Position numbers and translations under genes: made by a program. The notes under the pieces are model-generated. The model was not told the origin of the DNA. It was given only the letters and a program-made list of their open reading frames with translations, and made no database searches. Below, one piece after another: positions 1-41,783 of a stretch of 41,783 bases of DNA (positions within the stretch are counted from its first letter, which is position 1; each line of letters opens with the position of its first letter). The DNA comes from Spirochaetota bacterium (GTDB taxonomy: Bacteria; Spirochaetota; Spirochaetia; B11-G9), in the NCBI GenBank assembly GCA_024280415.1, contig JAJRQE010000079.1, positions 1 to 41,783 on the forward strand, in the 5' to 3' direction.

Positions 1-1080
1 CTACCAGAATTTTCTCCTTTCTTTAATAATAAAATAGAGGAAAAAAGGAACTCCGATAAATGCAGTCATAACCCCAACTGGAATAGAAATACCAGGAATG
101 AGATTCATTCCTATCAAATCTGCACCCAAAAGAATAACAGCACCTACAAGAGCCGATGCAGGAAGAAAAATTTTATGATTATTACCCACCAGACTTCTGG
201 AAATATGAGGTCCGGCCAGTCCAACGAAACCGATAGGCCCCACAAATGCAACAATAGATGCAATCAGAAAACTGGAAATAAGCATAATAAACATTCTAAG
301 TCCGGATGACTTTACTCCAAGAGTTTTTGCTTTTTCATCACCAAAAACCATTACATTTAAATCCAAAACTCTGGTCATAACCAATAGAAATGAAATAAGC
401 AGAACAGAACATACAATAATTAATTCAGAATAACCGAATGAACCAAGCTCACCACGGCTGAATGCCCTGGTAATTTCAAGCTGTTCAGGATTGGCAATAT
501 ATTCAAGAAGTGATCCTCCGGCACGCAGTATATAATTCAGTGCTATACCAGCGAGAATGATAATCTGTACAGTCCCACCTTTCAGAGAGGATATTCCCAA
601 AATGAGCAGGGATGTCAAAATTGAAAAGAGAAAAGCATTTCCTATAATACCATAAATCTGTACATTATAGTTAAGCCCCAAAACGACTGAAACGGCAACC
701 CCAAAATTTGCACCGGATGAAATACCAAGAGTAAAGGGGCTGGCCAGAGGGTTTCTCAGCACAGTCTGGATAAGAGCTCCGGTAAATCCAAAGCCCATTC
801 CTGCAACTATCGCCCAAAGAATTCTGGGAATTCTTAGATTCATTACGATTTGTACTTTTACAGTATCAATTCCTATATTTATCCCTGTTACCCCCTGGAT
901 AACAGCTTTAAAAGATTCTTCTATTGTAATTGTAAAAGGCCCTGTTGAAATCCCGATAAAGACCAGCAGAAAGAGAATTCCCAAAAGTCCGGAAATAAAA
1001 ACCCATTGTTTCTTCTGCCGAAATATATGCTTCTCCTGTTCATTACGGGTATCAACAGGCCTTCTGTATTTTATCACCAT
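1..1080 (-). CDS. FecCD-family ABC permease, probable vitamin B12 importer (BtuC-like)
   Basis: Inner-membrane permease of a BtuCD/FecCD-type importer, 359 aa, the usual family length. After a charged N-terminus the protein is almost wholly hydrophobic, with about 9-10 membrane segments. Residues about 80-125 hold the FecCD signature (LRIPRILWAIVAG, then GALIQTVLRNPLASP), and the C-terminal third holds the coupling-loop region GFVGLAGPHISRSLVG. It lies 19 bp downstream of the binding-protein gene in the same orientation, and both follow a cobalamin riboswitch. That makes B12 or another corrinoid the likely substrate (inference); a siderophore permease would look similar. The stop codon is at the very edge of the window, so the expected ATPase gene (btuD-like) would lie outside. 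Confidence 0.9.
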   Translation of the reverse strand: MVIKYRRPVDTRNEQEKHIFRQKKQWVFISGLLGILFLLVFIGISTGPFTITIEESFKAVIQGVTGINIGIDTVKVQIVMNLRIPRILWAIVAGMGFGFTGALIQTVLRNPLASPFTLGISSGANFGVAVSVVLGLNYNVQIYGIIGNAFLFSILTSLLILGISSLKGGTVQIIILAGIALNYILRAGGSLLEYIANPEQLEITRAFSRGELGSFGYSELIIVCSVLLISFLLVMTRVLDLNVMVFGDEKAKTLGVKSSGLRMFIMLISSFLIASIVAFVGPIGFVGLAGPHISRSLVGNNHKIFLPASALVGAVILLGADLIGMNLIPGISIPVGVMTAFIGVPFFLYFIIKERRKFW

Positions 1081-1099
1081 TCTACGACTATTTTAGTCA

Positions 1100-2209
1100 C
1101 TACAGCCCGGGATAAACAAACACTCCCCTATTATTGAGATCAAAATCCAGTTTCTGAAATCTTGTCAGATATTCCTGATGGATACTCCGGGGATCAAAAT
1201 CTCTAAAAAGATCCGGATCTATTATTTTTGCCAGATATGCAAGGCCAATGAAATATCCCGGTCCTCCTAAAATATCATTATACATAATCCACACCTGATT
1301 ATTCTGAACAGCTTTTATATTGTTCCAGGCAGGTCGCTCTTCTATAATTTTCTTTTCTGCAACCATAGCATCGTAACTATTAACTCCATAACCACCAAAA
1401 CCAGCCATATTCCATCCACTTACTTTAATTATTATATCAGGATTTTTTTCTACAACACTTTCAGCACTTACCTTAGGCAGGGAGACCTGCTCATCCCCAT
1501 AAACATTAAATCCTCCTGCAGCCAGAATTTTGGGATGCCAGCTCGATCCAGGTGCTCCTGTTTTGTAATCCTGGGTACTTTCGAGGTATACCCCGGGTCG
1601 GTCTGCCAGGGAAATCATATCTACCTTTGAGCTAATGCTCTCAAGAACACTATCATAGAAATTCAGATAACTTTCAGCTTTATCGGTTTTATCGAGAATT
1701 TCACCGAGCATTCTTACTTCACTCTCATGATATTCCGGTTTATAAAAAGCCATTTGTATAATCACAAGCTCCGGATCTACAGCAAGAAGTTTTAATCTTG
1801 TCTCACTGTTTCTGGAACCTGTACCAATTATTACTGCATCCGGACTTAGGTCTAAAATTAATTCTGCTTCATTAAATGTTGTTTTTCCTGTTGATGGGAG
1901 TTTACTTAACTGAGGGAAATAATCCGGCCTGTCGGATATAGTTTTCCCTACTCCAACAATCCTTCCTGCAGCATCCAAAGAGCGCATAACTTCTGCACAC
2001 CCGTAATAGGCAACTACAATACGTTTAAGGGGATGTTGGATTGTTATCTCATTACCGGCAGTATCAGTAATAGTTACAGGAACCCAGTCTAAAATATCAG
2101 CTGGTAAAGGGTTTTCGGTCTGTTCTACTTGTCCTGCAGCCCATAAAAAAGATGTTCCCAGAAAAATAAACAGAAAAACAGTAAGAAATTTAAATTTTGT
2201 CTTTTGCAT
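1100..2209 (-). CDS. Periplasmic binding protein of B12-type ABC importer (BtuF/FepB-like)
   Basis: Solute-binding protein, about 369 aa. It has an N-terminal signal peptide (hydrophobic stretch FLTVFLFIFLGTSFLWA), followed by AAGQVEQ, a mature start common in spirochaetes. The body has the class III binding-protein layout, with RIVVAYYGCAEVMRSL in the first lobe and a long linking helix near the middle. An upstream in-frame ATG at 2221 is possible, but its own GGAGGA is the ribosome-binding site of the ATG at 2209, so 2209 is chosen. A cobalamin riboswitch precedes it and the permease follows. The riboswitch supports corrinoid uptake; the protein alone could equally bind ferric siderophore or cobalt chelates. 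Confidence 0.85.
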   Translation of the reverse strand: MQKTKFKFLTVFLFIFLGTSFLWAAGQVEQTENPLPADILDWVPVTITDTAGNEITIQHPLKRIVVAYYGCAEVMRSLDAAGRIVGVGKTISDRPDYFPQLSKLPSTGKTTFNEAELILDLSPDAVIIGTGSRNSETRLKLLAVDPELVIIQMAFYKPEYHESEVRMLGEILDKTDKAESYLNFYDSVLESISSKVDMISLADRPGVYLESTQDYKTGAPGSSWHPKILAAGGFNVYGDEQVSLPKVSAESVVEKNPDIIIKVSGWNMAGFGGYGVNSYDAMVAEKKIIEERPAWNNIKAVQNNQVWIMYNDILGGPGYFIGLAYLAKIIDPDLFRDFDPRSIHQEYLTRFQKLDFDLNNRGVFVYPGL

Positions 2210-2339
2210 AGTATCCTCCATAGATATGCACAGTTTTTGTGTATAACTACAGGAGAACCAGGAATGGGATCCCTTACAGAACTATAATAATAGCTCCCGG
2301 CGAATAATTACTGTTTTTGTCCTTCAGTTCTTATTCTCT

Positions 2340-2530
2340 GGAATCCAAGGCAGGTCTTCTGGCTTACGGATCTTCTTACTTACGCCGCCTTCCCGCAGAT
2401 TTATTTCTACAGTGACTTTCCGGTTTTAACCGGCTGACGCTTTTATCCCCGCTTACAGCTCCGGATGAGCGCAGGATTTTAACCTGCTTTCCTATTCTGC
2501 CGTTTCCGGCCACCTGAATTACCGATAATT
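2340..2530 (-). promoter_or_regulatory. Cobalamin riboswitch (B12 element)
   Basis: Read on the minus strand, the 3' part contains the B12 box AGCCAGAAGACCTGCC (2350-2367 region), a match to the conserved AGYCAGRAGACCTGCC. Upstream are the other conserved blocks: an AATAGGAAAGCAGGTTAAAA-type segment followed by CCTGC, then CGTCAGCCGGTTAAAACCGG, CACTG, and GGGAAGGCGG. Order and spacing match the cobalamin aptamer. It lies between its promoter and the binding-protein gene. The roughly 120 nt after the aptamer contain a GAGCTA/TAGTTC hairpin but no clear U-tract terminator, so translational control is possible (inference). Confidence 0.95.
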
Positions 2531-2547
2531 TTATTATCGTCCGCTTT

Positions 2548-2575
2548 AGTATACATATGTCATTCTGAATATCAA
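2548..2575 (-). promoter_or_regulatory. Sigma-70-type promoter of the B12 riboswitch transcript
   Basis: On the minus strand, TTGATA (2570-2575) and TATACT (2548-2553) are separated by 16 bp. Predicted transcription would start near 2540, just before the aptamer. The uptake genes therefore have a promoter separate from the cbi genes upstream. Confidence 0.7.
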
Positions 2576-2628
2576 TGGATTTTATACAATTTTTTGTAAT
2601 TTAACTAAATTTTATGATCCTGTAATTT

Positions 2629-3363
2629 CTAAAGACGATAACCCCGGGGAGTTATTATTCGGTTTCCTTTGATAAAGGTAGTGGAATTCCCGATTATTAG
2701 AGTAGTTCTCATATCTATCCATTTTTCTCTGTACAAATTCCCCAGAATTGTAATTTTTATCTTCTGCTCATTTCTATAGGCATTCCGCACAAGACCTACA
2801 GGTGTTTCAGAACTTCGGTATTTCAGGAAAATATTTGATGTTTTTTTAAACATCTCAACCCGTTTTATACTCTTTGGATTATATATTACAGTAACAAAAT
2901 CAGCCATGGCAGCCGCCTCAAGGCGCTTTTCGATTAAAGATTTTTCTGTAAGAAGATCACTTAAAGATATTACTGCAAAATCGTGAATTAATGGCGCCCC
3001 CAGCAGGGCAGCTGATGCTGTTGCAGATGTTACTCCCGGAATGACTGTAAGACCTTCTGTTTCCTCTGCTGTTAAAAGTTCAAGGATAAGACCGGACAGA
3101 CCATAAACTCCAGAATCTCCTCCGGATATCAGACAGACACTATTCCCGGAGCGTGCTTTTTCTATGGCAATCCTGCACCTTTCTACTTCCGACCTCATTC
3201 CGTTTGCAATTATCTCTTTTCCGGTAGTTAATTCCAATATAAGATCAATGTAGGTTTTATACCCAACAATAGTATCAGCAGCCTCTAATGCTCTTTTTGC
3301 TTCCGGTATCAGATAGCCTGCTTCTCCTGGACCGGTACTCACTACTGTCAATTTTCCTTTCAT
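2629..3363 (-). CDS. cbiH: Cobalt-precorrin-3 / precorrin-3B C17-methyltransferase
   Basis: SAM-dependent methyltransferase of corrin ring contraction (CbiH/CobJ), 244 aa, near family length for the unfused enzyme. N-terminal TGPGEAGYLIPEAKRALEAA matches the tetrapyrrole-methylase P-loop region in its CobJ form. VGYKTYIDLI and ISGGDSGVYGLSGLILEL are typical CbiH motifs, and residues about 105-125 carry VIPGVTSATASAALLGAPL. It is the last gene of the cbi run; its start overlaps the cbiG stop by 4 bp (ATGA), indicating coupled translation. The cytoplasmic enzyme would act just before CbiF in the anaerobic route. No obvious terminator follows before the riboswitch promoter. Confidence 0.94.
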   Translation of the reverse strand: MKGKLTVVSTGPGEAGYLIPEAKRALEAADTIVGYKTYIDLILELTTGKEIIANGMRSEVERCRIAIEKARSGNSVCLISGGDSGVYGLSGLILELLTAEETEGLTVIPGVTSATASAALLGAPLIHDFAVISLSDLLTEKSLIEKRLEAAAMADFVTVIYNPKSIKRVEMFKKTSNIFLKYRSSETPVGLVRNAYRNEQKIKITILGNLYREKWIDMRTTLIIGNSTTFIKGNRIITPRGYRL

Positions 3364-4106
3364 CCTGCATCCTCCCTGGCAATAGCAACTGTTACACCAT
3401 TGTGGCTTTTACGTTTTTGTATGAGTTTTGTATTTCGTCCGGCAATGAGGGCACATGGTTCTGACACACCAGGAATATCAAAAAACTTCCTGGCTGTTTT
3501 TGATTCTGTACTATATCCGGAGAAATTTCTAATTCTGGCTGTTGATATAAAAACAAGGGGTATATCAAGTTCTTCGAACGCTTTAATAAGCCCGGGTTCA
3601 TTCCTCTTTATATCTGCAGAAGCACCAGTACGAACTTTATCCATGGAAAGATTTACTTCATTAAGAGAAGTTTCTATTGCTGCAACTACATTCTCTGCCT
3701 GAATACCCTTTCTGCACCCTATACCAAGTATTATTTTTTTATTTGTATCTGAAGCTGTTGTAATAACAGGAACTGCATCTATAATCCTTCCGACTCTTGC
3801 TGCAAGAGAATTTGCCCCTCCTTCATGTCCGGAAAGAGCTGCAATTGAAAACCGTCCGGCATCATCAACAATTACAACTGCAGGATCGGTATATTTGTTC
3901 TTAATCTGATCGGCTATTACCCGGAAAACTATCCCTGCTGCCATTATAAAAACAAGTCCATCATAGCTGTTGAAGTTATCCGAAACCCACTCTTTTAACA
4001 GCCCTCTTCCACGCAGGTCGACAAGGACAGACTCTGCCAGTTTTTCGGAAAGAATCCTCCCTGTTGCAAGACTGCTTTCAGTTATCCCTATAACTGCGGT
4101 TCTCAC
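3360..4106 (-). CDS. cbiG: Cobalt-precorrin-5A hydrolase (short form)
   Basis: CbiG opens the delta-lactone of cobalt-precorrin-5A, releasing acetaldehyde; it is specific to the anaerobic pathway. The CbiG_N signature is present (LVFIMAAGIVFRVIA, then VIVDDAGRFSIAALSGHEGG and ANSLAARV), followed by the C-terminal domain block LGIGCRKGIQAENVVAAIE. At 248 aa it is about 100 residues shorter than the well-known enteric CbiG. The N-terminal domain runs almost directly into CbiG_C, so the middle domain appears missing or much reduced. It overlaps cbiF and cbiH by 4 bp each. Confidence 0.92.
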   Translation of the reverse strand: MRTAVIGITESSLATGRILSEKLAESVLVDLRGRGLLKEWVSDNFNSYDGLVFIMAAGIVFRVIADQIKNKYTDPAVVIVDDAGRFSIAALSGHEGGANSLAARVGRIIDAVPVITTASDTNKKIILGIGCRKGIQAENVVAAIETSLNEVNLSMDKVRTGASADIKRNEPGLIKAFEELDIPLVFISTARIRNFSGYSTESKTARKFFDIPGVSEPCALIAGRNTKLIQKRKSHNGVTVAIAREDAG

Positions 4107-4879
4107 ATAGAGATCCTTTCTTCTTTTTCATTCCCCTCTCTGTATCCATGGGTGAACCCGGGGTTATAAAGCTTTGATTTCTCATAATTTCCGGAAAAAA
4201 CATAGCCTATAAAAACAAGAGCCTGTCTTGTTATTTTGTTGTCCTTTACGAGTTTGTCCAGTTCTCCCAGTTCTCCACGAACAATTGTTTCATCAGGCCA
4301 TCCAACTCTGTATACAACAGCAACAGGAACAGAAGACCCATAGTGGGGAATAAGCTTTTCCATAATCAGTTCAGGTCTGTCAACACTTAAAAAAAGGACA
4401 ATAGTTGCTTTTGATTTTCCAAGAATACTTAAATCTTCACTTTCAGGCACTTTGGTACGCCCGGAAAGACGTGTTAATATTACACTTTGACTTACACCTG
4501 CAAGAGTAAGCTGCTGCTCAAGAGAGGCCGCAGCCGCCTGAAAGGATGATACTCCGGGAACTATCTCAAACTCTATGTTTTCTTCTCTAAGAAAGTCTAT
4601 CTGCTCCTGTATTGCCCCGTATATGGAAGGATCACCTGTATGGAGTCTTACAAAAACACCCTCATTCCCCTTATAGGATCTGTACACAGAGCTGACTTCA
4701 TCGAGAGTCATTCCTGCAGAATTAAAAATAGCTGTCTCTTCAGAGCAAACAGAAAGGAGCGCCGCAGGCACAAGAGAACCGGTGTAAATAACTACATCTG
4801 CCGTGGATAACAGTCTGTGACCTTTCATGGTCAGTAATTCAGGATCTCCCGGACCTGCTCCGACAAAGTAGACCTTCAC
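4103..4879 (-). CDS. cbiF: Cobalt-precorrin-4 C11-methyltransferase
   Basis: CbiF/CobM methylates C11 of cobalt-precorrin-4 using SAM. The protein has 258 aa, the family length. The start MKVYFVGAGPGDPELLT and the next block VIYTGSLVPAALLSVC are highly characteristic of CbiF. VRLHTGDPSIYGAIQEQ and IEFEIVPGVSSFQAAAASL complete the SAM-binding methylase core. It overlaps cbiL and cbiG by 4 bp each, so the four genes cbiL-F-G-H form one translationally coupled block. Confidence 0.95.
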   Translation of the reverse strand: MKVYFVGAGPGDPELLTMKGHRLLSTADVVIYTGSLVPAALLSVCSEETAIFNSAGMTLDEVSSVYRSYKGNEGVFVRLHTGDPSIYGAIQEQIDFLREENIEFEIVPGVSSFQAAAASLEQQLTLAGVSQSVILTRLSGRTKVPESEDLSILGKSKATIVLFLSVDRPELIMEKLIPHYGSSVPVAVVYRVGWPDETIVRGELGELDKLVKDNKITRQALVFIGYVFSGNYEKSKLYNPGFTHGYREGNEKEERISM

Positions 4880-5616
4880 TTTGCTGCCCCTCCTGTATTT
4901 ACCAATACAATGGAAAGATATCCTTCAATATTTTCAGTAAGATCTTCCATGGAAAGGACTTTTATCTCATCCTTCATGGTGGCTCTGCTTACAAAACCGC
5001 TTGAAGAAAGCAGATTTTTAAATTTCAAATATTTCCGAAGTTTACCAAGATCTCTTCCGACTTTCATTATGACAACTGTATCATGCATATCCAGTAATTT
5101 ATCGAGTTCCTCCGGATTTTCAGGGAGAGGGGTTACACAGAAGGTTTCCCCTCCAAGAGCAATATCATTCTCCAAAACTGCAGCTGCTGCCTGAAAACTT
5201 GATATCCCCGGAACAGTAAAAATTGAAACCCCTGTATTCAGCTTATTCCAGGAGTTTCGAAAATACTGAAAGGTGCTGTATAGGGAAAGGTCTCCCAGGG
5301 TTGTAAAGACAACATGCTGCCCCTCTTTTACCAGTTCAAGTACATTACCAGCAACTTTATCCCAGTACCTCTCTCTTTCCACTTTACTCCGGGTCATGGT
5401 ATAGGGAAGATCCCTGTAATTAAGCTCATGACCAACTGCTCCTGTAATTATTTCTCTTGCAATGGATCTCTCTTTTGCCGCTGACTTTGGGGTAAGGACT
5501 AAATCAGCTTTTTCCAGGATCTTAAGAGCTTTAACTGTCAGGAGTTCAGGATCTCCAGGGCCCAGACCAACAGCACTCAACAATCCATTTACACCTAGAC
5601 TACTATCATTATGCAT
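4876..5616 (-). CDS. cbiL: Cobalt-precorrin-2 / precorrin-2 C20-methyltransferase
   Basis: CbiL/CobI methylates C20 of (cobalt-)precorrin-2, the first committed corrin methylation. It has 246 aa. The N-terminal SAM site is AVGLGPGDPELLTVKALKIL. TLGDLSLYSTFQYFRN and TVPGISSFQAAAAVLENDIA are CbiL-type motifs, and a C-terminal SIVLVN strand ends the fold. The ATG at 5616 lies inside the end of cbiE (22-bp overlap), with GGAG about 10 nt upstream. It is the second of the four class-III tetrapyrrole methylases here. They share ancestry, so assignment rests on the C20-type N-terminal and middle motifs. Confidence 0.92.
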   Translation of the reverse strand: MHNDSSLGVNGLLSAVGLGPGDPELLTVKALKILEKADLVLTPKSAAKERSIAREIITGAVGHELNYRDLPYTMTRSKVERERYWDKVAGNVLELVKEGQHVVFTTLGDLSLYSTFQYFRNSWNKLNTGVSIFTVPGISSFQAAAAVLENDIALGGETFCVTPLPENPEELDKLLDMHDTVVIMKVGRDLGKLRKYLKFKNLLSSSGFVSRATMKDEIKVLSMEDLTENIEGYLSIVLVNTGGAAK

Positions 5617-6227
5617 ATACTGTACTTCTCCTCTCTCTCTATTGTTTCCATATCGGTTTCAAGGATTCTCTCATTTGGATAGGAAAGATTTTCTGCTATA
5701 AAAATTTTTCTGTTTTTACAGCCCTTTTTTCTCATGTAGCAGGCAATCAGAAAGGGGGTATTTCTGTAATCCGTAAGAATACCAAGAGGTCTCCTGCTAA
5801 AAATATACTTATCTAAAAAATCCAGAGGCTTTCCATGAAGGGAGATAACAGCTGCATCCTTCCACTCCATTTGCACTCTGGAAAAGGCAAGCTGCATGCT
5901 GCTTAAGCCAGGAATAACAAAGTACTCTTTTTTAGAAAATTTTCTCTCGATTACTCCCAAAAGGCTGTAGAACCCTGGATCCCCGGATACAAGAACTGCT
6001 ATTTTTTTTTGACCCCTGTTATTATTTATAAAGTCTACTACATTCGGGAACCTGCCATCCAGGCAAAAAGTCTCCAGTCCGGTATAGCCGAAAAGATCCA
6101 GCTGTCTGCGACCCCCTGCAAGAATATCTGCTTTTTCGACCTCGTTTCGTGCAGCCGGCAGAAGATAATCCATACTGCCCGGACCGATCCCCACCACAGA
6201 AAACTTATACATCTTCTGCACATCCAT
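5595..6227 (-). CDS. cbiE: Cobalt-precorrin-7 C5-methyltransferase
   Basis: CbiE is the methylase half of the C5,C15-methyltransferase/decarboxylase pair. It has 210 aa with SVVGIGPGSMDYLLPAARNE at the N-terminus, ADILAGGRRQLDLF, LVSGDPGFYSLLGVI and VIPGLSSMQLAFSRV. These are all CbiE hallmarks, and the length fits CbiE alone, not the fused CobL. The usual partner CbiT (C15 methyltransferase/decarboxylase) is neither fused nor adjacent; the next gene downstream is cbiL. It overlaps cbiD by 23 bp and cbiL by 22 bp. Confidence 0.92.
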   Translation of the reverse strand: MDVQKMYKFSVVGIGPGSMDYLLPAARNEVEKADILAGGRRQLDLFGYTGLETFCLDGRFPNVVDFINNNRGQKKIAVLVSGDPGFYSLLGVIERKFSKKEYFVIPGLSSMQLAFSRVQMEWKDAAVISLHGKPLDFLDKYIFSRRPLGILTDYRNTPFLIACYMRKKGCKNRKIFIAENLSYPNERILETDMETIEREEKYSICIMIVV

Positions 6228-7335
6228 AGCCCGTGGAATCAGAGAGAATATCTCCTCTTAAGTTTAAAATAACTGAGTTAAGTATGACTGGTTTCTTAAT
6301 CAGATAGAGGGATCTTTCTATAATGGAATCGTTCAGCAAGTCAAAAGCCCCGGAAGCTCCCTCTTCCCTTAAAAAAGAAGCCCCTCTCTCTGCCATTTTC
6401 ATTTTAAGAAGTAATTTTATTTTTTCCGGCGCAAGCCCCGCAACTCCTGCATATGCAGCAAGAGTTTCCAGTCTGGCATCTCCATACTTGCTGTGGGTAT
6501 TAAAAATTCCAGATGCAAGTTTTGACATTTTCCCTATATGCCCTACAAGTATAATTCTCCCAAACCCCATTCTACCGGCTGTTTTAAGGGTAAATCCTGC
6601 ATGATCACCAAACTTAACAATACGTTCATCCCCTGCTTTATAATGCTTTTTTACAAAGGCCTCTCCAACATATCCAAATACCAGGAATATGACAGAAGGA
6701 TCCTCTATCCTGGCAACATGAAGGGATATGGCAATAGATGCAGTATAAGCTTTTGATGATTTGGGTTCTACAATACCGGAAGTTCCCAAAATGCTTATGC
6801 CACCCACAATACCAAGCCTTGGGTTCCATGTTTCCGATGCAAGCTTTACACCATCCGGAACTGAAAGCTCCACCTTAAATCCTTTACCTTCGGGAATCAG
6901 GGGTGTAAGGGATTTTTTTATCATATTCCTGGGATTATGGTTTATAGCCCACTCCCCGACTCTTACAGGAAGACCTTCCTTCGTTATCTTTCCGATCCCC
7001 ACCCCGGCAGTTATAATTATTTCCTTTGTATCTATTATTATAACTCTGGCACGGAACTCATATCCATGAGTTATATCATCTTCATCATCACCACTATCTT
7101 TAATTATTCCGCATTCTGCAGAATCCATACTGAAAGAGGCGTTAACTACAGGAAGAATAAGAACTTTTTTATTTTTCAGCTCAATATCTATTTTACTGAT
7201 TATTTTTTGGGATAACAGCATAAGAGCCGCAGCCTTAGCCGCTCCCTGCATGGCAGTACCCGTTGTAAAGCCCCTCTGAAGCCCCTCAACCTTACCTAAA
7301 ACTTCCCTGTAGGAATCTATTAAATCCTTACTCAC
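6205..7335 (-). CDS. cbiD: Cobalt-precorrin-5B C1-methyltransferase
   Basis: CbiD is the anaerobic-pathway C1 methylase, unrelated in fold to the other corrin methylases. It has 376 aa, a normal length. The N-terminal family signature RGFTTGTAMQGAAKAAAL is present, as are GILGTSGIVEPKSSKAYTAS-like and GRIILVGHIGKMSKLASGIFN blocks. The canonical signature often reads TGTCAAAA; here the position after TGT is Ala-Met-Gln, a modest variation. It sits 33 bp after cbiC and overlaps cbiE. Confidence 0.95.
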   Translation of the reverse strand: MSKDLIDSYREVLGKVEGLQRGFTTGTAMQGAAKAAALMLLSQKIISKIDIELKNKKVLILPVVNASFSMDSAECGIIKDSGDDEDDITHGYEFRARVIIIDTKEIIITAGVGIGKITKEGLPVRVGEWAINHNPRNMIKKSLTPLIPEGKGFKVELSVPDGVKLASETWNPRLGIVGGISILGTSGIVEPKSSKAYTASIAISLHVARIEDPSVIFLVFGYVGEAFVKKHYKAGDERIVKFGDHAGFTLKTAGRMGFGRIILVGHIGKMSKLASGIFNTHSKYGDARLETLAAYAGVAGLAPEKIKLLLKMKMAERGASFLREEGASGAFDLLNDSIIERSLYLIKKPVILNSVILNLRGDILSDSTGYGCAEDV

Positions 7336-7368
7336 CTGTTTTCCTGTATGCAGTACAAATAATTCCAG

Positions 7369-8004
7369 TCACCTGGACTTACCTGCAAGGGTAATAAGCC
7401 CGTTAACTACCGCTGCTGCAATGGGACTTCCACCCCTTTTACCAGGATTGGTAATAAACGGAATATCCAGCTCAGATAGTTCCTGTTTTGATTCTGCAGC
7501 TCCTACAAAACCCACAGGAACACCAATAACAAGGGCGGGTTTTGCCTTTCCCTCTTTTATCAGGTCAATTAATTCAAACAATGCAGTAGGAGCATTTCCA
7601 ATCGCGACAATACCCCCCTCCATAAAATCTGAAGCCTTTGTCATAGCTGCAGCAGATTTTGTAGTTCCCCGTCTGACAGCCTCCCCTGTAATATCATTAT
7701 CATAGAGAAAGCACCTGAGGTCTCCGGAGTATCCATCCAGGAGATTAATTCTTATTCCGGATTTAACCATAGAGACATCGCTTACAATATTCCTGCCCTT
7801 AAGCAAAGCCTCAATTCCGGCATTAACAGCATTTTCTGAAATAATAAATGTTTTTGCAAATTCCACATCGGCAGTTGCATGGGCAATTTTGGTATATATA
7901 AAAAACTGCTTTTCAGGGGCGGTAAAACTCCCAAAAGCTTTCTGTATTATTTTAAAACTTCTTTTATATATCTCTTCGGGTTTTAAATATTGACGATTGT
8001 CCAT
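7369..8004 (-). CDS. cbiC: Cobalt-precorrin-8 methylmutase
   Basis: CbiC/CobH moves the C11 methyl group to C12, yielding cobyrinate. About 211 aa from the chosen start, the family length. The motif KIAHATADVEFA contains the catalytic histidine region, and IAIGNAPTALFELIDLI-like and GVPVGFVGAAESKQELSE are diagnostic. An in-frame ATG at 8034 would extend the protein by 10 residues into cbiA. The ATG at 8004 is preferred because GGAG lies 7 nt upstream and it follows the cbiA TGA with one base between (TGAAATG), a re-initiation arrangement. Confidence 0.94.
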   Translation of the reverse strand: MDNRQYLKPEEIYKRSFKIIQKAFGSFTAPEKQFFIYTKIAHATADVEFAKTFIISENAVNAGIEALLKGRNIVSDVSMVKSGIRINLLDGYSGDLRCFLYDNDITGEAVRRGTTKSAAAMTKASDFMEGGIVAIGNAPTALFELIDLIKEGKAKPALVIGVPVGFVGAAESKQELSELDIPFITNPGKRGGSPIAAAVVNGLITLAGKSR

Positions 8005-8005
8005 T

Positions 8006-9403
8006 TCAATCTCCTTTCCCTCTATTATACTCATATGCAGCTCTTAGAAAATTAATGGCAGATGAAGGGTTTGAACCAAAATGGAAATGTACCCAGCTGC
8101 CTATTGTATTTACCCTTCTTAAACCACCATCTACATCTTTTTCTCCCTTTTTGATGACAAAAGGAGACCTTTCTCCAACAGGAATATCCTCCAGATATGC
8201 CCAGTGGAACATATGCCCATGAATTACTGTTCCACAAATTCCAAGGAAATTATCTTCCAGATTTATAGAGCTGCAGTAACCAAGAGATCTTAGTTTTTTA
8301 TCCATAACGGTTCTTCCCGGAAAAACACCTGACATAGGGTAGGTTTTCCCGTCCATATCCCCGAGTTCCCTGCACAGATACATAAATCCGCCGCATTCTG
8401 CTAATATGGGCATTCCATCCATAGAGTAATTTCTTATCTCTTCCATAAGATTCCGGTTTAGAGAAAGTTTCTCTGCAAAAAGTTCAGGATATCCTCCACC
8501 TAAATAGATAGCGGAAATACCTTCCGGAAGGGAGTTATCTTCCAGAGGGCTAAAAAAGACAATTTCTGCTCCATAGTGCTTTAACATATCCAGATTATCG
8601 TCATAGTAAAAACAAAAGGCATTATCCCATGCAACTGCGATTACAGGTTTCTTTTCGAAATCAGGGATTAGAGATAAGAGAAAAACAGATTTCTTATATT
8701 CAGGAAAGGGTTTAGCTCTTTTGGCAATCGATATTACCGAATCCAAATCTATATTTTTTTCCACACTATCTGCAAGTTTATCAATAACTGATATAGTTTT
8801 ATCTTTTTCCCATGCAGGAATTAATCCAAGATGCCTTTCGGGTATGGTAAGGTCAGCATTTTTAGGTAAATATCCAAGAACAGGAATTCCTGTTTTATCC
8901 TCTATGGACTCTTTCAGTATATTAAAGTGACGTTCAGATCCAACCCTGTTAACAATAACAGCTGCAAAATCAAGATCAGGGTCAAACATTTTAAAACCAA
9001 GAGCTATTGCTCCGGCACTTCTGGCCATGGCTCCTGCATCGATAACCAGTATTACAGGAGTTCCTGTCAGCCTGGACAGGTGAGAGGCACTCCCCCTCTC
9101 ATCAAGTGCTCCTGCTCCATCATAGAGCCCCATAACACCTTCAATTACAGAGATATCTGACAAAGCAGCTTCTCTCTCAAAAAACTCAAGGACAACATCT
9201 CTCTCCAGCATCATGGTATCCAGATTTCTGCATTTACTACCTGCAGCCAGGGTGTGAAATCCCGGATCTATATAATCGGGACCTGTTTTATAGGGAGAGA
9301 CCTTTAGCCCCCGTCTTGAGAGAGATCTGATAATACCCATTGCAATAGTGGTCTTGCCGCAGCCGGAATGGGTTCCTGCAATTATAACCCGGGGATAGTT
9401 CAT
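8006..9403 (-). CDS. cbiA: Cobyrinate a,c-diamide synthase
   Basis: ATP- and glutamine-dependent amidation of the corrin a- and c-side chains. It has 465 aa, full length. The N-terminal P-loop-like site GTHSGCGKTTIAMGIIRSL is followed by SPYKTGPDYIDPGFH. The C-terminal class I glutamine amidotransferase domain carries ILAECGGFMYLCREL with the nucleophilic Cys. It starts 4 bp after the carboxypeptidase stop. No good Shine-Dalgarno precedes its ATG (only ACAGG about 14 nt away), so translation is probably coupled to the upstream gene. Confidence 0.95.
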   Translation of the reverse strand: MNYPRVIIAGTHSGCGKTTIAMGIIRSLSRRGLKVSPYKTGPDYIDPGFHTLAAGSKCRNLDTMMLERDVVLEFFEREAALSDISVIEGVMGLYDGAGALDERGSASHLSRLTGTPVILVIDAGAMARSAGAIALGFKMFDPDLDFAAVIVNRVGSERHFNILKESIEDKTGIPVLGYLPKNADLTIPERHLGLIPAWEKDKTISVIDKLADSVEKNIDLDSVISIAKRAKPFPEYKKSVFLLSLIPDFEKKPVIAVAWDNAFCFYYDDNLDMLKHYGAEIVFFSPLEDNSLPEGISAIYLGGGYPELFAEKLSLNRNLMEEIRNYSMDGMPILAECGGFMYLCRELGDMDGKTYPMSGVFPGRTVMDKKLRSLGYCSSINLEDNFLGICGTVIHGHMFHWAYLEDIPVGERSPFVIKKGEKDVDGGLRRVNTIGSWVHFHFGSNPSSAINFLRAAYEYNRGKGD

Positions 9404-9407
9404 TGTG

Positions 9408-10658
9408 CTAAAATTTACCTGTTAACTTTAGCACAAAGACCTTTAGACCATCTGTAAACCTTCGGAACAGACTACCGGATAAAATATCCTCTGCAGCAGT
9501 TACCGGATATCTTCCGAGAACAGTATCTCCTGATAACTCAATAATTTCCCCTACAGTATCTCCTCTTTGTACCGGGGCAACTATGTTTTCCGGAACTACA
9601 ACTCTGCTGTGCAGGAGTAATGCATTTTCAACCTTTAAGGTCAGAACCGGCAGTTCAGGGACAGTAATCTTTAAATACTTATCACTGCCCTTCCAGATAC
9701 GAACCGGATTTATATCTGTCATCTGACTTTTAACGTTGATAAACCTGTAAAACCCATAGGAAAGAAGACTTACTCCGTCAATCGCCCGGAGCAGAGAACC
9801 CTGGGCACTATTGTCACCAGGACCACCCAGAATAACAGCAATGAGTCTTCTTCCGTCAAGTTCGGCAGTCAATGCAATATTATAACCAGACTCATCTATG
9901 TAACCTGTTTTTAATCCATCTACAGGATCATAGGAAGAAAGAAGATTATTTCTGTTATGCTGTGTTATGGGACCATAAACAGAGAATCCATTAGCTTTCC
10001 AGTTCTCCTCTTTTGGATAGGTGAAAGACTCTACAGAATGTAATTCTTCCAGAACATAGGGAAATCTGTCAATATATATTGAGCAAAACTTTGCAAAGTC
10101 AAAGGCAGTTACACTGTTTTTTTCACTCAACCCCGAGGCATCTTCAAAATGAACCGAACTTAGCCCTATATCTACGGCTGTAGTGTTCATTAAACCGACA
10201 AAAGCATCCACACTTCCTGCAATTCCCTCTGCAATAGCAATGGCCGCATCATTACCGGAAGGAACCGCCAGACCCAGCATTAGATCGTAAAGAGAAACTT
10301 CCTGCCCCTCTTCCAGAAACATAAGAGAGGAATGGGGAGGAAGAGATCTGAAATCAGCTTTTCCGGATATTGTAACAATATCATCACGGTCTACCTCTCC
10401 TTTTTCAATTGCACTGTATACAACATAGAGGGACATCAATTTTGTCATGGAGGCCGGAGGAATGGTTAAATTGCTGTTTTTTTCATACATAACAGTCCCG
10501 GTAACACCATCTATAAGGACAGCTGCCCTGGAATTAAGAGCAGGAAGATCCGGTATTTTCAGAGCAACACTGGAATTCAGGGCAGATAGACTTGCAGAAC
10601 CAAAAACCAGGTACAAAAAAATAAACAGCAAAAATAAACATTTAGTCACTACTTTCAA
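9408..10658 (-). CDS. D-alanyl-D-alanine carboxypeptidase (DacF/PBP5 type)
   Basis: Low-molecular-weight penicillin-binding protein that trims the peptidoglycan stem peptide in the periplasm. It has 416 aa with a signal peptide at residues 6-27. All three serine-penicillin-recognition motifs are visible: SxxK in PPASMTKLMSL, SGN in AVPSGNDAAIAIAEG, and KTG in GLKTGYIDESGYN. A PBP5 C-terminal domain follows, ending in a possible amphipathic membrane anchor. The start appears to be TTG at 10658, with AGGA about 8 nt upstream; a GTG three codons later is the alternative. It heads the cbi operon with only a 4-bp gap, an unusual partnership with no obvious functional link. Confidence 0.93.
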   Translation of the reverse strand: MKVVTKCLFLLFIFLYLVFGSASLSALNSSVALKIPDLPALNSRAAVLIDGVTGTVMYEKNSNLTIPPASMTKLMSLYVVYSAIEKGEVDRDDIVTISGKADFRSLPPHSSLMFLEEGQEVSLYDLMLGLAVPSGNDAAIAIAEGIAGSVDAFVGLMNTTAVDIGLSSVHFEDASGLSEKNSVTAFDFAKFCSIYIDRFPYVLEELHSVESFTYPKEENWKANGFSVYGPITQHNRNNLLSSYDPVDGLKTGYIDESGYNIALTAELDGRRLIAVILGGPGDNSAQGSLLRAIDGVSLLSYGFYRFINVKSQMTDINPVRIWKGSDKYLKITVPELPVLTLKVENALLLHSRVVVPENIVAPVQRGDTVGEIIELSGDTVLGRYPVTAAEDILSGSLFRRFTDGLKVFVLKLTGKF

Positions 10659-10693
10659 TAGAATAATCCTAATTGTACAGTATTCAAAAATAC

Positions 10694-10723
10694 ACTATAC
10701 TAAATATTGTTATCATCAAACAA
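10694..10723 (-). promoter_or_regulatory. Probable promoter of the dac-cbi operon
   Basis: On the minus strand, TTGTTT (10718-10723) and TATAGT (10694-10699) are 18 bp apart and about 36 bp upstream of the TTG start. No B12 box is seen between it and the gene. Confidence 0.45.
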
Positions 10724-10739
10724 TAGCGAAATTACAGTA

Positions 10740-10858
10740 GGCTTTTGCGCTGTGGCCTTTTTTTACGATTGCATGGCTTTTTGCGAAGGTGTACTGTCCG
10801 TATACTAGAGAAGAGCTGTTTACTAAATTCAATATATAGTACAGCGCAAAAAGCTTTA
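10740..10858 (+). repeat. Intergenic inverted repeats between divergent genes
   Basis: GCTTTTTGCG at 10776-10785 has a perfect inverted partner CGCAAAAAGC at 10845-10854. A near-copy of the first arm (GCTTTTGCGC, 10741-10750) extends complementarity with ACAGCGCAAA (10841-10850), so two alternative long-range stems are possible. Inside lies a smaller GCTGT-TACTA hairpin (10815-10844). TATACT at 10801 may be a -10 element for the downstream gene. This could be a structured leader, a small RNA or an operator; I do not recognise the family. Confidence 0.4.
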
Positions 10859-10869
10859 CAGGACTGATT

Positions 10870-11064
10870 ATGGAAAAAATTAATAGTGATGAAAAAATTG
10901 GTGAATGGCTGGTCAGAGCGGGTGTGATGTCGGAAGAGAGTGTTAAACTGGTACTGAATGAACAACAGGACGGAAATGAAAGCCTGTTTGGAATCGTCGC
11001 AATGGAAAGGGGTCTTATTGATCCGGAAATTTTACTCGCATTTGCAGAGATGAAAGGTCTCTAG
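10870..11064 (+). CDS. Small protein resembling a stand-alone T2SSE_N (GspE N-terminal-like) domain
   Basis: 64-residue protein, soluble and acidic, with AGGA 8 nt upstream of its ATG. The pattern KIGEWLVRAGVMSEESVKLVL, followed by LFGIVAMERGLIDPEILLAFAE, is the two-part helical motif of the type II secretion ATPase N-terminal domain and of related c-di-GMP-binding MshEN modules. Here it is the whole protein. It ends one base before the ATG of the phosphatase gene, whose AAAGG ribosome-binding site is inside it, so the two are probably co-translated. Function unknown; the family resemblance is from motif reading only. Confidence 0.6.
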   Translation: MEKINSDEKIGEWLVRAGVMSEESVKLVLNEQQDGNESLFGIVAMERGLIDPEILLAFAEMKGL

Positions 11065-11065
11065 T

Positions 11066-11872
11066 ATGGAATTTGAATTTAATAATCTGGTTAGAGATAT
11101 AGTGGCTGCCGGGAAGTATGCGGCAGATCAGCAGAACAAGATTTCCAGGGGAATAAAAGAGGATGGTTCAATCCTTACCAAAACAGATACAGATCTGGAC
11201 AAGCTTATAACGGGTAAAATAAAGGATTACTTTCCCGATTCCCTTATTATCAGTGAGGAAAACCCCATACCCCTGGGAAATATCGATAACTGTGACTGGA
11301 TTTTTACTATCGACCCTATAGATGGTACAGATTCATACAGCCAGGGAATGCCCGGGTGGTGTCTTGGAGTCGGAATACTGAACTCAGACTTTGAACCTGT
11401 CGGAGCAATTATTTTTGCACCCCGCAGGGGAACAGAATCAGAAGGGGGAAATCTTCTGACCCTTATGCCGGGAGATAATACCATAAAGCTCAATGGGAAG
11501 GTTCTTGATATTTCGAGTCTTGATCTAACCTCCCCTGGGCAGATAATGACCGGATCAGGTCTCCATAAATTTTTTGATTTTAGTAAATTCACAAATAAGG
11601 TTCGTATAACAGGAAGTTCAATTATAAATATATGTGCCCCTATTCTTCACTGTGATGTTAAGGGTGCACTTAATACCCCCTGTTATATCTGGGATGTAGC
11701 AGCTGCTCATGCAGTTATAAAAAAAGCAGGAATGGATCTGGAGTATTATTCAGGCAAAGAAATTGACTATAGAGTTCTTGCAGACAGATCAAAAGCCCCG
11801 GAGCATTTCGTTTCCGGAACCGAAGAAACCAGAGATATTATTCGTAACTCTTTTATACTCCGGAACAGTTGA
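11066..11872 (+). CDS. Inositol monophosphatase / CysQ-family phosphatase
   Basis: Mg2+-dependent sugar-phosphate or PAP phosphatase, 268 aa. The metal-binding motifs are present: a Glu pair in LIISEEN (about residue 70), DPIDGTDSYSQGMPGWC (about residues 91-107, the family's DPIDGT), and the C-terminal WDVAAAHAVIKKAG block. The substrate cannot be told: inositol phosphate, 3'-phosphoadenosine 5'-phosphate and fructose bisphosphate are all handled in this family. The first gene of the trio and the following acetyltransferase flank it with no gaps, indicating one operon. Confidence 0.9.
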   Translation: MEFEFNNLVRDIVAAGKYAADQQNKISRGIKEDGSILTKTDTDLDKLITGKIKDYFPDSLIISEENPIPLGNIDNCDWIFTIDPIDGTDSYSQGMPGWCLGVGILNSDFEPVGAIIFAPRRGTESEGGNLLTLMPGDNTIKLNGKVLDISSLDLTSPGQIMTGSGLHKFFDFSKFTNKVRITGSSIINICAPILHCDVKGALNTPCYIWDVAAAHAVIKKAGMDLEYYSGKEIDYRVLADRSKAPEHFVSGTEETRDIIRNSFILRNS

Positions 11873-12435
11873 AATTGAAAATTCGCCTTTTATCCAAAGA
11901 TCTGAAACTGCAGATTGTACATGCGAAATTTGCAGATAGAGTACTGGACTACTATATCCGAAACAGAGAAAATTTAAAAACCTGGGAGCCTGCCCGTCAG
12001 GATAACTTCTATACCCTCAGTTTCCATAAAACTGCTCTCAAGGAGGGTAATCAAAAAGCGGTCGTGGGAAAGGAGTACCGGTTCATTATTTTTGAAAAAA
12101 AAGATGTTCCCGGAAAAAAAGTTATCGGAGTACTTTCTTTTTCCGGCATCATAAAAGGACCATTCCTCTCATGCTTTGCAGGGTACAGCATTGACAGTTC
12201 CCTGCAGAACAGAGGGTATATGACTCAGGCTCTTGAAGCAGGTATAGATTTTATCTTTAATACCATAGGTCTTCACAGAATTGAAGCTAATATTATGCCC
12301 AGGAACTCTGCTTCTGTAAAAGTTGTTTCAAAACTTGGTTTTAAGAATGAAGGAATAAGCCCGAAATATTTAAAGATAAACGGAGAATGGGAGGATCATG
12401 TTCACATGGTTTTAAGAAATAGGGAGCAGGAATAG
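11869..12435 (+). CDS. GNAT-family N-acetyltransferase (RimJ/RimL-like)
   Basis: About 188 aa. The start is probably TTG at 11869, overlapping the phosphatase stop as TTGA; a second TTG two codons later is an alternative. The C-terminal half has the acetyl-CoA-binding GNAT motifs: AGYSIDSSLQNRGYMTQAL (motif A with the R/Q-x-x-G/A-like loop) and HRIEANIMPRNSASVKVVSKLGF, typical of RimJ/L enzymes. The N-terminal region contains RFIIFEKKD and VIGVLSFSGI strands. The acceptor is unknown: a ribosomal protein N-terminus or a small metabolite. Confidence 0.88.
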   Translation: MKLKIRLLSKDLKLQIVHAKFADRVLDYYIRNRENLKTWEPARQDNFYTLSFHKTALKEGNQKAVVGKEYRFIIFEKKDVPGKKVIGVLSFSGIIKGPFLSCFAGYSIDSSLQNRGYMTQALEAGIDFIFNTIGLHRIEANIMPRNSASVKVVSKLGFKNEGISPKYLKINGEWEDHVHMVLRNREQE

Positions 12436-12497
12436 ACTACCTCATAAAAATCAGACAGATTGCAGGGCAGTACCCCAAACAGGGGGCATCCAAAACA

Positions 12498-13136
12498 CTA
12501 CTTTTTATCTCTATCTCTTTTTAAAATTCTTTTTTTAATAAAATCAACCAACCCTGAACCAGATTCTATTGGGGGAGGAATCTCATCTTCAAGACTCTCC
12601 AGCTCCTCCAGTATTTCGAAAATTTTACCTTTTGTTGAGGACTTTTTTTCTTCTGCAGGAACCTTCAGTTCCTCGAGTACTGCATATCCGGATATTATAT
12701 CATCAACAGACTCATCTTCTTCCAGCAGGTCAATCTTTTCCACTGTACTATCACCTAAAAGGAGCTCTCTTTCCACACCGTCATCAACTCCAACGGCGAG
12801 TATATCATTATTGTCCTCAAGAAAACCAATCCCCCACTCCTTTGCCAGTTTTTGAATCCTGTATTTATCAAGATCCTCTTTCCTCACTATGAGTTTATCT
12901 GCATAACTGCCTTCCAAAGGCAGGATATCATACTGTGTATATATAAGCTGGGCAATTGCCTGATAGAAAGATTTTCCGGATCTTGAAAAAATATTCATAG
13001 ACTCCAAAGCCGCAGAACTATTTAAAAGACTCATTCGGTGGTTACCTGCAACTATCATTCGGGTGCGGGAATCCAGATAGATATTGCAACCGGGATAGTC
13101 ATTCTGAAGTTGTGCGGAAACAGATGATCTGTTCAT
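12498..13136 (-). CDS. Hypothetical acidic protein
   Basis: 212 aa, no family recognised. The N-terminal half (residues 1-110) looks globular, with alternating strands and helices. The C-terminal half is strongly acidic, rich in Glu, Asp and Leu (for example KIDLLEEDESVDDII and ILEELESLEDEIPPP), then switches to a basic tail ending KKRILKRDRDKK. There is no signal peptide or membrane segment. It converges with the acetyltransferase gene and is 23 bp downstream of the YhhQ-like gene in the same direction, so it may share that transcript. Confidence 0.75.
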   Translation of the reverse strand: MNRSSVSAQLQNDYPGCNIYLDSRTRMIVAGNHRMSLLNSSAALESMNIFSRSGKSFYQAIAQLIYTQYDILPLEGSYADKLIVRKEDLDKYRIQKLAKEWGIGFLEDNNDILAVGVDDGVERELLLGDSTVEKIDLLEEDESVDDIISGYAVLEELKVPAEEKKSSTKGKIFEILEELESLEDEIPPPIESGSGLVDFIKKRILKRDRDKK

Positions 13137-13159
13137 AACCTGCCTGTACTATAAAGAGC

Positions 13160-13849
13160 CTAATCCCTGTCCACGACCCTTCTGTCATGCCATCCTCTGG
13201 CTATATAGATAAAAGGTGTATCAAGAATTGCGACTACCCATTTCAGGAGGTAGGTGGTGATCATTATATCTATTAAAACTGAAGTTTCAAAAACACCCCA
13301 AAACGCAATGAGGGTAAAGATAGCTGTATCAAGAAGCTGACTGACCATTGTACTCAGATTATTACGTATCCAGATAAACTTAACACCGGAGAATTTTTTT
13401 CCCCAGAAATCGTAGGCCCAGATATCGTGAAGCTGTGATATACCGTATGCCGCCAGTGAGCCAATGGCTATCCTCGGCATTATGCTGAAAATTGTGGAAA
13501 GGCTTGAATGGGCAAAATCACTCGAATCGGGAATAAAGAAGAGGGCAAGATTCATTAGTACAGTAAGTACAATAAGGGAGAAAAACCCCATACCCACTGC
13601 TCTGGCTGCATCCTTTCGGCCATAATTCTCACTTAGAATATCAGTTACAAGAAAACTCGTTGCATATACAATATTACCAAGAGTTGCAGTAAGACCAAAG
13701 AGTTCGACTGTCTTGGTTACCTGTATATTTGCAATAATAACAGCTATGGGAACCCACAGATAGAGCCCGGCCTTTCCCCATATCCTATAGCTGAAAAGAA
13801 TGGCACTAAAATTGATAATAAGCATTGCTGTCCAAAGCAGTTCATTCAT
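13160..13849 (-). CDS. Queuosine precursor transporter, YhhQ/VUT family
   Basis: Integral membrane protein, 229 aa, about six hydrophobic segments. The family signature GNIVYATSFLVTDILSENYG followed by RKDAARAVGMGFFS is present around residues 58-88. YhhQ-type proteins import queuine precursors (preQ0/preQ1) for tRNA modification. The C-terminal block, with ISQLHDIWAYDFW and RNNLSTMVSQLLDTAIF, is also typical. No queuosine synthesis gene or riboswitch is adjacent; neighbours are hypothetical. Confidence 0.9.
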   Translation of the reverse strand: MNELLWTAMLIINFSAILFSYRIWGKAGLYLWVPIAVIIANIQVTKTVELFGLTATLGNIVYATSFLVTDILSENYGRKDAARAVGMGFFSLIVLTVLMNLALFFIPDSSDFAHSSLSTIFSIMPRIAIGSLAAYGISQLHDIWAYDFWGKKFSGVKFIWIRNNLSTMVSQLLDTAIFTLIAFWGVFETSVLIDIMITTYLLKWVVAILDTPFIYIARGWHDRRVVDRD

Positions 13850-13874
13850 TTAATTCTCCTTAAATCCGGCAAAA

Positions 13875-14672
13875 TCAGCTGACTCCGATCTGTGATAAAC
13901 TTTTTTCAATCGCTGCCAGACGTTTATTATAACTGGCGATACTCTTTTCGATTCGGTGTTTCTCCTGGAGAAGTCGCTCTGCAGGATCAGATTCCGGTGC
14001 CGAAGCTGGAGCAAACTGACTCTTTACCGTATCGGGACTGCTTCCGTTTAAAAATGCCTCTTCTGCAAGGTTTCTATTATCCCCAGGTTTGATTCTGGTA
14101 AGGGTCTTCATATTTTCATACCCCACCTGGGGATTTATATCCTCTCTGTAAACACTGATAAGCTGCCTGGCAGCAGTTCTCCCCAGCCCCAGCTCCCTGT
14201 CCACATAATCATCAAAACTCATACCGTGTTTTATGCAGAGTTTATAGGAATCCCCCAAAAGTTTGCCAAACTCCTTCATTAACTTACCATTTTTAAAAAT
14301 AAAGTTTTCTTTAATCTCCCTGGTTAAAGACTGAAAATCCGGTTCTGTTTTAAATTTATTCAAATAGATATCCAGTTCTTCGGCTCTTCCCAGAAGTGCA
14401 TGGAGGATTGACCAGTACTCCTTTGTGTGTGCCCTCCGGGATACAGGAACAGGAGAACCGGTAATATGCACATGGTGGGCAAACTCATGTATGGCGGTAT
14501 AAATTATAGCATTCTGATCTTCGGTATTCCTGTTGTGAATTATAATTTCCCGGGATTCCGGTTTATAGAGTCCATCAACTTTTTTGCTCTGCTTCCCCGA
14601 AAATATGAGAGCAAATTCCTCAACATCCCCTTTCAGGCGAAGGAGGATCTCTTTTAACTGAGACTGATTCAT
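13875..14672 (-). CDS. Putative zinc metalloprotease-like protein with HExxH motif
   Basis: 265 aa, cytoplasmic by lack of signal or membrane segments. Residues about 59-70 read YTAIHEFAHHVHIT, a clear HExxH zinc-ligand motif preceded by a small hydrophobic helix, as in zincins. A KEYWSILHALLGRAEELD helix follows. The middle contains KHGMSFDDYVDRELGLGRT, suggestive of a helical DNA- or protein-binding segment. The C-terminal about 35 residues (from ERLLQEKHRIEKSIASYN) form a predicted coiled coil. A specific family is not recognised. It is 25 bp upstream of the YhhQ gene in the same orientation. Confidence 0.7.
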   Translation of the reverse strand: MNQSQLKEILLRLKGDVEEFALIFSGKQSKKVDGLYKPESREIIIHNRNTEDQNAIIYTAIHEFAHHVHITGSPVPVSRRAHTKEYWSILHALLGRAEELDIYLNKFKTEPDFQSLTREIKENFIFKNGKLMKEFGKLLGDSYKLCIKHGMSFDDYVDRELGLGRTAARQLISVYREDINPQVGYENMKTLTRIKPGDNRNLAEEAFLNGSSPDTVKSQFAPASAPESDPAERLLQEKHRIEKSIASYNKRLAAIEKSLSQIGVS

Positions 14673-14708
14673 TTTATAAACCCTGTCCTGTAAGCAATTT
14701 CCCGATTT

Positions 14709-16049
14709 CTAGTTTAATGAGAGAGCTTCAACAATCCCTTTAACATACTCATCTTCTGTCTCAAGACCTTTTATCAGTTTTGCAACGGCCCGGTCATGAG
14801 CTTGCTCAGGTGTCAGACCACCATCTTTAAACTGATCACTTTCATAGCTGTATATAGTTTTCCCCCTCCTTACAAGAGAGATAACAGCGCTTGCCTTAGC
14901 CATATCCGGAGCACCTTCAAGATACTTTGGAAAATCGGAAATACGAATATCAAATTTAATATAGGGAGAATCTACAAAACCTATCTTAAAAGGAAGGTTA
15001 CGAACTGAAAAAAGCGATTTTACAGTTCCCTCTATTCCATAGATCTCAATATCTTCCGGTACCGTCACCTCAAGACCAATAGAAACAGTCTGAACATCCA
15101 CAATTATAACCTTCTCAGGCAGAATCATCTCTTTCAAAGAATCATCAAATCCAATTTTTTCTCTGTCTATTGCAAGGGTTATATGATTCTGACCCATAGA
15201 AAGATCTCCGGACTTTATTTCACCCTCAAAAGTGCCATCCTGATCGGTCAGTGCACTGATAATAGATTTGCCAGATTCTGAAATAAAAGAAAAAGGCAGA
15301 TTACCAATCCGGGAAGAAATATTTGAACTCATGGCAATGGAAAAAGCCGCAGACTCACCTGCTTCCACTTCAAGAGTCTCGGGGTCAACACTTAAATAGA
15401 TTGAATCAAGATGCTGCTTAAGGATATTCCCGATGATATCAATAAATGAACCGGATTCTCCATTAAAAGTGGTCTTCAGAAAACCGGAATAAGGTGATTC
15501 CTTTATTAAATTTCGCGCTTTTATGAGTTCCTGTATCCTCGTAACCAGAGGTCTGTTAAAATCACTCAGAACCGGAGTAAGGAATTCACGGATACGTAAA
15601 ATCAGTGCATTCATTTCCTCTTTTTTTATCCGATCCCATTCAGCCTTCGAAAGGCGCATATAGACCCAGGAACCATCTTCCGGAGAATTATAGGTATCTA
15701 CTATTTCAACACCCTTCAGACTCTGCTCCACAACTGCAGTAATCTCATCTACTGTAGAGGAGGAATAGTTCCCCTCTGAGTCATCTTTAGTCAGAACAAC
15801 AATCTCATTATGGATTTCAACTGAAATAGATGCAGCTACATTTGAACGGGCACCTGCTTCTGCAGTTTTCCTGTCTTCTGCTTCATTACCGGTATTTGAT
15901 CCGGATATGCCGATATAATACGCATCGTCAACCGGATAGTTTTCCATCCATTCAGGCCTCGGAGCCTTTGTCTCATCTACTGCCGGCCCTGAAGAAGCAC
16001 AGGACAGTATTAGAAGTGATACCGATATTAGTACTGCAATTTTTTTCAT
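14709..16049 (-). CDS. LPP20-type lipoprotein, large form
   Basis: 446 aa. The lipobox LLILSC with Cys at about residue 17 predicts an acylated, membrane-anchored protein. Residues about 33-140 carry the LPP20 pattern: PRPEWMENYP, then YYIGISGS and a helix starting RKTAEAGARSNVAASI, ending GSWVYMRLSKAEWD. The remaining about 300 residues contain two or more beta-rich domains, including an Ig-like strand pattern (LEVEAGESAAFSIAM). Function unknown. It is the last of three LPP20-like genes in a row, all minus strand. Confidence 0.8.
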   Translation of the reverse strand: MKKIAVLISVSLLILSCASSGPAVDETKAPRPEWMENYPVDDAYYIGISGSNTGNEAEDRKTAEAGARSNVAASISVEIHNEIVVLTKDDSEGNYSSSTVDEITAVVEQSLKGVEIVDTYNSPEDGSWVYMRLSKAEWDRIKKEEMNALILRIREFLTPVLSDFNRPLVTRIQELIKARNLIKESPYSGFLKTTFNGESGSFIDIIGNILKQHLDSIYLSVDPETLEVEAGESAAFSIAMSSNISSRIGNLPFSFISESGKSIISALTDQDGTFEGEIKSGDLSMGQNHITLAIDREKIGFDDSLKEMILPEKVIIVDVQTVSIGLEVTVPEDIEIYGIEGTVKSLFSVRNLPFKIGFVDSPYIKFDIRISDFPKYLEGAPDMAKASAVISLVRRGKTIYSYESDQFKDGGLTPEQAHDRAVAKLIKGLETEDEYVKGIVEALSLN

Positions 16050-16144
16050 TATCTACTCCCTCGAAAATAATTTCATATATCAGAGATCCCGGAAGAGTAA
16101 AATTTTCCCGGAACCTTTCATGTGGATCGAATATTATCTCTAAA

Positions 16145-16999
16145 CTACTGATTTTCGGGACATACTGCCAGAGTATGGTAGGTATTCCCATTTTCAGTAC
16201 TCCACCTGCCGAGGACATAAAAGCCCCGAATAAAAGTTGATGTAATTTCGTAATTGGTTTCACTGAAGGCAGAACCCGAAATCTCTGAATTCCTGTCTGC
16301 TCTCTTTGCTTTTACTACTATAGAAACCTGTTTTGCCAGATTGGCAAGAGCCTGTTCATCTGCCCTTCGGATAGAGTCAATTTTATATCTGCTCCGTTGA
16401 ACAGTCCCAATACTTACAAGATATCCAGGTATATCAGGGACGTTATAAAGCCAGTCAGGTTCACCGTTTTCAAGAGGTATATCTATAAAGCTGCCTTTAA
16501 ATTCAACTCCCTCCAGTTCGGAAAGAATATATGTCCCCTCATTATCGATAAAATGATTTCGTATTTTTATTTTTGATCTCAGATCCGCCGCAAGATCTTT
16601 ATCGTATGTAATCTGGATATCCTCCAGAAACCCCAGATCACGGTTATTACTCTTTACGGCAAACCTGGCATCCACCTTGGCTCGGTAGAGAACAGAAGCC
16701 TGGCGTGCGCTTTCATAGACTGCAAAATCCAGTTCCGTATCTCGATCGGCTCTTCTGGGTATAAAAGCTGAAAACAGCAATTTTCCGTTATCCGGTGCAG
16801 TTTCCCACATAAAACGGTATTCCGGCATGGTAAAATCAATAACACCATTTACAGTCACGGTTTCACTGCCTGGTACAGGTTTAGCAGTTACGGGTGTTTC
16901 CTTAACAATCCCCGAATTACCTGCACAGGATGAAAATAATGTAAAAACCAGCAACAACAGTACTACAGGTGACAGAATAATATATTTCATAAAAAACAT
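16145..16999 (-). CDS. LPP20-like lipoprotein, middle gene
   Basis: 284 aa. A hydrophobic signal (YIILSPVVLLLLVFTLFSS) ends in a lipobox Cys (FSSC). The LPP20-like motifs are at the C-terminal end, opposite to the neighbouring paralogue: PDWLYNVPDIPGYLVSIGTV, RRADEQALANLAKQVSIVV, then TSTFIRGFYVLGRWSTENGN. The N-terminal half has a separate beta-rich region with DTELDFAVYESARQASVLYR. The ATG at 16999 is followed by a second Met three codons on; either could start. It sits 95 bp from the next paralogue and after the terminator of the third. Confidence 0.72.
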   Translation of the reverse strand: MFFMKYIILSPVVLLLLVFTLFSSCAGNSGIVKETPVTAKPVPGSETVTVNGVIDFTMPEYRFMWETAPDNGKLLFSAFIPRRADRDTELDFAVYESARQASVLYRAKVDARFAVKSNNRDLGFLEDIQITYDKDLAADLRSKIKIRNHFIDNEGTYILSELEGVEFKGSFIDIPLENGEPDWLYNVPDIPGYLVSIGTVQRSRYKIDSIRRADEQALANLAKQVSIVVKAKRADRNSEISGSAFSETNYEITSTFIRGFYVLGRWSTENGNTYHTLAVCPENQ

Positions 17000-17112
17000 A
17001 CTAATACAGTTCCTTAATTTTTTCTATAGAGGTAATTTCGAAAAAGAAAATTTTCCACTATTACCCGGGGCTTTAGAACAATTATTTTACGGCTAAACAG
17101 GCGCTTTTAAAC

Positions 17113-17142
17113 AAAAAAAGCTGCTCCCTTTCGGAAACAGCC
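17113..17142 (-). terminator. Rho-independent terminator after small LPP20 gene
   Basis: On the minus strand, GCTGTTTCC-GAAA-GGGAGCAGC forms a 9-bp stem (two G-U pairs) with a GAAA tetraloop, followed by seven T. It lies 19 bp after the stop at 17161 and separates that gene from the next lipoprotein gene. Confidence 0.9.
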
Positions 17143-17160
17143 TTTATTTTATTGCTTCTG

Positions 17161-17754
17161 TTATTCAACAGGTTTGGAAACTGTCGGATTATTTGCAAGC
17201 TGATAGTCCAGCTTATCAATAGCCTGGGAAGCTTTGAATTCTGCAAATGCAGCATCTTCATTTCTCTCAAATTCATTTGCTACATCTTCAAAAGAATCTA
17301 CCAAAGCCTCTTTTCCGTATACCATAAGAACCCATACACCACCGTCATCCATAGGAACTCTGCTTTTTGGAGAGGCTCCGCTAAGGGTCTGATCTGTAAT
17401 CTGTCGTGTAATAGTCTCTACAAAACTGATCAGCTGGGTATTATCATCAACACCTGCTTCCTGAGCATAGGAAGTAATAGCTTCCTGGATTGTAGTCTGA
17501 ATCTGACTGGCAATATCTGCTCTTGCATTTGTCTCTGCAACCTTAATTGAAAGAGCCATAGTAGACTGTTTTGCAAATCCTACACCATAAATAGCATCAG
17601 TTGCCAAGGGAGGATTCAATACGAAGTCCGGGAGGTTTGACTTTGCAGGTTCAGCCTTTACTACTGGAGCGGGTGCCGGTTCCGGTGCAGAAGCACACGA
17701 AACTGCAAAAAGAGCAACCATAACTACAATTAAAGTAATTGTTATTTTTTTCAT
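17161..17754 (-). CDS. LPP20-family lipoprotein, small form
   Basis: 197 aa. Lipobox AVSC at residues 17-20 is followed by a Pro/Ala/Glu-rich linker (APEPAPAPVVKAEP) that probably crosses away from the membrane. The LPP20 domain is DFVLNPPLATDAIYGVGFAK, a helix around SIKVAETNARADIASQI, and GGVWVLMVYGKEALVDSFED. This is close to the canonical minimal LPP20 layout, so this gene is the best reference for the two longer paralogues downstream. Its own terminator indicates a monocistronic transcript. Confidence 0.88.
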   Translation of the reverse strand: MKKITITLIVVMVALFAVSCASAPEPAPAPVVKAEPAKSNLPDFVLNPPLATDAIYGVGFAKQSTMALSIKVAETNARADIASQIQTTIQEAITSYAQEAGVDDNTQLISFVETITRQITDQTLSGASPKSRVPMDDGGVWVLMVYGKEALVDSFEDVANEFERNEDAAFAEFKASQAIDKLDYQLANNPTVSKPVE

Positions 17755-17870
17755 TTTTTTCTCCTGATATTTAATCTTTACTGAAAGATAGCACCTAACC
17801 CTGTAGTTATCAACTAATACAGGATATTTTTTTCCTTTTCATTCTTTACAAATTAAATTATATTAACAAC

Positions 17871-18110
17871 ATGTCAAAATTAAAATCTTATACCTATTTA
17901 ATAGATGGTCTCAATCCTGAGAAGGGGGTAAAGATAAAGAAAGTGCTCCAAAAAATTCCGGAGATAAAAAGTATCACCGTGGATATCCCCGGAGGTACTG
18001 TTGAACTCTTTTCACCAAAAGATTTTGAAACAGAAATGAAATATGCATCGGAACTTGCAGGAACCAGTTTTCGAATACAAATAAAAAAGAAGAGAGGTTT
18101 GTTTTCTTAA
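17871..18110 (+). CDS. Small HMA-like fold protein lacking the metal-binding cysteines
   Basis: 79 aa with a beta-alpha-beta-beta-alpha-beta layout: KSYTYLIDGL, helix VKIKKVLQKIPEIK, ITVDIPGGTVELFS, helix FETEMKYASELA, then TSFRIQIKKK. This resembles heavy-metal-associated domains in topology and length. It has no Cys at all, so the CxxC copper site is absent and metal transfer is unlikely. Transcribed divergently from the lipoprotein gene and convergent with the ACT-domain gene. Family assignment is tentative. Confidence 0.6.
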   Translation: MSKLKSYTYLIDGLNPEKGVKIKKVLQKIPEIKSITVDIPGGTVELFSPKDFETEMKYASELAGTSFRIQIKKKRGLFS

Positions 18111-18121
18111 AATAACTATAC

Positions 18122-18787
18122 TCAACGCCCCTGCATATGTTCCAGGTATTTCTGGAGTACTTCGTATCCTTTTATGGAATTTTTATTTTCAATTACAAAT
18201 GTAAGCTCTGTCATAGTAGAAACAATTTCGTATATATTTATATTTTCCCATGCAAACCGATGCATCACCTGGGATACAATACCTGGGGTATGGAGGAAAT
18301 CTCCATCGAAAATTACTGTCAGGGAGACCAGTCCCCTGGAACGGTTGAAGAGTTTTTCACCCCTTAAAAACTCTTCAATTTTACTAAAATATTTTTCACT
18401 GACCGAAATACTGATCTCATTGTTTCCAACTATTATATTAAGGAAATCACCCCGCTCAATATTGACCATACTGTAAAGATTCTTGAGTTTTGCCAGGAGG
18501 TTTGTTGATTTCTGAACATTAAAATCACAAATATTTGTTTTCATCAGGATTTCTCCGGAAATACCCGACGAGACAGACAGTTCCTGATGAGCTCTTATTT
18601 CATCCCCATATCGTCGAAGTGCCATTACAACTGCAGTTTCTTTTATCTCTTTATCCAGGGCTTTTTCAATATCAGGCTTAAATTCGGATGCAAGGTTCCC
18701 AAGGCTCAGGATTCCCCGACTGAGGGCATCCAGCAGAAAAGGTTTATTCTCCAGAAGATACTTTACCATACTGCTGACTGATTCCAT
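18122..18787 (-). CDS. ACT-domain regulatory-like protein beside the lysine operon
   Basis: 221 aa. The N-terminal 60-70 residues are helical, with KPFLLDALSRGILSLGNLAS and VVMALRRYGDEI, consistent with a small helix-turn-helix-like region. From about residue 150 there is an ACT-type fold as in aspartate kinase regulatory domains: LVSLTVIFDGDFLHTPGIVS, FAWENINIYEIVSTMTELTF, then GYEVLQKYLEHM. ACT domains usually bind amino acids. It is transcribed divergently from dapBAL-lysA, so sensing lysine or aspartate-family amino acids to control that operon is a reasonable inference. RBS GGGGAGG precedes the ATG. Confidence 0.75.
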   Translation of the reverse strand: MESVSSMVKYLLENKPFLLDALSRGILSLGNLASEFKPDIEKALDKEIKETAVVMALRRYGDEIRAHQELSVSSGISGEILMKTNICDFNVQKSTNLLAKLKNLYSMVNIERGDFLNIIVGNNEISISVSEKYFSKIEEFLRGEKLFNRSRGLVSLTVIFDGDFLHTPGIVSQVMHRFAWENINIYEIVSTMTELTFVIENKNSIKGYEVLQKYLEHMQGR

Positions 18788-18817
18788 AATGTCCTCCCCA
18801 ACTACATGTTATTATTA

Positions 18818-18859
18818 AAACTATTTGTTTATATATAGACATTTAAAACAAATTAGTTT
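18818..18859. promoter_or_regulatory. Inverted repeat, possible operator between ACT gene and dapB
   Basis: AAACTATTTGTTT (18818-18830) and AAACAAATTAGTTT (18846-18859) are inverted copies differing by one extra base, separated by 15 bp. The repeat lies in the divergent intergenic region, about 40 bp upstream of the dap promoter. It could bind a dimeric regulator; the adjacent ACT protein is the obvious candidate (inference). Confidence 0.45.
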
Positions 18860-18879
18860 ATTATTGTACACTAATCAGG

Positions 18880-18907
18880 TTAATCTGTAAACACAAGCCA
18901 GTATAAT
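18880..18907 (+). promoter_or_regulatory. Probable promoter of the dapB-dapA-dapL-lysA operon
   Basis: A perfect -10 TATAAT lies at 18902-18907. The best -35 with 16-bp spacing is TTAATC (18880-18885), which is weak, so an activator is possible. No lysine riboswitch motif was recognised in the short leader. Confidence 0.55.
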
Positions 18908-18966
18908 GTGGGAATACCTGTATTTATGTTTGTTTATACAAAACCTTTAAACGGAGGCTGAATTCT

Positions 18967-19731
18967 GTGAGAGTAATAATTTCCGGTTATGGAAGAATGG
19001 GAAGGATAATAGAAAATATGGTTCTGACGAGAGGTCACACTGTTACAGCTACTGTTGATCCTGCCGCACCGGAGGCTACGGTAAAAACTTTATCAAAGGA
19101 ACTGCTGGCAAATGCAGATGTTGTTATAGACTTTTCCATACCTGAAACGGCATTAAGTAATGCAGAGATTATCTGCAGGGCAGGTAAAAAACTTGTCATG
19201 GGAACTACGGGATGGTATTCAGATATGGATCGTATGAAGGAGCTGTCCGGGGAGAAGGGAGCGGCAATAATATGGTCAGGAAATTTTTCCCTGGGTGTTA
19301 ACATATTCTTTTCGATCCTGAAAAGAACATCAGAAATTTTCAACTCTTTTACAGAGTATGACCCCTTTATCCACGAATTCCATCACAATAAAAAGACTGA
19401 CAGCCCTTCGGGAACAGCTGTAATGCTTGGAAATATTGTTCTGGATGGTATAGATCGGAAAACGACCATTGTTTCTGAAGAACTGAAACGACAGATAAAT
19501 CCCGAAGAACTTCATATCTCTTCTACGAGGGGCGGAAGTATACCAGGGACTCACATAGTGAGCTTTGACAGCCAGGTTGATACCATAGAATTGAAACATA
19601 CAGCCAGGGGAAGAGAAGGGTTTGCAGCAGGCTCTGTATCTGCAGCAGAGTGGATAGAAAATAAAACAGGTTTTTTCAGTATTGATGATATGATGAAGGA
19701 TATAATAAAAAGGGAAGATAAAAGGAGATAA
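18967..19731 (+). CDS. dapB: 4-hydroxy-tetrahydrodipicolinate reductase
   Basis: NAD(P)H-dependent reduction in lysine/diaminopimelate synthesis, 254 aa. The N-terminal nucleotide-binding motif is SGYGRMGRIIENMV, then MGTTGWYSDM and the catalytic/substrate block EFHHNKKTDSPSGTA, in which the HH and K-x-D-x-P-S-G-T are the DapB signature. The start is GTG at 18967, with GGAGG 9 nt upstream. It opens a four-gene lysine operon and ends two bases before dapA. Confidence 0.95.
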   Translation: MRVIISGYGRMGRIIENMVLTRGHTVTATVDPAAPEATVKTLSKELLANADVVIDFSIPETALSNAEIICRAGKKLVMGTTGWYSDMDRMKELSGEKGAAIIWSGNFSLGVNIFFSILKRTSEIFNSFTEYDPFIHEFHHNKKTDSPSGTAVMLGNIVLDGIDRKTTIVSEELKRQINPEELHISSTRGGSIPGTHIVSFDSQVDTIELKHTARGREGFAAGSVSAAEWIENKTGFFSIDDMMKDIIKREDKRR

Positions 19732-19733
19732 TT

Positions 19734-20639
19734 ATGACTAATTTAGAAGGTGTATACACCGCATTAATAACACCATTTACAGAGGAAGGATCATTCGACG
19801 AAAAAGCTTTCATTGATCTTATAGAGTTTCAGATTGGAAATGGTATAAGCGGACTGGTACCATGCGGAACTACCGGAGAAAGTCCTACACTCTCCCATGC
19901 AGAACATGACAGGGTAATCCAGTTAACAGTTGAAGCTGCTGCAGGTAGAGTTCCTGTAATTGCCGGAACAGGGAGCAATGCAACAAGTGAGGCTATACAG
20001 CTTTCAAAGCATGCTGAAGCCTCCGGAGTTGATGCAGTTCTCCTGGTAAATCCCTACTACAATAAACCAACCCAGCAGGGTCTTTATCTCCACTTTAAGG
20101 CAATTGCAGATTCTATTTCGATTCCCTGTGTCCTTTACAATATTGAGGGTCGGTCTGGAGTAAATCTGGAAACGGAGACTCTCGCACGACTTGCAGGGGA
20201 GTGCTCCAATATAACAACAGTAAAGGAAGCATCAGGAAATCTTCAGCAGATGAAAGATGTAATAGCCAGTACAGATTCAAGTTTTAATGTTGTCTCCGGA
20301 GATGATAATATGACTCTGAGTCTTATTGAAGCCGGCGGAAAAGGTGTAATCTCTGTTGCATCAAATCTTATTCCGGATAAAATAGTAGAGATGGTGGGAC
20401 TTGCCCTCGAAGGGAAGTTTAAAGAAGCAAGAGCAAAGGAAGCAATACTGTCCGACTTCTTTAAAACAATGTTTATAGAAACAAATCCGATTCCCATAAA
20501 GACTGCTATGGCAATGAAGGGTTGGTGCGAAGAGATTTTCAGACTCCCTATGTGTTCTCTTTCCAGTGAAGGGAAAAGAGCAAAACTTAAAGCTGTTATT
20601 GATAATGCGGGAATTCCCATGGCTCAGAGAACAGTATAA
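19734..20639 (+). CDS. dapA: 4-hydroxy-tetrahydrodipicolinate synthase
   Basis: Condenses pyruvate with aspartate semialdehyde, 301 aa, TIM-barrel. Motifs: ALITPFTEEGSFDEKAF, GTTGESPTLSHAEH, VNPYYNKPTQQG, and the Schiff-base lysine in TTVKEASGNL (about residue 165). The active-site loop reads YNIEGRSGVN where the usual form is YNVPGRTG; Tyr and Arg are kept but Pro is replaced by Glu. It is 2 bp from dapB and 27 bp from dapL. Confidence 0.94.
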   Translation: MTNLEGVYTALITPFTEEGSFDEKAFIDLIEFQIGNGISGLVPCGTTGESPTLSHAEHDRVIQLTVEAAAGRVPVIAGTGSNATSEAIQLSKHAEASGVDAVLLVNPYYNKPTQQGLYLHFKAIADSISIPCVLYNIEGRSGVNLETETLARLAGECSNITTVKEASGNLQQMKDVIASTDSSFNVVSGDDNMTLSLIEAGGKGVISVASNLIPDKIVEMVGLALEGKFKEARAKEAILSDFFKTMFIETNPIPIKTAMAMKGWCEEIFRLPMCSLSSEGKRAKLKAVIDNAGIPMAQRTV

Positions 20640-20666
20640 TATACACCATAAAAAGGAGCAGATTAA

Positions 20667-21896
20667 GTGGCGAAAATAAATATTAACTATAACAAACTGG
20701 CGGCAGGATACCTTTTTCCGGAAATAGCCAGACGAACAAGAGAATTTCAGGAAAAACATCCCAATATGGTTCTAAAGAAACTTGGTATAGGAAATACAAC
20801 AGAAGCCCTGACTCCGGCAGTTGTCTCCGGACTCATAAAGGGAGTCAATAATCTTGCGGATCCGGCTACCTATTCCGGTTATGGAGATGAACAGGGAAAT
20901 AAAAAACTACGTCAGGTTTTATCTGATTATTACAGCTCCAGGGGAATAGCACTGTCACCAGACGATTTTTTTATAAGTGACGGAGCCAAACCGGACTCCA
21001 GTAATATTCAGTCAATTTTTTCTTCTGACTCCATTGTGGCAATTCAGGATCCAGCCTATCCGGTTTATGTTGACTCAAATGTTATTACAGGTAAAGCAGG
21101 AAATTATTCAGAGGAAAAGGGAGAATACGATGGACTCAAATATATGCCATGTACTGAAGAAAATAATTTTTTCCCGAATTTGCCGAAAGGTAAAGTCGAT
21201 TTAATTTATCTATGCAGCCCTAACAATCCGACAGGGGCTGTTGCGACTCACGAACAACTGAAAAAATTTGTTGATTATGCAAAAAATAATAAAGCAGTAA
21301 TAATTTTTGATGCTGCATACAGTGAATATATATCTGATCCCAAATTGCCGAAATCAATATTCGAAATTGAAGAGGCTAAAGAATGTTCCCTTGAAATTAA
21401 CTCCCTGTCAAAGTTTGCAGGATTTACAGGTGTACGTCTTGGATGGACAATAGTTCCCGAAGAACTTGTAGCAGAAGGAACCGAACCTGGTGAAATAAGA
21501 AATCTGTGGAACCGGAGACAAAGTACATTTTTTAACGGTGCTTCGAATATTGTTCAGGAAGGTGCTTTGGCTGTATTTTCCAAAGAGGGATTGAAGGAAT
21601 CCAAGGAACTTGTAAACTACTACATGGAAAATGCAAAAATAATAATGAAAGGAGTAGCAGCTCTTGGAATAACTGCTTACGGAGGTGTTAATGCACCCTA
21701 TGTCTGGATAAAAACCCCGGGAGGAATCTCTTCCTGGGATTTCTTCGATAAACTCCTTTCTGAAACAGGTGTTATTGGAACACCAGGATCAGGGTTTGGG
21801 CCAGGAGGAGAAGGATTTTTCCGACTCAGTGCCTTCGGCCACAGAGAGAATATAGAAGCCGCCATGGAAAGCATTAAACAAAATTTAAAAATATAG
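20667..21896 (+). CDS. dapL: LL-diaminopimelate aminotransferase
   Basis: PLP enzyme converting tetrahydrodipicolinate directly to LL-diaminopimelate, bypassing the succinyl/acetyl routes. It has 409 aa, the family length. The N-terminal MAKININYNKLAAGYLFPEI and KLGIGNTTEALTP blocks are characteristic of DapL, and the PLP lysine lies in NSLSKFAGFTGVRLGW, with LCSPNNPTGAV upstream. The start is GTG at 20667, with AGGAG about 9 nt upstream. The product needs epimerisation to meso-DAP; no dapF is in the window. Confidence 0.95.
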   Translation: MAKININYNKLAAGYLFPEIARRTREFQEKHPNMVLKKLGIGNTTEALTPAVVSGLIKGVNNLADPATYSGYGDEQGNKKLRQVLSDYYSSRGIALSPDDFFISDGAKPDSSNIQSIFSSDSIVAIQDPAYPVYVDSNVITGKAGNYSEEKGEYDGLKYMPCTEENNFFPNLPKGKVDLIYLCSPNNPTGAVATHEQLKKFVDYAKNNKAVIIFDAAYSEYISDPKLPKSIFEIEEAKECSLEINSLSKFAGFTGVRLGWTIVPEELVAEGTEPGEIRNLWNRRQSTFFNGASNIVQEGALAVFSKEGLKESKELVNYYMENAKIIMKGVAALGITAYGGVNAPYVWIKTPGGISSWDFFDKLLSETGVIGTPGSGFGPGGEGFFRLSAFGHRENIEAAMESIKQNLKI

Positions 21897-21989
21897 AGCG
21901 GCTCAGGGGGAAGGCATGTCTTGTCCACTGCAAAAGGGAAAAAGCGCGATTTATCACGTCTTTCATTTATAAAGGCACGGGAGAAATAT

Positions 21990-23236
21990 ATGAGCAATAA
22001 AAGGATACCATTTACAAAATCAGAACTTGATAAAATAATAGAAAAATACCCTACCCCTTTTCATATATACGATGAAGCAGCAATTAGGAAAAATGCCAGA
22101 AAAATGAAAGATGCTTTTTCATGGATGCCCGGGTTTAAAAATTACTATGCAGTAAAAGCATGTCCTAATCCTTCAATAATGAAAATTCTAAAAGAAGAAG
22201 GTTTCGGCGCAGACTGCAGTTCCCTGCCTGAACTCATCCTTGCGGAAAAAGCCGGTATTACCGGTGAAGATATAATGTTTACATCAAATGATACTCCTTC
22301 AGAAGAGTTTAAAGAAGCAAAAAGACTGAACGCTATAATTAACCTGGATGATATTCTTCATATAGAAACTCTTGAAAAAAATTCGAAACTTCCTGAACTT
22401 ATATGTTTTAGATTTAACCCCGGTTCTGCAAGAGCAGGAAATGTAATAATCGGCCACCCGGAAGAAGCGAAATACGGACTTACAAAAGATCAGATTCTTG
22501 AAGCATATCCAATAATGAAAAAAAAGGTATCAATCGATTCGGCCTTCATACAATGGTTGCTTCCAATGAACTTGATCCTGACTATATAGTGGAAACTGCA
22601 AGAATGTTGTTTGAGCTTGCCATTGAATTAAAAGAAAAAAAAGATATTAGAATAGAGTTTATTAACATGGGTGGAGGAATAGGTATACCCTACAAACCGG
22701 AAGAAAATGAGATGGATCTCTACTATGTTTCTGATGAAATTAAGAAAATATACAATAAAATGATTGTTCCTGCAGGCCTTGCTCCACTAAAGATTGTTTT
22801 TGAATGCGGAAGAATGATTACGGGTCCCTTTGGTTATCTTGTTTCTACAATCAGACAGGTTGCAGAAAAGTATAAGTTGTATGCAGGACTGGACTCATGT
22901 ATGACTAACCTCATGAGACCAGCTCTCTATGGAGCTTATCACCATATAACTATTCCAGGAAAGGAAAATCTGCCAATAGATAGTACTTATGATGTTGCAG
23001 GCAGTTTATGTGAAAACAATGATAAATTTGCTATAGACAGAAAACTACCTGTTCTGGAAAAAGGTGACCTGGTGGTGATACACGATACAGGAGCTCATGG
23101 ACATGCAATGGGCTTTAATTATAATGGAAAATTGAAGAGTGCAGAGATTCTTTTAAAAGAAGATGGTAGTACGACTATGATTCGCCGGGCAGAAACTATA
23201 GATGATTATTTTGCAACTCTCAATAACCTGGATTAA
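21990..23236 (+). CDS. lysA: Diaminopimelate decarboxylase, split by -1 frameshift
   Basis: Final step of lysine synthesis, PLP-dependent fold III. The coding sequence is in two frames: 21990-22526 then 22526-23236. The first part has YAVKACPNPS with the PLP lysine; the second has MGGGIGIPYKPEE, FECGRMITGPFGYL and the active-site CENNDKFA. Joined, the junction reads KKKGINRFGLHTMVASNE, a continuous family sequence of about 415 aa total. The break is exactly at eight A followed by GG (22518-22527): one extra A, or a -1 slip on in-phase A-AAA-AAG, restores it. Unshifted, the product stops at 22589. The ATG at 21990, with GGGAG 7 nt upstream, is preferred over the longer start at 21921. Confidence 0.88.
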
Positions 23237-23252
23237 CAATTCCCTTATAGAT

Positions 23253-23296
23253 TTGACAATAATAGTTAAGATGCTTATATTTCTGCTCAACTATTA
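23253..23296 (+). promoter_or_regulatory. Strong sigma-70-type promoter of the cupin gene with dyad
   Basis: TTGACA (23253-23258) and TATATT (23276-23281) are separated by exactly 17 bp. TAATAGTT (23260-23267) and AACTATTA (23289-23296) are inverted repeats that bracket the -10 box, so a repressor site is possible. The cupin gene is thus separately expressed from lysA. Confidence 0.7.
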
Positions 23297-23311
23297 GTAA
23301 TGGAGATGAAC

Positions 23312-23650
23312 ATGATTATAAAAAAACTTGACCAGATAAAAAAAATGGCAACTGCCAACGATGTGGATGTTAGAAATCTCTACGATGCAGAGGAAGCACT
23401 GATAAATGTGATAACCCTTCAGCCTGGAGAAGCACTTAAACCCCATATTACACCGGAAAATGTTGTTTTTTATGTCCTTATGGGAACCGGTATAGTTGAA
23501 GTAGGAGATGAAAAACAGTCAGTTTCTGCAAATACAGTTATCGAAAGTCCTAAAGATATAAAGCACTGCTGGTATAACGAAGGTGATGACACTTTAAAGG
23601 TAATGGTAATTAAAGTTCCAAGACCTACATCAAAATCAGTTTTTGTTTAG
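23312..23650 (+). CDS. Small single-domain cupin protein
   Basis: 112 aa from the ATG at 23312, chosen because GGAG at 23301-23304 is its ribosome-binding site; an ATG at 23300 would overlap it. Cupin motif 1 is reduced (LQPGEALKPHITPENVVFYVLMGTG, with one His) and motif 2 is IESPKDIKHCWYNEG, so a metal site of two or three ligands (His, Glu/His) is plausible. The pattern fits small cupins that bind a metabolite or act as isomerases. No substrate can be inferred; it has its own promoter. Confidence 0.85.
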   Translation: MIIKKLDQIKKMATANDVDVRNLYDAEEALINVITLQPGEALKPHITPENVVFYVLMGTGIVEVGDEKQSVSANTVIESPKDIKHCWYNEGDDTLKVMVIKVPRPTSKSVFV

Positions 23651-23654
23651 GAAA

Positions 23655-23712
23655 AATGATAAAAAGGCCAGAAACTATCAGAATTTCATAAAAACACCTC
23701 CTTTTTATCATT
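23655..23712. repeat. Inverted-repeat element, copy 1
   Basis: AATGATAAAAAGG (23655-23667) and its perfect inverted partner CCTTTTTATCATT (23700-23712) are separated by 32 bp. The same arms occur once more, at 38138-38194, with a different interior of almost identical length. It lies between the cupin gene and the YwbE gene, 39 bp before the latter's start. Confidence 0.7.
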
Positions 23713-23750
23713 CACATACGAAGATTTCAGAGTAATAGAAGGATATAGAT

Positions 23751-23945
23751 ATGGATGGAACACGAAGATCAGATATAAAACCGGGAGTTAAAGTAAATAT
23801 CGTTCTGAAGAAAGATCAGAGATCTGGAGATCTCACCGAGGGAGTTGTACAGGATATACTGACAAATTCTCCCAGCCACCCTCACGGAATAAAGGTAAGA
23901 CTTAAAACCGGTGATGTTGGAAGAGTAAAAAAAATATTTATTTAA
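23751..23945 (+). CDS. YwbE-family protein (DUF2196)
   Basis: 64 aa, full length for this widespread family of unknown function. RSDIKPGVKVNIVLKKDQRS is followed by LTEGVVQDILTNSPSHPHGI and VRLKTGDVGRVKKI, the whole diagnostic pattern of a small beta-barrel-like protein. It lies downstream of the inverted-repeat element and upstream of a DMT transporter, same strand. Confidence 0.93.
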   Translation: MDGTRRSDIKPGVKVNIVLKKDQRSGDLTEGVVQDILTNSPSHPHGIKVRLKTGDVGRVKKIFI

Positions 23946-24018
23946 ATCCATGAACCCGGGGTATGGCTAATATATCTCCGGTATTGACCATCGGGGCTAT
24001 ACCTGCCACATTCCCAGT

Positions 24019-24912
24019 ATGTATATATTGTTTGGATATTTATTCGCCATTATTACAGCAGGCTGCTGGACGCAAAATTCAATAATATATTCCTATGTAG
24101 GAAAAAGAATCGGATCAGGAGCAGTTACCCATATCCGCTTATGGATTGCATTTCCTGCCACCTTAGTTATCCATCTGCTTTTTAGAGGAACTCTTTTTCC
24201 GGAAGGATACTCCTCTTTATCATACATTCTAATAGGAGCTTCCGGGGTTTTTGGTTTTTTTATTGCAGATTTGTTCATTTTCAAGGCCTTTGAACATATA
24301 GGAGCAAGAAAAACCATGGTCATAATGACCCTATCTCCTATTTTCAGCGCTATTATATCCTGGTTTTTATTTAACGAAATACTTTCTGTTATACAGATAA
24401 CCGGTGTTCTTGCCACTATCGGAGGTGTAATTACTGTAATACTCTCAGAAAGCAACCAATCAAGTGAAAAAACACATGTCATCTGGATACTCTTTGCACT
24501 TGTCGGAGCCGTAACCCAGGCAATCGGTGTTATCCTCGCAAAAGCAGGGCTTATGGAGGGGATACATCCTGTTTCCGGAAATGTTGTAAGGATAGGTGCA
24601 GGTCTTGTGGGGCTAATACTTTTTACCCTTCTAAGGGGCAACTTCCTTAAAGATTTTGCAAAGATGAAGGACAGAAGATCCCTCTATCTGCTAAGCTCTG
24701 CGGCTCTGGTAGGACCTGTATTCGGAATGCTCCTTGCCCTCTATGCATTTTCCTGGGCTCCTGTCGGAATTGTAACAGCACTTATTCAGTTAACACCTGT
24801 TATGCTTCTGCCCATAGATAGATTTTACTTAAAAAAGCATATACCCCCGGGAGCCATACTGGGAACATTGATTGCAGTCGCCGGTGCAGCAGTGCTGTTT
24901 ATATCTAATTAG
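24019..24912 (+). CDS. EamA/DMT-family transporter
   Basis: 297 aa with about ten hydrophobic helices in two EamA repeats (residues about 5-140 and 155-295). GASGVFGFFIADLFIFKAFE and GARKTMVIMTLSPIFSAIIS match the first repeat; the second repeat has the VLAKAGLMEG and SWAPVGIVTALIQLTPVML segments. The family exports amino acids, nucleobases or other metabolites; the substrate is not deducible. A second, frameshifted DMT gene lies 3 kb away on the other strand. Confidence 0.9.
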   Translation: MYILFGYLFAIITAGCWTQNSIIYSYVGKRIGSGAVTHIRLWIAFPATLVIHLLFRGTLFPEGYSSLSYILIGASGVFGFFIADLFIFKAFEHIGARKTMVIMTLSPIFSAIISWFLFNEILSVIQITGVLATIGGVITVILSESNQSSEKTHVIWILFALVGAVTQAIGVILAKAGLMEGIHPVSGNVVRIGAGLVGLILFTLLRGNFLKDFAKMKDRRSLYLLSSAALVGPVFGMLLALYAFSWAPVGIVTALIQLTPVMLLPIDRFYLKKHIPPGAILGTLIAVAGAAVLFISN

Positions 24913-24921
24913 TTTAACTAA

Positions 24922-25032
24922 CACATTATATCCATTGGAGATGTTATTAAAACAATAATGGATCAATCGGAAGCAGAAGTCAGAATGCTTAAGGAACATA
25001 TTAAAAACCCCTATGGTATTAATATTCCGTAA
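24922..25032 (+). pseudogene. Remnant of the C-terminus of a CBS-domain protein
   Basis: An open stretch of 36 codons following an in-frame TAA encodes IISIGDVIKTIMDQSEAEV, followed by RMLKEHIKNPYGINIP and a stop. The pattern ISIGDVVK, then an acidic helix ending in a LxxYI-like tail, is the usual end of bacterial CBS-pair proteins. No N-terminal CBS sequence precedes it; the DMT gene ends 9 bp before. This reads as a leftover of a deleted or replaced gene. Recognition rests on a short motif only. Confidence 0.45.
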
Positions 25033-25066
25033 GCATCAATGTACTCTGTAAACCTAAAAATTAAAG

Positions 25067-25101
25067 GGGTAGTTTCATGAATAGTCCTGCTTGAAATTAC
25101 C
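25067..25101 (+). terminator. Possible terminator hairpin upstream of a U-rich run
   Basis: GGGTAGTTTC and GAAATTACCC can form a 10-bp stem with one G-U pair and a 16-nt loop, followed by an AT-rich stretch with a T-run (TATATTTTTTT) about 15 nt later. It would end plus-strand transcription from the transporter. The T-run is not adjacent to the stem, so this is weak. Confidence 0.35.
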
Positions 25102-25581
25102 CTAAATATTTCTATATTTTTTTACAAGCCCCTGAATAAAGTTCCTCAGCAGCTGATCTCCGCATTCTCTGAAATTTTTATGACCAGATCTCCTGAACAG
25201 TGCACTTATTTCCGAGCCGGAAATTCTGTAATCTACCATTTTGAACAGATCAATTATATCTGTCTCTTTAAGTTCCAGAGCTATTCTAAGTTTCTTCATA
25301 ACCAAATTATTCTTAGGTGAAGGTGCCGCTGTTTTATTTTGGGAAGGATTCGCAGGAACATTTTTCCTGGGTCCACGCCTGGTTAATATCAGACCATCAA
25401 GAAAAGCTGTAAGCATAGTATCACTGCAGTTCAGGTATCCGGTTACGTCCTCATCCAGAAAATATTTTTCCAGATCCCCCGGGGAGAGAGTCTTTCCACC
25501 TGCTTCCACCATCCCAATAAGTTGCTCATCTCTGATGTTCAAAGCAAAACGGAGTCTCTTAAGAATATCATTATTTGTCAT
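25102..25581 (-). CDS. YehS-family protein (DUF1456)
   Basis: 159 aa with two DUF1456 repeats: NNDILKRLRFALNIRDEQLI at residues 2-21, and VMKKLRIALELKETDIIDLF in the second half. Each is followed by a conserved helix and the CxD/FL pattern (LNCSDTMLTAFLDGLIL; FRECGDQLLRNFIQGL). A Pro/Asn-rich linker joins the repeats. Function unknown; cytoplasmic. It converges with the transporter gene and is divergent from the DUF4395 gene. Confidence 0.93.
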   Translation of the reverse strand: MTNNDILKRLRFALNIRDEQLIGMVEAGGKTLSPGDLEKYFLDEDVTGYLNCSDTMLTAFLDGLILTRRGPRKNVPANPSQNKTAAPSPKNNLVMKKLRIALELKETDIIDLFKMVDYRISGSEISALFRRSGHKNFRECGDQLLRNFIQGLVKKYRNI

Positions 25582-25711
25582 TTACTCCCCCTTAGGGTCT
25601 TTGGTACACAAAATTTATTGCACTGTACCACATTTTGAACTTTAAAATAAGTTCTTTCCAAAAGATATTCTCTTTGTTGACTGTTTTTATAATGTATATT
25701 AGATTACTGGA

Positions 25712-26182
25712 ATGGAAAATAAACAAATACCTGAAAGAGTTCAGGAAAACAGGGTAAGGACAGTTGCTCTGGAGGTTATAATTATCTCGTCTGCTTCATT
25801 GATTTCCGGACAAGCTGTTCTGATGATTCTCCTGGGTGCTGATTTTTTAATAAGAGCCCTTGGGTTTTCCCGATACAGCCCTCTGGCCATGATCAGCAGA
25901 TCGTCACTGCCAGATCTCCTCCCCTTTCGTAAAAGACTAATCCTTGCCAGACCAAAGAAATTTGCTGCATCGATTGGTGCAATACTGGCTATTACGGCAG
26001 GAGCTTCAGGGCTGTTGGGTCACTTTATACCTATGTATTATATTACAGCCACCCTGCTTTTATTTTCAGTCCTTGAAACCTTTTTTAAATTCTGTGCCGG
26101 ATGCCTTATTTTTGGATTCCTTATACAACTTAAGTTTATTAAAGAGGAGAATTGTACAGACTGTAGTTTTAACACAGAATAA
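25712..26182 (+). CDS. DUF4395 membrane protein
   Basis: 156 aa with about four hydrophobic segments. The early block VQENRVRTVALEVIIISSA, followed by LLGADFLIRALGFSRYSPLA, and the later FCAGCLIFGFLIQLKFI with its Cys-x-x-Cys pair are the family's typical features. The CxxC at the membrane edge suggests redox or metal involvement, which is known only loosely for the family. It precedes two genes for cytochrome-like proteins on the same strand. Confidence 0.85.
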   Translation: MENKQIPERVQENRVRTVALEVIIISSASLISGQAVLMILLGADFLIRALGFSRYSPLAMISRSSLPDLLPFRKRLILARPKKFAASIGAILAITAGASGLLGHFIPMYYITATLLLFSVLETFFKFCAGCLIFGFLIQLKFIKEENCTDCSFNTE

Positions 26183-26226
26183 CAATTATGGGATCTGAAC
26201 TGGCTTTTTTAATTTATCCTTCTTTA

Positions 26227-26256
26227 TTTACAATTTATACTGTAAAATAATATACC
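26227..26256 (+). promoter_or_regulatory. Probable promoter with overlapping dyad before the b-cytochrome-like gene
   Basis: TTTACA (26227-26232) and TATACC (26251-26256) are 18 bp apart. A dyad TTTACA...TGTAAA (26227-26246) overlaps the -35 and spacer, as an operator would. GGAGG follows and leads to the ATG at 26269. Confidence 0.4.
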
Positions 26257-26268
26257 GATGGAGGTTTT

Positions 26269-26703
26269 ATGTCCTATTACACACAAATTATTCTACACAT
26301 GACTCTAATGATTGTGTTCTTTACTTCGATGTCTGCAGGAGTTTATACGGCGAAATTTTTAAAAAAGAAAACCTCGAAATGGTTGAAACTTCATAAAATA
26401 TTTATGACGACAGGACTTGTTTCCGGCCTTACAGGTTTTGGATGGATAATATATGTTGTACAGTCGGGTCTTAGTCCCCATTTTACAGTTTTTCATGCAA
26501 TACTTGGGTTAGTAACCCTTTCTGCATCATTAACTGCTCCGCTGGTTGGATTGAAATTAATGAGCAAAAAAACTGACAAAAGTAAAAAACCTCTGCTTCG
26601 AAAACTACACAGAACAATCGGATGGACAGGGATATTACTTGTTCTTATCTCTGTTGTTTCCGGACTTTCACTATTTGGAATAATTACAGTTCCTTTCCTT
26701 TAA
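26269..26703 (+). CDS. Four-helix membrane protein, b-type cytochrome-like
   Basis: 144 aa with four clear membrane helices (about residues 8-28, 42-66, 72-96, 118-141). Histidines lie at helix ends and in pairs (LHM near residue 10, KLHKIFM, HFTVFHAILG, KLHRTIGWTG), consistent with haem ligation as in cytochrome b561/DUF4079-type proteins. The gene is followed 78 bp later by a c-type cytochrome gene, so the two may form an electron-transfer pair in the membrane and periplasm (inference). An 8-bp-stem hairpin (26718-26745) sits between them. Confidence 0.65.
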   Translation: MSYYTQIILHMTLMIVFFTSMSAGVYTAKFLKKKTSKWLKLHKIFMTTGLVSGLTGFGWIIYVVQSGLSPHFTVFHAILGLVTLSASLTAPLVGLKLMSKKTDKSKKPLLRKLHRTIGWTGILLVLISVVSGLSLFGIITVPFL

Positions 26704-26781
26704 GTAATAAAATAATACTTCTCAAATTTACTAAAAATTGAGAAGGTTTAAATATAGCTATATTAATAAAAGGAGTGAGAT

Positions 26782-27288
26782 ATGAAAAAACTTTTTATTG
26801 CCCTGTTTATTTTTGTAATTATAAGTACTGTTATCTATGCCGGGGGAAACAGTGAAGATGCAACACCTACACAGACATCTGAATTCATAAACTATTCATC
26901 ATGGGCAAAGGTTAATGCAGAGACAATTACAGGTGATGTCACAGGAGTCCTTGGGGCAGCACATGAAAGATCAAAAGGTTTCAGAGAAATTTACGTAAAT
27001 GAAATAGGATTACCTGTTGAGAGTGGCGAAGAGGACTACCCCTTTCCTGAAGGAACTATAATTGTAAAAGAATCCTTTAAAAATGATAAAGGGAGTAAAG
27101 GAGCCTTAAGCAATCTCACAGTTATGGTAAAAAGAGAAAGCGGATATTCCCCGGATTACGGTGACTGGGAATATATTATAACAAAACCTGACGGGGCAAT
27201 TGCACAGCAGGGAACCCTTAGTGTTTGTATAAAATGCCATGCCAGGGGTGAAGATAAGGATTACACATTTATTAACTCCAGTATGTAA
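26782..27288 (+). CDS. Exported c-type cytochrome, P460-like
   Basis: 168 aa. The signal peptide (LFIALFIFVIISTVIYA) is followed by a spirochaete-like GGNSEDATP mature start. The fold-defining features of cytochrome P460-like domains are FPEGTIIVKESF, GDWEYIITKPDG and, near the end, the single haem site CIKCHARGEDKDYTF with CxxCH. The family includes haem enzymes acting on small nitrogen compounds and simple electron carriers; activity here cannot be told. RBS AGGAG lies 8 nt before the ATG. Confidence 0.85.
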   Translation: MKKLFIALFIFVIISTVIYAGGNSEDATPTQTSEFINYSSWAKVNAETITGDVTGVLGAAHERSKGFREIYVNEIGLPVESGEEDYPFPEGTIIVKESFKNDKGSKGALSNLTVMVKRESGYSPDYGDWEYIITKPDGAIAQQGTLSVCIKCHARGEDKDYTFINSSM

Positions 27289-27304
27289 AAATAAAGATAA
27301 AAAA

Positions 27305-27332
27305 CTGAACATCCCTCTGGAAGGATGTTCAG
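27305..27332. terminator. Bidirectional-type terminator between convergent genes
   Basis: CTGAACATCC (27305-27314) and GGATGTTCAG (27323-27332) form a perfect 10-bp stem with an 8-nt loop. On the minus strand it is followed by six T and a T-rich run, making a good terminator for the DMT gene; the plus-strand side is weaker. The stem overlaps the last codons of the minus-strand gene. Confidence 0.8.
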
Positions 27333-28161
27333 TTCTCAGATATGTTTTCCGGATTAATTGTAATAAGCAGAACACCAATAATAATTATTCCGACCCCGAT
27401 CCATTGTACAGGATGAAGAACCTCACCAAAACATGTCACCCCACCTATAACCGGGATAAGAATAAAATTAGCTGAAAATGATGGTATGACCTGCATTGGA
27501 TGACCATTTTTGTGGGCAAACTGTAATACTACCATAGAACATACAGACAACAGAACCCAAAATAATGTGTAAGGATTCAACAGTACTTCAAAACCGGAAC
27601 CCATTGAAGAGACGAGGTCTCCACCGACAGTTTTGCTGTGGAAATTTTTTGGAATTGAGAAACGAATCCACCAAGAGCACCCGAAAATCCACCAAGAGTT
27701 ATACAGAGAGCTTTCTTCTTTTTACGAAAAGTAATCCACAGGGCACCATATAGTATAGATACAATAATCAGTTTGATTGTAAGAAGTTTTATTTCAATTA
27801 CTGATTCAGATGCAGTTTGTGCAAAAAGTCCTATAAAAACAGCTGACACAAGTATCAGTAGAACTCCGAATATTTCGTTCCTGCCTATATGAACCTTTAG
27901 GATAAGGCGTGAATAAACTGTCATGGATACCAATCCTGTTCCTGCCATAGCTCCCACAAGACTGACCTGTCCGATACTCACTGCCCAAAGAAGTATCAAT
28001 GTAGATAAACCAGTACCTAGAGTTGCTCCTGCCCAGATTAACATACCTGCACATTTCTCTTTTTTCATTTTTAGAAATCCAAGTTTTTGGGTTGCCTGGG
28101 AAATATTTTGAACAGAGTAGCCAGCAAAGGCAGTAAATAATGATAAAATTATCGGGTTCAT
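27329..28161 (-). pseudogene. DMT/EamA-like transporter, frameshifted
   Basis: The product is in two frames: 27577-28161 (MNPIILSLFTAFAGYSVQNI onward) and 27329-27604 (ending in GVGIIIIGVLLITI). Together they give about 277 aa with nine or ten membrane helices in two EamA halves, so each part alone is incomplete. Reading the second frame upstream gives a continuous protein (…QKNFHSKTVGGDLVSS MGSGFEV…) if the run of six A in CCAAAAAATTTCC (minus strand, near 27640) had one more A. It is either a sequencing undercall, a genuine mutation or slippage. No partner gene is obvious. Confidence 0.75.
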
Positions 28162-28315
28162 GATTAATTCTAACAGCTATGGTTACTTCGTGCAATACAG
28201 CAAAAACTTCTGTCAGAAGGAGTAATAGAGATTTTTCCAGACCTTGTGCATCAGGAGAGAGGTCATGCAAGTCGAATTAAAAGTATGATGAAGGATTAGA
28301 GTCCTCCGTTACCAT

Positions 28316-29911
28316 TTATACCAGACTCGCCACAGCTGCCTTCTCAACAGGCAGTCCCCGATTATAGCGCATGTAAAAGTTTTGAAATCCCAATACATCT
28401 TCAGGATCAGGCTCTACGGTTATTCCGGTGCTTCCGGCAAAGATACTTTTCAGAAACTCCGGAAGTGTTTTATCTTTATTCTCTCGGATCATATATGCTG
28501 CCAAAAGAGCGATTCCCCAGGGGCCTCCTTCACCGGCACTATCCAAAACAGAAACCGGAGTATTTGTTGCAGCAGCCATAATCTTCTGTCCTACTCCAGG
28601 AGATTTAAAAAATCCACCATGTCCACGTATTTCATCAATCTCAACTTTCTCTTCATCGAAAAGAATATTCAGTCCGGTTCTGAGTGCACACAGAGAGGAA
28701 AAAAGATGGGTTCGCATAAAATTTTCCAAAGTAAACCGGCTTTCCGAAGAACGGACAAAAAGAGGGCGTCCCTCGTTGAATCCCGTCATATGCTCTCCTG
28801 ATATATAGCCATAGGCGAGAAGCCCTCCGCAGTCAGGGTCTCCCTGCAGTGCCAGGTTAAGAAGAGTATCGTATAATACCGGTTTTGAAACCTCTGCACC
28901 CAGAGCAGCTGCAGCCTGGCCTAAGAGTGCAATCCAGGAATCATAATCGGAAGTACAGTTATTTGAATGAGCCATGGCAACAGGCTTACCCTCCGGTGTA
29001 GTTACCAGATCGATCTCAGGATGCACACTGGAAAGTTCCTTCTCCAGTACAAGCATGGCAAATACAGATGTACCTGCCGATATGTTTCCGGTTCTTACAG
29101 AAACACTGTTAGTTGCCACCATGCCTGTTCCTGCATCTCCCTCAGGGGGGCACATAGGGATTCCCGGGAATAACTTCCCTGTCGGATCCAGGAGCAAAGA
29201 CCCCTCCCTGGTCAAAGTTCCTCCCATTTCTCCTGCGATAAGAACTTTGGGAAGAATATCCTTTAATTTCCAGTTATAGTTTTTTGACTTAATACGATTA
29301 TCAAAAGTTTCTACCATTTTAGGGTTGAATACTTTCTTTTCCGGATCAACAGGAAACATCCCGGAAGCATCCCCTATTCCAAGAACTTTATTTCCTGTCA
29401 GCTTCCAGTGGACATAGCCAGCCAGAGTAGAAATAAATGCAATATCCTCTACATGCTCCTCCCCATTGAGTATTGACTCATAAAGATGTGCAATACTCCA
29501 GCGTTGGGGGATTGGGTAGTCAAGAAGGCTTGTGAGTTCTTTTGAGGCTCTGGCGGTTCTATTATTTCGCCAGGTTCGAAATGGAACGAGCTGATTACCA
29601 TCCTTATCAAAAACAAGATACCCGTGCATCATAGCACTTATTCCCAGAGACTGAACTTTTTCAAGATGTACAGAATATTTACCAAGAATATTCTCTTTGA
29701 GAACAGTAACGCAGTTATTCAAACCTGCCCAGACCTGCTCCAGTGAATAGGTCCATATACCATCTTCCAGGGTATTTTCCCAGGCAAATTCTCCGGATAC
29801 AATAGGTAAGTTATCAGCACCGGTCAAAACTGCTTTAATCCTCGTGGAACCTATTTCAATTCCTAAAACAACTCTGCCATCTTTAATCTGATCCGGAATA
29901 TTATGATCCAT
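28316..29911 (-). CDS. FGGY-family carbohydrate kinase
   Basis: ATP-dependent sugar kinase of the xylulokinase/ribulokinase group, 531 aa. The N-terminal phosphate-1 motif is [18 protein letters not shown], then [20 protein letters not shown] and [14 protein letters not shown]. The ATP-domain motifs are [20 protein letters not shown] and [20 protein letters not shown], followed by [16 protein letters not shown]. Those last two blocks mark the C-terminal FGGY domain. The exact sugar (xylulose, ribulose or another) cannot be read. Strong RBS (GGGAGAGGGG). A cre-like operator upstream suggests sugar-responsive control. Confidence 0.88.
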
Positions 29912-29951
29912 CGCCCCTCTCCCGTAATGACTTAAACTAATACTGGAATAT

Positions 29952-29965
29952 TGTAATCGTTTACA
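29952..29965. promoter_or_regulatory. cre-like operator (LacI/CcpA-type) before the sugar kinase
   Basis: TGTAATCGTTTACA fits the cre consensus TGWAANCGNTNWCA at every position. It lies just downstream of TATACT, a -10 candidate for the minus-strand kinase gene (29972-29977), so binding would block transcription. A LacI-family sugar regulator encoded elsewhere is the likely ligand. Confidence 0.65.
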
Positions 29966-30028
29966 TTATGAAGTATAGAAGAGGAAAAGACAAGCAACTA
30001 CCATAATCAGGCTTTTTTGAAAACAAGC

Positions 30029-30057
30029 TTGACTATTTTTAACCAATATTGTAATTT
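30029..30057 (+). promoter_or_regulatory. Promoter of tRNA-Leu
   Basis: TTGACT (30029-30034) and TAATTT (30052-30057) are separated by 17 bp and end 13 bp before the mature tRNA. Confidence 0.6.
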
Positions 30058-30070
30058 ATCCCTCGTATTT

Positions 30071-30154
30071 GCGGTAGTGGTGGAATTGGTAGACACGCTA
30101 GCTTGAGGGGCTAGTGGTCGCAAGGCCGTGGAAGTTCAAGTCTTCTCTACCGCA
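30071..30154 (+). tRNA. tRNA-Leu (anticodon GAG)
   Basis: The acceptor arm GCGGTAG pairs with CTACCGC; the discriminator is A. The anticodon stem CTAGC/GCTAG encloses TTGAGGG, so the anticodon is GAG (Leu, CUC/CUU codons). A long variable arm (GTGGTCGCAAGGCCGT) is typical of class II tRNAs, and the T-arm has GTTCAAGTC. CCA is not encoded. A terminator follows at 30168-30199. Confidence 0.97.
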
Positions 30155-30159
30155 TGTTA
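30126..30159 (+). repeat. 34-bp direct repeat, copy 1 (tRNA-Leu 3' end)
   Basis: Runs from CCGTGGAAG through the tRNA 3' end to GTTA and is identical at 31125-31158, exactly 999 bp away. This is the arrangement left by integration of an element into a tRNA 3' end, where att sites coincide with the tRNA T-arm and acceptor. Confidence 0.85.
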
Positions 30160-30167
30160 TATTTACG

Positions 30168-30199
30168 CACTTAGCTTCTACCAGGCTAAGTGTTTTTTT
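30168..30199 (+). terminator. Rho-independent terminator after tRNA-Leu
   Basis: CACTTAGC (30168-30175) and GCTAAGTG (30185-30192) form a perfect 8-bp stem with a 9-nt loop, followed by seven T. Confidence 0.9.
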
Positions 30200-30409
30200 A
30201 TGCAGTAAGGCAATCGACCCTTCTATCTACCCCGTGGGTTATATTTTCATCTTCAAGCACTTGAACGAAAGTAATGATGATGAAAACCCGATAATACTTG
30301 TATTTTTTTATCGAACCTGAATTTTCATAGATTTCAGTTCAACAATAATGAGCAGCATTGTGAAGATAATATTTCTTTAGCGGTAATTTATTGTCAGCAC
30401 GGGTTCTTA

Positions 30410-30649
30410 TTATTGAACAGGGACACCTTCTTCGTAGAGCATATCTGGACAAAAATCCTGTTCATGAATCCATTGAATACTTCCATGAAACGGCTGGACT
30501 GTATTAAATAGTGTTGGGTTTTTTAGTTCCTTAAAAATACCTTTGTCTAAATAAGGTTTCACATCAAATATTCTTTTCTCATTATTTTTAAAAGTTATCA
30601 AAAGAGTATAATCAGAGGAAGGCTTTACTGTTTTTACTCTTGGATTCAT
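30410..30649 (-). CDS. DUF2442 protein
   Basis: 79 aa. PRVKTVKPSSDYTLLITF, then KRIFDVKPYLDKGIFKEL and FHGSIQWIHEQDFCPDML are the whole diagnostic pattern of DUF2442. The gene is 8 bp downstream of a DUF4160 gene; this pair is common in mobile and plasmid-like DNA and is often suspected to be a toxin-antitoxin-like module, though its activity is not established to my knowledge. AGGAG precedes the ATG. It lies inside the tRNA-Leu-bounded islet. Confidence 0.92.
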   Translation of the reverse strand: MNPRVKTVKPSSDYTLLITFKNNEKRIFDVKPYLDKGIFKELKNPTLFNTVQPFHGSIQWIHEQDFCPDMLYEEGVPVQ

Positions 30650-30657
30650 ATATACTC

Positions 30658-30927
30658 CTATTTAAGTGGATCAATTTTATAGATTTCATTCCCTTCACTA
30701 GCTAATTCCCAATCAGCCATTATTTCATCTCTATGAATTTCAATCCATGCTTCAACTAGTTTCAGTTTATTTGATTTAAGATTACCCTCAATTAATTTTC
30801 CATCAGGAATTGAAAGAACTGCTTCATCCTCTTGATATTTAACATGAATATGTGGGTTCTTATGTCTTCGATTATCAAAAAAATAAAGGGATATGATAAT
30901 TCCATAAAACATCGATATAATTGACAT
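30658..30927 (-). CDS. DUF4160 protein
   Basis: 89 aa. The start SIISMFYGIIISLYFFDNRR leads into HKNPHIHVKYQEDEAVLSIP, the DUF4160 hallmark (PHIHV), then LVEAWIEIHRDEIMADWELA. It is the upstream partner of the DUF2442 gene. The pair lies between two tRNA-Leu-derived sequences, so it was probably acquired with a small mobile segment. No Shine-Dalgarno is obvious before the ATG at 30927. Confidence 0.92.
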   Translation of the reverse strand: MSIISMFYGIIISLYFFDNRRHKNPHIHVKYQEDEAVLSIPDGKLIEGNLKSNKLKLVEAWIEIHRDEIMADWELASEGNEIYKIDPLK

Positions 30928-31025
30928 GATTTTAATATAGCAGATTTACTGCTTTTTTTAAAGCCCGTCTATGGCTTTTTCAACCGGTATGAATAATCGA
31001 CTCAATTTATAGAACACCCCATATA

Positions 31026-31154
31026 CGGCTAGAAATGGCACTAAGTTGGATACGCATTAAATTGAAGGGCTAGTGGTCGGAAGCAGGATGCATGGGCTAG
31101 CAGCAACGAAGTTGTGACCAGCCGCCGTGGAAGTTCAAGTCTTCTCTACCGCAT
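31026..31154 (+). pseudogene. Degenerate tRNA-Leu copy with insertion in the variable arm
   Basis: Aligns with the intact tRNA-Leu along its length: a degraded 5' half (CGGCTAG..., AAGTTGGATACGC) followed by GGGCTAGTGGTCG and then the intact 3' end. The anticodon stem no longer pairs. About 40 nt are inserted in the variable arm, including GCAGCAACGAAGTTGTGACC, which can fold as a small hairpin (CAAC-GAA-GTTG). It has its own downstream terminator (31163-31199), so it was once a transcription unit, or lies in one. Confidence 0.8.
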
Positions 31155-31158
31155 GTTA
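31125..31158 (+). repeat. 34-bp direct repeat, copy 2
   Basis: Identical to 30126-30159. The 999-bp spacing contains only the DUF2442/DUF4160 pair, a terminator and AT-rich sequence. No integrase is present between or near the repeats. Confidence 0.85.
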
Positions 31159-31162
31159 AAGA

Positions 31163-31199
31163 AGCAGTTGCATATCTGTAAAATGCAGCTGCTTTTTTT
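31163..31199 (+). terminator. Rho-independent terminator after the tRNA-Leu pseudogene
   Basis: AGCAGTTGCAT (31163-31173) pairs with ATGCAGCTGCT (31183-31193) with one G-U pair and a 9-nt loop; a T-run follows at once. Confidence 0.85.
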
Positions 31200-31272
31200 A
31201 TTTCCCAATCAAAATGGTGAGGTTTCTGCAAAATAACCTTTCTAAATACCTAATAATATGATAATTGTTCTG

Positions 31273-31401
31273 AGCTTCTTGCAAAACTATTGTTTTACAA
31301 GAAGCTGTCATGGGGTCAAAAAGTTAACCTGTTACTCTGTAACATTTTAACTTTTCTAAAGATCCTTGCCAATTTCAAAAACCTGGAGTTTTTAAATTGG
31401 C
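31273..31401. repeat. Three consecutive long hairpins in an intergenic region
   Basis: Hairpin 1 (31273-31306): AGCTTCTTG/CAAGAAGCT with inner AAAAC/GTTTT, one C-A mismatch, loop TATT. Hairpin 2 (31319-31355): AAAAGTTAA/TTAACTTTT with inner GTTAC/GTAAC and loop TCT. Hairpin 3 (31368-31401): GCCAATTT/AAATTGGC with inner AAAAAC/GTTTTT, a bulged C, and loop CTGGA. All have 14-bp stems. None has an immediately adjacent long T-run. They do not share sequence. Role unknown. Confidence 0.8.
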
Positions 31402-31460
31402 TCTTCTATTTATTATATTACCTCAGGTAATTATGATTTGATGTGTTATACTGGAAGCTT

Positions 31461-31820
31461 ATGAAAAAAAAAATACTGATTGTTGAAGATGAGGCCATAA
31501 TAGCGTTAAACTATAAGATGGCTTTACAAAAAAGTTATGAAATAACAGGTATACTCGATACGGGAAAAGGTGCTATAGAAGCAGTTGAAAGAATATTTCC
31601 GGATCTGATACTCATGGATATAAAAATAAAGGGTGATATGGATGGAATTGAAACTGCACAGGAGATCCTGAACATGCAGAATGTTCCTATATTTTTTCTA
31701 AGCGGAAATACCGATGAAGAAACAAAAAAGCAGGCACTAAAAATCAATTCCTGCGAATATATAAAAAAACCAGTAGACCATTCTGAATTACTTACCAAAA
31801 TAAAAACTATTCTCGAATAG
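31461..31820 (+). CDS. Single-domain response regulator
   Basis: 119 aa, a CheY-like receiver with no output domain. The acidic pocket is in ILIVEDEAIIAL, the phospho-acceptor Asp in LILMDIKIKGD, the Ser/Thr position in IFFLSGNTDE, and the conserved Lys in EYIKKPVDHSE. The ATG at 31461 is preferred; an upstream GTG (31443) would put a TATACT-like -10 sequence inside the gene. The gene converges with the histidine-kinase gene and their coding ends overlap by 14 bp. It is probably the kinase's partner (inference). Confidence 0.9.
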   Translation: MKKKILIVEDEAIIALNYKMALQKSYEITGILDTGKGAIEAVERIFPDLILMDIKIKGDMDGIETAQEILNMQNVPIFFLSGNTDEETKKQALKINSCEYIKKPVDHSELLTKIKTILE

Positions 31821-33657
31821 TAATCCTATATTCTGTACCATTATTTCTGATTATTTCAAGCTTACCGTTAATTTGCTGAATAAGTCCTTCTATCAGCATA
31901 AATCCAATGGAATCACTCTGCCTCAGGATATCATCTTCCGGCAAACCGGATCCATTATCACCAACCCTCAGCAGATACCCTGTCTTATCATCCTTAACGA
32001 GACTAAGAAAAATCACAGGATCTGTAGTGCTATGAAAAGCATGCTTTAAAGAGTTTGAAATTATCTCATTTATCAGCATCCCCAGAGGGATCAGTCTGTC
32101 AAGATCCAGATTAAAATAAAGTACCTCTATGGTAGTTTTAATTTCATCCTCCCCAAAACCATAACTGTCGAGGAGGGTCATAACCAGTTCTTCCACATAT
32201 TTTTGAACATTAATATCCTGAAGGTTTTCACTCTTATACAAATGTTCATGGATAAGAGCCATTGATCTTACCCTGTTTTCACTGTTCTTAAGCAGATGGC
32301 GTACATTTTCATCCTCAACGGACATTGACTGAAGTGATATAAAAGAAGAGATTATTGCCATATTATTCTTTACCCTATGATGAACTTCCCTAAGAAGAAT
32401 ACGTTTTTGTTCAAGGGATGCCTGTAATTTATCTTCCATTTGCTTTCTTTCCGAAATATCATCTACAATAGAAACTATACTGAGAAGATTTCCATCTTTA
32501 TCTGTAAAAACCTTATTAACCCATTCACAACTAATTTTCCTGTTATCCTTTGTTATATTTACATTAATATTTTTTCTGCCTCCGGTTTCATATATTAAAC
32601 TATCAAAAACAGATTTTATATCTCCAAATATATTCTCTGAAACAAGAAACTCAAATCCCTTTCCCAGGACCTCCTCCCTGGAATAACCGAAGATTCTTTC
32701 TGCAGATGCATTCCAGTCAATTATTCGATAATTCAGATCCCATTCCACATATCCTAGTGGAGACTGTTCTCTCTGCAGTTTAAAACGCTGCTCAGAATCG
32801 TATATTTTTAAGTCAGCTTCCCGCTTCTTTATTACCATCCGGTTAATATCAGCAGCAATACGTGAAAAAACATTGTATCTAATTTTAGAGATATCAATTT
32901 CGATAGAATCCTCAGCTGCTGAGTCAAAATATGTGGAAAATAATTTAATTTCGGAAGCAACATTTTTTGTCAGCGCCCTAAATATAAAATGGATTAAAAA
33001 CAGCAGGAAGAAGAGAACAGCTGTCAGGCTAATTGCCATAGCTATGGTATCCTTCATAACTGATTTCTGCAGAATAGAAATATTCTCCTCTAAAGTATCG
33101 AGGTATACACCTGCTCCAACCATCCATTCCCATCCGGGAAACCCTTTTACAAAAGAAACTTTTGGAGTTACTACATTGTTGGAGAGCTTTTTCCAGGAAT
33201 AACTTATATAATCTCCTTCGGGGTTTCCAGTCGCTCTTCTCTCCTCCTGAATAACCTTTACACCATTGGGATCTGTTAAATCCCAGATACTTTTCCCATT
33301 TGTAATTATTTGTGCGTCGAATAGAAGGGGTATCCCGTCATAGGTATTGAGAAAAATATATCCGTCATCCTTGTCTCCAAATCTAATGCTGCTGAGGGAT
33401 TTAATTATTTCATCCTGTTCCACACCCAGTTCAGCTGCCAGTTCAATAAACATTAAAGCACCCTCGACCTGGGTTTTCACTATTGATTTCTGGCTTTCGA
33501 GATAGTCGGCTCGAATTTCTTCTGTGGCTTCACGCAGAAAAAAATATTTATCCATAAGTCCGACTAAGACAAAACTGAGTAAACCTATTAAAAAAACAAT
33601 CAGAGTAAGTCTCTGAACTGAAAGTATTAAATCGGCTTTGGATTCTTTATTTTTCAC
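31807..33657 (-). CDS. Sensor histidine kinase: Cache, PAS and HisKA_2 domains
   Basis: 616 aa membrane sensor. TM1 is at about 13-33 (LTLIVFLIGLLSFVLVGLM). An extracytoplasmic single-Cache domain spans about 45-195, with DGYIFLNTYDGIPLLF and GFPGWEWMVGAGVYLD. TM2 is at about 205-230, followed by a linker, then PAS (about 295-405, with YRIIDWNASAERIFGYSREE). The HisKA_2 dimerisation region has REVHHRVKNNMAIISSFISL with the phospho-His. The ATPase has NEIISNSLKHAF (N box), DNGSGLP (G1), and the C-terminal G box IRNNGTEYRI. Small organic acids are common Cache ligands. The overlapping response regulator is its likely partner. Confidence 0.92.
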   Translation of the reverse strand: MKNKESKADLILSVQRLTLIVFLIGLLSFVLVGLMDKYFFLREATEEIRADYLESQKSIVKTQVEGALMFIELAAELGVEQDEIIKSLSSIRFGDKDDGYIFLNTYDGIPLLFDAQIITNGKSIWDLTDPNGVKVIQEERRATGNPEGDYISYSWKKLSNNVVTPKVSFVKGFPGWEWMVGAGVYLDTLEENISILQKSVMKDTIAMAISLTAVLFFLLFLIHFIFRALTKNVASEIKLFSTYFDSAAEDSIEIDISKIRYNVFSRIAADINRMVIKKREADLKIYDSEQRFKLQREQSPLGYVEWDLNYRIIDWNASAERIFGYSREEVLGKGFEFLVSENIFGDIKSVFDSLIYETGGRKNINVNITKDNRKISCEWVNKVFTDKDGNLLSIVSIVDDISERKQMEDKLQASLEQKRILLREVHHRVKNNMAIISSFISLQSMSVEDENVRHLLKNSENRVRSMALIHEHLYKSENLQDINVQKYVEELVMTLLDSYGFGEDEIKTTIEVLYFNLDLDRLIPLGMLINEIISNSLKHAFHSTTDPVIFLSLVKDDKTGYLLRVGDNGSGLPEDDILRQSDSIGFMLIEGLIQQINGKLEIIRNNGTEYRITIRE

Positions 33658-33693
33658 TCTGCCGGCCCCTGTAATAATATTTTTACAACTCTC

Positions 33694-34542
33694 CTAGAGA
33701 TCAACTTTTCTAAATTTAATTTTCCAGTGCCGGCCGGTGCCAATATTATAGGCCCGGGCAAAATTACCCTGATTAATTGCAATAGCCATATTATAGACAG
33801 AATTAACATAGATTATCTGCTCACTTGCATACACATCTGCAAAAGAACGCCCATAAACAATTCGGTTATTATAGGCAACAGTAGAACCGCTAAGGATAGA
33901 AACCTCCACCCTGTCACCATGTTCAAACCCTACTCCTGTAAAAACATCCCTTGGGATATTTGTCCACAAACTGCCGAATCTGATATCAAGAATATCGATG
34001 GTTCCTTTTACAAAATCATCACCCTTTTCCACTTTACCAACCTCAAGTTCTACCGTAAGATCCAGATCCACTATGGATCCTACCTGAGAAAAAGTAATCT
34101 TATTTGAAGCCAGTTTCGCACCGGTATTTGCATAGACATCCCTGCCGTGAAAGGTATAGGAATGCTCCGTATCCTCCCTTCGATGCTTAGTTTCATCAAT
34201 CTCCCTAAGCTCTCTTAGTCCGACATATTTTTTAATATGTGTCAGGGTTCCATTATCCGGCGTAACTATAAACTGCCCCCCTATTGTCTCTGCTACCACA
34301 CTTCGCCGGCTGGAACCCACTCCCGGATCAACTACAGATACAAAAACAGTGCCCCTGGGCCAGTATTCAATAGTTTGAAACAAGCGGTAGGAAGCTTCCC
34401 AAATAGAGTAAGGAGGTATATCGTGGGTAAGATCTTCAATCTTTATTGTATTATCTACAGTATTTGCAACACCATGCATTGCAGAAACAGCTCCATCCAC
34501 TAAACCGAAATCACTCTGAAAAACCAGTATTGCTTTCTCCAT
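33694..34542 (-). CDS. SAM hydroxide adenosyltransferase (DUF62 family)
   Basis: 282 aa from the preferred start. The family converts S-adenosylmethionine and water to adenosine and methionine, and is related to fluorinases/chlorinases. Motifs: VFQSDFGLVDGAVSAMHGV, VVDPGVGSSRRSVVAET, IVTPDNGTLTHI, and HGRDVYANTGAKLAS. These contain the residues that activate water in DUF62 enzymes. The ATG at 34542 has GGGAG just upstream; the longer start at 34581 is less likely. It is divergent from an amino-acid importer, so a shared role in salvage is possible but unproven. Confidence 0.92.
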   Translation of the reverse strand: MEKAILVFQSDFGLVDGAVSAMHGVANTVDNTIKIEDLTHDIPPYSIWEASYRLFQTIEYWPRGTVFVSVVDPGVGSSRRSVVAETIGGQFIVTPDNGTLTHIKKYVGLRELREIDETKHRREDTEHSYTFHGRDVYANTGAKLASNKITFSQVGSIVDLDLTVELEVGKVEKGDDFVKGTIDILDIRFGSLWTNIPRDVFTGVGFEHGDRVEVSILSGSTVAYNNRIVYGRSFADVYASEQIIYVNSVYNMAIAINQGNFARAYNIGTGRHWKIKFRKVDL

Positions 34543-34723
34543 TTGTACTCCCGGGAATCCATTATTAACAAAGGTGATCAATCAGGATAGCTCATGCTGG
34601 GATAATAGTACAGTAACATAAAAATGGTGTCAAATGAACTTTTCTCAGGAACAATCTAATTATAAAGTATTTGTGAAATAATTTTTTTATGTCCTGTTTC
34701 ATTCACTTATTTAGATTACTGCC

Positions 34724-34752
34724 TTGACCCCCCTGATCATTTTTCCTATCAT
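34724..34752 (+). promoter_or_regulatory. Possible promoter of the amino-acid ABC operon
   Basis: TTGACC (34724-34729) and TATCAT (34747-34752) are 17 bp apart. The transcript would have a very short leader before AGGAG (34761-34765). Confidence 0.4.
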
Positions 34753-34773
34753 TTGTCGAAAGGAGTATACACT

Positions 34774-35628
34774 ATGATTAGAAGAGTTTTATTAGTTCTG
34801 CTTATCTGTACCTTTGCTTTACCCGCTTTTGCAGGGGGAGCAAGTGAAAAGCCCCAAAATGACACCAACGCTGCTATGGAGCGGACTGTCAATGATCCAA
34901 GGTTATTCCAGCCGGGAAAACTTACAGTTGCAACAGGCGAACCTGTTTATCCGCCATGGATGATGAATGATGATCCTGCAAGCGGTGAAGGTTTTGAAAA
35001 TGCACTGGTCTATGCCCTTGCAGCAAAGCTGGGTTTTGCAAAGGAAGATGTTGTCTGGGTTCGTCAGACTTTTGACCAGGGGATTGCTCCAGGAGACAAG
35101 CCATACGATTTTAATCTTCAGCAATACTCTGTAACCGAAGTACGACGTGAGTTTGTTGATTTTTCCAATGTTTACTACCAGCCGGAAAAAGCTGTTGTAG
35201 CCCTTCCCGAAAGTAATTTTTCCAAGGCCCGATCCTTTGACGATCTACGTAAAGCCAGATGGGGTGCTACAATTGGAACCGCGGATCTCGATTATATTGA
35301 AAATGTAATTGGAGTAAGTGATGCAGCGGTATTTAACGAACAGGTAGGAACATTTCAGGCACTTCTTGGAGGTCAGATTGATGCTACAGTTATTTCGCTC
35401 CCGACTGCACTTTTTGTAACTGCAGTTCAGGTTCCTGAAGCTACTATAGCCGCCATACTCCCTTCCGATCCCAACGATCTGGGATTTGGATTTGTGTTTG
35501 AAAAGGGAAATCCAATTGTTGAATGGATAAATGAAGGGCTCGATGCAATAATTGCCGATGGGGTTGTTGCAGATCTAACATCAAAATATTTAATAGGTAA
35601 TGAAAACATACCGGAGATTTCCAAATGA
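34774..35628 (+). CDS. Amino-acid-type ABC substrate-binding protein
   Basis: 284 aa from the ATG at 34774, which has AGGAG 8 nt upstream; a TTG at 34753 would precede it. The signal peptide VLLVLLICTFALPAFA is followed by GGASEKPQND, a typical spirochaete mature start. The body is the polar amino-acid family (SBP_bac_3): KLTVATGEPVYPPWMM, YDFNLQQYSVTEVRREFVDF, GATIGTADLDYIENVIGV. The ligand is an amino acid or related small molecule. It overlaps the permease gene by 4 bp. Confidence 0.92.
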   Translation: MIRRVLLVLLICTFALPAFAGGASEKPQNDTNAAMERTVNDPRLFQPGKLTVATGEPVYPPWMMNDDPASGEGFENALVYALAAKLGFAKEDVVWVRQTFDQGIAPGDKPYDFNLQQYSVTEVRREFVDFSNVYYQPEKAVVALPESNFSKARSFDDLRKARWGATIGTADLDYIENVIGVSDAAVFNEQVGTFQALLGGQIDATVISLPTALFVTAVQVPEATIAAILPSDPNDLGFGFVFEKGNPIVEWINEGLDAIIADGVVADLTSKYLIGNENIPEISK

Positions 35629-36473
35629 ATTTAAAGCGCCCCGCACCCCATAAAAGGTCGGGGCGTGCTCTGTCAGCCAGAGAAAAATATATCCCTACTG
35701 CAATTAGTGTTGTTACTGTGTTGGCAGTTGTATTTATTTTAAGAGCAGTTATAACCAGTTCAGGCCAGTGGCCAAGAATTAAAGCTCAGTTTTTCAGTAT
35801 GGATGCAATTATCGAAGTTTTTCCAAAGGTTCTGAAAGGATTTGGAGTAAATATGACAGTATGGATAATTTCCCTTGTTGTTATTGCTGTCTGGGCACTC
35901 TTGCTTGCAGTTTTCAGGTCACTCCATGGACCATGGTTTGCACCCCTCAGAATCTTCTCTATAATCTATATCGATCTTTTCAGAGGACTCCCTTCTCTGC
36001 TTCTGGTTCTGCTCTTTGGTTTCGGAATTCCTGCTCTGCAAATTCCCGGATTACCAAGAAGCAGTCTGTTCTGGGGAGCATCCGCTATGATTATGAGTTA
36101 TTCTGCCTATGCTTCTGAAGTTTACAGATCCGGTATTGATGCTGTTCATGACGGACAGAGATCTGCAGCAAAGGCTTTAGGCCTGACCCAATGGCAGACA
36201 CTTTTTCACTGCATTCTGCCCCAGGCAGTCCGTAATGTTCTGCCTTCGCTCCTGAACCTTGCAGTTGCTCTGCAGAAAGATGTTGCCCTGTTAAGTGTAC
36301 TGGGTGTCAGGGATGCAGTCCGGGAAGCTCAGATATATACTGCCCGTACATTTAACTATTCATCACTCATAGCTGCAGCAGCCCTCTTTCTGGCAGTCAC
36401 AATTCCAATGGCTCGTTTTACCGATTATATAACTAAAAGAGACCGCCAGCGCAGACTGCAGGGAGCTTCCTAG
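35625..36473 (+). CDS. Amino-acid ABC transporter permease (HisM/GlnP type)
   Basis: 282 aa with about five membrane helices. The permease EAA-type loop is SAAKALGLTQWQTLFHCILP, preceded by YASEVYRSGIDAVHDGQ; FRGLPSLLLVLLFGFGIPAL is also typical of this family. An N-terminal basic tail of about 20 residues precedes the first helix. It overlaps the binding-protein gene by 4 bp and abuts the ATPase gene. Confidence 0.92.
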   Translation: MNLKRPAPHKRSGRALSAREKYIPTAISVVTVLAVVFILRAVITSSGQWPRIKAQFFSMDAIIEVFPKVLKGFGVNMTVWIISLVVIAVWALLLAVFRSLHGPWFAPLRIFSIIYIDLFRGLPSLLLVLLFGFGIPALQIPGLPRSSLFWGASAMIMSYSAYASEVYRSGIDAVHDGQRSAAKALGLTQWQTLFHCILPQAVRNVLPSLLNLAVALQKDVALLSVLGVRDAVREAQIYTARTFNYSSLIAAAALFLAVTIPMARFTDYITKRDRQRRLQGAS

Positions 36474-37217
36474 ATGTATCGAATTGAAATAAATAACCTG
36501 ACAAAATACTACGGTGATAATCTTGTACTCAACAATGTCAGTCTAAAGGTAAAGAACCATGAGGTAGTCTGCTTAATAGGTTCATCAGGATCAGGAAAAT
36601 CTACACTTCTCAGATGTGTCAATGATCTCGTACCTTTCAATGAAGGAGATATAAAACTGGATGGTGTATCAATACACGATTCAAGTTTTAGTGCCAATGA
36701 ATTATACAAAAGGATTGGAATAGTTTTTCAGGCATACAACCTGTTCCCCCATATGACGGTAATTAATAATATTACACTTGCTCCCAGAAAAGTTCACCGT
36801 ACATCCCGTTCTGAAAGTGAAGAGTATGCCGAGGAACTGCTTGGATTATTTGGATTAGGCGATTTCGCAAATTCATACCCCGAACAGTTATCAGGGGGTC
36901 AACAGCAGAGAGTTGCAATTATCAGAGCTATGGCAAACCGCCCGGATGTACTAATGCTGGATGAAGTTACAGCAGCTCTGGATCCTGAACTCATTGGCGA
37001 TGTACTTTCAGTAATCAAAGATCTGCGAAAAAAGGGGATGACTATGCTTATTGTCACCCATGAAATGAGTTTTGCCCGAAGTGTATCGGATCGGGTCTGT
37101 TTCCTTGACGGAGGGAGTATTATCGAAGAAGCCTCCCCTGAAAAACTATTTTCCAAACCTGAAAACCCAAGAACGCAACAGTTTCTACAACGAATTATTG
37201 AAGCCGGCAGACTGTAG
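36474..37217 (+). CDS. Amino-acid ABC transporter ATPase (GlnQ/HisP type)
   Basis: 247 aa. Walker A GSSGSGKSTLLRCVN, Q-loop VFQAYNLFPHMTV, signature LSGGQQQRVAIIRAMA, Walker B VLMLDEVTAALDPELIGD and the H-loop in VTHEMSFARSVSD are all present. The family usually has DEPTSALDPE; here it reads DEVTAALDPE, which keeps the catalytic Glu. It starts directly after the permease stop and is the third gene of the operon. Confidence 0.94.
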   Translation: MYRIEINNLTKYYGDNLVLNNVSLKVKNHEVVCLIGSSGSGKSTLLRCVNDLVPFNEGDIKLDGVSIHDSSFSANELYKRIGIVFQAYNLFPHMTVINNITLAPRKVHRTSRSESEEYAEELLGLFGLGDFANSYPEQLSGGQQQRVAIIRAMANRPDVLMLDEVTAALDPELIGDVLSVIKDLRKKGMTMLIVTHEMSFARSVSDRVCFLDGGSIIEEASPEKLFSKPENPRTQQFLQRIIEAGRL

Positions 37218-37234
37218 AAATAAGAAAAAATCTA

Positions 37235-38044
37235 TCACAGACTTCTTTTCCCCTTCCCTGTATAGATATGATTAACAGGATCTATCCTCCGCATTGGTCT
37301 CTGAATTGTCTTTTCTTCATGTATATGAGCAACAAGACCAGGAACCCTTGCCATTATGAAAAAAGAATTTGCTAGTTCAGGAGCGATTTCAAGTACCAAA
37401 AGCAGAGCCCCAACTGCACCGTCGACATTAATTGGTATATTTTCCCCTGTGGATTTTTGAATTCCATCCTTAAGACCTGTCAGAAGGCGAACCCAGGTAT
37501 CACCAAGTCCAAGCTCATCCGCGAAATCCAGTAACTTCGCTGTTCGGGGATCATTTTTATGTATCCTATGACCAAATCCCGGAAGTTTACGTTTCTGCTC
37601 TTTATATTGGGAAACAAGATTTTTAACTGCTGCAGAAAAGTCTCTGACCGAATCTTTTGAATTATCCAGAATTACCTGAAGTTCCATTAACATTCTCATA
37701 GCATTCTCTATAGCTCCACCGTGATGTTCATTAATAGTAAGAATACCCGCTGCCAGAGCTCCGTTATAAGGAGCACCAGTTGAGGCTGATGTCAAGGCTG
37801 CAAGGGCAGAGGGAGGGGTTACTCCATGATCGATACAGGAAACCAGCATAGTATCGAGCATCCTACCCTCCCTTTCTGTTGGGAGCTCACCCTTCAGCAT
37901 TAAAAAAACCATGTCACTGAAACTCCGCTCACCCATAAGCTCATCGAGGCGATATCCATGTATTCTAATTTCATCTTTATTGATTTCTGTTATTTTTGTT
38001 TCCCAGGGTTTTGAACTATCATTTTCTAATTCAATCTCTGACAT
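37235..38044 (-). CDS. Citryl-CoA lyase / citrate-synthase-superfamily protein
   Basis: 269 aa from the ATG at 38044, with GGGAG 8 nt upstream; an ATG at 38074 is less likely. It is shorter than citrate synthase and resembles the citryl-CoA-lyase module that also forms the C-terminus of ATP-citrate lyase. CIDHGVTPPSALAALTSAST, ILTINEHHGGAIENAMRML, LPGFGHRIHKNDPRTAKLL and PINVDGAVGALLLVL parallel those enzymes. The HH-GG, GHR and NVDG segments include the expected active-site histidine region. It is the last gene of an operon with SucC- and SucD-like genes. It would cleave a CoA thioester of citrate or a related acid to acetyl-CoA plus an oxo acid (inference). Confidence 0.85.
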   Translation of the reverse strand: MSEIELENDSSKPWETKITEINKDEIRIHGYRLDELMGERSFSDMVFLMLKGELPTEREGRMLDTMLVSCIDHGVTPPSALAALTSASTGAPYNGALAAGILTINEHHGGAIENAMRMLMELQVILDNSKDSVRDFSAAVKNLVSQYKEQKRKLPGFGHRIHKNDPRTAKLLDFADELGLGDTWVRLLTGLKDGIQKSTGENIPINVDGAVGALLLVLEIAPELANSFFIMARVPGLVAHIHEEKTIQRPMRRIDPVNHIYTGKGKRSL

Positions 38045-38137
38045 ATGGAATCTCCCATAATCGCTTTCGAGCACTTTCCTCTGATTTATTCTGATAGCTC
38101 TTTTCTATATTCAATTCACGGAAAGTCTCTGCCGCTA

Positions 38138-38194
38138 AATGATAAAAAGAACCTGTATTTATTTCAAGATAATAACTCATCACTTTTTATCATT
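38138..38194. repeat. Inverted-repeat element, copy 2
   Basis: AATGATAAAAAG (38138-38149) and CTTTTTATCATT (38183-38194) are perfect inverted arms separated by 33 bp, the same arms as at 23655-23712. Arm-to-arm spacing differs by 1 bp and the interiors differ in sequence. The element overlaps the stop codon of the SucD-like gene and lies about 94 bp upstream of the start of the citryl-CoA-lyase-like gene. Confidence 0.7.
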
Positions 38195-39095
38195 CCTCCA
38201 GTTTATCTAAAATTTTTTTAACTTCTCCGGATATATCACTAATGTCATCTACAACAACAGCCCCTGCCGCTCTCAGACTGTCGACCTTTCCCTGATATGT
38301 CCCCCGATTACCCTCTATTATAGCACCTGCATGGGAAAATTGAGTACCTTCCTGTGCTTCACGTCCTCCGACATAGGCTACTACTGGCTTTGTAATCCTT
38401 CCTCCTGAAAGAAGTTCGGCCACATCCTCCTCCTGGGAGCCTCCAATTTCACCAAGTATAACTATTAGTCTAGTATCGACATCTTCCTGAAAGAGTTTTA
38501 CAATTTCCGGGTGGGGCAATCCAATAAGAGAATCCCCTCCCACATGAACAATAGTACTCTGACCAATTCCATCCTTATTGAGATAGTAAGCTGTAGCGGT
38601 AGTAAGACCTCCGCTTCTTGAACTTATACCTACAGATCCGGACTTAAACCATTTTTTTACGCTGTCTGCATTTCCACCAATCATTCCAAGAATACCTACA
38701 CCAGGAGATAGAATCCCAAGGGTATTGGGGCCTGTAAATCTGGCTCCGTACTGTTTTGCAGCTCGGGATATTGCCATTACATCGTAAACGGGAACCCTGT
38801 CTGGAACAATTACTGCGAGCTTTATTCCGGAAGCAAATGCTTCAATAACTGCATTTTTTACGATAGGTGCAGGTACAAAAACAACAGTTATATCTATTGT
38901 CCCATGGATTTTTACAGCCTCGGCTACGGTGTCATAAACAGGAACGCCCAGAACTTCCAGACCGGCTTGCCCTGGTGTTACACCGGCAATTACTTGAGTA
39001 CCGATATCTAACATTAGCTTTGTTCTGGCCCGACCCTCTCTTCCTGTTATTCCCTGAACAAGTACTTTTTTGTTTTTTCCAATAAGGATGCTCAT
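38190..39095 (-). CDS. Succinyl-CoA-synthetase alpha-like protein (citryl-CoA synthetase small subunit-like)
   Basis: 301 aa, full length for SucD. The CoA-binding Rossmann part is VLVQGITGREGRARTKLML, then AGVTPGQAGLEVLGVPVYD. The phosphohistidine loop TQFSHAGAIIEGNRGTYQGK contains the catalytic His. The domain between has SVGISSRSGGLTTATAYYL and HVGGDSLIGLPHPEIV. It overlaps the SucC-like gene by 4 bp. In a split ATP-citrate lyase this would be the small subunit; ordinary succinate-CoA ligase or malate-CoA ligase are alternatives. Confidence 0.88.
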   Translation of the reverse strand: MSILIGKNKKVLVQGITGREGRARTKLMLDIGTQVIAGVTPGQAGLEVLGVPVYDTVAEAVKIHGTIDITVVFVPAPIVKNAVIEAFASGIKLAVIVPDRVPVYDVMAISRAAKQYGARFTGPNTLGILSPGVGILGMIGGNADSVKKWFKSGSVGISSRSGGLTTATAYYLNKDGIGQSTIVHVGGDSLIGLPHPEIVKLFQEDVDTRLIVILGEIGGSQEEDVAELLSGGRITKPVVAYVGGREAQEGTQFSHAGAIIEGNRGTYQGKVDSLRAAGAVVVDDISDISGEVKKILDKLEE

Positions 39096-40633
39096 ACACT
39101 GCCCTCCTTATCAAGACCGGGGATTGGAAGATCTATTCGCCCACCCCCATTCCCATGGGCAAAACATTCCACTTCGCAGGCAAGGCATTCTGTACATTTA
39201 CCTTTTGCTACATCCTCTTTACTTATGTTTAGAACAGGAACTCCATTTTTTTCTTCCAGAATGCCGCTTTGACATTCTGAAATACAAACTTTTGATGTAC
39301 AGCTGAGACATAAAGCATAATTAAATCCAACAGTTCCATTTGTAACTGTTTTAAAACTATAATCTGATATTAAATTTCTGTTATTTACTTTTAATGTTTC
39401 TGTATTATTTTTTAAATTACCCTGGGCTATAAGCTGGTTCATTTCTGATGCACATTCACTTACTGAAGTATCTTTTCCATAACAGCGAACAGTAGGTTTT
39501 AAATCCTTTGTATAATCCTCTAAAATCCTGATTGCTCTCTCCTCACCATTTCCCCCGAGGCGAAAAACTACAGGGATATCCGGGTTAAGCTCTCTTAATG
39601 CCTTGACAATACCCATGGCGCTGTAAAACTGCTCCTGGCTTGCAACACCGGAACCGGAACCAAAATAACCGTCAATATTTTTTTGTGACAGAATAATTTT
39701 TGCAGCCCGATATATTTTTGAAGCAGGAGGATTTCCGGAAGTATCACAAAAATTTGCTACCTTATATCCGAATTTTTGGAGGGCATCCATACTCATCATA
39801 GATCCACCGCCTCCGGCACCGTGAAAACCAAGAACTCCTGCTCCCTTCTTAAAATTATCTTCCAGCTGTATGAAATAAAAAGTACCCCTGTAGTCATCTT
39901 TTTCCACTGCATATGCAATTTTTTCAAGTTCTGTAGGGGGATGCCCTAGTTCACGGGCTATTTCAATACCAAATTCAGGATGCCGGAAAACAGCGTAATC
40001 ATCTACCGTAATATGACAATCTGCTGCTATAATTTTACCTTTGTCTGTTAGTACAAGAGGATTGATCTCCAGGCTTTTTGCTTCTGTTTTAATGGCTGTC
40101 TTTACCAGAGAAATAAGAGAGTCGGAAAGAAGGTTTAATACTTTTCCGGAAATTCCAGTTTTTTTTAGAAGAGGAATAAGCTCAAAGGGTAAAGGAATTT
40201 TATCCGGATTTATATCCAGAAAAAAAACTGATTTTGGATATTTTGAGACAATCTCTTCTATTCCGGAACCACCCCTGGAACTGAACACCAGTGTGGGAGA
40301 AGATTTTCCGGATACAAGAGTAATTCCTGCAAAATATTCCTGTTTAATATCCAGTTTTTCCTCAAAAAGAAGAGTCTCTATTTTATAGCCTTTTATGCTT
40401 TGACTAAGCATTTCGCTTATATAGGTCTGAAGTTCTTCTAAGGTCATAGGAAATTTAACAAGCCCTAACGCAGCTCTTCCTGTTGTAAAAACCTGAGCCT
40501 TAAGTACACCGGTTCCAATTTCTTTAAATACATTTTCTGCATCATCTACAGATTTAATTATAATACCCCTGGGGATCTTAAATCCGCCTTCTGCAAGAAG
40601 ATTTTTTCCCTGATATTCAAACAACTTTGACAT
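39092..40633 (-). CDS. SucC-like ATP-grasp acyl-CoA synthetase subunit fused to a 2x[4Fe-4S] ferredoxin domain
   Basis: 513 aa. Residues about 1-400 follow succinyl-CoA synthetase beta: the start LFEYQGKNLLAEGGFKIPRG, ATP-grasp strands, LEINPLVLTDKGKIIAADCH, DYAVFRHPE, then GFHGAGGGGSMMSMDAL and VVFRLGGNGEERAIRIL. Residues about 425-513 are a ferredoxin-type tail with CLSCTSKVCISEC (Cx2Cx4Cx3C) and CTECLACEVEC (Cx2Cx2Cx3C), the eight cysteines for two [4Fe-4S] clusters. SucC normally ends near residue 390 without any cluster. It overlaps the SucD-like gene by 4 bp and directly follows the ADP-ribosylglycohydrolase-like gene, with no intergenic gap. Confidence 0.88.
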   Translation of the reverse strand: MSKLFEYQGKNLLAEGGFKIPRGIIIKSVDDAENVFKEIGTGVLKAQVFTTGRAALGLVKFPMTLEELQTYISEMLSQSIKGYKIETLLFEEKLDIKQEYFAGITLVSGKSSPTLVFSSRGGSGIEEIVSKYPKSVFFLDINPDKIPLPFELIPLLKKTGISGKVLNLLSDSLISLVKTAIKTEAKSLEINPLVLTDKGKIIAADCHITVDDYAVFRHPEFGIEIARELGHPPTELEKIAYAVEKDDYRGTFYFIQLEDNFKKGAGVLGFHGAGGGGSMMSMDALQKFGYKVANFCDTSGNPPASKIYRAAKIILSQKNIDGYFGSGSGVASQEQFYSAMGIVKALRELNPDIPVVFRLGGNGEERAIRILEDYTKDLKPTVRCYGKDTSVSECASEMNQLIAQGNLKNNTETLKVNNRNLISDYSFKTVTNGTVGFNYALCLSCTSKVCISECQSGILEEKNGVPVLNISKEDVAKGKCTECLACEVECFAHGNGGGRIDLPIPGLDKEGSV

Positions 40634-41783
40634 TTAATACTCCGAAAAAGCTATACTGTTAAAAAGTGTTCTTCCAGGTTTAAGTTTTGCCAGACCTACC
40701 ATACCTGTTGGAAAAAAATCTTTATCTTCGAAAGTTATAACTTTTTTACCATCAATATAGCATCTTAATAATCCACCAAGTGCTTCTACTTTCAAAGTAT
40801 ACTTTTTACCCGTTTCCCATGAAAAATTAATCTCTTCGAGTACAGAATTATCATGGTCACGTTTGATTAAGGCGGCTTTATTACTATTATTAAGTCCAAA
40901 AAAGTAGGCTCTTTCTGCACCAATTGATCTAAAAGTCAGAAGATGACTATCTCCGTATTCCGGAATAAGAACTGCCTCTACTGTATAGTCTTTGGAATAA
41001 TACGGGCCAGTATAGAGCCCAAAAGTTTCATTTGTAATTACATTAAGCTGACCTTTTTCTATACTCCAGGCTCCACCTGTCAGAGAACATCTACTAAGAC
41101 CTTTAAATTCTTCCACTTCTTCAGCAAAATCAATTTTAAACTTCTTTTTTCCGGATATTGAATAGTTATATATATTTAGTTCCCCTAAAAATTTTTCACT
41201 GTCAATTCCTCTTACCAGAAGCCCGGCTTCATCTACAGCAAAGGGAACATCAGGAATTGTCCAATCCACAGTAAATTCCTTTTCTGATTCAGGAAACAGT
41301 TCTTTACCTGACAGTGTGTTTTTTGTAGAGGAGTCTCTAACGTAGGGGGCAATACTAATGCGCTGGCCGCTGAATTTCTCTACCATAAGTTCAATATGCA
41401 TTTCCTGTCCCGGATAGACAGTAGGTGTGAATGTTGGAGAGTAACGTTCATCATCAAAGTCTTCTCTTCTGTAATATGGTTTATAAAATATTCTGGATTC
41501 ATCTTCTCTTTTTATTCTATCTAGAGTAAATGTAATGTGTCCTTCTCTTTTTCCCCCGGGTTTGTTCTTTTTTAGTGGAGACAGATAATCACTGGAAGTT
41601 CTTATTCCGTGAGTAGTTCCGGGAATTGTAAAATCAAAATAAATATCATCAGAAAAAGTACCTTTCTTCCATTCTTCAGGAATACTATCTTCTAATTGGT
41701 TTAGACCAAGAATAGCAAGTTCCTTTGATACTGTTGGCAAATCCAGAATATTTAATGCCCCGGATATACTGCTGGCAGCATGA
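40634..41783 (-). CDS. ADP-ribosylglycohydrolase-like protein, partial (C-terminal part)
   Basis: The reading frame runs off the window edge: the codons before the first TTG at 41740 are open to 41783 and read HAASSISGALNILDLPTVSK, so no start is in view. The visible about 383 residues contain IPEEWKKGTF near the N-terminus, as in ADP-ribosylglycohydrolase proteins. A middle beta-rich domain follows, then a C-terminal LamG/concanavalin-like domain (GLYTGPYYSKDYTVEAVLIP, YTLKVEALGGLLRCYIDGKK). The family assignment comes from the overall arrangement; the catalytic N-terminal domain is outside the window. It is the first visible gene of the citryl-CoA-type operon and stops directly before the SucC-like ATG. 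Confidence 0.65.
   Translation of the reverse strand, partial: HAASSISGALNILDLPTVSKELAILGLNQLEDSIPEEWKKGTFSDDIYFDFTIPGTTHGIRTSSDYLSPLKKNKPGGKREGHITFTLDRIKREDESRIFYKPYYRREDFDDERYSPTFTPTVYPGQEMHIELMVEKFSGQRISIAPYVRDSSTKNTLSGKELFPESEKEFTVDWTIPDVPFAVDEAGLLVRGIDSEKFLGELNIYNYSISGKKKFKIDFAEEVEEFKGLSRCSLTGGAWSIEKGQLNVITNETFGLYTGPYYSKDYTVEAVLIPEYGDSHLLTFRSIGAERAYFFGLNNSNKAALIKRDHDNSVLEEINFSWETGKKYTLKVEALGGLLRCYIDGKKVITFEDKDFFPTGMVGLAKLKPGRTLFNSIAFSEY

Follow-up and report, generated by a model that had tools for sequence, protein, structure and literature searches.

Gene organization of the locus

The window, that is, the whole stretch of DNA analyzed, comprises 41,783 nucleotides from a Spirochaetota bacterium (contig JAJRQE010000079.1). 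Positions 37235-41783 hold four minus-strand genes (Table 1): the 3' end of a gene for an ADP-ribosylglycohydrolase-like protein (ARH), cut by the contig edge, followed by a SucC-ferredoxin fusion gene (sucC-Fd), a SucD-like gene and the gene for a short citryl-CoA lyase. A preliminary description based on the DNA alone had reported four packed genes here, and all were found in place. The start of sucC-Fd directly abuts the upstream stop codon (0 bp between) and sucC-Fd overlaps sucD by 4 bp. The program-called open reading frame of the lyase opens at 38074; because the ATG corresponding to 38044 serves as the start codon in its relatives, the gap between sucD and the lyase gene amounts to 145 bp. 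One frame of this gap ends in IPYVRD followed by a stop codon, matching the SucD C-terminus of the genus-mates (LGIPYVRD in L003). From this comparison, the gap is extra sequence inserted near the 3' end of sucD, and the 49-codon open reading frame within it was rejected as a gene, being by present evidence a remnant of the sucD end.

Table 1. Coordinates of the genes and features in the window
Feature	Position	Strand	Remarks
ARH gene, 3' part	40634..41783	-	End of ARH domain, beta-rich linker domain and C-terminal CBM66-like (concanavalin-A-fold) domain
SucC-like ATP-grasp acyl-CoA ligase beta subunit with putative C-terminal 2x[4Fe-4S] ferredoxin domain, 513 aa	39092..40633	-	PF08442, PF16114
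Ferredoxin tail, residues about 425-507	39113..39361	-	Eight Cys invariant, n=49 homologues
Predicted acid-binding loop GVASQEQ, residues 329-335	39629..39649	-	Alignment with 6hxq, 6hxj, 3ufx and 6mgg
SucD-like alpha subunit	38190..39095	-	Phosphohistidine loop SHAGAI, IGG...S insert, SRSGGLT substrate loop
49-codon frame in sucD-lyase gap	38031..38180	-	Ends in ancestral SucD C-terminus IPYVRD
Short citryl-CoA lyase (predicted), 269 aa from conserved start	37235..38044	-	NF004869; C-terminal half of citrate-synthase family

The four genes had been taken as a unit, which proved incorrect. Because the window contig shares 136 exact bases at the window end with another contig (G000:C66), the two could be joined, and the four genes were then seen to close an operon of nine genes for import and catabolism: LacI, ARH, two ABC permeases, binding protein, ARH with a CBM66-like end, sucC-Fd, sucD and lyase. 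The gene order is identical in two genus-mates and partially matched in one family-mate.

The 382 aa of the ARH encoded in the window include only the end of the ARH domain, and a Pfam scan of this part gave no match above cut-off. The catalytic half, on C66, matched PF03747 with E=4.4e-54, confirming the earlier glycohydrolase call; this open reading frame carries GWDTDCNAGN, and the DDD and DTDCN metal-binding Asp motifs are present. Intact orthologues are 698-724 aa long, and the two that were scanned matched PF03747 at about 1e-54. By score and motifs, the protein is thus a member of the ADP-ribosylglycohydrolase family (PF03747). In an AlphaFold model, which has low overall confidence and is poor across the catalytic half, the domain at its C-terminus is similar to CBM66 4b1m (TMt 0.80). 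Among the loci examined, the ARH neighbour was restricted to this spirochaete family, and it was rejected as a part of the core system because it was seen solely at spirochaete loci.

SucC-Fd and its ferredoxin tail

SucC-Fd matched PF08442 (7e-36) and also PF16114, the citrate-binding domain of ATP-citrate lyase (ACL), with 31.6 bits, above the cut-off of 26.8; its structure model had a pLDDT of 89. The tail contains cysteines spaced as C-x2-C-x4-C-x3-C and C-x2-C-x2-C-x3-C, at positions 442, 445, 450, 454, 480, 483, 486 and 490. Because all eight are invariant in 49 aligned homologues, as is the GVASQEQ loop from G329 to Q335, the tail is not a chance occurrence of ferredoxin-like cysteines, and a misassembled fusion was rejected on the same ground. 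The SucC with a 2x[4Fe-4S] tail of the preliminary description thus stands, with cluster binding predicted from the cysteine pattern. The tail did not reach the curated cut-off of Pfam Fer4 (Fer4_9, 17.4 bits vs 27). Its only PDB profile match, a weak one (E=0.0022), was the ferredoxin-like subunit of a 2-oxoglutarate:acceptor oxidoreductase (OGOR; 8ys5 chain D), which also has two CxxC-type 4Fe-4S motifs but is not fused to a CoA ligase.

Relationship to known CoA ligases and citryl-CoA lyases

Like the window system, Hydrogenobacter thermophilus CcsAB and Ccl (6hxq, 6hxp) are three separate proteins: one SucC-like, one SucD-like and a half citrate synthase. SucC-Fd shares with CcsA the motifs GGGGS and (G/S)GNPPAxKxY and a PPTE...D(D)xRG insert, all of which are missing from SucC, and the SucD-like protein shares with CcsB an IGG insert and SGGLTT, where ordinary SucD has SGTLT. 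In contrast to CcsAB, the window system carries the ferredoxin tail, and both ligase subunits fall in separate clades. GVASQEQ occupies the place of ANFT/ANNT in ACL/citryl-CoA synthetase (CCS) and of GGIxRCD in SucC. The residues that contact citrate in ACL and CCS are not kept in SucC-Fd, VASQEQ standing for the N-x-T loop and RLGG (RRNG in CcsAB) replacing the second Arg of RR. The window system would be expected to carry out the same partial reactions as AclAB (Chlorobium, 6hxj) and human ACLY, and the citrate-binding Pfam domain is a further likeness; unlike in ACL, however, the window subunits are unfused and tailed, and the ANFT and RR citrate contacts are missing. With SucCD the pair shares the ATP-grasp fold, the phosphohistidine loop SHAGAI and the EINPL motif (ATP-grasp), while the substrate-loop motifs differ in both subunits.

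In phylogenetic trees, SucC-Fd formed its own clade (support 100/100) outside ordinary SucC, and the SucD-like proteins formed a strongly supported clade outside ordinary SucD. In these unrooted trees both clades branch off between SucCD and CCS/ACL. In the initial SucD tree one row lay on the wrong side of the split between operon and ordinary proteins; removal of long-branch rows gave clean clades, as did addition of CcsB. Both subunits scored below the NCBIfam cut-offs for SucC, SucD and MtkA, the last of which entered the comparison through its NCBIfam model alone. An identity as ordinary SucCD was rejected on the basis of the trees, these cut-offs and the co-occurrence with a separate SucC.

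The lyase scored 246.9 bits with NF004869 (citryl-CoA lyase, PRK06224; cut-off 212), and its best PDB match was Hydrogenobacter citryl-CoA lyase 6hxp (1.4e-56). It contains the motifs HHGGA, GFGHR, NVDG and RVPGLVAH and the catalytic His/His/Asp residues expected for a citrate synthase fold. These features place it in the citryl-CoA lyase family, and cleavage of citryl-CoA is predicted. In the lyase tree, the operon lyases were not cleanly apart from 6hxp and ACL, both of which were on long branches. The preliminary description had considered that ordinary succinate-CoA ligases, an ordinary citrate synthase and an unconserved cluster would argue against a dedicated system; in fact, SucC-Fd and the SucD-like protein fall outside the former, the lyase exceeds the citryl-CoA lyase cut-off and the cluster is conserved.

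Distribution and genomic context

A full-length ferredoxin fusion was found in the best 80 related loci, from at least 15 labelled phyla; the loci number 315 in total. Within spirochaetes, none was detected outside this family in 59 relatives and then in 393 spirochaete genomes (strict E-value). Conservation of the ferredoxin-tailed SucC extends to many uncultured anaerobes, and our literature searches, which covered open-licence papers, returned no description of a ferredoxin-fused SucC or CcsA. Both the fusion and the ARH neighbour had been noted as unusual: the former is indeed undescribed in the papers searched but is widespread, while the ARH is the family-restricted element.

The cross-genome neighbourhood check suggested earlier (neighbour counts by tblastn) placed SucD downstream of SucC-Fd at 71 of 75 loci and a lyase at 52 of 62, the other 10 having no lyase nearby. 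In one genome (L077), SucD is naturally fused to the lyase, which copies the architecture of AclA. Outside spirochaetes, aconitase-type and isocitrate-dehydrogenase (IDH)-type genes extend the operon, and a few loci adjoin genes for 2-oxoglutarate:ferredoxin oxidoreductase (KorABG with HdrA2), fumarase or fumarate reductase. No KorA above the family cut-off was found in the spirochaete genomes. A separate ordinary SucC is kept in 22 of the 25 carriers checked. Because a full-length citrate synthase is also present in 17 of 22 carriers checked, including the window genome, the system is not needed merely to make citrate. In G433, the operon copies were the sole citrate-synthase-, aconitase- and IDH-family genes found.

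Proposed function and alternatives

We think it probable that the three proteins constitute a split, reversible ATP-citrate lyase, on a third branch of such enzymes, distinct and ferredoxin-tailed, near CCS/ACL, for which we infer the substrate, the direction and the role of the clusters. The citryl-CoA-type split system of the preliminary description is upheld to the extent that the system is a dedicated one, as indicated by the clades, the lyase cut-off, the conserved cluster, the L077 fusion and the TCA neighbours. SucC-Fd and SucD would catalyze the ATP-dependent ligation of CoA onto a citrate-type tricarboxylate through a phosphohistidine, and the short lyase would split the citryl-CoA-type product, giving acetyl-CoA plus a 2-oxoacid, which would be oxaloacetate in the case of citrate. 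In many uncultured anaerobes, a TCA cycle linked to ferredoxin would probably use this branch to cleave or form citrate. In the spirochaete family studied here, the enzyme appears to have moved into a LacI-regulated uptake operon for catabolism; its probable substrate there is an acid set free from a compound that is taken up and processed by the ARH. For the tail, the most likely role is docking of the ligase to a ferredoxin-dependent 2-oxoacid oxidoreductase or an HdrA-type partner, or electron exchange with it. We counted in favour of a split ATP-citrate lyase the score of the lyase and its match to 6hxp, the CcsA/CcsB motifs, the own clades, the SucD and lyase genes that follow at most loci, the L077 fusion, the TCA-type neighbours, the separate ordinary SucC, the sole copies in G433 and the match of the tail to an OGOR subunit; and against it the replaced citrate contacts, the citrate synthase of most carriers, an Ile in the operon dehydrogenase (see below), the spirochaetes without KorA above cut-off, the 10 of 62 loci without nearby lyase and the weakness of the OGOR-subunit match.

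Screens for the reductive TCA cycle depend on markers for ATP-citrate lyase or for the citryl-CoA synthetase of the Hydrogenobacter type; among the 52,515 MAGs of one survey, 207 carried the former and only 10 the latter (PMC9802188). If the branch cleaves citrate, Zixibacteria, Aminicenantes, Anaerolineae, KSB1, Marinimicrobia and other deep-branching anaerobes would possess a citrate-cleaving step that such screens miss or that automatic annotation calls succinate-CoA ligase. Iron-sulfur clusters built into a CoA ligase would then be a new way to couple substrate activation to redox state, and the branch would fill the evolutionary path from SucCD to ATP-citrate lyase, fusion included. It is quite unlikely that the system goes as far as a third citrate-cleaving class, with CoA ligation coupled physically to the flow of low-potential electrons; the tail would then carry electrons for 2-oxoglutarate:ferredoxin oxidoreductase/HdrA or let it dock, in a redox-gated reductive TCA complex of many uncultured anaerobic phyla.

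The enzyme of the wider family may run in the oxidative direction, from acetyl-CoA and oxaloacetate via citryl-CoA to citrate and ATP, as an energy-saving substitute for citrate synthase. This is possible but on the unlikely side: Desulfobacter ATP-citrate lyase does run in this direction, some carriers lack a full-length citrate synthase, and L059, L062 and L103 have neighbouring genes for pyruvate dehydrogenase E1, dihydrolipoyl dehydrogenase or lipoyl ligase; most carriers, however, also have citrate synthase, and the OGOR/HdrA neighbours are equally compatible with the reductive direction. The same chemistry on another acid (2-methylcitrate, homocitrate or another 2-hydroxy tricarboxylate), serving 2-oxoacid chain lengthening or shortening with (homo)aconitase- and homoisocitrate-dehydrogenase-type partners, we regard as unlikely. 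It would account for the invariant and unique GVASQEQ loop and for the neighbours, which include LeuCD/homoaconitase-type aconitases and an IDH-family dehydrogenase and score best with models of homoaconitase/IPM isomerase and homoisocitrate dehydrogenase. The dehydrogenase has a SPIVxLR pocket, with Ile at the position of an E. coli IDH Asn that contacts isocitrate. Several operons hold two LeuCD pairs, 8 of 32 contain a PrpD-family gene, and the ordinary citrate synthase of most carriers also fits another acid. Yet the lyase keeps its citryl-CoA lyase motifs, the OGOR, fumarase and fumarate reductase neighbours indicate the TCA cycle, and G433 has no other members of these families among the genes found. 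Very improbable, finally, is a divergent succinyl-CoA (or malyl-CoA) ligase beside an unrelated lyase gene; pairwise scores were higher with Thermus SucC and Aeropyrum SucD than with CcsA/CcsB, and fumarase and fumarate reductase genes lie upstream in L071, L074 and L088, but the NCBIfam cut-offs, the separate clades, the SucD-lyase fusion and the additional ordinary SucC of most carriers all argue against it.

Organization of the operon

The window is one entire contig of a 3.9-Mb genome (97.7% complete, 338 contigs). Four genes occupy positions 41783 to 37235 of its minus strand, in the order ADP-ribosylglycohydrolase (ARH) end, sucC-Fd (a SucC with a ferredoxin tail), sucD, lyase. The ARH end and sucC-Fd abut (0 bp), sucC-Fd and sucD overlap by 4 bp, and a larger gap lies before the lyase gene; this arrangement bears out the preliminary description of genes tightly packed until the last. 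A frame within this gap ends in IPYVRD and a stop, the SucD C-terminus of the genus-mates (Spirochaetia/Spirochaetaceae MAGs), in which it overlaps the lyase ATG; the gap is larger in the window because extra sequence sits near the sucD end.

Coordinates and contents of the features
Feature	Location	Strand	Description
ARH gene, end part	window, from the 41783 edge	-	382 aa in window
sucC-Fd	window	-	513 aa
sucD-like	window	-	301 aa
Short citryl-CoA lyase	window, 38044 (ATG, start used by relatives) to 37235	-
Apparent polar amino-acid ABC transporter	window, 34753-37217	+	binding protein, permease, ATPase; convergent with lyase gene, 17 bp from its stop
Upstream genes	contig C66, going upstream		ARH catalytic half, solute-binding protein, two permeases, second ARH, LacI-type regulator
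HD-domain protein	L075, 8020-8553	+	177 aa, between lyase and aconitase
Redox genes	L067 (Anaerolineae MAG), 653-6867	-	HdrA, KorG, hydrogenase-like and others, divergent from SucC-Fd operon
Second citrate-synthase-family gene	L116 (G001:C219), 4769-5611	+	short, 280 aa
ACL-like pair	L025 (G009:C301, another Spirochaetia genome), 645-3426		no ferredoxin tail; SucC-like with ANNTFID loop, SucD-lyase-like protein running off the locus

The first 136 bases of contig C66 are identical to the final 136 of the window. Families were checked on the equivalent gene set of genus-mate G004, plus one additional gene of genus-mate G001; the G004 set matched LacI, PF03747, BPD_transp_1, SBP_bac_1 and PF03747. 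In G001 a carbon-nitrogen hydrolase gene lies between ARH and sucC. G001 and G004 keep the order ARH-(nitrilase)-sucC-Fd-sucD-lyase, and family-mate G007 keeps ARH-sucC-Fd-sucD-lyase. The ligase and lyase genes of the window's spirochaete family thus lie within a regulated uptake operon. In a model of low overall confidence, the ARH C-terminal domain resembles the carbohydrate-binding module CBM66 (4b1m; TMt 0.80, 24% identity, 149 columns).

Placement among known ligases

The preliminary description had called for a tree with SucC, MtkA and CcsA. In a tree of SucC, CcsA and AclB, SucC-Fd forms its own clade (100/100), ordinary SucC of the same taxonomic class with Thermus and Francisella SucC another (100/99), and CcsA, AclB and a spirochaete protein resembling ATP-citrate lyase (ACL) lie on the far side. 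Similarly, operon SucD (100/99), ordinary SucD (99/96) and CcsB plus ACL-like proteins (100/98) were separated, both trees being unrooted, so that nearness of the new branch to SucCD versus citryl-CoA synthetase (CCS)/ACL cannot be read from them.

The ATP-citrate-lyase citrate-binding domain (PF16114) scored above its cut-off. Motifs common with CCS/ACL and absent from SucCD are GGGGS/GGGAS, (G/S)GNPPA and a PPTE insert in the large subunit; the small subunit adds SGG plus an IGG insert, and some ACLs lack some of these motifs. Where ACL and CCS have an ANFT/ANNT loop and an RR motif, SucC-Fd has VASQEQ and RLGG. Phe347 of human ACLY lies in the ANFT motif. The conformation of this residue in citryl-CoA states differs from that in product states (PMC10115795). 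Because ANFT/ANNT and RR are replaced despite the shared motifs, we file the ferredoxin-tailed family as a branch neighbouring CCS and not CCS itself.

Conserved partners and predicted reaction

The neighbourhood conservation proposed earlier as a check was found by tblastn: SucD lay downstream on the same strand at 71 of the 75 loci offering 1 kb or more of room, and the lyase did so at 52 of the 62 offering 1.9 kb or more. Among 32 loci offering 6 kb or more, genes were found for an HD-domain protein (23; the commonest partner after SucD and lyase), an aconitase-family large subunit (20), an isocitrate/homoisocitrate-dehydrogenase-family protein (16) and a PrpD-family protein (8). At L077, sucC-Fd is directly followed by a single 565-aa SucD-lyase protein, the architecture of AclA; no other single piece of evidence speaks as strongly as this natural fusion for joint action of the three proteins.

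Judging by motifs, ATP would phosphorylate the SucD histidine, and SucC-Fd/SucD would then make citryl-CoA or a homologue, which the lyase, by family and motifs, would split into acetyl-CoA and a 2-oxoacid. The reaction may run either way; every step is reversible in known relatives.

The ferredoxin-tailed ligase is read as distinct from the housekeeping enzyme: at least one further ordinary SucC was present in 22/25 carriers (exceptions: the window genome, G007 and G432), and a full-length citrate synthase in 17/22, the window genome among them. Since the window genome also holds a canonical AcnA-size aconitase and an isocitrate dehydrogenase (IDH)-family gene elsewhere, the spirochaete system is dispensable for making 2-oxoglutarate. 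In G433 (Anaerolineae; genome completeness not known), no further member of the lyase, aconitase or dehydrogenase family was found outside the operon, which suits citrate as the substrate there. In several ferredoxin-tailed operons (L075, L087, L110, L073, L089), two pairs of LeuC/LeuD-type dehydratases accompany a single dehydrogenase, whose pocket motif is SPIVxLR versus SLNVxLR of IDH; one of the two pairs may act on another acid.

Distribution and possible role of the ferredoxin tail

The fusion defines a family: scanning 84,980 species genomes gave 315 encoded relatives. The best 80 were all essentially full length, tail included, and, by record titles, comprised no named cultured isolate; their depositor labels were Zixibacteriota, Chloroflexota, Aminicenantes, KSB1, Marinimicrobia, Calditrichota, Coatesbacteria, WOR-3, Gemmatimonadetes, Acidobacteria, Thermodesulfobacteriota, Cloacimonetes, Hydrothermota, Planctomycetota and others. 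An alignment of 49 proteins shows no exception at any of the eight tail cysteines. Because the fusion is confined to the window's family within the spirochaete phylum sample, its horizontal acquisition by this family is likely.

The tail's only PDB profile match was a ferredoxin-like subunit of 2-oxoglutarate:acceptor oxidoreductase (OGOR; E=0.0022), and OGOR/HdrA genes adjoin the sucC-Fd operon at several loci. Upstream or divergent neighbours include KorA, KorB, KorG and HdrA2 at L069 and L083, fumarase and fumarate reductase at L071 and L074, and the latter two plus KorB/KorG at L088. No KorA above the family cut-off was found in the spirochaete genomes, though 2-oxoacid oxidoreductases are present. 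That the tail docks to or exchanges electrons with an OGOR/HdrA-type partner is our leading guess, and a doubtful one.

Split citrate cleavage by CCS and citryl-CoA lyase is already known. What appears to be new is the branch with the ferredoxin tail, together with how widely it is distributed and its ARH/ABC setting in spirochaetes; searches of open-licence papers turned up no earlier description of the fusion, in line with the initial view that it is not known to belong to established systems.

The second citrate-synthase-family gene of G001 adjoins, by reading, nucleotidyltransferase-like and phosphonopyruvate-decarboxylase-like genes, in an apparent phosphonate/surface-sugar cluster; the encoded protein may synthesize a citrate analogue of the phosphonate type.
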